Shown in pieces: positions 1 to 35,897 of a stretch of DNA of 35,897 nt. The notes under the pieces are model-generated. The model saw only the letters and a program-made list of their open reading frames with translations. It searched no databases and was not told where the DNA came from. Origin of the DNA: Bacteroidota bacterium (GTDB taxonomy: Bacteria > Bacteroidota > Bacteroidia > NS11-12g > UBA955). The stretch is from positions 1 to 35,897 of the forward strand of contig JAGFIU010000038.1 in assembly GCA_024103355.1 (NCBI GenBank), given 5' to 3'. Each line of letters opens with the position of its first letter. Within the stretch, counting starts at the first letter, position 1. Both the position numbers and the translations under genes were made by a program.

Positions 1-410
1 TTTTCAGAAGAAAGATTGACCCATAATTGAACCATTTGAAGATTACCTCCTTCTTTGCTGAACGTCTCTTCATGAAACTCTTTATGCAGAATCCCTGAAC
101 CGGCCGTCATCCATTGCACATCACCTTCACCAATGACCCCGCCACCGCCTGAATTGTCATGGTGTCTGATTCTTCCTTTGTAAGCAATTGTAACTGTTTC
201 AAATCCTTTGTGCGGATGAACATCTACTCCCAAAGGGGTTTCAGATGGTGGAAAATAAAAATCGGAGTTATAATCCAATACAAGAAAAGGATCCATGCGT
301 TGCATATCAAGTCTAAATCCACTTGGAATAAAATTGTGGACTCTAAAACCGTCTCCGACAAAGTGTGGTTCACGTGGCGCTACAATGATTTCTATACTTC
401 TGTGTTTCAT
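1..410 (-). CDS. Pirin family protein (3' end cut off by the window)
   Basis: The reverse strand from the ATG at 408-410 encodes about 136 residues of a pirin N-terminal cupin. It contains the family's RMDPF and PHPHKGFETVTI-like stretches (here DVHPHKGFETV), followed by GEGDVQWMTAGSGILH. The His residues in HPHKGFE and the later HxE are the usual metal ligands. Pirins are cytoplasmic bicupins; some are quercetin dioxygenases and others act as redox-linked regulators, so the exact role here is open. The reading frame runs off the left edge, so the second cupin cannot be seen. It lies 77 nt downstream of yceI in the same direction, with a terminator hairpin in the gap. That suggests partly independent expression. 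Confidence 0.93.
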   Translation of the reverse strand, partial: MKHRSIEIIVAPREPHFVGDGFRVHNFIPSGFRLDMQRMDPFLVLDYNSDFYFPPSETPLGVDVHPHKGFETVTIAYKGRIRHHDNSGGGGVIGEGDVQWMTAGSGILHKEFHEETFSKEGGNLQMVQLWVNLSSE

Positions 411-425
411 TAAGATTTTTTATAA

Positions 426-454
426 AAAACGGGCGCAAGATAAGCACCCGTTTT
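426..454 (-). terminator. Rho-independent terminator after the yceI-like gene
   Basis: On the minus strand AAAACGGGTGC pairs with GCGCCCGTTTT: an 11-bp stem with one G-T pair, a 7-nt loop, and a following T run. It sits between the yceI stop and the pirin ATG, only 15 nt before the latter. The loop and its flank hold TTATCTTGC, a poor copy of the -7 promoter element, which might serve pirin. Confidence 0.8.
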
Positions 455-487
455 GGTAATTTATTATTGTGTTATGATAATATACGT

Positions 488-1030
488 TTACGCCTTAACA
501 ATCTCAGCATCAATATTCAATTTTACTTCATCACTTACAACCATTCCTCCGGCTTCCAAAGCAGCACTCCAATTAAGACCAAAGTCTTTTCTGTTAATTT
601 TTCCGCTCAAAGTAAATCCGGCTCTCTCTTTTCCGTAAGGATCATTAACAATGCCTCCAAACTCTGCATCAAGAATTACTTCTTTCTGAATACCTCTGAT
701 AGTTAAATTACCAATGATTTTGTAATTCTCCTCACTGATTTTGTTGATTTGTGTGCTCTCAAAATGAAGATGAGTGTGATTTGCTGCATCAAAAAAATCT
801 GCGCTTCTTAGGTGATTATCTCTTTGCTCATTATCCGTAAATACTGAATTGGCTTCAATATCAACTTTTACTTGCGCGGTTGAAAAATCATTTCCTTGAG
901 TGATTACATCCACTTTGAAGTTTTGAAATTTACCTTTTACATTGCTCACAACCATGTGACGAACTCTAAATCCGATTTCACTGTGAACAGGGTCAATAGA
1001 CCATTTTGATTGAATTGCTGTATTGCTCAT
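488..1030 (-). CDS. YceI family protein
   Basis: 180 residues matching the YceI lipocalin-like family. The N-terminus KWSIDPVHSEIGFRVRHM and the later LRSADFFDAANHTHLHF segment are characteristic, as is the C-terminal DFGLNWSAALEAGGMVVSDEVKLNID. Family members bind polyisoprenoids or similar amphiphiles in a beta-barrel; some are periplasmic and induced by stress or high pH. No signal peptide is visible, so this one looks cytoplasmic, as is common for short Bacteroidota YceI proteins. It lies 87 nt downstream of a Crp/Fnr regulator gene. The intervening region contains a -7 element and a small palindrome, and the gene ends in a strong terminator. The substrate cannot be told from sequence. 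Confidence 0.92.
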   Translation of the reverse strand: MSNTAIQSKWSIDPVHSEIGFRVRHMVVSNVKGKFQNFKVDVITQGNDFSTAQVKVDIEANSVFTDNEQRDNHLRSADFFDAANHTHLHFESTQINKISEENYKIIGNLTIRGIQKEVILDAEFGGIVNDPYGKERAGFTLSGKINRKDFGLNWSAALEAGGMVVSDEVKLNIDAEIVKA

Positions 1031-1064
1031 AATTTTAAAATATTTGATTATTAAATAACTGCTG

Positions 1065-1072
1065 CAAAGCTA
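1065..1072 (-). promoter_or_regulatory. Promoter -7 element for the yceI-like gene
   Basis: TAGCTTTG followed by C on the minus strand, matching the Bacteroidota -7 consensus TAnnTTTG, 34 nt before the ATG. No clear -33 TTG is seen at the right spacing. Confidence 0.65.
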
Positions 1073-1090
1073 TGAGCATAAAAATCCATG

Positions 1091-1102
1091 TACATTGATG
1101 TA
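1091..1102. promoter_or_regulatory. Candidate operator palindrome upstream of yceI
   Basis: TACAT-TG-ATGTA is an inverted repeat lying 18 nt upstream of the yceI -7 element, so it covers the expected -33 region. It lies between the Crp/Fnr regulator gene and yceI. Binding by that regulator is an inference from position; the site is not the FNR consensus TTGATN4ATCAA. Confidence 0.35.
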
Positions 1103-1117
1103 TGTTAAGAAATCAAA

Positions 1118-1702
1118 TCAACCTTTATTTTCGGTTAATTCTTTTCTGACCCTACTCAGACTTTCGGGAGTTATTCCTAAATAAGAAGCAATCATCCACT
1201 GGGGTACACGCTGAATAATATTAGGATAGAGACTCATAAATTCAAGATAACGGCTTTGAGCATCTGCGCCAATAAGCATATTAACTCTGTTGTGGAGGTG
1301 TCTTATATGATTCTGCAAGAGATATTCATTATAGGTTCTGAATTCCGGGCTGATAGAAATGGCTGTGTCTATATAATGATTGTCTAAAACGGCAAGTTCT
1401 GAGTCTTCGATGGCATCAATAAAATATTCGGAAGGTTTTCCAAAATAAATACTGCTTCGGTCGCTCACAAACCAAGTCTCGGGTGCAAACTGTATAATAT
1501 GTTCTTTCCCTTTACTATCAATGGAGTATAATCTTAGTAAACCGGATTCTACAAAAAATGTTTGCTTACATACTTCGCCTTTCATCAATACAAAAGTCCC
1601 TTTCTTTACTACTCTGTTACTCAAATAAGAAGAACAAAGTTGTTCCAAATGCTCAGAACGCACTAACGCCTTATCTCTAAGATAGTCATGGAAATTACTC
1701 AT
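1118..1702 (-). CDS. Crp/Fnr family transcriptional regulator
   Basis: 194 residues with a cyclic-nucleotide-binding-type beta-roll at about 15-115 (LMKGEVCKQTFFVESGLLRLYSI resembles the family's G..A..L..I.SG..R pattern). A dimer helix follows, and a short C-terminal HTH contains PQWMIASYLGITPESLSRVRKEL. There is no Cys cluster for an iron-sulphur centre as in FNR, and the Arg and Ser of the classic cAMP pocket are not obvious, so the ligand is unknown. It starts 34 nt after the patatin stop and could share its transcript. Downstream are yceI and pirin, and local control of these genes is plausible. This compact type, with its HTH near the very C-terminus, is abundant in Bacteroidota. Confidence 0.9.
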   Translation of the reverse strand: MSNFHDYLRDKALVRSEHLEQLCSSYLSNRVVKKGTFVLMKGEVCKQTFFVESGLLRLYSIDSKGKEHIIQFAPETWFVSDRSSIYFGKPSEYFIDAIEDSELAVLDNHYIDTAISISPEFRTYNEYLLQNHIRHLHNRVNMLIGADAQSRYLEFMSLYPNIIQRVPQWMIASYLGITPESLSRVRKELTENKG

Positions 1703-1736
1703 TTATTTAGTTATTCATAAAACAATAACAGCCAAT

Positions 1737-2870
1737 CTAAATAGGATTGTTGTTCAGTGAAATAGGTTTTACCTCGATCAATTTTTTGATAAACTCATCC
1801 AATGAATGTTCGTTATCTTTCTGAATATTAGCCTCCTTAATGGTTTCTTGCCCGGCAATAAGAAGATTGCGAATATTTTCTTTTGATGCATCCGCCATGT
1901 CAGAATTGTACAGAGGTTTACCATTTCCTTCCAAACTGCGAAGATGTTTTGGTACATCTACTCTTTTGTAATTCTTCTTATTTTCTCCGTCTAAAGTATC
2001 AAAAAGCAACCCAACTTGGTAGGTAACAGTATCAAGACCGCCATCCATCATAATATCCGGAATAGTTTTAGCCCAATTAAGCGCACCCCAATTTCCTGCA
2101 CGTTGGAAGTTCTTTAAATCCATTTTTTGTGAACCGGTGCCGATAGAAAGAATGAGCATATCTTTTGCACTTGGTCTGTTTATTCCGATATTTTCAAAAT
2201 TAGTAGTTCTCGCTTCAGCATAAGCACACATAGTTGGGTTGTTGGCAAACACACCCCCGTCAATATTAACCATTTGGGAATTATTACCAAAATTTCTAAT
2301 AATAGCAGGTGGAAAATAGGTTGGTGCAGCAGAAGTAGAACGAGCAACATCTCGCACCATAAATTTGCGATCTTCCCTATGCTTTTCTTCTTCGCGGCTA
2401 TTAAAGAAAAAGGATTTTTGGGATTGCATGTCGTATGTAGTGATAATCAATCGCCCCAGGAGTTGATCAAACATAATGTCGCCAAACTTATCTTTAAAAA
2501 TACTCTCTATGTTTTCAGGTTTAAACTGTGTGGCATTGAGCAGTTGTCTAAGTCCAAACCAATCATTTTTTTTGGATTGATTAAAAATTGCTTCCCCTTT
2601 TTCTGAGTATAGCTTAAGAGCTTCTGAAGCAGGATATTTTGAACTTGAATTTCCAGGCTCAAATCTTTTTGGGTTTGGCATTAGATAAAAACACCCCAAA
2701 ATACCTCCGGTACTTGTGCCTACTATCATGTCAAAATAATCAGCAATTCTCGCATTGGGATTATTGCTGAATTCGGCCAATTTCTTCTCTACATATTCTA
2801 AAACAGAAGCCGGAATAATACCTCTGATTCCGCCTCCGTCAAGACATAATATGCGTACTTTGTTTTCCAT
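1737..2870 (-). CDS. Patatin-like phospholipase / acyl hydrolase
   Basis: 377 residues beginning VRILCLDGGGIRG, the patatin oxyanion-hole glycine loop. The nucleophile elbow is GTSTGG (Ser at about 53), and the second catalytic motif DGGVFANNP supplies the Asp of the Ser-Asp dyad. The DVARSTSAAPTYFPPA stretch is also typical of CapV/FabD-lysophospholipase-like patatins. No signal peptide or membrane segment is seen, so it is probably cytosolic and acts on membrane phospholipids or acyl chains. Some patatins (CapV) are effectors of CBASS antiphage systems, but no cyclase, Cap2/3 or HORMA gene lies beside it. A stand-alone lipase is therefore the safer reading. It is first in a line of four co-directional genes. 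Confidence 0.93.
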   Translation of the reverse strand: MENKVRILCLDGGGIRGIIPASVLEYVEKKLAEFSNNPNARIADYFDMIVGTSTGGILGCFYLMPNPKRFEPGNSSSKYPASEALKLYSEKGEAIFNQSKKNDWFGLRQLLNATQFKPENIESIFKDKFGDIMFDQLLGRLIITTYDMQSQKSFFFNSREEEKHREDRKFMVRDVARSTSAAPTYFPPAIIRNFGNNSQMVNIDGGVFANNPTMCAYAEARTTNFENIGINRPSAKDMLILSIGTGSQKMDLKNFQRAGNWGALNWAKTIPDIMMDGGLDTVTYQVGLLFDTLDGENKKNYKRVDVPKHLRSLEGNGKPLYNSDMADASKENIRNLLIAGQETIKEANIQKDNEHSLDEFIKKLIEVKPISLNNNPI

Positions 2871-2897
2871 AATTTTCGTAGATTAAATATTTCTATG

Positions 2898-2905
2898 CAA
2901 GAGTA
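2898..2905 (-). promoter_or_regulatory. Possible -7 element for the patatin gene
   Basis: TACTCTTG followed by C on the minus strand, 27 nt before the ATG. One base departs from TAnnTTTG, so this is a weaker match. Confidence 0.35.
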
Positions 2906-2943
2906 ATGAATTATATTGGATTGAAACAGAAATTGAATAAAAT

Positions 2944-2973
2944 AAAAAAGCCCCGCTTTAATGCAGGGCTTTT
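2944..2973 (-). terminator. Terminator of tRNA-Phe
   Basis: On the minus strand AAAAGCCC and GGGCTTTT form an 8-bp stem around a 12-nt loop, continuing into a T run. It begins a few bases after the tRNA CCA end. Confidence 0.85.
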
Positions 2974-2977
2974 GAAG

Positions 2978-3053
2978 TGGTGGTACCAACTGGAATCGAA
3001 CCAGTGACACAAGGATTTTCAGTCCTTTGCTCTACCAACTGAGCTATGGTACC
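2978..3053 (-). tRNA. tRNA-Phe (anticodon GAA)
   Basis: A complete 76-nt cloverleaf on the minus strand with genomically encoded CCA (2978-2980). The acceptor GGTACCA pairs with TGGTACC. The D arm is GCTC/GAGC and the T arm ACTGG/CCAGT has a TTCGATT loop. The anticodon stem AAGGA/TCCTT carries the loop CTGAAAA, giving anticodon GAA (bases 3018-3020). The A37 context UGAAAA fits a substrate for MiaA/MiaB modification, and miaB lies at the far end of this window. The gene stands alone, with its own promoter element and terminator; no integrase or attachment-site duplication is visible beside it. Confidence 0.97.
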
Positions 3054-3071
3054 GGTTGGTTTGAGAGGGTG

Positions 3072-3079
3072 CAAAAATA
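3072..3079 (-). promoter_or_regulatory. Promoter -7 element for tRNA-Phe
   Basis: TATTTTTG followed by C on the minus strand, 18 nt before the mature tRNA 5' end. This leaves a short leader for RNase P to remove. Confidence 0.6.
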
Positions 3080-3099
3080 GCTTTTTCTCAAAAAGAAAA

Positions 3100-3121
3100 A
3101 AATCTTTCTTTAAAAAGATTT
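3100..3121 (-). terminator. Weak AT-rich terminator overlapping the pdhB stop
   Basis: On the minus strand AAATCTTT pairs with AAAGATTT around a 6-nt loop and is followed by further T residues. The left arm overlaps the stop codon at 3120-3122. The stem is almost all A-T, so efficiency is doubtful. Confidence 0.45.
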
Positions 3122-4100
3122 AGCCTTTATAAGTAACCTGATTAACAGCCTCAATAATACGTTTGACATTAGGTAAATATGCATCTACCAATGTAGCAGC
3201 GTAAGGTAGTGGAACATCATGGCTTGTTACCCTAACAATAGGTGCATCAAGATAATCAAAAGCTTTTCGCTGAACCATATAGGCTACTTCGCTCGAAATT
3301 GAAGCAAGTGGCCATGCCTCTTCTACGATTACCAAACGGTTTGTCTTTTTGATAGATTCAATTACAGTATCATAATCAATCGGACGAACGGTTCTGAGAT
3401 CAATAAGTTCAACTTCTACACCGCTTTTTGCTAATTCATTGGCAGCATCTTGTGCAACGTGCATCATTTTGCCAAATGACACCACAGTTACATCAGAACC
3501 TTCTTTTGCAATATTGGCTTTGCCAATTTCTATTAAATATTCTTCTTCGGGAACATCCCATTTCATCCCGTACATCTGTTCAGATTCCATAAAAACAACA
3601 GGATTGTCGTCTCTAATCGCGGATTTTAGTAATCCTTTAGCATCATAAGGATTGGACGGGACTATTACTTTTAGTCCTGCTGTATTTGCATACCAATTTT
3701 CAAAGGCATTTGAGTGCTGTGCTCCTAATTGCCCGGCAGAAGCAGTAGGACCTCTAAACACAATAGGGCAGAAAAATTCTCCTCCGCTCATACTGTGCAT
3801 TTTGGCTGCTGAATTTATAATTTGGTCAATAGCTACCAATGAAAAATTAAAGGTCATAAATTCTACTATGGGGCGTAATCCCGCCATTGATGCTCCGATT
3901 GAGATTCCGGTAAAACCCAATTCGGCTATTGGAGTGTCTATTACTCTTTTTGCCCCAAATTCATCAAGCATTCCTTGACTTACTTTGTAGGCTCCATTGT
4001 ATTCTGCAACCTCTTCTCCAATAAGAAATATATTCTCATCTCTTCTCATTTCTTCGCTCATTGCTTCTCTTAAGGCTTCTCTAAATTGGATTTGTCTCAT
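3120..4100 (-). CDS. pdhB: Pyruvate dehydrogenase E1 component, beta subunit
   Basis: 326 residues from the internal ATG at 4098-4100 (MRQIQFREALREAM). An in-frame upstream ATG would start inside the -7 element region, so the inner start is preferred. The protein matches the transketolase-like beta chain of the 2-oxoacid dehydrogenase E1: a pyrimidine-binding domain (EVAEYNGAYKVSQGM, IDTPIAELGFTGISIGASM, FNFSLVAIDQIINSAAKMH) and a C-terminal transketolase domain (VEEAWPLASISSEVA). With the alpha chain, which is not in this window, it decarboxylates pyruvate with thiamine diphosphate and passes the acetyl group to lipoyl-E2. Branched-chain E1 beta is a close relative, but length and motifs favour pyruvate. 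lipB, about 1.4 kb away, makes the lipoyl cofactor of this complex. Confidence 0.93.
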   Translation of the reverse strand: MRQIQFREALREAMSEEMRRDENIFLIGEEVAEYNGAYKVSQGMLDEFGAKRVIDTPIAELGFTGISIGASMAGLRPIVEFMTFNFSLVAIDQIINSAAKMHSMSGGEFFCPIVFRGPTASAGQLGAQHSNAFENWYANTAGLKVIVPSNPYDAKGLLKSAIRDDNPVVFMESEQMYGMKWDVPEEEYLIEIGKANIAKEGSDVTVVSFGKMMHVAQDAANELAKSGVEVELIDLRTVRPIDYDTVIESIKKTNRLVIVEEAWPLASISSEVAYMVQRKAFDYLDAPIVRVTSHDVPLPYAATLVDAYLPNVKRIIEAVNQVTYKG

Positions 4101-4121
4101 TTCTATTTTTTTTTGGTTGGG

Positions 4122-4129
4122 CAAAAGTA
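4122..4129 (-). promoter_or_regulatory. Promoter -7 element for pdhB
   Basis: TACTTTTG followed by C on the minus strand, 21 nt before the ATG chosen for pdhB. Its position supports that start over the one 33 nt further upstream. Confidence 0.65.
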
Positions 4130-4223
4130 GCAATTATTCTGTTTTTGTTTGGAGATTTTTTGAGCTGTTTGATTTTCAAATGAACATTGGTTATGAAATG
4201 TATAAAATTTAAGCTGAAAGATT

Positions 4224-5456
4224 TTATTCATAACGCAAAGCATCTATGGGATTGAGTTTTGCAGCTTTGCGTGCAGGATAAACTCCTGCGATCAAACCGA
4301 CAATAATACAGATAGCCAAAGCTAATATAATCCATGCCCACGGAATGATAAAACCGGTTGACATCATGATTCCTACTATATTTCCTATTGTAATTCCTAA
4401 AACAATCCCGACTAATCCTCCAATTAAACATATAATAATAGCTTCGGTCAAAAATTGGGACATTATTGTTCTTCGTCTTGCCCCCAAAGCGATTCTTGTA
4501 CCTATTTCTCTTGTTCTTTCAGAAACAGAAACCAGCATTATATTCATCAAACCAATAGCAGCTCCTATAAGTGTTATTAATGAAATAATGGTTGCTGAGA
4601 AAGTCAGTGCCTTTAGATTTTGCAATAGGCTTTCAGTTGCCGAATTGCTCTTTGATATTTCAAAATTGTCGTCCTCTCCCGGATGTAACTTGCGAATTTG
4701 TCTCAAAGTAATTCGTGCTTCTTCAATTGCAGGTTCCATCAATGCTCCGTTTGAAACTCCAACCATTATAACATAGTTTGTGTTGCTACTCAGGTACAAT
4801 GAACGGGCGCGATTGATTGGGATATACATAATCCTGTCTTCTCCGCCAAATCCCATACTGCCGCCCTTTTTTTCCAATATGCCGATAACCTTGAATTTTA
4901 TACTACCGTAACTGATAGTGCTATCGATAGCATTTCCATTTGGAAATAGGGCAGATGCAATGTCATAACCAATGATTGCAACCGGACTGCCTTCTGAAAT
5001 CTCAAATGAAGAAAAATTTCGTCCTTTCTTTATGTCAGAGCCGGAGAGTGAAATATAGTCTTCGTCAATAGCCAATATGCGATTATTAGGATTTGTTTTT
5101 GCATAGTTTGATTTGATAACCCCTTGGAAGTTAATAAATGCAGAAATTGCTACTCGCGAAGGGAAGATAAATTTGTTTTTAAATAATTGAGTCTGTTGGT
5201 ATTTGATTGTTTCATATTTGACTTGTTTACTTGTTCCAAAAACTTCCATTTTACCGCTTCTCTCTCTAATACTAAAGGTATTTGCTCCCATTCTTGAGAA
5301 ATTTTTATTAATGGCAATTTCTAATCCCTCAATTGCAGTTAGCATTCCGACCAAAGCAGTTATGCCGATGGCAATAATAGCCGCAGTAATAATAGTTCGC
5401 AGCAAAGTACCTCTTATTGAGTTAATGGCAATTTTAATGTTTTCCGATAGTCTCAC
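4224..5456 (-). CDS. MacB/FtsX-type ABC transporter permease
   Basis: About 410 residues. A membrane segment lies near the N-terminus ([19 protein letters not shown]), followed by a large MacB periplasmic core domain. Three C-terminal membrane segments start at [19 protein letters not shown], and the family ending [18 protein letters not shown] closes the protein. Such permeases pair with an ATPase to move lipoproteins, peptides or drugs, or act mechanically; no ATPase gene is adjacent. There is no suitable ATG. The open frame continues upstream into lipB on the other strand, and a TTG at 5466-5468 lies within the -7 element TACTTTTG. The GTG at 5454-5456, 10 nt downstream, is therefore the best start. 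That choice is an inference from promoter position and usual family length. Confidence 0.88.
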
Positions 5457-5465
5457 TATAGTCTT

Positions 5466-5482
5466 CAAAAGTAGTAATTTTG
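5466..5482. promoter_or_regulatory. Abutting divergent -7 elements (ABC permease / lipB)
   Basis: Plus-strand CAAAAGTAGTAATTTTG contains TACTTTTG for the minus strand (5466-5473) and TAATTTTGC for the plus strand (5475-5482), one base apart. Each is placed immediately before a start codon: GTG 5456 on minus, ATG 5487 on plus. Neither has an evident -33 TTG. Confidence 0.6.
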
Positions 5483-5486
5483 CTGC

Positions 5487-6149
5487 ATGAATGTTTTTGA
5501 TTTTGAGGATTGGGGAATCATTGAATATGGCAAAGCCCGTAAGAAACAACTTGAAAGATTTGAGAAAAATATAGCTGATAAAATAGCCGGTAAATCAATT
5601 AATTCATGTCTCATCTTCTGTGAACACGAACCTGTAATCACTTTTGGTAAAAGCGCGAACAAAGAAAATATGCTTTTTAACCGGGAATGGCTGAATAAAC
5701 ATGGAGTTGCGGTATATGATACGGAAAGGGGCGGAGATGTTACTTTTCATGGTTATGAGCAGTTGGTTGCTTATCCGCATTTTGATATAGAAACAATGGG
5801 AAAGGGGGTGAGAGATTATATCAATTCAATAGAAGAGGTAATTATCAGAACGATAGCTCACTATGGTATTACAGGCATACGCTCCAAAGGGTTTACCGGT
5901 GTGTGGCTCGATGTTGATACACCCTTGGAAAGAAAGATAGCAGCAATTGGAGTAAAATGCAGCAGAGGAATAACTATGCATGGCTTGGCATTAAATGTCA
6001 ATACTGACCTGCATTTTTTTAACTTTATTGTACCTTGCGGGATTCAAGGTAAAGGGGTTACATCCATTGAAAAGGAACTTAATCACAAAGTTCCGATGGA
6101 CGATGTAAAATCAATAATGCGAAAAGAATTTGAGAAAGTTTTTGCTTAA
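5487..6149 (+). CDS. lipB: Octanoyl-[acyl-carrier-protein]-protein octanoyltransferase
   Basis: 220 residues of the LipB family. This enzyme transfers octanoyl from ACP to lipoyl domains of E2/GcvH proteins, the first step of lipoate synthesis. Visible motifs are [18 protein letters not shown], then [18 protein letters not shown] with the catalytic Lys157, and [14 protein letters not shown] with the catalytic Cys184. Length agrees with bacterial LipB. The ATG is only 4 nt after the -7 element TAATTTTG, so the mRNA is probably leaderless. It is convergent with queA: only 2 nt separate the two stop codons, and no terminator hairpin is visible. Function in the cytosol, serving pyruvate and 2-oxoglutarate dehydrogenases, follows from the family. 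Confidence 0.96.
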
Positions 6150-6151
6150 AC

Positions 6152-7198
6152 TTATAGAATCAACATAGCATCGCCATAGCATAGGAAACGATAGTCTTTT
6201 TCCAAAGCTTCTTTATATGCTTTCATCATAAAATCATAACCTGCAAAAGCTGCAACAAGCATCAAATTGGTAGTACGCGGTGCATGGAAGTTCGTAATAA
6301 ATGCGTTGGCATTTGAAAAGTCATAAGGAGGGAAAATGAATTTACCGGTCCAGCCTTCAGAGGGATTTAAGGTTTTTGTAGAAGAAACAGAACTCTCTAA
6401 TGCCCTCAATACACTGGAACCGACAGCAAAAACACGTTTGCCCTTTTCCATTGTGTTGTTAACAAGTTTAGCAATCTCGGGAGAAATGATGTAGTTTTCA
6501 GAATCCATTTTGTGTTTGGTCAAATCTTCTACTTCAACTTCACGTGAAGAACCCATACCAAGATGTAGTGTCATTTTGCCAATATTTACACCCTTTATAT
6601 CCATGCGTATCAATAATTCTCTGCTGAAATGCAACCCGGCAGTCGGTGGTGCGATGGCGCCTTCTACTTCTGCAAATATGGTTTGATATCTTTCCATATC
6701 GATCGCTTCAGCAGGACGATTTAGATATCGAGGTATGGGTGTAAGACCTATTTTTTTTACTACTGAAATGAATTTTTCATTATCACCGTCAAAAATGAAA
6801 CGGATAGTCCTGCCTCTGGATGTTGTATTATCAATGACTTCGGCAACAAGGTCATCGTTCCCAAAATATAATTTATTTCCTACTCGTATTTTTCTTGCAG
6901 GCTCAACCAATACATCCCAATATTTAAGTTCAGGATTAAGTTCTCTCAAAAGGAAAATTTCTATCATTGCACCGGTCTTCTCTTTATTTCCATGCAAATG
7001 TGCGGGAAATACCTTAGTATTATTTAGAATAAGGCTATCACCTTCATTCACATAATTAAGGATTTCCTTAAATGTCTTGTGTTCAATGGATTGTGTTTGA
7101 CGATCAAGCACCATAAGTTTGCTTTCATCTCTATTTTCTATAGGAAATTTGGCAATCTTATTGTCAGGTAAATCGAATCTAAAATTTGATAATTTCAT
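6152..7198 (-). CDS. queA: S-adenosylmethionine:tRNA ribosyltransferase-isomerase
   Basis: 348 residues, the normal length for QueA. The enzyme moves the ribosyl part of SAM onto preQ1 at position 34 of tRNAs with GUN anticodons and forms epoxyqueuosine. Family motifs appear in order: [73 protein letters not shown], the FIFPPYDF block, [24 protein letters not shown] and [13 protein letters not shown]. The usual HxGxGTFxPV is [12 protein letters not shown] here, a modest variant. The ATG follows a good -7 element by 40 nt. A second, longer QueA-type gene lies at 26375; this one is closer to classical QueA in length and is the better candidate for the queuosine enzyme. Confidence 0.95.
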
Positions 7199-7238
7199 GC
7201 TTTTCTTTTTGAAATAAAGGTGAGTTTTTTGAGAGCTG

Positions 7239-7246
7239 CAAAAGTA
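7239..7246 (-). promoter_or_regulatory. Promoter -7 element for queA
   Basis: TACTTTTG followed by C on the minus strand, 40 nt upstream of the queA ATG. Confidence 0.65.
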
Positions 7247-7341
7247 TCATTTTTTCTATAACAATACTCAATATGACAAAAGACCGTTTCTTATGCAGCA
7301 AATCAACGTTATTCAGAATGATTAAACATGGTTAATTCAAC

Positions 7342-7349
7342 TATATTTG
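7342..7349 (+). promoter_or_regulatory. Promoter -7 element for lepB
   Basis: TATATTTG followed by C, 22 nt upstream of the lepB ATG, divergent from the queA promoter about 95 bp away. Confidence 0.65.
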
Positions 7350-7371
7350 CACCCTCACATAAAAAAATACT

Positions 7372-8913
7372 ATGGACTCTGTTGGTCTTAATATATTATT
7401 GGGATGGCTAATTCCTCTCTTAATAATCAATAAAATCGGCTTATTATTACTTTTTCGAAAATCCGGAATTAAGTTTTCTTGGCAAGCATTGATCCCCTTT
7501 TGGAATTGGTTTGTTCTTGCAAAAGTTGTTGGTAGAGGGTGGTGGTATGGGATTCTCATTCAGATTCCAATGGTTGGTGTTATTATCTGGTACACACTGA
7601 GTCTGGATTTAATAAAGAGTTTTGGCAGGTTTAGATTCTTAGACAATGTTTTGGCACTATTACTTCAACCCTTTTATTTCATTTATCTTGGTATTCAAAA
7701 AGATGTTGTCTATCTTGGTCCTTCAAATAGCGAAGAATTTAATAAAAAATATACACTATTAAAGAAAAATGGAAGACGTGAGTGGGCTGATGCTATCTTG
7801 TTTGCTGTTGTAGTTGCATATATAATACGTACATTCTTTATCGAAGCATATAAGATTCCCACTCCTTCAATGGAGAAGACATTAAGAGTTGGAGATTTTT
7901 TATTTGTGAGCAAAGTCCATTATGGTGCTCGTTTTCCTATGACCCCAATAGCAATACCCTTTGCACATCAAGATATTGCAGGTATAAAGGCATATAGTGA
8001 AATATTGAAACTTCCTTACATGCGCTTCCCTGCATTGGAGAAAATTAAAAGAGGTACTATTGTAGTTTTTAATTATCCTAACGAACCTGATAGACCGGTT
8101 GATAAAAAGACTCATTATATCAAACGATGCGTTGGCCTCCCCGGTGATTCACTTCAAGTTAGAAATGGATTTGTTTATACCAATGGAAAACTAACCGATG
8201 ATACAACTAAATTGCAATTTCAATACTTAGTGTCATTTAATAAATATGAACTAACCGATAATATACTTTATGATGAGTTGGATTTATATGATTATATAAG
8301 GCATGCCGATATTGCTTCATATCTCCGTAGCGGAAGCGGTTTCTCTTCTGATCCTCTTGTTTATGAAATGCCATTAGATTTTGCAAAGCTGGAAAAGATT
8401 AAAAAATTTGTTGACTTGAAATCTATTCATAGAGTTTCATATGAAAATGGTTCAGCTCACGGCAGAGATGTATACCCACATAACCCCATTCTTTTTAACT
8501 GGAGTATAGATAATTATGGTCCATTATACATCCCTAAAAAAGGAGATATAATAGCAATGAATGATAGTAGTTATTGGTTATATGGAAAAATAATCAGAGA
8601 TTATGAAAATAACCCTTCATTAACGCTCTTAGGAGGTAAGGTTTATATTGAAGGAAAGCCAATCACTCATTACCAATTTAAAATGAATTATTATTGGATG
8701 ATGGGAGATAATCGCCATAACTCTGCAGATTCTCGGTCATGGGGTTTTGTTCCTGAAGACCATATTGTTGGGAAACCTTTGTTTATTTTCTTTAGTATTA
8801 AATATAAGCGGGAGTTTGATCCTCAAAGAACAAATACGATGGGAACTATTGAGTTTAAAGATGAATTCTATAAAATTAGATTTGATAGAATATTTCATCA
8901 GGCGTATAAATAA
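7372..8913 (+). CDS. lepB: Signal peptidase I (long form with extra N-terminal membrane domain)
   Basis: 513 residues. The first ~115 hold hydrophobic segments with an intervening FSWQALIPFWNWFVLAKVVGRG stretch, resembling DUF5684-type membrane domains. A further membrane anchor (WADAILFAVVVAYIIRTFFIEAY) precedes the catalytic Ser166 in IPTPSMEKTLRVGD. The general base is Lys251 in HYIKRCVGLPGD, and the C-terminal box YYWMMGDNRHNSADSRSWG begins near residue 440. About 190 residues separate the Lys from that box, far more than in short LepB, as in other Bacteroidota enzymes. It cleaves signal peptides of Sec substrates on the periplasmic side of the inner membrane; SecA and SecG are also encoded in this window. 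It stands alone, with its own promoter. Confidence 0.95.
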   Translation: MDSVGLNILLGWLIPLLIINKIGLLLLFRKSGIKFSWQALIPFWNWFVLAKVVGRGWWYGILIQIPMVGVIIWYTLSLDLIKSFGRFRFLDNVLALLLQPFYFIYLGIQKDVVYLGPSNSEEFNKKYTLLKKNGRREWADAILFAVVVAYIIRTFFIEAYKIPTPSMEKTLRVGDFLFVSKVHYGARFPMTPIAIPFAHQDIAGIKAYSEILKLPYMRFPALEKIKRGTIVVFNYPNEPDRPVDKKTHYIKRCVGLPGDSLQVRNGFVYTNGKLTDDTTKLQFQYLVSFNKYELTDNILYDELDLYDYIRHADIASYLRSGSGFSSDPLVYEMPLDFAKLEKIKKFVDLKSIHRVSYENGSAHGRDVYPHNPILFNWSIDNYGPLYIPKKGDIIAMNDSSYWLYGKIIRDYENNPSLTLLGGKVYIEGKPITHYQFKMNYYWMMGDNRHNSADSRSWGFVPEDHIVGKPLFIFFSIKYKREFDPQRTNTMGTIEFKDEFYKIRFDRIFHQAYK

Positions 8914-8967
8914 CGAATTTACACCTATTTTGGACTTATCTTTGCAGTAATTAGTGATTGGAAGCAA

Positions 8968-8975
8968 TAAATTTG
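8968..8975 (+). promoter_or_regulatory. Promoter -7 element for the TlpA-like gene
   Basis: TAAATTTG followed by C, 29 nt before the ATG. A second match, TATCTTTGC at 8937-8945, lies upstream; its TTTG is about 23 nt from the first and may instead act as the -33 box. Confidence 0.55.
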
Positions 8976-9004
8976 CCTCGAATTAACGCTCGTTTTAAAA
9001 TAAT

Positions 9005-10168
9005 ATGAAACTCAAACTGACTCAACTTACTCTCGCATTGGTACTTTTTTTATCCCAGCTTTTTGTTAGCACATCAGTATTTGCACAAAAGAAAAAGAAT
9101 GAAAAAAATATTAAGGAAGTTAAATCAACATTTATTGTTAAAGGAAAAATACACGGAGTTATCCAACAAGAGGAGTTAATACTTGGAGAACTATATAATA
9201 ATAGAGTTACTCCTTTTGACACAACCAATATAAATACAAAGGACTCAACATTCGAATTTAAAGGGTATCTTAATGAAGATATGATGGTCTATCTGATTTT
9301 GAGCCAATCAACAATAGTACCCTTGATTTTATCTCCGGAATCGGAACATTTTGTTGACATTAAACTGTCTAATAGTGGAATAGAATTCGAAGTCAAAGGC
9401 AAAGGAGTCGAAAAATCTCAAAAAATTAGAAATTATCTCGAAGAATATTCGAGAATCGAATATTCGATTCAAGCACTCCAAGATATGTTCAATTCTGGAA
9501 AGATAGAGATCTCAAGAGCTTCAGAATTTGAGACAGAATATTATCGCTTGCTAAATCAGTTAAGATTAACGCAAGAATTAGTCATGTCTGATTCAACAAA
9601 TCCATTGGGTTCGTATTTTGTTTTCAATGCTTTTCTTGAAAGTCCAACTAAACAAGACTATGAGAGAGTATTCAGAGCGTTTACAATAGGTGATCCAAAT
9701 TCAAAATATCTATCAGATTTACAGAGAAGATATGATATTGAAAAGAGTACTATGGTTGGTGAATATGCCCCGAATATAGCACTTCCTAATCCGGATGGTG
9801 ATACAGTTGAGTTATATTCGCTTCGTGGAAAGGTTGTGCTGATTGATTTTTGGGCATCATGGTGTGGACCATGCAGAAGAGAAAATCCAAATAATAAAAG
9901 AATTTATGAAAAATTTTCGCCCAAAGGTTTTGAGATATATGCAGTAAGTTTAGATAGAACAATGAATGATTGGGTTAAAACTATTGCTGCGGATGGATTG
10001 CCATGGATTCATGTGAGTGATCTTGCATATTGGAATTCTGCTCCAGCCAAAATGTACAAAGTCCGTTCAATACCTGCCACCTATTTGTTAGACAAAGAAG
10101 GTAGGATATTAGCAATAAACTTACGCGGTCAAGAACTTGAGCAGTTTTTAGATAATTTTTTCAAGTAA
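9005..10168 (+). CDS. TlpA-like thioredoxin-domain protein with DUF4369-like N-terminus
   Basis: 387 residues. A clear signal peptide ends at STSVFA|Q near residue 28. Residues ~45-140 (FIVKGKIHG..., FEFKGYL) form a beta-rich segment like DUF4369. A helical linker follows, and then a C-terminal thioredoxin/AhpC-TSA domain from about 250 (GEYAPNIALPNPDGDTVELYSLRGK) with the redox motif WCGPC (Cys287 and Cys290). The cis-Pro motif is SIPATYLLDKEG. It is expected in the periplasm as a thiol-disulphide oxidoreductase or reductase, as in TlpA/ResA, whose usual tasks include cytochrome c maturation and keeping Cys residues reduced. Bacteroidota encode many such paralogues, so the partner cannot be named. 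Confidence 0.92.
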   Translation: MKLKLTQLTLALVLFLSQLFVSTSVFAQKKKNEKNIKEVKSTFIVKGKIHGVIQQEELILGELYNNRVTPFDTTNINTKDSTFEFKGYLNEDMMVYLILSQSTIVPLILSPESEHFVDIKLSNSGIEFEVKGKGVEKSQKIRNYLEEYSRIEYSIQALQDMFNSGKIEISRASEFETEYYRLLNQLRLTQELVMSDSTNPLGSYFVFNAFLESPTKQDYERVFRAFTIGDPNSKYLSDLQRRYDIEKSTMVGEYAPNIALPNPDGDTVELYSLRGKVVLIDFWASWCGPCRRENPNNKRIYEKFSPKGFEIYAVSLDRTMNDWVKTIAADGLPWIHVSDLAYWNSAPAKMYKVRSIPATYLLDKEGRILAINLRGQELEQFLDNFFK

Positions 10169-10218
10169 TATTAGCATCTAAATAGTTGTCCTAGGGCTGA
10201 TAGCGTTTCATAACTTAG

Positions 10219-10241
10219 TTCACTTGTATGTACAATGTGAA
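10219..10241. promoter_or_regulatory. Imperfect palindrome upstream of the repeat lipoprotein
   Basis: TTCAC-TTGTA-TG-TACAA-(T)-GTGAA is an inverted repeat with one extra base in the right arm. It lies about 30 nt upstream of the -33 box of the next gene. It has no T run, so an operator is more likely than a terminator, but either is conjecture. Confidence 0.35.
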
Positions 10242-10270
10242 TAATTATGTTGATGTTCGCAAAAAAAAAC

Positions 10271-10300
10271 TTGCAATGTCAAAATTGACCTATATATTTG
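10271..10300 (+). promoter_or_regulatory. Complete promoter of the repeat lipoprotein gene
   Basis: TTG at 10271-10273 and TATATTTG at 10293-10300 are separated by 19 nt, a full match to the Bacteroidota TTTG-N19-21-TAnnTTTG promoter. C follows the -7 element. The ATG is 22 nt downstream. Confidence 0.75.
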
Positions 10301-10321
10301 CGAGCCTAAATAAAACAAAAA

Positions 10322-10561
10322 ATGAAAAAATTATTTTTAGTATTCGCATTCGTTTCAATCGCTGCTTTTACTGCATGTAATTCAGCTGAAACAACAACTG
10401 AACCTGAAGCTACTGAGGAAACAACTCCAGCTGAGACACCGGCTGAAACCCCAGCTGAAACTCCAGCTGAGACTCCAGCTGAAACTCCAGCTGAGACTCC
10501 AGCAACTGAGACTCCAGCTGAGACACCTGCAGCTGAAACACCAGCAGCTCCAGCTAACTAA
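10322..10561 (+). CDS. Small secreted or lipoprotein with Thr-Pro-Ala-Glu repeats
   Basis: 79 residues. MKKLFLVFAFVSIAAFTAC is a signal peptide that ends in a probable lipobox (AFTA|C at residue 19-20), so the mature protein would begin with a lipidated Cys. The rest is low complexity: NSAETTTEPEATEE and then repeated TPAE units, with no folded domain. It has a very good promoter and a strong terminator, which argues for a real, well-expressed gene. Similar Pro/Ala/Glu-rich small lipoproteins are common in Bacteroidota and have no assigned function; a flexible periplasmic or surface spacer is only a guess. The repeat unit is 12 bp, so unit gain or loss keeps the frame. Confidence 0.85.
   Translation: MKKLFLVFAFVSIAAFTACNSAETTTEPEATEETTPAETPAETPAETPAETPAETPAETPATETPAETPAAETPAAPAN
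10427..10540 (+). repeat. 12-bp tandem repeat CCAGCTGARACT
   Basis: Six contiguous units from 10427 to 10498 (CCAGCTGAGACA, CCGGCTGAAACC, then CCAGCTGAAACT alternating with CCAGCTGAGACT) are followed by three looser units carrying 3-bp insertions. GAG and GAA alternate, hinting at a 24-bp higher-order unit. It encodes the TPAE repeats of the small lipoprotein. Confidence 0.95.
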
Positions 10562-10582
10562 TTTAGTTAGATAGTTTTTTTT

Positions 10583-10615
10583 AAAAAAGCGATCCATAGG
10601 GTCGCTTTTTTTTTT
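10583..10615. terminator. Bidirectional terminator between the repeat lipoprotein and rsgA
   Basis: AAAAAAGCGATCC and GGGTCGC plus a T run form a 7-bp G-C-containing stem (one G-T pair) extended by A-T pairs, with a 3-nt loop. It can stop transcription from both sides. It touches the rsgA stop codon at 10616-10618. Confidence 0.9.
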
Positions 10616-11548
10616 CTATTCAAAAATATCTTCATGAGTAATCATGCTAAGGTAACTCATGTAGCGTTCATATGCTATATGATAATTTGTTACAGATTCT
10701 ATTATTGAGCATCCCGGCTCGTTTATATGAAGACAATTATTAAATCTGCATTGACCTAATTTCTCTCTGAATTCAGGGAATAGCTTACTCAGTTCTTTAT
10801 CCTCAATGTCTATTATTCCAAAATCACGAATTCCCGGAGTATCAATAATATATGAATCTTTTTTAATAAAATGCATTTCTGCAAAAGTTGTAGTATGTTT
10901 TCCCTTATTAAACTTTTCCGAGATATTATTGGTTCTTAATTGAAGATTTGGATTTAATTTATTTATAAGTGTCGATTTACCTGTCCCGGAATGCCCGCAC
11001 ATTAATGAAGTTTTCCCATGAATCAAAGCTTCTAGCTCTGTTATCCCCTTACCTGATACTGAACTTACTTTGAGAGTATTGTAGCCAATCTTCTGATATA
11101 TTGACGCTATTTTATCAATTTGTTTGGATTCATCGTTGGTGAGCAAATCAACTTTATTAAAAATAATAATAGAAGGAATATGGTATGCTTCGGCAGTGAC
11201 GAGTAATCGGTCAAGAAATCCTAATGAAGTTGATGGGTGAGAGATGGTAAAAATTGGTAGCAACAGGTCTATATTTGAAGCAATTATTTGATATCTGCTG
11301 GATAATTTATTTGATTTCCTAATGATATAGTTGTTGCGTGGAAGCAATTCATAAATCACACCTGTTATCATTGAAGCATTATTTATATCAATATCAAAGT
11401 AAACTTTGTCTCCAACGGCAATGGGATTTGTAAATCTCTTGTCGAATAGCCTGAATTTTCCTCTGATTCTACAAGTGTAACATTCTTGGTTATTTACAGA
11501 TTGGACCTCAAGCCAAGAACCTGTTGATTTTATTACAATTCCTTCCAT
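10616..11548 (-). CDS. rsgA: Ribosome small subunit-dependent GTPase A
   Basis: 310 residues from the ATG at 11546-11548 (MEGIVIKSTGSWLEV). An in-frame ATG 27 nt upstream lies within the preceding terminator, so it is rejected. The order is an OB-fold N-terminus, then a circularly permuted GTPase: NKVD (G4) precedes GHSGTGKSTLINKL (G1) and DTPGIRDFG (G3). A C-terminal zinc finger CRFNNCLHINEPGC follows. RsgA (YjeQ) checks the late 30S subunit and releases RbfA. The neighbour rplS encodes a 50S protein and is transcribed in the same direction, but a terminator separates them. Confidence 0.96.
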   Translation of the reverse strand: MEGIVIKSTGSWLEVQSVNNQECYTCRIRGKFRLFDKRFTNPIAVGDKVYFDIDINNASMITGVIYELLPRNNYIIRKSNKLSSRYQIIASNIDLLLPIFTISHPSTSLGFLDRLLVTAEAYHIPSIIIFNKVDLLTNDESKQIDKIASIYQKIGYNTLKVSSVSGKGITELEALIHGKTSLMCGHSGTGKSTLINKLNPNLQLRTNNISEKFNKGKHTTTFAEMHFIKKDSYIIDTPGIRDFGIIDIEDKELSKLFPEFREKLGQCRFNNCLHINEPGCSIIESVTNYHIAYERYMSYLSMITHEDIFE

Positions 11549-11564
11549 TAATCCAAATAAAAAA

Positions 11565-11592
11565 AGGTCGGTCAAATGTAGTTGACCGACCT
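11565..11592 (-). terminator. Terminator of rplS with the rsgA promoter element in its loop
   Basis: Perfect 11-bp stem AGGTCGGTCAA / TTGACCGACCT with a 6-nt loop; on the minus strand it is followed by a T run (11561-11564 and beyond). It ends rplS transcription. The loop and inner stem contain TACATTTG (11573-11580, minus), a match to the -7 element 24 nt before the rsgA ATG. Confidence 0.9.
11573..11580 (-). promoter_or_regulatory. Promoter -7 element for rsgA
   Basis: TACATTTG on the minus strand, followed by A and not by the usual C, inside the rplS terminator hairpin and 24 nt before the rsgA start. Confidence 0.5.
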
Positions 11593-11620
11593 CATATTTA
11601 AAACCTTAAATAGGATAAGG

Positions 11621-11965
11621 TTATATTTTTTCTTGAATACGTGCTTTTTTACCTGTTAAGCCTCTGAGATAGAAAATCTTTGCTCTCCTAACTTTACCTT
11701 TTTTCAATAACTCAATCTTTGCAATTTTCGGACTTTGAACAGGGAAAATCCTCTCAACACCAACTCCATTAGAAATTTTTCTAACTGTAAATGTCTCTGT
11801 AGCACCCTCTCCGTTTCGTTGGATTACATCCCCTTGGAAGATTTGTGGTCTTTCTTTATTGCCTTCCTTAATAACATAGTGAACAGCCACTTTATCTCCT
11901 GCCTTAAAATCAGGAAGATCTGTCCTTAATTGATGAATTTCCAAATCCTTAATTATGTTGCTCAT
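11621..11965 (-). CDS. rplS: 50S ribosomal protein L19
   Basis: 114 residues from the ATG at 11963-11965 ([24 protein letters not shown]). The -7 element at 11990-11997 lies between this ATG and an upstream in-frame ATG at 12016, which rules out the longer form. L19 signatures are [49 protein letters not shown] and the basic tail [24 protein letters not shown]19 lies at the 30S-50S interface. The usual trmD and rimM partners are absent, so it is monocistronic here, with its own promoter and a strong terminator. Confidence 0.98.
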
Positions 11966-11989
11966 TTTAACTTCTTTTTTATGGGGCTG

Positions 11990-11997
11990 CAAAGGTA
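11990..11997 (-). promoter_or_regulatory. Promoter -7 element for rplS
   Basis: TACCTTTG followed by C on the minus strand, 24 nt before the L19 ATG. It decides the start codon. Confidence 0.7.
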
Positions 11998-12059
11998 TGA
12001 AAAGCTTCTTATTCAAAAAACAATTTTGTCAAACTTATTTACACAAATTTCTTCTTGTC

Positions 12060-12476
12060 TTAAATCTTAGTCTTTACAATCATTGCATTAGGAAATATCC
12101 CTCTAACTTTATATAACAAAGCTACAGCTTCTGCTCTTGTTAAAAAAGAGCCTGCAAATACCTTAAATTTTGGCTCATACCACTCAACCGTACAAAGAAA
12201 CTTAGAATTAAATTGTTGATCAAACTTTGATTTTATATTATCAGCACTTGATTTATCATCTGTAAAGTAGAGTAATACTTTATACCCGTCTCTTGTTTGT
12301 GCATTAGGCTTACTGCGTTCATTTTTCTGATTTTCTTGTGCTAGAATCAAGTTTGAGGGTTTTATTATATCAACGCCAGATTGAAAAGTAAATGAACAAA
12401 TGATAAAAAAGGTAATTATCATGAAGAGAAACCGGATGTTGCGATAAATCATTTTCATTAAATTATGTAATTTCAT
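12060..12476 (-). CDS. Small secreted or anchored SPOR-like domain protein
   Basis: 138 residues from the ATG at 12474-12476; in-frame ATGs 18 and 24 nt later are possible too. A hydrophobic stretch IRFLFMIITFFIICSFTF gives a signal peptide or anchor. After a polar linker, the C-terminal ~75 residues (DGYKVLLYFTDDKSSADNIKSKF ... FKVFAGSFLTRAEAVALLYKVRGIFPNAMIV) fit a SPOR domain, the fold that binds denuded septal peptidoglycan glycans. Bacteroidota have many short SPOR proteins of this kind. It begins 28 nt after the secA stop, but a -7 element in the gap points to separate transcription. A longer frame from 12560 would overlap secA and is unlikely. Confidence 0.8.
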   Translation of the reverse strand: MKLHNLMKMIYRNIRFLFMIITFFIICSFTFQSGVDIIKPSNLILAQENQKNERSKPNAQTRDGYKVLLYFTDDKSSADNIKSKFDQQFNSKFLCTVEWYEPKFKVFAGSFLTRAEAVALLYKVRGIFPNAMIVKTKI

Positions 12477-12481
12477 TGATT

Positions 12482-12489
12482 CAAAAATA
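12482..12489 (-). promoter_or_regulatory. Promoter -7 element for the SPOR gene
   Basis: TATTTTTG on the minus strand, ending 5 nt before the ATG at 12476. It implies a leaderless mRNA or use of a slightly later ATG. Confidence 0.45.
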
Positions 12490-12504
12490 ATACCGTTGAT
12501 TACT

Positions 12505-15500
12505 TTATGCCCCGTGACAGTTCTTGTATTTCTTTCCACTTCCACAAGGACAAGGGTCATTTCTTCCTACTAATTTTTCAGATTTTATTGGAGTTGTAGC
12601 TCCTCTCTCAGAATGATTAGATTGGGTATTGTTAGTTACATTCTCATCTCTTGATGTTTTAAGAGCAGGCGAGGATTGCTTTTGTATTTGTCTTGCTTCT
12701 CTTACCTCATTTTCATCACCCCCGTCAATCCTAGCTTTAAATAGGAATGATAAGACGTTATTGTTCATTCTACCCATAAAGGATTGGAATAGGTTAAATG
12801 ATTCCAATTTATAAATCAGAAGCGGATCTTTTTGTTCAAAAACTGCATTGTTTGATGTTTGCTTTAAGTCATCAAGTTCTCTTAAATGGTCTTTCCATTC
12901 ATCATCAATTGTTGCAAGAGTAATTGCTTTTTCAAAACTTTTGATTAGACTTCTGCCGTTGTTAGCAAAAACTTCTTTTAGATTAACAACAACACCCATA
13001 CGTTTTATTCCGTCAGAGAATGGAACCATCACGTTTTCTACTGTGTTTCCTTCGTTTTTGAATATCCTTTCAAGAACAGGTAGAGCCACATGGATAATAG
13101 AGGTGTTTTTTGCTTGATATGCTTTTATTGCGTCTTCAAAAACCTTAGGTGTAACAACATCTTCGCGTTCTTGTTTAAATTCATCTTCTGAAATTTCTAT
13201 ATCAATCGCAAGTGATTTGTATATTTCGAATTTAAACCCTTCATAATCATCGTCCTCTTTATAGATATTAATTTTTTCGGACAGCAAGTCATAGAGCATG
13301 TTTTGAATATCAATCTCAATCTTGGTACCAAACAAAGCATTTTTTCTTCTGGAATAGATAACCGTTCTCTGCTTATTCATTACATCATCATACTCCAACA
13401 AACGTTTACGGATACCAAAGTTGTTTTGCTCAACTTTTTTCTGAGCTCTTTCAATATTTTTGCTCAACATACTGTGTTGCAGCACTTCACCTTCTTTGTA
13501 GCCAAGTTTGTCCATAACTCTGGAAGCTCTTTCTGAGCCAAAGAGTCTCATCAAGTTATCTTCTAAAGAAACAAAGAATTGAGAAGAACCCGGATCTCCT
13601 TGACGTCCGGAACGACCGCGAAGCTGTCTGTCAACCCTTCTGGATTCGTGTCTTTCTGTACCAAGTATTGCCAAGCCACCTGCTTTTCTTACTTCTTCTG
13701 TAATTTTAATATCAGTACCACGACCTGCCATATTGGTAGCAATGGTAACAGCTCCCGGTTTCCCTGCTTCTGCAACGATTTCGGCTTCTCGTTGATGTTG
13801 TTTAGCATTCAAAACATTGTGACGAATTTTACGCATGGTCAACATTCGTGACAATAACTCGGAAATTTCAACAGAAGTTGTACCCACGAGTACCGGCCTG
13901 CCTTGTTTGGTAAGTTCTACAATATGTTCAATAACTGCATTGAATTTTTCGCGTGTGGTTTTGTAGAGTAAATCTTGTAAGTCATGTCTAATGATGGGTT
14001 TATTTGTTGGAATAACAACCACATCTAATTTGTAAATTTCCCAAAATTCACCGGCCTCTGTTTCGGCAGTACCAGTCATACCCGATAATTTGTGGTACAT
14101 TCTAAAATAGTTTTGCAGAGTAATGGTAGCGTAGGTTTGGGTAGCAGCTTCAATTTTTACATTTTCTTTTGCCTCAATTGCTTGATGTAAGCCGTCTGAA
14201 TATCTTCTGCCATCGAGTACGCGTCCGGTTTGTTCATCAACAATCTTTACTTTGCCGTCCTGAACAATGTACTCAATATCTTTTTCAAATAGGGTATAGG
14301 CTTTTAGTAGTTGGTGTACAGCATGCAGTCTTTCAGACTTAACAGAGAAATTTCGCAGTATTTCATCTTTTTTCTTGGCTTTTTCTGCTTCACTCAAACC
14401 GCTTTTTTCTAAGTCAGCCAAGTCAGAACCAAGGTCAGGCATGATAAAGAAATCAGGTTCTTCACCTGATTTTGTCATAGTCTCTATCCCTCTGTCACTC
14501 AGTTCTATTGTATTATTCTTTTCGTCAATCACGAAGAGCAAACCTTCATCCACTATGTGCATGTGTTTCTCTTGGTCTTGCAAATAGTAATTTTCTGTTT
14601 TGGTTAGAAGAGTTCTGATTCCGGGTTCACTCAAAAATTTAATCAGAGCCTTGTTTTTAGGCAATCCTCGATGGCATCTTAACAATGCAAGTCCGCCATC
14701 TTTCTCTCCGGTCTTTCCTTCTGCTATCAAACGTTTTGCTTCAACCAGAGTGTTTGTAAGGTTTTTACGTTGAAGTTCGTAAAGGGCAGCAATACGTGGC
14801 TTAAGAGCATCAAATTCTTGCTGATTTCCTTTAGGAACAGGGCCTGAAATAATCAAGGGAGTTCTTGCATCATCAATCAAAACTGAGTCAACTTCATCCA
14901 CCATTGCGAAGTGAAGTTTACCTTGAACCAACTCTTCAGGGGTGTGAGACATGTTATCTCGAAGATAGTCAAAGCCAAATTCGTTATTGGTACCATAAAC
15001 AATATCACACGCATAAGCATTTTTTCTTTCCGGAGAATTGGGTCTATGATAGTCAATACAGTCAACACTCAACCCGTGAAATTGGAAAATAGGACGATTC
15101 CATTCGCAGTCCCTTTTTGCTAAATAATCATTCACTGTAATTACATGAACACCCCGTCCTCCCAAAGCATTTAAGAAAGATGGTAGCGTTGAAACCAAGG
15201 TTTTTCCTTCACCGGTTGCCATTTCTGCAATTTTCCCTTGGTGTAGAACAATACCTCCAATCAACTGAACATCGTAGTGAACCATATTCCATTTTATCAT
15301 GGAACCTGCTGCTTCCCATTCATTTTTGTAGTAGGCTTTGTTGCCATTTATGCTAACATAGTTATGCCGGGTAGCTATATTCTTATCATTTTCGGTGGCA
15401 AGTACTTCAACAATGCTGTTTTCAGAGAATCGTCTTGCAGTGTCTTTTACAATAGCAAATGCTTGCGGTAAAATCTCCATCAAAACTTCTTCCAACTTTG

Positions 15501-15804
15501 TGTCTCGTTCTTTTTCAAGCTCGTCAATGCGTGTATATAAAGCATCTTTCTCCTCCAACTTCTCAAAGGGAAGCTCTTCAATTTCTTTTCGAATCCTTAA
15601 TACCTCTTCATCAATATCTTTTAGAGAATCTTTGATGAAAGTTTTCAACTCATTAGTCTTGGCTCTAAGTTCGTCATTACTCAATGACTTGTATTCTTGA
15701 AAATACTCGTTAATTTTTTCTACATAAGGTTCCAGCTCTTTTATATCACGTTCGGATTTGCTGCCGAATATTTTTCCTAAACCTTTTAATATTCCATTAA
15801 GCAT
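12505..15804 (-). CDS. secA: Preprotein translocase ATPase SecA
   Basis: 1099 residues, the long Bacteroidota form; E. coli SecA is 901. The nucleotide-binding fold has MATGEGKT (Lys201) and DEVD with SVLIDDARTPLIISGP downstream. Inserted sequence is visible in the N-terminal region, where residues 70-110 are coiled-coil-like and Glu/Lys-rich, and between the DEAD-like motif and NBD1's later part. NBD2 motifs TNMAGRGTDI and GRSGRQGDPGSSQFFVSLED follow. The C-terminus carries the zinc-binding SEC-C motif CPCGSGKKYKNCHG. SecA drives secretory proteins through SecYEG at the inner membrane; SecG and LepB are encoded elsewhere in the window. The ATG follows its -7 element by 42 nt. Confidence 0.98.
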   Translation of the reverse strand: MLNGILKGLGKIFGSKSERDIKELEPYVEKINEYFQEYKSLSNDELRAKTNELKTFIKDSLKDIDEEVLRIRKEIEELPFEKLEEKDALYTRIDELEKERDTKLEEVLMEILPQAFAIVKDTARRFSENSIVEVLATENDKNIATRHNYVSINGNKAYYKNEWEAAGSMIKWNMVHYDVQLIGGIVLHQGKIAEMATGEGKTLVSTLPSFLNALGGRGVHVITVNDYLAKRDCEWNRPIFQFHGLSVDCIDYHRPNSPERKNAYACDIVYGTNNEFGFDYLRDNMSHTPEELVQGKLHFAMVDEVDSVLIDDARTPLIISGPVPKGNQQEFDALKPRIAALYELQRKNLTNTLVEAKRLIAEGKTGEKDGGLALLRCHRGLPKNKALIKFLSEPGIRTLLTKTENYYLQDQEKHMHIVDEGLLFVIDEKNNTIELSDRGIETMTKSGEEPDFFIMPDLGSDLADLEKSGLSEAEKAKKKDEILRNFSVKSERLHAVHQLLKAYTLFEKDIEYIVQDGKVKIVDEQTGRVLDGRRYSDGLHQAIEAKENVKIEAATQTYATITLQNYFRMYHKLSGMTGTAETEAGEFWEIYKLDVVVIPTNKPIIRHDLQDLLYKTTREKFNAVIEHIVELTKQGRPVLVGTTSVEISELLSRMLTMRKIRHNVLNAKQHQREAEIVAEAGKPGAVTIATNMAGRGTDIKITEEVRKAGGLAILGTERHESRRVDRQLRGRSGRQGDPGSSQFFVSLEDNLMRLFGSERASRVMDKLGYKEGEVLQHSMLSKNIERAQKKVEQNNFGIRKRLLEYDDVMNKQRTVIYSRRKNALFGTKIEIDIQNMLYDLLSEKINIYKEDDDYEGFKFEIYKSLAIDIEISEDEFKQEREDVVTPKVFEDAIKAYQAKNTSIIHVALPVLERIFKNEGNTVENVMVPFSDGIKRMGVVVNLKEVFANNGRSLIKSFEKAITLATIDDEWKDHLRELDDLKQTSNNAVFEQKDPLLIYKLESFNLFQSFMGRMNNNVLSFLFKARIDGGDENEVREARQIQKQSSPALKTSRDENVTNNTQSNHSERGATTPIKSEKLVGRNDPCPCGSGKKYKNCHGA

Positions 15805-15846
15805 ATTGTGTATTGTGTCTGTGTTATTCCTTTTTTAAAGGAAGCG

Positions 15847-15854
15847 CAAAATTA
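15847..15854 (-). promoter_or_regulatory. Promoter -7 element for secA
   Basis: TAATTTTG followed by C on the minus strand, 42 nt before the secA ATG. Confidence 0.65.
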
Positions 15855-15960
15855 GTTTTTTCGCGGGAATAATTTGGGGTATCAATAATAAAACTAAAAG
15901 GAATAATGATACGGATTGATAGAAAAAGTGCAGCACTATTCCATTATGTTGCTGTTGGCT

Positions 15961-16983
15961 TTATGCCGTTGTTGTATGAAATCTTCCCTTGCTGAATATC
16001 TTTTTGTTGGCTGCATGTTTTCTACGCCATTCTTTTTGACTGCTTTCATCCCAAGATATTACCTCTTTACATTCTTCTGAACAGCAATGGTTATATTTGG
16101 AAGCACACTCTTCACACTGAATAAACAATAGGTTGCAACCTGTATTTACGCAATTGACATGTGTGTCACAAGGTTTCCCGCATTGATGACAATGAGCAAT
16201 TATATCACAAGAAATGCTCTCCGCCAATCTTTCATCAAAAACAAAATTTTTCCCTATGAATTTGTTGGGCAACCCTTGTTCTTTGACTTGCCTTGCATAT
16301 TCAATAATGCCCCCATTGAGTTGATATACATTATTAAATCCTTTGTATTTCAAATAAGCACTTGCTTTTTCGCATCGAATTCCTCCGGTACAATACATTA
16401 CAACCGGCTTATCTTTATTGTCTTTTAACATTTCTGCTACTTTTGGCAGTTGTTCTCTAAATGTTTCAACATCAGGAAGAATTGCGTTTTCAAAATGTCC
16501 GATTTCGCTCTCATAGTGATTACGCATGTCAACAAGAATGGTTTCTTTTTGTGATGTTAGTTCATTGAATTCTTCTGCTGACAAATGTTTTCCGCAATTA
16601 GAGGGATTAAAGTCAGGGTCTTCTATGCCATCAGCAACAATCTTTTTACGTACTTTGATGGTAAGTTTGAAAAAGGATTTGCCATTGTCTTCTCTGGCAA
16701 TATTTAGCCGGATTCCATTCAGAAAGTCTATCCCATATAAAAATTCTTTGAATGCATCAAAATTTGCTGTAGGAACGGAAAACTGAGCATTGATTCCTTC
16801 TTTCGAAACATAAATCCTTCCCAATACACCCAATTGCGAAAAATTGTAAAACAAATAATCTCTAAAAAAAATTGGGTTTTTAATCTGTTGGTATTTGTAA
16901 AGCGAAATGGTTGTTCGTTCTTCATTAGCCTTTTGGATTCTATCCTTCAGCTCCTTGCCATTTACTCTGTTGTGTAAAATCAT
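15961..16983 (-). CDS. trhO: tRNA uridine(34) hydroxylase TrhO (rhodanese-like)
   Basis: 340 residues matching YceA/TrhO. An N-terminal acylphosphatase-like domain (LYKYQQIKNPIFFRDYLF, GRIYVSKEGINAQFSVP) is followed by a rhodanese domain with the active-site Cys198 in VVMYCTGGIRCEKAS. The Cys-rich tail (CHQCGKPCDTHVNC...CEECASKYNHCCSEEC) probably binds metal. In E. coli and Bacillus, TrhO adds the oxygen-dependent hydroxyl of ho5U34 in some tRNAs. Length is typical. The ATG lies 4 nt after TAATTTTG, so the transcript is probably leaderless. It follows purL on the same strand but with 79 nt between them, so it is likely separate. Confidence 0.94.
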   Translation of the reverse strand: MILHNRVNGKELKDRIQKANEERTTISLYKYQQIKNPIFFRDYLFYNFSQLGVLGRIYVSKEGINAQFSVPTANFDAFKEFLYGIDFLNGIRLNIAREDNGKSFFKLTIKVRKKIVADGIEDPDFNPSNCGKHLSAEEFNELTSQKETILVDMRNHYESEIGHFENAILPDVETFREQLPKVAEMLKDNKDKPVVMYCTGGIRCEKASAYLKYKGFNNVYQLNGGIIEYARQVKEQGLPNKFIGKNFVFDERLAESISCDIIAHCHQCGKPCDTHVNCVNTGCNLLFIQCEECASKYNHCCSEECKEVISWDESSQKEWRRKHAANKKIFSKGRFHTTTA

Positions 16984-16987
16984 ATTT

Positions 16988-16995
16988 CAAAATTA
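16988..16995 (-). promoter_or_regulatory. Promoter -7 element for trhO
   Basis: TAATTTTG on the minus strand, ending 4 nt before the ATG. Transcription would start at or next to the A of the start codon. Confidence 0.5.
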
Positions 16996-17062
16996 ATTTC
17001 TCTTTGTCTGAACACTTCAATAATTAGATATAATACTGAAAACAATAAACCTAATTCAAGAT

Positions 17063-20000
17063 TTATAGATAGTAATCAACTCCGTTTTTGAAAATATTGT
17101 GATAACAAGCATCCGGAATATTTTTGAAAAGTCCGTCTGCAAAACGCTCTGCATGTCCCATTCGACCGTAAATTTTTCCTGATTCACTGGTAACTCCTTC
17201 TATTCCAAATAATGAATTGTTTGGGTTAAAAGGCATTCCGTGAGCGATATTACCATCAAAATCTACATATTGTGTTGCGATTTGTCCTTTGCGATAAAGG
17301 GTTTCTAATACTTCTTTGTTTGCAACAAATCTGCCTTCACCATGACTGATGGGAATAGTGAAGGTTTTGTCTTTCATTCCTTTGAGCCAAGGACTATGGT
17401 CGTTCATTACTTTTACATTGACCATTTGTGAAATATGTCTGCCAATAGCGTTGTGTGCAAGGGTAGGTGATTCGGAATCAAGGTCGCGAATTTGACCATA
17501 AGGAAGCAATCCCGATTTGACCAATGCCTGAAAACCATTGCATATTCCCAATATCATCCCGTCTCTGTCCAAGAGTTGATGAACTGCTTCTTTCATTTTG
17601 GCATTTTTAAGGACATTTACAATGAATTTTGCTGAACCATCAGGTTCATCACCTGCAGAAAAGCCACCGCTAAAAACCAAAATCTGTGAATTGTTTATCT
17701 CTTTTACCCATGCCTCAATACTATCGTTTAATAATGATTGATTGATATTGACCAAAGGCAATGAACTGATTATTGCACCTTCTTTTCTAAATGCATTTGC
17801 GGTTTCATATTCACAGTTTGTTCCCGGAAAAACAGGGACAAAAACACGTGGTTTGATACCGTGTTTTATAAGATTGATTGTGGTGGGATGACTGTTATTG
17901 ATTGAATCGGAAAATTCAATAATCTCTTTTTTCTTCTCTTTGGTTGGAAATAATTCCTCGAAAGTATGGTTGAATGCTGAAAGTAATTCTGCAATCTCAA
18001 ACTTTTCATTGTTGATTGATAAATAAGAGGTGTTATTTACACTTCCTATTTTACTAAATAACGGATGATTGATTTCTTGAACCGTTTCAATAATCATACT
18101 GCCTATGCTTTTTGCCAAAGGATTTTCAGAAATGGTTACTTCACATCCAAGATTATTACCAAAACTCATTTGCGAAAGCGCAACAGCAATACCGCCTTCT
18201 TTGATAGTCTTAGCAGAAATAATAGTTCCTAAACCTATTTTTTGATAGATATAATCGAAGGCTTCCTTGAGTGATTTGTAATCAGGTAGATTGTTTTCCT
18301 GTGGTGTATGATTAAATAGATACAAATAATTGCCCGCTTTTTTGAATTCAGGAGAAATAACGTTTTTCTTCTTTCCCGGTGCACAAGCAAAAGAAATGAG
18401 GGTGGGAGGGACGTTTAATTCTCCAAAGGAACCACTCATACTGTCTTTGCCTCCAATTGCAGCCAATTCCAGATTCATTTGTGCATCATAAGCACCGAGT
18501 AGTGAAGCCAGAGGCTTACCCCATTTTTCAGGGTTATTTCCCAATTTTTCAAAATATTCTTGAAAACTAAGTCTGATATCTTGGTATCTTCCACCCATTG
18601 CAACAATTTTTGCAACACTTTCAACAACAGCAAAGGCAGCACCTGTCATTGAGTTTGTGCTGCTTAAATCCGCATCAAATCCCCAACTTGCCATCGATAC
18701 TGTTTCTATGTCTTTTGCATTGAGAACCGGCAGGGTATGGACACTGCCTTCCATTTCGGTGATTTGATTCCTACCGCCCAATGGCATAGCTACTGTGGTT
18801 CCACCCACTGTACTGTCAAACATTTCTACCAAACCCTTTTTACTGCTTATATTCTTTTCTGAAAGTGTGTGTATCAGGTTTTCTTTGTTAAAGACAGGAT
18901 ATTGTTCAGATATTGTTTCCAAATGGCTTACTGTAGCAGTCTGTGTTTTAGCACAGCCATTGGTATCAATGAATTCTCTGCTTAAATCAACAATTTTCTT
19001 CCCACGCCAGAACATCTGCATTCTACCGCTGTTTGTTACTTTGGCCACCTCAACGGCTACAATGTTTTCTTTATTACATTCTGCAATAAACCTGTTTTTA
19101 TCTTTAGGGTCAATGACAACTGCCATTCGTTCCTGGCTTTCAGAAATTGCGAGTTCTGTTCCGTTAAGTCCTTCATATTTTAGGGGTAAGACATCAAGAT
19201 TGATTTCAAGACTATCAGCAATTTCGCCAATAGCAACGGATACCCCTCCGGCTCCGAAGTCGTTTGATTTTTTTATCATCAAACTAACCTCAGGATTCCT
19301 GAATAATCTTTGGATTTTGCGTTCTTCTACCGCATTTCCTTTTTGTACCTCTGTGCTTAACGTATGAATACTGCTTTCATCTTGCTCTTTACTTGAACCT
19401 GTTGCACCACCTATTCCGTCACGACCTGTTGCACCACCCAAAATGATGATGATATCTCCTGTTTTGGGATTTTCGCGTTTAACCGAACTAACAGAAGAGG
19501 CACCCACCACAAAGCCTACTTCCATTCGTTTGGCTTTATATCCTTCGTGATAAATTTCACTCACTTGTGAAGTTGCCAATCCAAATTGATTTCCATAGCT
19601 ACTATACCCGTTTGCGGCTTGTTTTGTAATAGTCCTTTGTGGTAATTTGCCTCGCATGGTTTTTTCTATTGGTTCTAAAACATTTCCGGCACCGGTGAGA
19701 CGCATTGCCTGATATACGTATGAACGTCCGCTTAGAGGATCGCGAATAGCTCCGCCTAAACAAGTGCTCGCACCTCCAAAAGGCTCAATTTCTGTGGGAT
19801 GGTTATGGGTTTCGTTTTTAAACAACAAATACCAGGGTTCTTTTTTGCCGTCATATTCCACATCAATTGCGATTGTGCAAGCATTTATCTCATCTGATAT
19901 AACAAGATTGTCTAATTTTCCGGTTTTGTTGAAATATTTGGCGCAAATAGTACCAAGGTCCATCAATGAGATTGGTTTGTGTGTTCTGCCTAATTGCTTC

Positions 20001-20746
20001 CTTTTTTCTAAATAATCATTGAAGATTTTTTCTAATGTTTCTTTAAACCGTCCTTCAAAAGTAATATTGGTAAGCTCTGTGTTAAATGTAGTGTGACGGC
20101 AATGGTCACTCCAATATGTATCCAAAACTTTAAGCTCTGTTTCGCTTGGATTTCTGTTTTCAGATTTAAAATATTGTTGAATGTATTCTAAATCATCAAA
20201 GCCGAAAGCAAAATTGTTTTGTGTGTAAAATGAATAAAGCTCTTCGGAGTTCCACTGATTAAATTCTGAATAAGTCACGACATCTGAAGGAGTATCAACA
20301 GCAGGGTATTCAATAGTGTCTAAGTTTTTCTCTCTACTTTCTACTTTGTTTATAAGAAGTGATTTTACTTGAATCAATTCTTTGTCAGTAATTCCTTCTA
20401 TATCAATGAGTTTACCGCTTCTGACTTTTGCATTTGTAGCATTTGTGAGCAGCGCTATACTCTGTTCAGCACTGTCGGCCCTTTGGTCATATTGTCCGGG
20501 TAAAAACTCTAATGCAATAAAATGCCCTTTCGCAGGGTTTGCATCATAGGAAATATCTACAACAGGATCTACAAAAATTGCTTTTTTTGCTTTGATAAAG
20601 TCGGTTTCATCCAAGTTGAAGACATCATAAATATTATAAACTTTTGCTCCGTATGCATTTGGAACAATCTGTTTTATTTCACTCAATACCTTGGAACTTT
20701 CAACATCAAATAGCTCTTTCTTACCTACAAAAATCCGTTTGTTCAT
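17063..20746 (-). CDS. purL: Phosphoribosylformylglycinamidine synthase, single chain
   Basis: 1227 residues, the large fused form of PurL that converts FGAR, glutamine and ATP to FGAM in purine synthesis. An N-terminal PurS-like part is followed by a linker with VLDTYWSDHCRHTTF and two AIRS-like halves (FKNETHNHPTEIEPFGGASTC; GGATGRDGIGGATGSS; IGGKDSMSGSF). A class I glutaminase domain ends the chain, starting at PRVFVPVFPGTNCEYETANAF, with nucleophile Cys1069 in GICNGFQALVKSG and the His/Glu region near ISHGEGRFV. It is complete. No other pur gene is adjacent. Its -7 element is TAATTTCG. Confidence 0.98.
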   Translation of the reverse strand: MNKRIFVGKKELFDVESSKVLSEIKQIVPNAYGAKVYNIYDVFNLDETDFIKAKKAIFVDPVVDISYDANPAKGHFIALEFLPGQYDQRADSAEQSIALLTNATNAKVRSGKLIDIEGITDKELIQVKSLLINKVESREKNLDTIEYPAVDTPSDVVTYSEFNQWNSEELYSFYTQNNFAFGFDDLEYIQQYFKSENRNPSETELKVLDTYWSDHCRHTTFNTELTNITFEGRFKETLEKIFNDYLEKRKQLGRTHKPISLMDLGTICAKYFNKTGKLDNLVISDEINACTIAIDVEYDGKKEPWYLLFKNETHNHPTEIEPFGGASTCLGGAIRDPLSGRSYVYQAMRLTGAGNVLEPIEKTMRGKLPQRTITKQAANGYSSYGNQFGLATSQVSEIYHEGYKAKRMEVGFVVGASSVSSVKRENPKTGDIIIILGGATGRDGIGGATGSSKEQDESSIHTLSTEVQKGNAVEERKIQRLFRNPEVSLMIKKSNDFGAGGVSVAIGEIADSLEINLDVLPLKYEGLNGTELAISESQERMAVVIDPKDKNRFIAECNKENIVAVEVAKVTNSGRMQMFWRGKKIVDLSREFIDTNGCAKTQTATVSHLETISEQYPVFNKENLIHTLSEKNISSKKGLVEMFDSTVGGTTVAMPLGGRNQITEMEGSVHTLPVLNAKDIETVSMASWGFDADLSSTNSMTGAAFAVVESVAKIVAMGGRYQDIRLSFQEYFEKLGNNPEKWGKPLASLLGAYDAQMNLELAAIGGKDSMSGSFGELNVPPTLISFACAPGKKKNVISPEFKKAGNYLYLFNHTPQENNLPDYKSLKEAFDYIYQKIGLGTIISAKTIKEGGIAVALSQMSFGNNLGCEVTISENPLAKSIGSMIIETVQEINHPLFSKIGSVNNTSYLSINNEKFEIAELLSAFNHTFEELFPTKEKKKEIIEFSDSINNSHPTTINLIKHGIKPRVFVPVFPGTNCEYETANAFRKEGAIISSLPLVNINQSLLNDSIEAWVKEINNSQILVFSGGFSAGDEPDGSAKFIVNVLKNAKMKEAVHQLLDRDGMILGICNGFQALVKSGLLPYGQIRDLDSESPTLAHNAIGRHISQMVNVKVMNDHSPWLKGMKDKTFTIPISHGEGRFVANKEVLETLYRKGQIATQYVDFDGNIAHGMPFNPNNSLFGIEGVTSESGKIYGRMGHAERFADGLFKNIPDACYHNIFKNGVDYYL

Positions 20747-20764
20747 ACATTAAAATAAGAGTTG

Positions 20765-20772
20765 CGAAATTA
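20765..20772 (-). promoter_or_regulatory. Promoter -7 element for purL
   Basis: TAATTTCG followed by C on the minus strand, 18 nt before the ATG. One base departs from the consensus. Confidence 0.45.
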
Positions 20773-20837
20773 CTTTAAAATGATGAATGTTTTGGGATGA
20801 ATAATAAGCTAAAAAAAGTCAAAAAGAAGTAAGTCAA

Positions 20838-21452
20838 TTATATCAACTCACCCTTAGCTTGTCTTATGATAACGGGTTCGTCTTCGGTCAAATCCACTAC
20901 AGTAGAAGGGATATTTCCCCCACTTCCGGAAGAAACCATGAAATCAACTTGATTATAAAAAGTATTCATAATTTCTTCGGGGTCTGTGTGATAGTCCAAA
21001 ATTTCGTCTTCTGAGTGAACGGATGTTGAAATAAGCGGACTCCCGAGTTCTTGTGAAATTAAGAGTGGAATTTTATTGTCAGGAATTCTGATTCCTAATG
21101 TCTTTCTATTGGTTAAAAACAGCTTGGGTATATTGGAGTTTGCTTTTAGAATAAAGGTAAATGGTCCCGGAAAGTTACGTTTTAAAGTTTTGTAAACCGG
21201 AGTGGAGAAAGGTTGGGTATATTCAGAAATATTTTTGAGGTCAGGAAAAATAACGGAGAGGTTAGATTTTTCAGGCTTTTTGCCTATGAGCTTACAGATA
21301 CGTTCTATCCCTCTTTTATTATTAAGACCACATACAATTGCATAAATTGTATCAGTCGGTATAATGCCAATCTCTCCGTTATTAAGACGTTTCGAAACTT
21401 CCGTAATTATCCTGCCATCAGGATTCCATTCAAAAGTTTCAAAAAATTCCAT
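20838..21452 (-). CDS. YciO-type Sua5/YrdC family protein
   Basis: 204 residues with the Sua5/YrdC/YwlC fold: GEIGIIPTDTIYAIVCGL, ERICKLIGKKPEKSNLSVIF, FPGPFTFILKA, RKTLGIRIPDN and SPLISTSVH. The order and the acidic C-terminal part (DPEEIMNTFYNQVDFMVSSG, STVVDLTEDEPVIIRQAKGEL) match E. coli YciO closely. YrdC/Sua5 makes threonylcarbamoyl-AMP for t6A37 in tRNA; YciO is a paralogue whose TC-AMP activity is weak or unclear. It is last in the operon sucC-mscL-DUF3078-yciO, with only 2 nt after the DUF3078 stop. Whether another YrdC exists in this genome cannot be seen here. Confidence 0.9.
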   Translation of the reverse strand: MEFFETFEWNPDGRIITEVSKRLNNGEIGIIPTDTIYAIVCGLNNKRGIERICKLIGKKPEKSNLSVIFPDLKNISEYTQPFSTPVYKTLKRNFPGPFTFILKANSNIPKLFLTNRKTLGIRIPDNKIPLLISQELGSPLISTSVHSEDEILDYHTDPEEIMNTFYNQVDFMVSSGSGGNIPSTVVDLTEDEPVIIRQAKGELI

Positions 21453-21454
21453 GA

Positions 21455-22468
21455 TTATAATCGGTCTCCAAACATATAGGAAAATCCAATCCCAAGAACA
21501 TGTTTGAATTGAACACGTGGATTAACCATTGGAGTTTCGGGCGTAACATCAATGTCATCATCATATATCAGCTGGGTGTAAATAGATGCAGTGATATATT
21601 TATTTACTTTCATATTGATGGTTGTTTCCCAATTAACATCAGTTTTATTGAGTGTTTTATAATTTGTAAATAAATCAACTCTGGTTTTGAGATTTGTATT
21701 TTGTATTATGTCTTTATTAAACATCATGCTCAAGTACCAACCGAACTCGGTTCTGAATTTTTGACCGGTTCCGGCTATTGGATTCCCGTTTCCATCTGTC
21801 TCAGCCTTTTTCACACCAAATGCACCAAGATCTGCTAAACGTTGTTCATTCACTATAGTAAACTTTCCTGTTACAGGAGATAGATAGAATGAAAGAAAAG
21901 AAGAGGGTTTGTAATCAAATCCAAGAGAGAGCATACCATAGGCGGGTGCAATAAAATTAGAAATATGCTGACCGCTGGTTCCCGTTGCCGGATCAAAAGG
22001 TGCATATCCGGGGAAGAATTGAGATTTGAATTCTAACAAAGCAGTATAATTGAGTTTTGGAGTAATTTTTCTTCCGTATTTTGATAGTAATGAGAGTTTG
22101 TCTTCATTTTTATAAAACTTATTAATTGTTCCATCGGGATACTTTGCAGCACCATTTCTAATGGTGCCCCATGAAGCATCTAAATAGTTTTCCCATGTCA
22201 TTTGCTTTGTTTTGTATATAGCAAACGAACTACCGATAACAGAGAATGCAACAGAACTTTGTCCTCCGGCAGCCCAATTCTTAAGGCCTACATTGGTGAA
22301 ATTAGTGCTAAGAAATCCTCCTTTTAACCAACCTTTATCTTCTGTCTTAAAATCTTTTTTTGTATCAACAAACTTCTTTACATCAGCATCTTGTGCCTTG
22401 GTAATATGCGAAAGAAGCAACAAAAAAGCCGCAATAAATGCAGCTTTTGAAATATTTCTAAAATTCAT
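21455..22468 (-). CDS. DUF3078 domain outer-membrane-type protein
   Basis: 337 residues with a signal peptide (AAFIAAFLLLLSHITKAQ, cleavage after TKA). The DUF3078 signature follows: GWLKGGFLSTNFTNVGLKNWAAGGQSSVAFSV. The remainder is rich in alternating aromatic and polar stretches and ends FSYMFGDRL, a terminal pattern like outer-membrane beta-barrels, which supports an outer-membrane location. The family is confined mainly to Bacteroidota and has no defined function. It lies 6 nt after mscL and 2 nt before the yciO-like gene, so it is part of that transcript. Confidence 0.9.
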   Translation of the reverse strand: MNFRNISKAAFIAAFLLLLSHITKAQDADVKKFVDTKKDFKTEDKGWLKGGFLSTNFTNVGLKNWAAGGQSSVAFSVIGSSFAIYKTKQMTWENYLDASWGTIRNGAAKYPDGTINKFYKNEDKLSLLSKYGRKITPKLNYTALLEFKSQFFPGYAPFDPATGTSGQHISNFIAPAYGMLSLGFDYKPSSFLSFYLSPVTGKFTIVNEQRLADLGAFGVKKAETDGNGNPIAGTGQKFRTEFGWYLSMMFNKDIIQNTNLKTRVDLFTNYKTLNKTDVNWETTINMKVNKYITASIYTQLIYDDDIDVTPETPMVNPRVQFKHVLGIGFSYMFGDRL

Positions 22469-22474
22469 CTTTGA

Positions 22475-22858
22475 TTATTTGTTTTTTAATAAGTCTCTAA
22501 TTTCGGTTAATAATTTTTCTTCATTTGATGGAGCGGGGGGAGCAGCAGGTGCTACTTCTTCTTTCTTTTTTAATGAGCTGATACCTTTTATCATCATAAA
22601 CAGAACAAAAGCGATAATGATAAAATTGATTACGTTGGAAAGGAAGTTTCCATACTTCACCGTACCAAAAATTGTTAACTCTGCAATATCTTTAAGATTT
22701 GCAGCCTCTAAAGCCGGATTCAGAAGTAGAGGGGTGATTACATCGTTAACAAACGAAGTAATAATTTGTCCAAAAGCACCACCAATAATAACGGCTACGG
22801 CTAAATCAACTACATTGCCTCTAACGGCAAATTCTTTAAATTCTTTTAATAGTCCCAT
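22475..22858 (-). CDS. mscL: Large-conductance mechanosensitive channel MscL
   Basis: 127 residues with the usual MscL layout. The amphipathic N-terminal helix GLLKEFKEFAVRGNVVDLAVAVIIGGAFG runs into TM1, followed by ITSFVNDVITPLL. A periplasmic loop precedes TM2 (GNFLSNVINFIIIAFVLFMMIKG), and a charged C-terminal helix bundle segment follows an Ala/Pro linker (EEVAPAAPPAPSNEEKLLTEIRDLL). The homopentamer opens under membrane tension and releases solutes in hypo-osmotic shock. It lies 11 nt downstream of sucC. Confidence 0.97.
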   Translation of the reverse strand: MGLLKEFKEFAVRGNVVDLAVAVIIGGAFGQIITSFVNDVITPLLLNPALEAANLKDIAELTIFGTVKYGNFLSNVINFIIIAFVLFMMIKGISSLKKKEEVAPAAPPAPSNEEKLLTEIRDLLKNK

Positions 22859-22869
22859 AGAATGTTTTA

Positions 22870-24084
22870 TTAATTATTGATTAGATTTTTTACTAATTCA
22901 GCAGCTTCTTTGAGCTGGATAGCAGAATATACTTTCAAACCTGAATTGTCAATGATTTGCTTGGCTTCTTCTGCATTGGTTCCTTGTAGCCTCACAATGA
23001 TAGGTACATTTACATTTCCTAAATTTTTGTATGCTTCAACAACACCGTTAGCAACCCTATCACAACGCACAATACCCCCAAAAATATTGATAAGTATAGC
23101 TTTTACATTAGGATCCTTTAAAATGATTTTGAAACCTGCTTCCACGGTCTCAGCATTGGCAGTTCCTCCAACATCTAAGAAATTAGCCGGTTCACCACCG
23201 GATAATTTAATAATATCCATGGTAGCCATTGCCAACCCTGCACCGTTTACCATACATCCTACATTTCCTTCAAGTTTTACATAATTCAAGTTGTATTTCT
23301 TTGCCTCAACTTCGGTCGGGTCTTCTTCGGTTTCATCTCTTAATGCCTCAAGGTCAGGATGTCTGTATAGAGCGTTTTCATCCAAATTTACTTTTGCATC
23401 TACTGCAATAATTCTATCATCAGAAGTTTTTAAAACAGGATTTATTTCAAACATGGAAGAATCAGTGGCATCATAGGCTTTATATAATGCACTTACAAAC
23501 TTTACCATTTCTTTGGCAGCTTTGTCTTGAAGATTTAGGTTATAAGCTATTTTGCGAGCCTGAAAAGGTTGCAATCCAACAGCAGGATCTATAAACTCTT
23601 TATGAATTTTCTCCGGGCTGTTTTCAGCTACTTCTTCAATATCCATACCACCTTCGGTAGTATATATAATTACGTTTTTTCCGCTTTGACGGTCTAACAA
23701 AACGCTCATATAGAATTCTTTGGGTTCACTAGGTCCTGGATAAAATACGTCTTGAGCAACCAAAACTTTATTCACTTTTTTACCTGATGCACCGGTTTGT
23801 TTTGTAACCAAAATATTGCCTAAAAGATTATGAGAAATTGTTTTAACATCATCAAGAGATTTTGCCAATGCTACACCTCTTTGCTCTGTATCAACTATTT
23901 TCCCTTTTCCTCTTCCACCGGCATGAATTTGAGCTTTCACCACAAGCCATCCGCTTCCGGTTTCTTGTTGAACTCTTTTACCTGCTTCTACTGCTTGTGC
24001 CGGGGTGTCGGCAACCACTCCTTCTTGTATTGCAACTCCATAACTTTTAAGGATTTGCTTTGCCTGATATTCGTGAATATTCAT
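22870..24084 (-). CDS. sucC: Succinyl-CoA synthetase, beta subunit
   Basis: 404 residues, slightly longer than the E. coli protein. It starts MNIHEYQAKQILKSYGV, which is characteristic. ATP-grasp parts include VVKAQIHAGGRGKGKIV, FEINPVLKTSDDRIIAVDAKVNLDE and, in the C-terminal flavodoxin-like domain, LDVGGTANAETVEAGFKIIL and INIFGGIVRCDRVANGVVEA. With SucD, which is not nearby, it interconverts succinyl-CoA and succinate with nucleotide phosphorylation in the citric acid cycle. It is first gene of a four-gene operon, with a -7 element 40 nt upstream of the ATG. Confidence 0.97.
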   Translation of the reverse strand: MNIHEYQAKQILKSYGVAIQEGVVADTPAQAVEAGKRVQQETGSGWLVVKAQIHAGGRGKGKIVDTEQRGVALAKSLDDVKTISHNLLGNILVTKQTGASGKKVNKVLVAQDVFYPGPSEPKEFYMSVLLDRQSGKNVIIYTTEGGMDIEEVAENSPEKIHKEFIDPAVGLQPFQARKIAYNLNLQDKAAKEMVKFVSALYKAYDATDSSMFEINPVLKTSDDRIIAVDAKVNLDENALYRHPDLEALRDETEEDPTEVEAKKYNLNYVKLEGNVGCMVNGAGLAMATMDIIKLSGGEPANFLDVGGTANAETVEAGFKIILKDPNVKAILINIFGGIVRCDRVANGVVEAYKNLGNVNVPIIVRLQGTNAEEAKQIIDNSGLKVYSAIQLKEAAELVKNLINN

Positions 24085-24124
24085 TATTTAATTTGAATAA
24101 AATTATTTGTTTTTTTTAGGGGTG

Positions 24125-24132
24125 CAAATATA
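24125..24132 (-). promoter_or_regulatory. Promoter -7 element for the sucC operon
   Basis: TATATTTG followed by C on the minus strand, 40 nt before the sucC ATG. Confidence 0.65.
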
Positions 24133-24154
24133 GAAAAAAACGAACTTGATTTTC

Positions 24155-25234
24155 CTAACTTTTTGCGGTGAGTTTAGGCTCAACAACTTTAACCCACCCA
24201 TATTTGTCAGGGCTTTTCAATGTTCTAATATTGTTGAGCTCTGTTTTCACTTTTTCTGCCACCAACTCTTGTGTCATATCCAATTTGTATATTTCATTAT
24301 CAATTCCAACCAACTGAATATTAGCAACTGAAACAGCAGTTCCGGTTACAAACATTTCATCTAAGCTGCCTTCTTTGTGCCAGTTAATTAAATCGTCTAT
24401 AGAAATTCTACCTTCAATCACTTCGTAACCCATGTCTTTAAGCAGGTGAATTACGGAGTCTCTGGTGATACCTGCTAAGATACTGTCAGAAAGGGCAGGG
24501 GTGTAGATTTTTTTACCTCTTCTAAGAAATACATTGGATGTACCTGTTTCTTCCAAGTATTTAAGCTCTACAGCATCAATCCATAGATTCTGGTCGAATC
24601 CTCTTTCTTTTGCAACTTTTGCTGGATAAAGAGAGGCGGCATAATTACCTGCACATTTTGCAGCACCCACACCACCGCGAACAGAGCGAACGTGATATCT
24701 GTCGATATAAACTTTTACTGGGTGAGAATAATATACACCTGCGGGACATCCATAAACCATAAATTTATAGGTGTCAGACACCTTTATACCCAATGTCCAA
24801 TCTGTAGCAAACATAAAAGGTCTTATATACAAAGAAGCTCCCTCCGCTGATGAAATCCAATTTCTATCTAAGTCAACCAATGTGTGAACACATTCTACAA
24901 ATAATTCTTCAGGAAAATCAGGCATTGCCATCCTATGAGCTGATTTATTAAACCTTTTGGCATTTTGTTCTGCTCTAAATACTGCTACATCATTATTATT
25001 ACTTTTAAACACTTTTAATCCTTCAAAGATTGATTGCCCATAGTGTAATGCAGAAAGTCCGGGAGGAATTTCAATATTGCCAAAAGGTATTATTTCAGGG
25101 TTGCCCCACTTGCCGTCTTTGTAATCACACACGACCATGTGGTCGGTAAATAACTTTCCAAACTCGATTTTATCAGGATTAAATTCATTTATTCTTGATT
25201 GTTTGGTTTTGTTGATGCTAATTTGAAAACTCAT
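24155..25234 (-). CDS. ilvE: Branched-chain amino-acid aminotransferase
   Basis: 359 residues of the class IV PLP aminotransferases, long BCAT type. Motifs are PGLSALHYGQSIFEGLKVF, SLYIRPFMFATDWTLGI, GGVGAAKCAGNYAAS with the PLP Lys193, WIDAVELKYLEETGTSNVF, and ILAGITRDSVIHLLKDMGYEVIE. It transfers amino groups between glutamate and the keto acids of Leu, Ile and Val. Length matches eukaryotic-like and Bacteroidota BCAT rather than the shorter E. coli IlvE (309). The -7 element TACTTTCG lies only 7 nt before the ATG, so the leader should be a few bases at most. It is divergent from the unrecognised gene at 25301. Confidence 0.95.
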   Translation of the reverse strand: MSFQISINKTKQSRINEFNPDKIEFGKLFTDHMVVCDYKDGKWGNPEIIPFGNIEIPPGLSALHYGQSIFEGLKVFKSNNNDVAVFRAEQNAKRFNKSAHRMAMPDFPEELFVECVHTLVDLDRNWISSAEGASLYIRPFMFATDWTLGIKVSDTYKFMVYGCPAGVYYSHPVKVYIDRYHVRSVRGGVGAAKCAGNYAASLYPAKVAKERGFDQNLWIDAVELKYLEETGTSNVFLRRGKKIYTPALSDSILAGITRDSVIHLLKDMGYEVIEGRISIDDLINWHKEGSLDEMFVTGTAVSVANIQLVGIDNEIYKLDMTQELVAEKVKTELNNIRTLKSPDKYGWVKVVEPKLTAKS

Positions 25235-25241
25235 TATGGCG

Positions 25242-25249
25242 CGAAAGTA
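25242..25249 (-). promoter_or_regulatory. Promoter -7 element for ilvE
   Basis: TACTTTCG followed by C on the minus strand, 7 nt before the ATG. One base off the consensus. Confidence 0.45.
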
Positions 25250-25300
25250 AGTCCATTTTAAAAACCTCGCAAATTGAACTCACAAAATATAGATAAAAAC

Positions 25301-25771
25301 ATGGTAGAATCATTTACACAATTTATGGGAGATGAATTGTTTTTGATTCAAGACATTGTAAATTACGATGTTATACCTCATGAAGGTGGCAATAAGTATA
25401 AATACCTCAACCTTTTTGATTTCCCTGAAGACAAATGCATTCAGGAACAATTCAAAAACGACTTTATTGAACTGCATAAAATCATCAGCAAAAGCGGGCA
25501 TACTATGGATTTGGAAGGTATGTGTTTGGTGAATCTGTATCAAGTTAAAGGTATTAGATTACAAAATCTCCTGAATGTTTTTTCTCCAAAGTATATTTCT
25601 TTTTGGGGCGCAGACCCTCAAAAACTTGGTTTAAAAATCTTACCTATGAAAGGAATTATTTGGAATGGAATTAAGATTCTGAGACTTGACAGTTTGGATA
25701 AAACCTTTGGAGATACTGCTGTTAAAGCACAAACGGAACAATTTTTAAAATACCTTTTTGGAATAAAATGA
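25301..25771 (+). CDS. Unrecognised conserved-looking protein, 156 residues
   Basis: The ATG at 25301 gives 156 residues; a TTG 27 nt upstream is less likely. I do not recognise the family. It is a soluble protein without signal or membrane segments. An N-terminal helical part (ESFTQFMGDELFLIQDIV) leads to an acidic mid-region. A C-terminal half has hydrophobic strand-like stretches (LLNVFSPKYISFWGADPQKLGLKIL) and a final helix AQTEQFLKYLFG. Its stop TGA overlaps the rdgB start (ATGA), so the two are translationally coupled. Coupling to a nucleotide-pool sanitising enzyme might suggest a DNA metabolism role. The shape vaguely recalls the replication clamp-loader psi subunit, but that is only a guess. 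No -7 element is evident upstream. Confidence 0.8.
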   Translation: MVESFTQFMGDELFLIQDIVNYDVIPHEGGNKYKYLNLFDFPEDKCIQEQFKNDFIELHKIISKSGHTMDLEGMCLVNLYQVKGIRLQNLLNVFSPKYISFWGADPQKLGLKILPMKGIIWNGIKILRLDSLDKTFGDTAVKAQTEQFLKYLFGIK

Positions 25772-26352
25772 GTTTGATTTTTGCAACAGGTAATATCCAC
25801 AAGATTGAAGAAGCTTCAGAAATTCTTAAAATTCAAATTTTACCGGCAACCAAAGAATGGCTGATGAATACTCCTGAAGAAACAGGAAAATCTTTTGAAG
25901 AGAATGCATTGATTAAAGCAAAATATATTTTTGATACCACCGGTTATGCTTGTTTTGCTGAAGACAGCGGTTTGTGCGTTGAGGCATTGAACGGTACTCC
26001 GGGTATCTATTCTGCCAGGTTTGCAGGAGAAAACGCAACAGATGTTGCTAACAATCTTTTATTATTGGATAAATTAAAAGGAAGAGAAGACCGCAGAGCT
26101 TATTTCTGTGCAATAATCTGTTATATTGATGCACAGGGATACAGCTTTTTTGAAGGTAGGATTTATGGTAAGATTGCTGTAGAAATTAGCGGTAAAACGG
26201 GATTTGGGTATGACCCTTTATTTATACCGGATGGTTATGATTCGACATTTGCTGAATTAGGTAAAACAATCAAAAATAGTATTAGCCACAGAAAAATGGC
26301 TTTGGAAAAGTTTAAAGAGTTTTTGAATTCAAATTCTTTAAAACAGGCTTGA
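25768..26352 (+). CDS. rdgB: XTP/dITP diphosphatase (RdgB/HAM1)
   Basis: 194 residues of the HAM1 family. The start FATGNIHKIEEASEIL is the nucleotide-binding motif, followed by TGKSFEENALIKAKYIF, CFAEDSGLCVEALNGTPGIYSARFAG with the catalytic Asp, GKTGFGYDPLFIPDGYDSTFAELG, and the closing ISHRKMALEKF. It hydrolyses dITP, ITP and XTP to monophosphates and keeps deaminated purines out of DNA and RNA. The start codon overlaps the preceding stop by ATGA. Length is typical. Confidence 0.97.
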   Translation: MSLIFATGNIHKIEEASEILKIQILPATKEWLMNTPEETGKSFEENALIKAKYIFDTTGYACFAEDSGLCVEALNGTPGIYSARFAGENATDVANNLLLLDKLKGREDRRAYFCAIICYIDAQGYSFFEGRIYGKIAVEISGKTGFGYDPLFIPDGYDSTFAELGKTIKNSISHRKMALEKFKEFLNSNSLKQA

Positions 26353-26359
26353 ATTGCCG

Positions 26360-26367
26360 TAGTTTTG
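26360..26367 (+). promoter_or_regulatory. Promoter -7 element for the second QueA-type gene
   Basis: TAGTTTTG followed by C in the 22-nt gap after rdgB, 7 nt before the first candidate TTG start. Confidence 0.45.
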
Positions 26368-26374
26368 CAACGTT

Positions 26375-27574
26375 TTGACAAAAAATTCTTTTTCATTGAA
26401 TCCTCTTTCTCTTTCTCAGTTTGAATACGACTTACCGGATAGCAGAATTGCTAAATTCCCGTTGCCGGAAAGGGATGCTTCAAAATTGCTTTTTTATAAC
26501 AAGGGAACAATTTCTCATCACCACTTTAGTGAAATACCGGAGCTTTTGCCCGCTCCATCCTCTTTGCTGTTTAATAAGTCTAAAGTTGTACCGGCTCGTC
26601 TGGAATTTTTTAAAGATAGCGGAACCCGAATTGAGGTTTTTTTGCTCGAACCTTTTGAATCTGAATACAACAAAACCTTTGGGAGTATTGATGAGGTTAA
26701 GTTTAAAACTTTGGTGGGAAATAAAAAGCGATGGAAAGAGGAACAAATACTTGTTAAAAATATCGGAGATATACGCTTGCAAGCAAGCTGGCTCAACAGA
26801 GCTGAGAATATTGTAAAACTCTCTTGGAATCAATCTTTACCTTTTTCTGGAGTATTGGAACATGTCGGGAAACTTCCTCTGCCACCGTACCTGAACAGAG
26901 ATGCCGAGCCTTCAGACTACAAAACCTATCAAACTGTATTTGCTGAAGAAGAGGGTGCAGTGGCAGCACCAACTGCCGGGCTGCATTTTACCGATAGGGT
27001 ACTTGCACAACTCAAGCAAAAAAGAATTTTTACACGTAAAATGACTTTGCATGTTTCTGCCGGAACATTTCTACCGGTTACTGTGGATAATGTTTTAGAC
27101 CATCCGATGCACAATGAGGTTTTCTATTTTGATAAAGAGGATGTGCATTATTTATTTGAATCAGATTTCTTGATTCCGGTTGGCACTACTTCACTTAGAA
27201 TGGCAGAAAGCTTGTATTGGATGGGAGTAGCATTATTGAAAAATAACGATGATTCTTTTAGTCTTGATAAACTTTTTCCGTATTCCGTAAATACAGAAAA
27301 TTTGAATAAAAATGAGGTAAAAGAGTGCTTGCTTTCATATTTGAAATCTCATCCTCAAAAAAGGGTGAGAGCCGCAACCCGTTTAATGATAGTCCCCGCT
27401 TATCAACCGCAACTTTGCAAGGGATTAATAACCAATTTTCACCAACCATCATCTACACTGATTATGCTGGTTGCATCTTTGATTGGTGAGAACTGGCGCA
27501 AAGTTTACCAAACAGCTATGGATAAAAACTACAGGTTTCTTAGCTATGGTGACAGTAGTTTATTAGTTTGGTAA
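26375..27574 (+). CDS. Second QueA-type protein (long paralogue, no ATG start)
   Basis: Up to 399 residues clearly related to QueA: FEYDLPDSRIAKFPLPERDASKLLFYN, LLFNKSKVVPARLEFF, YQTVFAEEEGAVAAPTAGLHFTD, KMTLHVSAGTFLPVTVDNVLDHPMHNE, VGTTSLRMAESLYW, LITNFHQPSSTLIMLVASLIGENW and YRFLSYGDSSLLVW. An insertion of about 40 residues (FSLDKLFPYSVNTENLN...SYLKSHPQKRVRAATRL) lies before the last block. It keeps HxxAGTFxPV better than the first paralogue. No ATG precedes the first conserved motif: TTG at 26375 or TTG at 26396 must be used. This long family is recurrent in Bacteroidota beside a standard QueA; its substrate is not established. It lies 22 nt after rdgB. Confidence 0.9.
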   Translation: MTKNSFSLNPLSLSQFEYDLPDSRIAKFPLPERDASKLLFYNKGTISHHHFSEIPELLPAPSSLLFNKSKVVPARLEFFKDSGTRIEVFLLEPFESEYNKTFGSIDEVKFKTLVGNKKRWKEEQILVKNIGDIRLQASWLNRAENIVKLSWNQSLPFSGVLEHVGKLPLPPYLNRDAEPSDYKTYQTVFAEEEGAVAAPTAGLHFTDRVLAQLKQKRIFTRKMTLHVSAGTFLPVTVDNVLDHPMHNEVFYFDKEDVHYLFESDFLIPVGTTSLRMAESLYWMGVALLKNNDDSFSLDKLFPYSVNTENLNKNEVKECLLSYLKSHPQKRVRAATRLMIVPAYQPQLCKGLITNFHQPSSTLIMLVASLIGENWRKVYQTAMDKNYRFLSYGDSSLLVW

Positions 27575-27594
27575 AGCAGAGAAAAGTAAAAAAT

Positions 27595-27602
27595 TATATT
27601 TG
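27595..27602 (+). promoter_or_regulatory. Promoter -7 element for the beta-CASP protein
   Basis: TATATTTG followed by C, ending 5 nt before the ATG. A TTTG overlapping the previous stop codon (27567-27570) is 24 nt upstream, slightly far for a -33 box. Confidence 0.55.
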
Positions 27603-27607
27603 CACGC

Positions 27608-29020
27608 ATGAAATTAACGTGTTGGGGGGCTGCTGGTACGGTTACAGGGAGCATGCATTTGCTGGAAACAGAGTCGGGTAGAAGAATCTTGGTTGATTGC
27701 GGACTTTATTACGAAAAAAAGAATAAGGACATCACAGAAAATAACAGACATTTTCCCTTTAATCCAAGAGGAATTGATGCTGTTATACTGACCCATGCTC
27801 ATATTGACCATAGTGGCAATTTGCCCAATCTCGTTAATCAGGGTTTTGACGGCAAAATTTATTGCACTCCGCCAACCAAAGATTTAACAGGATACTTGCT
27901 TGAGGACTCCGTAAATATTCAAATGGCTGCAATGGATAAGACAACGGTCAGGAAAAAATCTCACAAAAAAATCAAGAAAAACATTAGTGAAAGTTTGTTG
28001 TATAGCTACAAACATATCAAACAGACTGTTGAACAGATGGAAATGCTTGACTATAACCAAACTCTTTCCATTTTTGATGATATTGAAATTTTATTTGTAA
28101 ATGCAGGACATATTTTGGGAGCTGCTTCTGTATTGATAAAGGTTAGAGAGGAAAATGAGACCAAAACCATTGGTTTTACCGGTGATTTGGGGAATAATCA
28201 TTCAAAATTGATGATTGACCCAATTCCATTGCCACAACCTGATTATTTGGTTACAGAAGCTACTTATGGCGGACGATTTCATATGACCGGCAAAGATGTT
28301 CGAGATGTTTTATTGGAAGAAATACAGAATACCTGTGTGAACCAAAGCGGTAAGTTGATTATCCCTGCATTTAGTGTTGGCAGAACTCAGGCAATTATCT
28401 TTACATTACATCAGTTGTTTGTGGAGGGCAGACTGCCCAATATCAAGATATATACCGACAGCCCGTTGGCAATTAAAACTACAAGGATGTATGAAACCTA
28501 TGTGGATTTATTAAATGAAGAAGCTAAGGCTTTTCATAAAAAATATGGGGAACTCTTTGAGTTCGACCGGCTTTATACCTTGTTAAACCCTGAACACAGC
28601 GAGAGTATAAGCCTTGACCCTGAACCGTGTGTTATTATTTCCGCAGCAGGCATGGTTGAAGGAGGCAGAATTCAACAACATGTAAGAACCAATATTTCCA
28701 ATGCAAACTCCACTATTTTGATAGCCGGTTATTGTGCAGAAGGAACATTTGGACATCTTTTGCTTCAAGGGTTAAGCCATGTTGTTATTAATAAGAAAGA
28801 AAGACCTGTGCTTGCTAAGGTTAGACAAACTGATGGGTTTTCTGCTCACCCTGACCATAAAGGATTGCTTGATTATATCCAAAAATCTTCCGGAGAAAAT
28901 ACCGAAAAAGTGATTATAGTTCATTCGGACCCGGAATCAGCAGCAGCTTTGAAGGATGCGTTAAATCCCCAACTTCATGCAGAAGTAGCTGAAAGAGGGA
29001 AGGTTTATGAATTGAATTAA
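27608..29020 (+). CDS. MBL-fold beta-CASP RNase-like protein
   Basis: 470 residues. The metallo-beta-lactamase core holds HAHIDH (63-68) as the metal motif; further ligands are VNAGHILGAAS and FTGDLG. The beta-CASP insertion includes IPAFSVGRTQAIIFTLHQLF, and the C-terminal RMMBL part has TDGFSAHPDHKGLLDYI. This combination belongs to the CPSF73/YSH1 and archaeal-type RNA-processing nucleases, called "RNA specificity exonuclease" in bacterial annotations. An endo- or exoribonuclease activity is likely from the family; a target is not known. It is not RNase J, which is longer. Transcript is probably leaderless. It converges on map with 13 nt between stops and no clear terminator. Confidence 0.93.
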   Translation: MKLTCWGAAGTVTGSMHLLETESGRRILVDCGLYYEKKNKDITENNRHFPFNPRGIDAVILTHAHIDHSGNLPNLVNQGFDGKIYCTPPTKDLTGYLLEDSVNIQMAAMDKTTVRKKSHKKIKKNISESLLYSYKHIKQTVEQMEMLDYNQTLSIFDDIEILFVNAGHILGAASVLIKVREENETKTIGFTGDLGNNHSKLMIDPIPLPQPDYLVTEATYGGRFHMTGKDVRDVLLEEIQNTCVNQSGKLIIPAFSVGRTQAIIFTLHQLFVEGRLPNIKIYTDSPLAIKTTRMYETYVDLLNEEAKAFHKKYGELFEFDRLYTLLNPEHSESISLDPEPCVIISAAGMVEGGRIQQHVRTNISNANSTILIAGYCAEGTFGHLLLQGLSHVVINKKERPVLAKVRQTDGFSAHPDHKGLLDYIQKSSGENTEKVIIVHSDPESAAALKDALNPQLHAEVAERGKVYELN

Positions 29021-29033
29021 TTATCTAATATTT

Positions 29034-29816
29034 TTAAAACTCTCCAATATCAGTAAGCACTTCTACGCCTGTAGAGGTTACCAATACAGTGTGTTCGAAT
29101 TGCGCAGACAGTTTCCCGTCAATGGTTCTGGCTGTCCAGCCATCATTGCGGTCAATTTTACATCTTGCTTTCCCTTGATTTATCATAGGTTCTATGGTAA
29201 AAATCATTCCCGGTTGCATAATTGCTCCTGAGTCTTTGGGAGCATTGTGATCTACCTGAGGTTCTTCATGAAATTCCACCCCAACACCATGCCCTGCAAA
29301 CTCAAATACAACAGAAAACCCTTTGGGTTGTATAAACTTTGTAATGGCATAACCTATATTGCCGAAGCGGTTTCCCGGTCTTACTTGCTCTATACCTTTC
29401 CACAAACTTTGACGAGTCGTTTCAATGAGATTCGTTGCTTCAGTTGATATTTCACCAATGGGATACATTCTGCATGTGTCTCCATAATATCCGTTGAGAA
29501 TAGGGGTTACATCAATATTTAAAATGTCGCCTTCCTTTAGTTCATAATTGCCGGGAATTCCATGACATACAACATCATTTACGGATGTACAACAATGGCC
29601 GGGAAAAGGGGGGTGCCCATATCCCTTGGTTGCAGCAATTGCGCCATGGTCATGGGTAAATTCTGCACATTTTTGGTCAATGAATTTTGTAGTATTACCG
29701 GGTACTGCGTATTGAGCCAGATATTTTAAAGTTTCTGCTGCCAATTTACTAGCTGCCTTGATTCCCTCAATCTGTTCTTGGTTTTTAATGAGTATTCTAG
29801 ACTTCTTCCCAAACAT
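29034..29816 (-). CDS. map: Methionine aminopeptidase, type I
   Basis: 260 residues. The dinuclear metal ligands are all visible: Asp102 (NIDVTPILNGYYGDT), Asp113, His176 (FAGHGVGVEFHEEP), Glu209 (MIFTIEPMIN) and Glu241 (SAQFEHTVLV). His85 in HGIPGN is the substrate-contacting residue. The enzyme removes initiator Met from nascent proteins with a small second residue. No N-terminal zinc-finger or SH3-like extension is present. A -7 element lies 19 nt before the ATG, so map is separate from the upstream NlpE gene, 44 nt away. It is not in the ribosomal-protein operon common in other bacteria. Confidence 0.97.
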   Translation of the reverse strand: MFGKKSRILIKNQEQIEGIKAASKLAAETLKYLAQYAVPGNTTKFIDQKCAEFTHDHGAIAATKGYGHPPFPGHCCTSVNDVVCHGIPGNYELKEGDILNIDVTPILNGYYGDTCRMYPIGEISTEATNLIETTRQSLWKGIEQVRPGNRFGNIGYAITKFIQPKGFSVVFEFAGHGVGVEFHEEPQVDHNAPKDSGAIMQPGMIFTIEPMINQGKARCKIDRNDGWTARTIDGKLSAQFEHTVLVTSTGVEVLTDIGEF

Positions 29817-29835
29817 CTCTTTTCTTTTTGCGGTG

Positions 29836-29843
29836 CAAATTTA
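29836..29843 (-). promoter_or_regulatory. Promoter -7 element for map
   Basis: TAAATTTG followed by C on the minus strand, 19 nt before the map ATG. Confidence 0.6.
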
Positions 29844-29860
29844 GATTATAAACTCTCTGA

Positions 29861-30640
29861 TTATTCGACTAATTCAAATACCGCCAATGGAGCCATTCTT
29901 GCTTTGTTCAGAGTTAGTTTTTTGTCTCCGACAGATAGATTGTCAACCATATTTAAAACATTGATGTATTCGTCTTCAATACTGTCAGGACAAGACATCA
30001 TCGTGCTGATTCCTTTTGTCAGCTCTAATCTATTACTATAGGTTATGCGATATTGGTAATTAATAATATTGCATCCCGCTTTTGTGGAGGCTCTTCTGTC
30101 TTTTGAATTGAAAATCAGGTAATGAGTTTTGTCTGTCCCTGTTACTTTTTTCCCGTTAAGTTCAACCAAATGCCACTTCTTGTCCTCAACATCAAGATTG
30201 CCTGTCTTTGGTAAAATATAATGTTGTGCTAACTCTCCTTCAACTTCATTTCCATCTTTGTCTAAGTATCTCAGTTGATTTTCTTCAACTTTGAAAAGTG
30301 GTGAACGCTCATTCTTATCAATCCCTTCCAAATGAATGATAGAACCGTTTTGCCAAGAAAAAGTGCCTTTTATAGTATCGGCAACAGAAGTCTCCTTACC
30401 CAAATAGCTATTGATTAAAGTATAATTTTTATTGCTGTCTATGGTTAATTCAGTTGCAATCCCCTCGCAGTCAGCACAAGGCAGTATCCCAAAATAAGAA
30501 CCTGCCCAGTCCAAAGAAGTTTCGGAAGTATGCATATCAGAATTTTCGACTTTAACCGACTTATTACTGCTATTACATGCTGAAAGAAGTATTAAACCGA
30601 TAAGGATACTTGAGTTAAATGTTAAATTGAATTTATTCAT
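29861..30640 (-). CDS. NlpE-META fusion lipoprotein
   Basis: 259 residues. The signal peptide ends in a good lipobox LLSA|C (Cys22). Residues ~45-140 form an NlpE-like domain with YFGILPCADCEGIATELTI; CxxC is at 55 and 58. A META (HslJ-like) domain follows from about 150: KKWHLVELNGKKV, AGCNIINYQYRI and LELTKGISTMMSCPDSIEDEYINVL. In E. coli NlpE senses surface contact and envelope redox or copper stress through Cpx, and HslJ is a heat-inducible outer-membrane protein. Bacteroidota commonly fuse the two domains, and Cpx itself is not expected there, so its output is unknown. It begins 11 nt after mgtE and is probably cotranscribed with it. Confidence 0.93.
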   Translation of the reverse strand: MNKFNLTFNSSILIGLILLSACNSSNKSVKVENSDMHTSETSLDWAGSYFGILPCADCEGIATELTIDSNKNYTLINSYLGKETSVADTIKGTFSWQNGSIIHLEGIDKNERSPLFKVEENQLRYLDKDGNEVEGELAQHYILPKTGNLDVEDKKWHLVELNGKKVTGTDKTHYLIFNSKDRRASTKAGCNIINYQYRITYSNRLELTKGISTMMSCPDSIEDEYINVLNMVDNLSVGDKKLTLNKARMAPLAVFELVE

Positions 30641-30651
30641 AAAAATATTGT

Positions 30652-32049
30652 TTACAAAAGCGTTCCGTTAAGTACAATGGCAGCAATAGTGAAATAAATA
30701 ATTAGCCCTGTTACATCTACCAGAGTAGCCACAAATGGGGCAGAAGAAGTTGCCGGGTCTATCTTGAGCTTTTTTAGAATAATGGGAATCATAGAACCGG
30801 CTAATGTCCCCCATAGCACAATACCAATAAGAGAGAAAAAGATAGTAAGTGCCACCAAGAACCAATGTTCGCCATAGTCATACCATTTGAACAATTGCCA
30901 AATGGTTATTCTGATTAGTCCGATGCCACCTAAGATAACGCCTAGGAAGAAACCGGAAAATATTTCTCTTCTCATCACAAACCACCAATCTCTTAATGTT
31001 AATTCTTTAAGTGCCAAAGCCCTGATGATAAGGGTTGCAGCTTGAGAACCACTATTTCCTCCGCTCGAAATAATCAAGGGTACAAAAAGTGCTAAAATAA
31101 CTGCCTGAGAGATTTCATCTTCAAAATATCCCATTGCAGTTGCGGTCAGCATTTCTCCAAGAAATAGAATTACCAGCCAAGTGGCTCTTTTTTGGGTAAG
31201 TTTGAATAAACTTGTTTTAACATAAGGAAAATCAAGTTTTTCAACCCCCCCGAATTTCTGTATTTTCTCAGTTTCTTTTTGTTCTGCTACATCCAGAATG
31301 TCGTCAACGGTGACAACCCCCAGCAATATGTTGTCATCATTAACAACCGGTATTACAACCCTGTCATAGTCTTTGAACTTTTGAATGGCATTTTCCTGAG
31401 TATCACTGATATGAAGCGAAACAAAATTTCCATCCATAAGTTCGGTAATTTTCATTTCAGGCGGATTTAAAACCAATCTTCTTACTTGAATGTCATCCAA
31501 TAGTTTACCCTCTTTGTCAATAACATAAATCACATTTGCTGCTTCCGAATCTTTAAAGTTTTTTCTCAAAAAAATACTGGCTTCTGAAATAGTCATATCT
31601 TGAGTAATTGCTGCATAATCAGTATCAATTAATCGTGCTACACTATTTTCTGAGTAACCAAGAAAGTTTAATGTTTCTTTTTTGTTATCATCATCTAGAT
31701 AGTTGATGTAAACAGTTCTTTCAAGTGCTGATAAATCGCTAAAGAAACTTGTTCTATTATCACTACTTAGGTTGTTTAATAAGTATGAGGCTTGTTTGAG
31801 AGAAAGTAATCGAATAAGTTTGTGTTGTAACTGTTCGTGAACATATGGAAATGTCCAAATCTGAATTTCTGAATCTAAATTTGAGAAAGTTTTGCAAGCA
31901 TGTTCTACGGGAATGGAATCAAGGACTTCAGCAATTTCAGCAGGGTGTACTTTGTCCTGCTCTTTATCAAAGAGAGAGAAAATATTGAACTCGGTTTCCC
32001 AATCAATATTTCTAATTCTATCTTGAAGAACCTCTTCTATTTGCTCCAT
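30652..32049 (-). CDS. mgtE: Magnesium transporter MgtE
   Basis: 465 residues. The N-domain (about 1-130, LHPAEIAEVLDSIP-like: VHPAEIAEVLDSIPVEHA) is followed by a CBS pair at about 135-255 and five C-terminal membrane helices. The pore region LIISSGGNSGSQAATLIIRALA is the MgtE signature. The homodimer admits Mg2+ and gates on cytosolic Mg2+ through the CBS and N domains. A poor -7 match (TTAATTTG followed by C) lies at 32118-32125 on the minus strand. The 69-nt leader is too short for the known Mg2+ riboswitches, and I see none. The following NlpE-META gene is close enough to be cotranscribed. Confidence 0.96.
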   Translation of the reverse strand: MEQIEEVLQDRIRNIDWETEFNIFSLFDKEQDKVHPAEIAEVLDSIPVEHACKTFSNLDSEIQIWTFPYVHEQLQHKLIRLLSLKQASYLLNNLSSDNRTSFFSDLSALERTVYINYLDDDNKKETLNFLGYSENSVARLIDTDYAAITQDMTISEASIFLRKNFKDSEAANVIYVIDKEGKLLDDIQVRRLVLNPPEMKITELMDGNFVSLHISDTQENAIQKFKDYDRVVIPVVNDDNILLGVVTVDDILDVAEQKETEKIQKFGGVEKLDFPYVKTSLFKLTQKRATWLVILFLGEMLTATAMGYFEDEISQAVILALFVPLIISSGGNSGSQAATLIIRALALKELTLRDWWFVMRREIFSGFFLGVILGGIGLIRITIWQLFKWYDYGEHWFLVALTIFFSLIGIVLWGTLAGSMIPIILKKLKIDPATSSAPFVATLVDVTGLIIYFTIAAIVLNGTLL

Positions 32050-32133
32050 TCTCTTATTTTAAATTAGCAATATTTCGTAAGTATGTACAAAATCGACTCC
32101 ACTTAAATTTGGAGGTGCAAATTAAGTTCTTAC

Positions 32134-32166
32134 AAATCAAAAATCAGACTCTAAAATCAAAAATCA
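32134..32166. repeat. 13-bp direct repeat in the mgtE-secG gap
   Basis: AAATCAAAAATCA occurs at 32134-32146 and again at 32154-32166, exactly 20 bp apart. The 236-bp gap between secG and mgtE holds no other feature I can support. In such AT-rich sequence the repeat may be chance. Confidence 0.4.
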
Positions 32167-32285
32167 ACAGATTTTTTGAAAAATAAAGCAAACGAGTCTT
32201 TGATTGTAGCGGAATGATGGAGCGTAAGATATGACTATCGAAATCAAATAATTTATTGAAATCTATTTGATAGGATAAGTCAAAA

Positions 32286-32696
32286 CTATTGGGCAGGTTG
32301 CGGTGCTGGCTGTGGTGCGGGTTGTGTGCCTGTGTTTGGAGTCTGAGGGCCATTTGACTCAGGAGTACTAGGCATCGTAGGAGTAGCCGGTGGTAAGCCT
32401 TTGTCCATAATTTCTTCTAACTGAGGATCTATCTTCCCGTTCTTGGTTCCTTGATTAGGAACTTTTGAATTGTTCTTAGGTAAAAAGCCAGTTGATATTA
32501 AAGAGATTACAATTACAAGACTTGCAGTAACCCAAGTGATTTTTTCAACTATATCAGTTGTCTTTTTTACTCCAAAAAACTGATTACCGGTTGAAAAGTT
32601 GGCAGCAAGCCCGCTACCTTTAGGGTTTTGGATTAAAACTACTGCTATTAGTACAATTCCAATAATAATGGCAAAAATTAATAAAAGGGTTAACAT
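32286..32696 (-). CDS. secG: Preprotein translocase subunit SecG
   Basis: 136 residues. Two membrane segments frame the signature VVLIQNPKGSGLAANF: TLLLIFAIIIGIVLIAVVLIQ and ITWVTASLVIVISLISTGF. The tail beyond residue ~85 is a Pro/Gln/Thr-rich extension ending PAPQPAPQPAQ, longer than in E. coli SecG but usual in Bacteroidota. SecG sits with SecYE at the inner membrane and helps SecA-driven export. It begins 2 nt after the TPR-like gene and is last of the miaB-lptE operon. Confidence 0.95.
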   Translation of the reverse strand: MLTLLLIFAIIIGIVLIAVVLIQNPKGSGLAANFSTGNQFFGVKKTTDIVEKITWVTASLVIVISLISTGFLPKNNSKVPNQGTKNGKIDPQLEEIMDKGLPPATPTMPSTPESNGPQTPNTGTQPAPQPAPQPAQ

Positions 32697-32698
32697 AG

Positions 32699-33673
32699 CT
32701 ATTCCGTATCTTTCTTTAGTTCGTTTATAAGGGCTGCAAAATAACTCTCTTTTTCTGGAAATTTCAACTTTAATTTTTCATATGCCCAAATCGCTTCTTC
32801 TTTATGTCCTTGTTTTACATAAATACTTGCTAATGTTTCTGTTACAATATCGTCATCTAACTCTAAACTTCTCATCGCAGCATTCTCGGCTTTGAAAAAT
32901 TCTGATTTAGGATGGCTAATTGTAGGTTGATTTTTCAAAAATGAATCAATAATTGCAATAAAATCTTCAGGTTTGGATTTGTGTATTGAGTGATTGAACT
33001 GAGTTGGAGTTTGTTCTATTGTAGTTTTATGCTGGTTATCTCCTACTTTTAAATGAGGGGTTTTAGAAATTTGTTGCAACCATTCTGAAAAACTATGTGT
33101 TTCTATTTTGTTATCATTAAAAACAGGCTGGGCTTCTGTGCCAAGAGTTGTTTCAATCGTGCCAGCTTCATTATTTTCTTCTAAATGAATTTTCTCTTGA
33201 TTTAAAGGTACACTATCTTCTTCAATTTTATCTTTTTCAGTTAGAGAGTCTGTTTCTAAGATAGTCTCTTTGCTTTCTGTTTCAGCTATTGGTTCAGATT
33301 CAATATTAGTTTTTTCTTCAGATTTGGGTGCAACAGCTTCTTCGGTTGGTTCAAAAGCAGGGGAGCGTACAGTTTTTGAAAAGGTGTCTGTTTCTTTGAT
33401 TTCATCTCTAAATTGAATGTTGTCAGAAGGTTTAGTTGATGCTTTGTTTGTAATAAATTCAAACAACCATTCTCTGTCAATAACTCTCAATGATGCTTTT
33501 TTAACCTGCTTGTCATATTTGTAATCCTCATTTTGCTTGTATGTTTTTGCTAACAAAATATGGGGTAAATTAAAATAAGGAAACTCCGAAACCAGTGTCT
33601 CCAGTGTTTCTATTTCTTTTTCCGAAACAGAATGAGGGTTTTTCAATATGTCATTCAATCTGACAGGTGTCAT
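32699..33673 (-). CDS. TPR-like protein of the lptE-secG operon
   Basis: 324 residues, no signal peptide. The N-terminal ~90 residues (LETLVSEFPYFNLPHILLAKTYKQ) look helical and TPR-like. Residues ~95-250 are acidic, low-complexity and probably disordered, rich in Glu, Thr and Ser. The C-terminal ~60 residues (DDDIVTETLASIYVKQGHKEEAIWAYEKLKLKFPEKESYFAALI) form a clear tetratricopeptide unit. This two-ended arrangement between lptE and secG recurs in Bacteroidota, but I know of no function. The gene lies 3 nt from lptE and 2 nt from secG. A cytoplasmic scaffold for envelope assembly is only a guess. Confidence 0.85.
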   Translation of the reverse strand: MTPVRLNDILKNPHSVSEKEIETLETLVSEFPYFNLPHILLAKTYKQNEDYKYDKQVKKASLRVIDREWLFEFITNKASTKPSDNIQFRDEIKETDTFSKTVRSPAFEPTEEAVAPKSEEKTNIESEPIAETESKETILETDSLTEKDKIEEDSVPLNQEKIHLEENNEAGTIETTLGTEAQPVFNDNKIETHSFSEWLQQISKTPHLKVGDNQHKTTIEQTPTQFNHSIHKSKPEDFIAIIDSFLKNQPTISHPKSEFFKAENAAMRSLELDDDIVTETLASIYVKQGHKEEAIWAYEKLKLKFPEKESYFAALINELKKDTE

Positions 33674-33676
33674 ACT

Positions 33677-34195
33677 TTACCATTTCAATGCTATGTCATT
33701 AAATATATCTTGAACCATCATTGTGGTTACATCTGTAATAAGTTGACTTTCAATAGCTGAATAATCAGTAGAAGCCGGGAAGTTTACAAAATTAGTATAA
33801 GTCTTGGTGAAATTAAACTTAGGATGGTTAGGGCAAGTAAAATTCACCTTAGCACTCATGGTAAGTCGGTTTTCTGTAGCTGCCGTATTCCCTGAGATTC
33901 CGACAGGTCTGATATTATAGTCAGTGATAATTCCATCAATTTGATAATCTCCTTCTTGGTCTTTGAGGTATAATTTGGTTTCGCTCTGAAATTTGTCTTT
34001 CAGTTTTTCAGTAAATACCTGACTCAAGGTTGGTGCTACTTGTGGTGCCTGATTGGGAAAGTATAAAATGGAAATACTCTTCACATCATTTGGTATATTG
34101 ACCCCTGACAAAGAATAAATACCACAGTTACTGAATAGGAATACAGGAATTATAAACAATATTATTTTAAGGTAATTGCTTTTATTCAAGTTCAT
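33677..34195 (-). CDS. lptE: LptE family lipoprotein (LPS assembly)
   Basis: 172 residues. A hydrophobic leader IILFIIPVFLFSN precedes the putative lipid-anchor Cys, with an unusual Asn at -1. CGIYSLSGVNIPNDVKSISILYFPN is the typical N-terminus of Bacteroidota LptE, and DYQIDGIITDYNIRPVGISG follows. LptE plugs the LptD barrel and helps insert LPS into the outer membrane; in this group it is recognised mainly by position and this motif. It overlaps the 3' end of the sigma-54 activator gene by 14 nt and is followed 3 nt later by the TPR-like gene. Confidence 0.92.
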   Translation of the reverse strand: MNLNKSNYLKIILFIIPVFLFSNCGIYSLSGVNIPNDVKSISILYFPNQAPQVAPTLSQVFTEKLKDKFQSETKLYLKDQEGDYQIDGIITDYNIRPVGISGNTAATENRLTMSAKVNFTCPNHPKFNFTKTYTNFVNFPASTDYSAIESQLITDVTTMMVQDIFNDIALKW

Positions 34196-35450
34196 ATTGT
34201 TTGATTTTTCTGTATAGAGTTCTTTCTGAAATACCCAGTTCTACAGCGGCTTTTTTTCTTCTTCCTTTGTTGCGTTCCAATGATTTTTTAATCATATCTC
34301 TTTCCTGTTCCTGAATTGTTTTTGCCTCTTCAATTCTGATTGTATGAGGCTCTGCTTCATTAGTATAGATGGGGTGTTTGGGTTCGTGGTCATTAATAGG
34401 GGGCAGCGATATTGAAAAATCAAGAGGATGGGTTTGTTCTTTTAATTCATCGCTGAAAATCTGACGAATGGCACCTTCATTTTCGCGGATAAAATTGCTA
34501 TGATTGCCGCCATTTTCGATGAGTCTAAAGACCAATTTTTTTAAGTCGCTCATGTCTTTTTTCAAATCAAACAATACTTTATAGAGCAAATCCCTTTCGC
34601 TAAAACTTTCATTCTCAAAACCACCCTTGATAGGAGATACTGCAGGCAGAGTATTGCTTTCAGGAGGCAAATAGTTGATTAATGTTTGAGCATTGATAAT
34701 ACCATCACGTTCCAAAACGCAGAGTTGTTCCGTAACATTTCGCAGTTGTCTGACATTGCCCGGCCAAGAGTAGTTCTCAAGCATAGTTTTGGCATCAGGT
34801 GTTAACTCAATATAACGTGTGTGATATTTTTCTGCAAAATCGTTGACAAACTTTAGAAAAATTAAATAAACATCTTCTTTTCTTTCGCTCAGACGAGGTA
34901 TTACGATAGGAACGGTTGCAAGCCTATAATACAAATCTATTCTGAACTTACCGGAATTTGCACTGTTAAGCAAATTACGGTTTGTTGCTGCCACAACCCT
35001 GACATTGGTTTTCTGAATTTTACTCGATCCAACACGAATAAACTCACCTGTTTCCAAAACTCTGAGCAAACGGGCTTGTGTTCCCAAAGGCAGTTCTCCG
35101 ACCTCGTCCAAAAAAATGGTGCCGCCATTAACGGTTTCAAAATAACCTTTACGGGCTTCTGTTGCACCGGTAAAGGAGCCTTTCTCATGACCAAAAAGTT
35201 CTGAATCTATTGTCCCTTCCGGTATTGCACCACAATTTACGGCTATAAAGGAACCGTGCTTTCTTGCACTATTTTGATGTATTATTTTTGAAAAAACTTC
35301 CTTACCTACACCGCTTTCTCCGTAAATTAAAACACTCATATCTGTTGATGCAACACGCAATGCTGTTTCTAATGCGTGGTTGAGTAGGGGAGAATTCCCT
35401 ACAATCTCATAACGGTTTTTTACTTGTTGAAGTTCTTTTTCGCTAATCAT
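34182..35450 (-). CDS. Sigma-54-dependent activator lacking a receiver domain
   Basis: 422 residues. The AAA+ domain starts almost at once: Walker A GESGVGKE at 44-51, the sigma-54 loop GSFTGA at 91-96 (GAFTGA with Ser for Ala), IFLDEVGELP (Walker B) and VRVVAATNR. A linker of about 100 residues separates it from a Fis-type HTH at the end (RRKKAAVELGISERTLYRKIKQYELE). No receiver, PAS or GAF domain lies in front, so control by phosphorylation is unlikely and the signal is unknown. The start lies directly after the miaB stop, and its 3' end overlaps lptE by 14 nt; it may regulate its own envelope operon. Related genes occupy this spot in other Bacteroidota. Confidence 0.95.
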   Translation of the reverse strand: MISEKELQQVKNRYEIVGNSPLLNHALETALRVASTDMSVLIYGESGVGKEVFSKIIHQNSARKHGSFIAVNCGAIPEGTIDSELFGHEKGSFTGATEARKGYFETVNGGTIFLDEVGELPLGTQARLLRVLETGEFIRVGSSKIQKTNVRVVAATNRNLLNSANSGKFRIDLYYRLATVPIVIPRLSERKEDVYLIFLKFVNDFAEKYHTRYIELTPDAKTMLENYSWPGNVRQLRNVTEQLCVLERDGIINAQTLINYLPPESNTLPAVSPIKGGFENESFSERDLLYKVLFDLKKDMSDLKKLVFRLIENGGNHSNFIRENEGAIRQIFSDELKEQTHPLDFSISLPPINDHEPKHPIYTNEAEPHTIRIEEAKTIQEQERDMIKKSLERNKGRRKKAAVELGISERTLYRKIKQYELE

Positions 35451-35897
35451 CTATTCGTTAATTTGTTTGCCGATAAGGGTTGTGGTGGTTGTGTCTTCAA
35501 TCAGTACATTTACATAGTCTCCGGGCTTTTGGGTTGTTTTTCGGAAAACCACCATGATATTCTGGTCATTTCTACCCCTCAAATCATTTTCACTTTTTTT
35601 TGACTCGCCTTCAACCAACACCTTGATTACTTTACCAATGTACTCTTTGTTCTTTTGAGTTGAAATTTTATTTTGTAATTCGATTACCTCTGCAAGCCTC
35701 CTCTTTTTTGTTTCCAAAGGAACATCATCAGGGAATTTTTTTGCAGCCATGGTACCCGGTCTTTCACTGTAAAAATACATATAGCTAAAATCAAACTGTG
35801 AAATATCCATAATACTCAATGTATCCTGATGGTCTTCTTCTGTTTCTGTACAAAAACCACAAATAATATCGCTCGATATACCACATTCAGGAATAAT
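35451..35897 (-). CDS. miaB: tRNA-2-methylthio-N6-dimethylallyladenosine synthase, C-terminal part
   Basis: The reverse strand gives 148 residues open to the right edge, so the N-terminus and the radical-SAM cluster lie outside. IIPECGISSDIICGFCTETEEDHQDTL, FDFSYMYFYSERPGTMAAKKFPDDVP and RRLAEVIELQN match MiaB of the phylum. A TRAM domain follows (IGKVIKVLVEGESKKSENDLRGRNDQNIMVVF). MiaB adds the methylthio group to i6A37 in tRNAs reading UNN codons, including the tRNA-Phe in this window. The TAG stop adjoins the ATG of the sigma-54 activator, so they form one operon. Assignment to MiaB rather than RimO or MtaB rests on YSERPGTMAAKKFPDDVP. Confidence 0.94.
   Translation of the reverse strand: MIPECGISSDIICGFCTETEEDHQDTLSIMDISQFDFSYMYFYSERPGTMAAKKFPDDVPLETKKRRLAEVIELQNKISTQKNKEYIGKVIKVLVEGESKKSENDLRGRNDQNIMVVFRKTTQKPGDYVNVLIEDTTTTTLIGKQINE

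Follow-up and report, generated by a model that had tools for sequence, protein, structure and literature searches.

A pair of QueA-family genes on one contig

The window (the whole 35,897-nucleotide stretch of DNA that was analyzed) contains two genes of the QueA family, a long gene encoding 399 residues and a short gene on the other strand (Table 1). A genome-wide profile search of the 2.3-Mb genome (G000) with PF02547 matched exactly these two genes. Both matches cover the whole model, with 291 bits for the long gene and 407 bits for the short gene, and these family scores rule out chance as the source of the similarity. The starts are separated by 19.2 kb, in line with the original prediction of two QueA-type genes about 20 kb apart, and the long protein has 51 more residues than its paralogue, where about 50 had been proposed. 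The motif HxxAGTFxPV, thought to be confined to the long paralogue, is indeed present there as HVSAGTFLPV and reads otherwise in the short protein; the extra block said to precede the C-terminal NFHQPSSTLIML motif was located between GTTSLRMAES and NFHQPSSTLIML.

Table 1. Features of the QueA-family locus in the window.
Feature	Coordinates	Strand	Basis
Short QueA paralogue, 348 aa	6152..7198	-	PF02547 407 bits, NF001140 405 bits; 11/52 sites changed
Ham1/RdgB-type non-canonical purine NTP pyrophosphatase	25768..26352	+	PF01725 213 bits
Long QueA paralogue, predicted epoxyqueuosine (oQ) synthase	26375..27574	+	PF02547, TIGR00113, 0/52 sites changed, QueA fold
TTG start codon of long gene	26375..26377	+	Conserved in sister genome G001
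Insert of long clade, residues about 284-330	27224..27364	+	Extended helix after GTTSxRxxESLYWxG, PY-containing segment, second helix

The ham1 gene lies 22 bases upstream of the long queA gene, and it directly adjoins or is fused to long queA at all 21 further loci of family f1 that were inspected (L096-L116; the window not counted). In two g6 genomes Ham1/RdgB and long QueA form a single open reading frame (L101:4449-6287 in G006, 613 codons; L114 in G021, 604 codons), and in a third g6 species (G016, L109) the two genes occupy overlapping open frames. The profile matches in one of the two fusions place HAM1 at residues 7-198 and QueA from residue 214.

As originally proposed, the long gene has no ATG ahead of its first conserved motif: the frame holds TTG codons at 26375 and 26396 and is closed upstream by a TAG at 26360. 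Inspection of the frame ruled out an overlooked ATG. In G001, a sister genome of the same genus, the TTG equivalent to 26375 is the only ATG, GTG or TTG in the open frame ahead of the first motif, and we therefore prefer 26375 over 26396. Relatives of the long gene outside the genus mostly have an ATG near that position. Just before the TTG, at 26360-26367, is a TAnnTTTG-like box (TAGTTTTG), also found in G001, which resembles the Bacteroidota -7 element; inspection by eye found no matching upstream element.

The long gene retains the residues typical of the family

The long protein scores 276.5 bits against the curated equivalog model TIGR00113 (cut-off 267.45) and 310.7 bits against NF001140, below the cut-off of 324. 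Its counterpart in G001 likewise exceeds the TIGR00113 cut-off only, and the long proteins of Bacteroides finegoldii and Parabacteroides distasonis exceed both QueA cut-offs.

Conserved sites were compared using two lists, with residue numbers following E. coli QueA. A column entered the 52-site list if it was conserved in 95% or more of 96 long proteins and 85% or more of 15 other QueA proteins; the 66-site list was drawn up from those 15 non-long proteins only. These 15 are E. coli QueA, eight named records and six second copies from families f17 and f23 (Sulfurovum, which is partial, two distant plasmid homologues and L181 were left out). Dropped ahead of alignment were L069 (a long gene with an in-frame TAG), L001, L002, L065, L095 and a duplicate of L013; L272, a 71-aa fragment, gave no alignment row. 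None of the 52 sites is changed in the long protein, a low count that arises partly by construction since long-clade conservation is a criterion of that list; on the 66-site list, which is free of this, six sites are changed and 60 are kept. S339, T214, T183, H229, T258 and T259 are retained in all 96 long rows.

Structure models were built from a six-sequence alignment (mean pLDDT 72), and their insert and loops are read no further than the helix assignments given here. The long protein is predicted to adopt the QueA fold, with Z of 24.0 both to 1vky_B (273 aligned residues, rmsd 6.2) and to 1wdi (270 aligned residues, rmsd 9.1). The insert comprises about 43 residues, of which LYWxG and the PY-containing segment are conserved best (Y284 in 84%, G287 in 90% and Y306 in 82% of the 96 long rows). 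The distance from GTT to NFH has a median of 85 residues in these 96 proteins versus 42 in 130 proteins without the insert, and the model places helices at residues 271-289 and 312-325. Because the residues typical of the family are kept, the long gene most likely makes epoxyqueuosine.

Long and short QueA form separate clades and are usually retained together

When 296 genomes of the phylum were searched with the long protein, 60 of them, that of the window included, gave a match of at least 225 bits covering most of the protein; no other match exceeded 166 bits. Phylogeny had been proposed as a check on whether both paralogues group with classical QueA. It separates the two: in a 94-row tree (L099 excluded), 41 long proteins fall on one side of a branch with SH-aLRT support of 99, and 38 short proteins form another clade with support of 100. 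The short clade branches among QueA proteins of other phyla in this quick search with a midpoint root, by which the true root is not established. For a second tree, of 104 rows, large families were thinned.

Among the 45 genomes of the window's order that are at least 95% complete, with gene fragments counted as present, 42 carry both genes, two carry only the long gene (G008, 95% complete; G012, 99% complete) and one carries only the short gene (G032, 99% complete). The short gene was also present in all 30 long-bearing genomes searched for it. Tgt and QueG were both found in all 38 genomes searched, comprising the window's genome (Tgt, 3.8e-153; QueG, 3.1e-100) and 37 relatives, with G008, G012 and G032 among them. 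Retention of Tgt and QueG in G008 and G012 is as expected if the long gene alone suffices for epoxyqueuosine. Two observations elsewhere in the phylum bear on pathway content. G152 (f4, 100% complete) has Tgt and both QueA genes and gave no QueG or QueH match; epoxyqueuosine may be the end product in this genome, or another reductase may act. G193 (f34, 99% complete) has Tgt and gave no match to the long QueA protein.

An origin as phage or plasmid cargo was rejected on three scans. Viral contigs held no long relative and one short relative. Phage-collection records gave 22 matches, of which those listed are at most 36% identical and none is noted as the insert-bearing type. Plasmid records gave 54 matches, of which 40 were listed; among the matches listed, four are of the long type, all from Bacteroidota. 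Two plasmid homologues are distant. L189:5995-7020, on plasmid pRmeGR4a of Sinorhizobium meliloti GR4, is 25% identical to the long protein and lies directly ahead of a small gene, two radical SAM genes and a diaminopimelate decarboxylase gene, an arrangement that may reflect recruitment of QueA to a natural-product pathway. L188:7998-9044, on plasmid pSaLI10 of Streptococcus salivarius, is very distant (23% identical), has lost the MHxE and GTF motifs and lies near thymidylate synthase, PqqD-family and CYTH genes.

The original prediction was that the long gene may use a different acceptor or reaction. A new ribosyl transfer by the long paralogue to another acceptor, with the short paralogue remaining the oQ synthase, would fit its separate clade, its long branches, the conserved insert and QueA profile scores lower than those of the short protein. 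We nevertheless regard it as very improbable: all 52 family sites are kept, the TIGR00113 cut-off is passed (and NF001140 just missed), both long-only genomes retain Tgt and QueG, and it is residues of the short protein, not of the long one, that correlate with a second QueA in the genome and, in three genomes, with a missing Tgt (see below).

The short gene is altered yet highly conserved

The short protein of the window lies above both equivalog cut-offs (NF001140, 405.2 bits; TIGR00113, 362.3 bits), and its model is predicted to have the QueA fold, with Z of 27.7 to 1wdi. It is changed at R70H, P154R, A181P, V210L, T214S, F215S, P217E, H229D, T258S, T259S and S339C on the 52-site list, and at 13 of the 66 sites on the independent list. 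It lacks GTFxPV, GTTS and SYGD, and in its relatives within the order some or all of the three motifs are altered. In the first alignment MHxE is carried by every one of the 92 long rows, whereas D replaces H in 95% of the 60 short rows; short rows added later have E, Y or H at this position (H in four two-copy genomes and in two genomes of family f35). Two short-clade proteins of f35 (L249 and L250, from G369 and G371) have MHSE within a VEDLTKHRM context and appear from their sequences to be intermediate between classical and MDSE-type QueA. Nineteen positions are near-invariant across all 244 alignment rows, those of altered short proteins included.

The short protein is more conserved than the long protein in all 496 genome pairs of the order that were compared (190/190 within f1, 240/240 between f1 and f2, 66/66 within f2); for the pair G000-G001, dS is saturated and yields no dN/dS ratio. 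No in-frame stop was found inside the short matches listed. The slower change in every pair, together with the lack of internal stops, rules out a pseudogene or decaying gene.

Twenty stretches were inspected for conserved neighbors, 19 around a short gene and one an arbitrary stretch of G012, which has no short gene. Of the 19 short-gene stretches, 16 had QueA among the open reading frames picked; it was missed in L275, L286 and L290, where it is probably hidden by longer overlapping frames. An ispD-like gene, named by eye, is present in six of the 20 stretches, from distant families of the phylum (L273 of G184, L274, L287, L289, L290 and L292). Genes resembling uvrB and permeases, also named by eye (a permease relative in the window was matched to Pfam), occur in four of the 20 stretches each. 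Across the 20 stretches no telling neighbor pointed to a second role of the short gene.

Alteration of the short gene tracks a second QueA

We compared 124 short genes from across the phylum according to whether the genome carries another QueA gene, a second QueA being called from match counts in f15 and f21 and checked by sequence in f17 and f23. Of 38 one-copy genomes 35 keep S339, versus 20 of 86 two-copy genomes; for T214 the counts are 34 of 38 versus 30 of 86. The one-copy exceptions at S339 are G032, the Tgt-less G184 (see below) and G013, which is 84% complete and was counted as one-copy in these site counts and excluded from the paired test. Family medians of the number of changed sites differ between 24 two-copy and 21 one-copy groups (Mann-Whitney p 2e-5, with five families appearing in both lists and the three exceptions counted).

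A phylogenetically paired test gave eight independent pairs on supported branches, of which on average 4.2 lie in the expected direction, 0.1 in the opposite direction and 3.7 show no difference. This result is not significant (median sign-test p 0.125), and its threshold of at least eight changes was set after the data had been seen.

Of six altered groups, all six have changes at S339, five at T214 and four at T183, versus 0, 1 and 0 of 46 single-copy short proteins, a contrast that leans toward the pattern since the 46 were picked without G013, G032, G184 and the altered f35 genomes. S339 and T214 are both kept in the two-copy families f4 (7/7), f5, f11, f21, f23, f33 and f36 and in two of four members of f10.

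These data bear on the view that each paralogue is an epoxyqueuosine synthase, the work being divided between them according to tRNA, growth condition or expression, with the altered short residues being tolerated substitutions. Such a division would accommodate the reciprocal losses (long only in G008 and G012, short only in G032, all with Tgt and QueG), the near-canonical short gene of several two-copy families and the 19 positions that stay near-invariant even in altered short proteins. It does not readily explain why S339, T214, T183 and T258, near-fixed in most single-copy short proteins, are repeatedly altered beside a second QueA or where Tgt is missing, or why the short gene is under purifying selection in three genomes with no detectable Tgt. 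We consider it rather unlikely, though a serious alternative.

Short genes persist in genomes with no Tgt match

Three genomes (G184, G232 and G236) belong to genus g99, which we take to be Salinibacter-like, in family f35. None of the three gave a match to Tgt in a search that found Tgt in 10 other genomes and in 14 of 14 controls, and G184 gave no match to QueG or QueH. The sole QueA-family gene of each is of the short type and open throughout, with 15, 15 and 17 of the 52 sites changed and new motifs in common. The short clade is thus not restricted to genomes in which Tgt is detected, of which the window's is one. Pairwise dN/dS among the three genes is 0.014 (dS 0.09), 0.065 (dS 0.52) and 0.083 (dS 0.42), indicating purifying selection. 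Tgt may have been lost from g99 recently, although G184 and G236 are separated by a dS of 0.52.

Elsewhere in f35 the short gene ranges widely. One to six sites are changed in five other genera and likewise in the g99 members G361 and G365. G354 (67% complete) has 12 changes, four of them gaps, and G356 (56% complete) has 10. Seven more g99 members are altered: G359 and G360 (seven sites each), G364 (eight), G366 (12), G367 (13), G363 (15) and G358 (16). Among these single-copy short proteins, T183, T214 and S339 are all altered in G358, G363, G366 and G367, only T183 and T214 in G359 and G360, and S339 and T183 in G364 and G356. The Tgt search within g99 covered G184, G232 and G236, and the altered short genes of the other f35 genomes neither support nor refute the model given below.

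Eukaryotic TGT is a pair of one catalytic and one non-catalytic subunit. By analogy, the short paralogue might be a non-catalytic tRNA-binding partner of a catalytic long QueA. An arrangement of this kind would be in keeping with the near-universal co-retention of short with long (30/30 long-bearing genomes; 42/45 in the order) and with a presumed active site that is altered in a protein of high overall conservation. The long-only genomes G008 and G012 and the Salinibacter-like genomes, which have neither Tgt nor a long gene, would each need another explanation, and we find a partnership improbable.

A model for the two paralogues

The reading we favor, at a probability of roughly 0.55, is that the long gene is the oQ synthase of the cell and that the short family serves, in addition, a role independent of queuosine. 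The earlier suggestion that the two genes may differ in function is supported by their co-retention and by their sharply different constraint; its other half, that the long gene is the deviant one, is not supported, the deviant being the short gene.

The long enzyme would transfer the ribosyl group of SAM, with isomerization, onto preQ1 at tRNA position 34 of GUN anticodons, acting between Tgt and QueG with classical QueA chemistry, and its insert would lengthen one helix and add another on an otherwise ordinary QueA fold. The ancestral short enzyme would have been bifunctional, combining oQ synthesis with a function independent of Tgt. As the sole QueA, a short gene would perform both jobs and keep the classical residues. 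Acquisition of a second QueA (the long gene, or a canonical copy in f17 and f23) or loss of Tgt would free the short gene from oQ synthesis; hydroxyl and loop residues (S339, T214, T183 and T258) would then be lost, residues tied to oQ would drift or be retuned, and the gene would be kept for its other role. Judged from the sequences, a bifunctional ancestor offers the simplest account of the patterns. The clades, co-retention, residue patterns, selection and missing Tgt matches are observations, from which the chemistry of either protein and the second role itself are inferred.

The more specific proposal is a tentative one, which we hold at somewhat less than even odds: that the short Bacteroidota clade has a second, queuosine-independent, SAM-linked function, under strong selection even without Tgt, and sheds S339, T214, T183 and T258 where another QueA makes oQ, so that these residues mark oQ chemistry. 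As G008 and G012 have no short gene, any second role would be dispensable.

Counter to the favored reading, the one QueA gene of G032, which also carries Tgt and QueG, is an altered short gene. This short gene may still serve the queuosine pathway, or the long gene may fall within an assembly gap. Our confidence in the favored reading is moderate because of G032, the other altered f35 genomes and the weak paired test.

The retention or loss of the same residues, depending on whether oQ synthesis is needed, provides a natural series that points to candidate catalytic residues. If a queuosine-independent role exists in the short clade, the name queA is wrong for many Bacteroidota genes that bear it, and predicting queuosine synthesis from the presence of any QueA is unsafe. 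A genetic contrast is at hand in Bacteroides, which has both genes, and in the Salinibacter-like genus, which apparently has the short gene only, with no Tgt found in the three species searched.

Comparison with known QueA proteins

The QueA fold was described in a 2005 survey (PMC1282579). A 2023 review notes that no substrate is present in the QueA structures from T. maritima and B. subtilis and that it is not clear how the enzyme binds SAM and tRNA (PMC10491745). Two genomic surveys take the presence of QueA as a mark of the pathway, with no mention of two types in the excerpts available (PMC6593275, PMC11130926). Among titles and abstract openings of the open-licence literature, no description of two QueA types was found.

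Compared with classical QueA (TIGR00113, PF02547; E. coli b0405; PDB 1vky, 1yy3 and 1wdi), the long gene shares the predicted fold, a full-length profile match and 52 of 52 residues, but differs in its insert of about 43 residues between GTTSxRxxES and the TxxxxP/NFH block and in belonging to a separate Bacteroidota clade. Its C-terminus reads SYGDSSLL, whereas seven of nine QueA rows from other phyla read S(Y/F)GD(A/S)M. Two named proteins, B. finegoldii WP_055278651.1 and P. distasonis WP_010182051.1, belong to the same clade and carry the insert; both are recorded as 'S-adenosylmethionine:tRNA ribosyltransferase-isomerase' with no gene symbol. The long gene of the window encodes a protein about 41% identical to these and differs from them in its TTG start and its position behind ham1. 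The B. finegoldii protein annotated as queA, WP_022275809.1, belongs instead to the clade of the window's short gene and is likewise altered at 11 of the 52 sites, reading GNF and TYGD where the short protein of the window reads GSS and CYGD.
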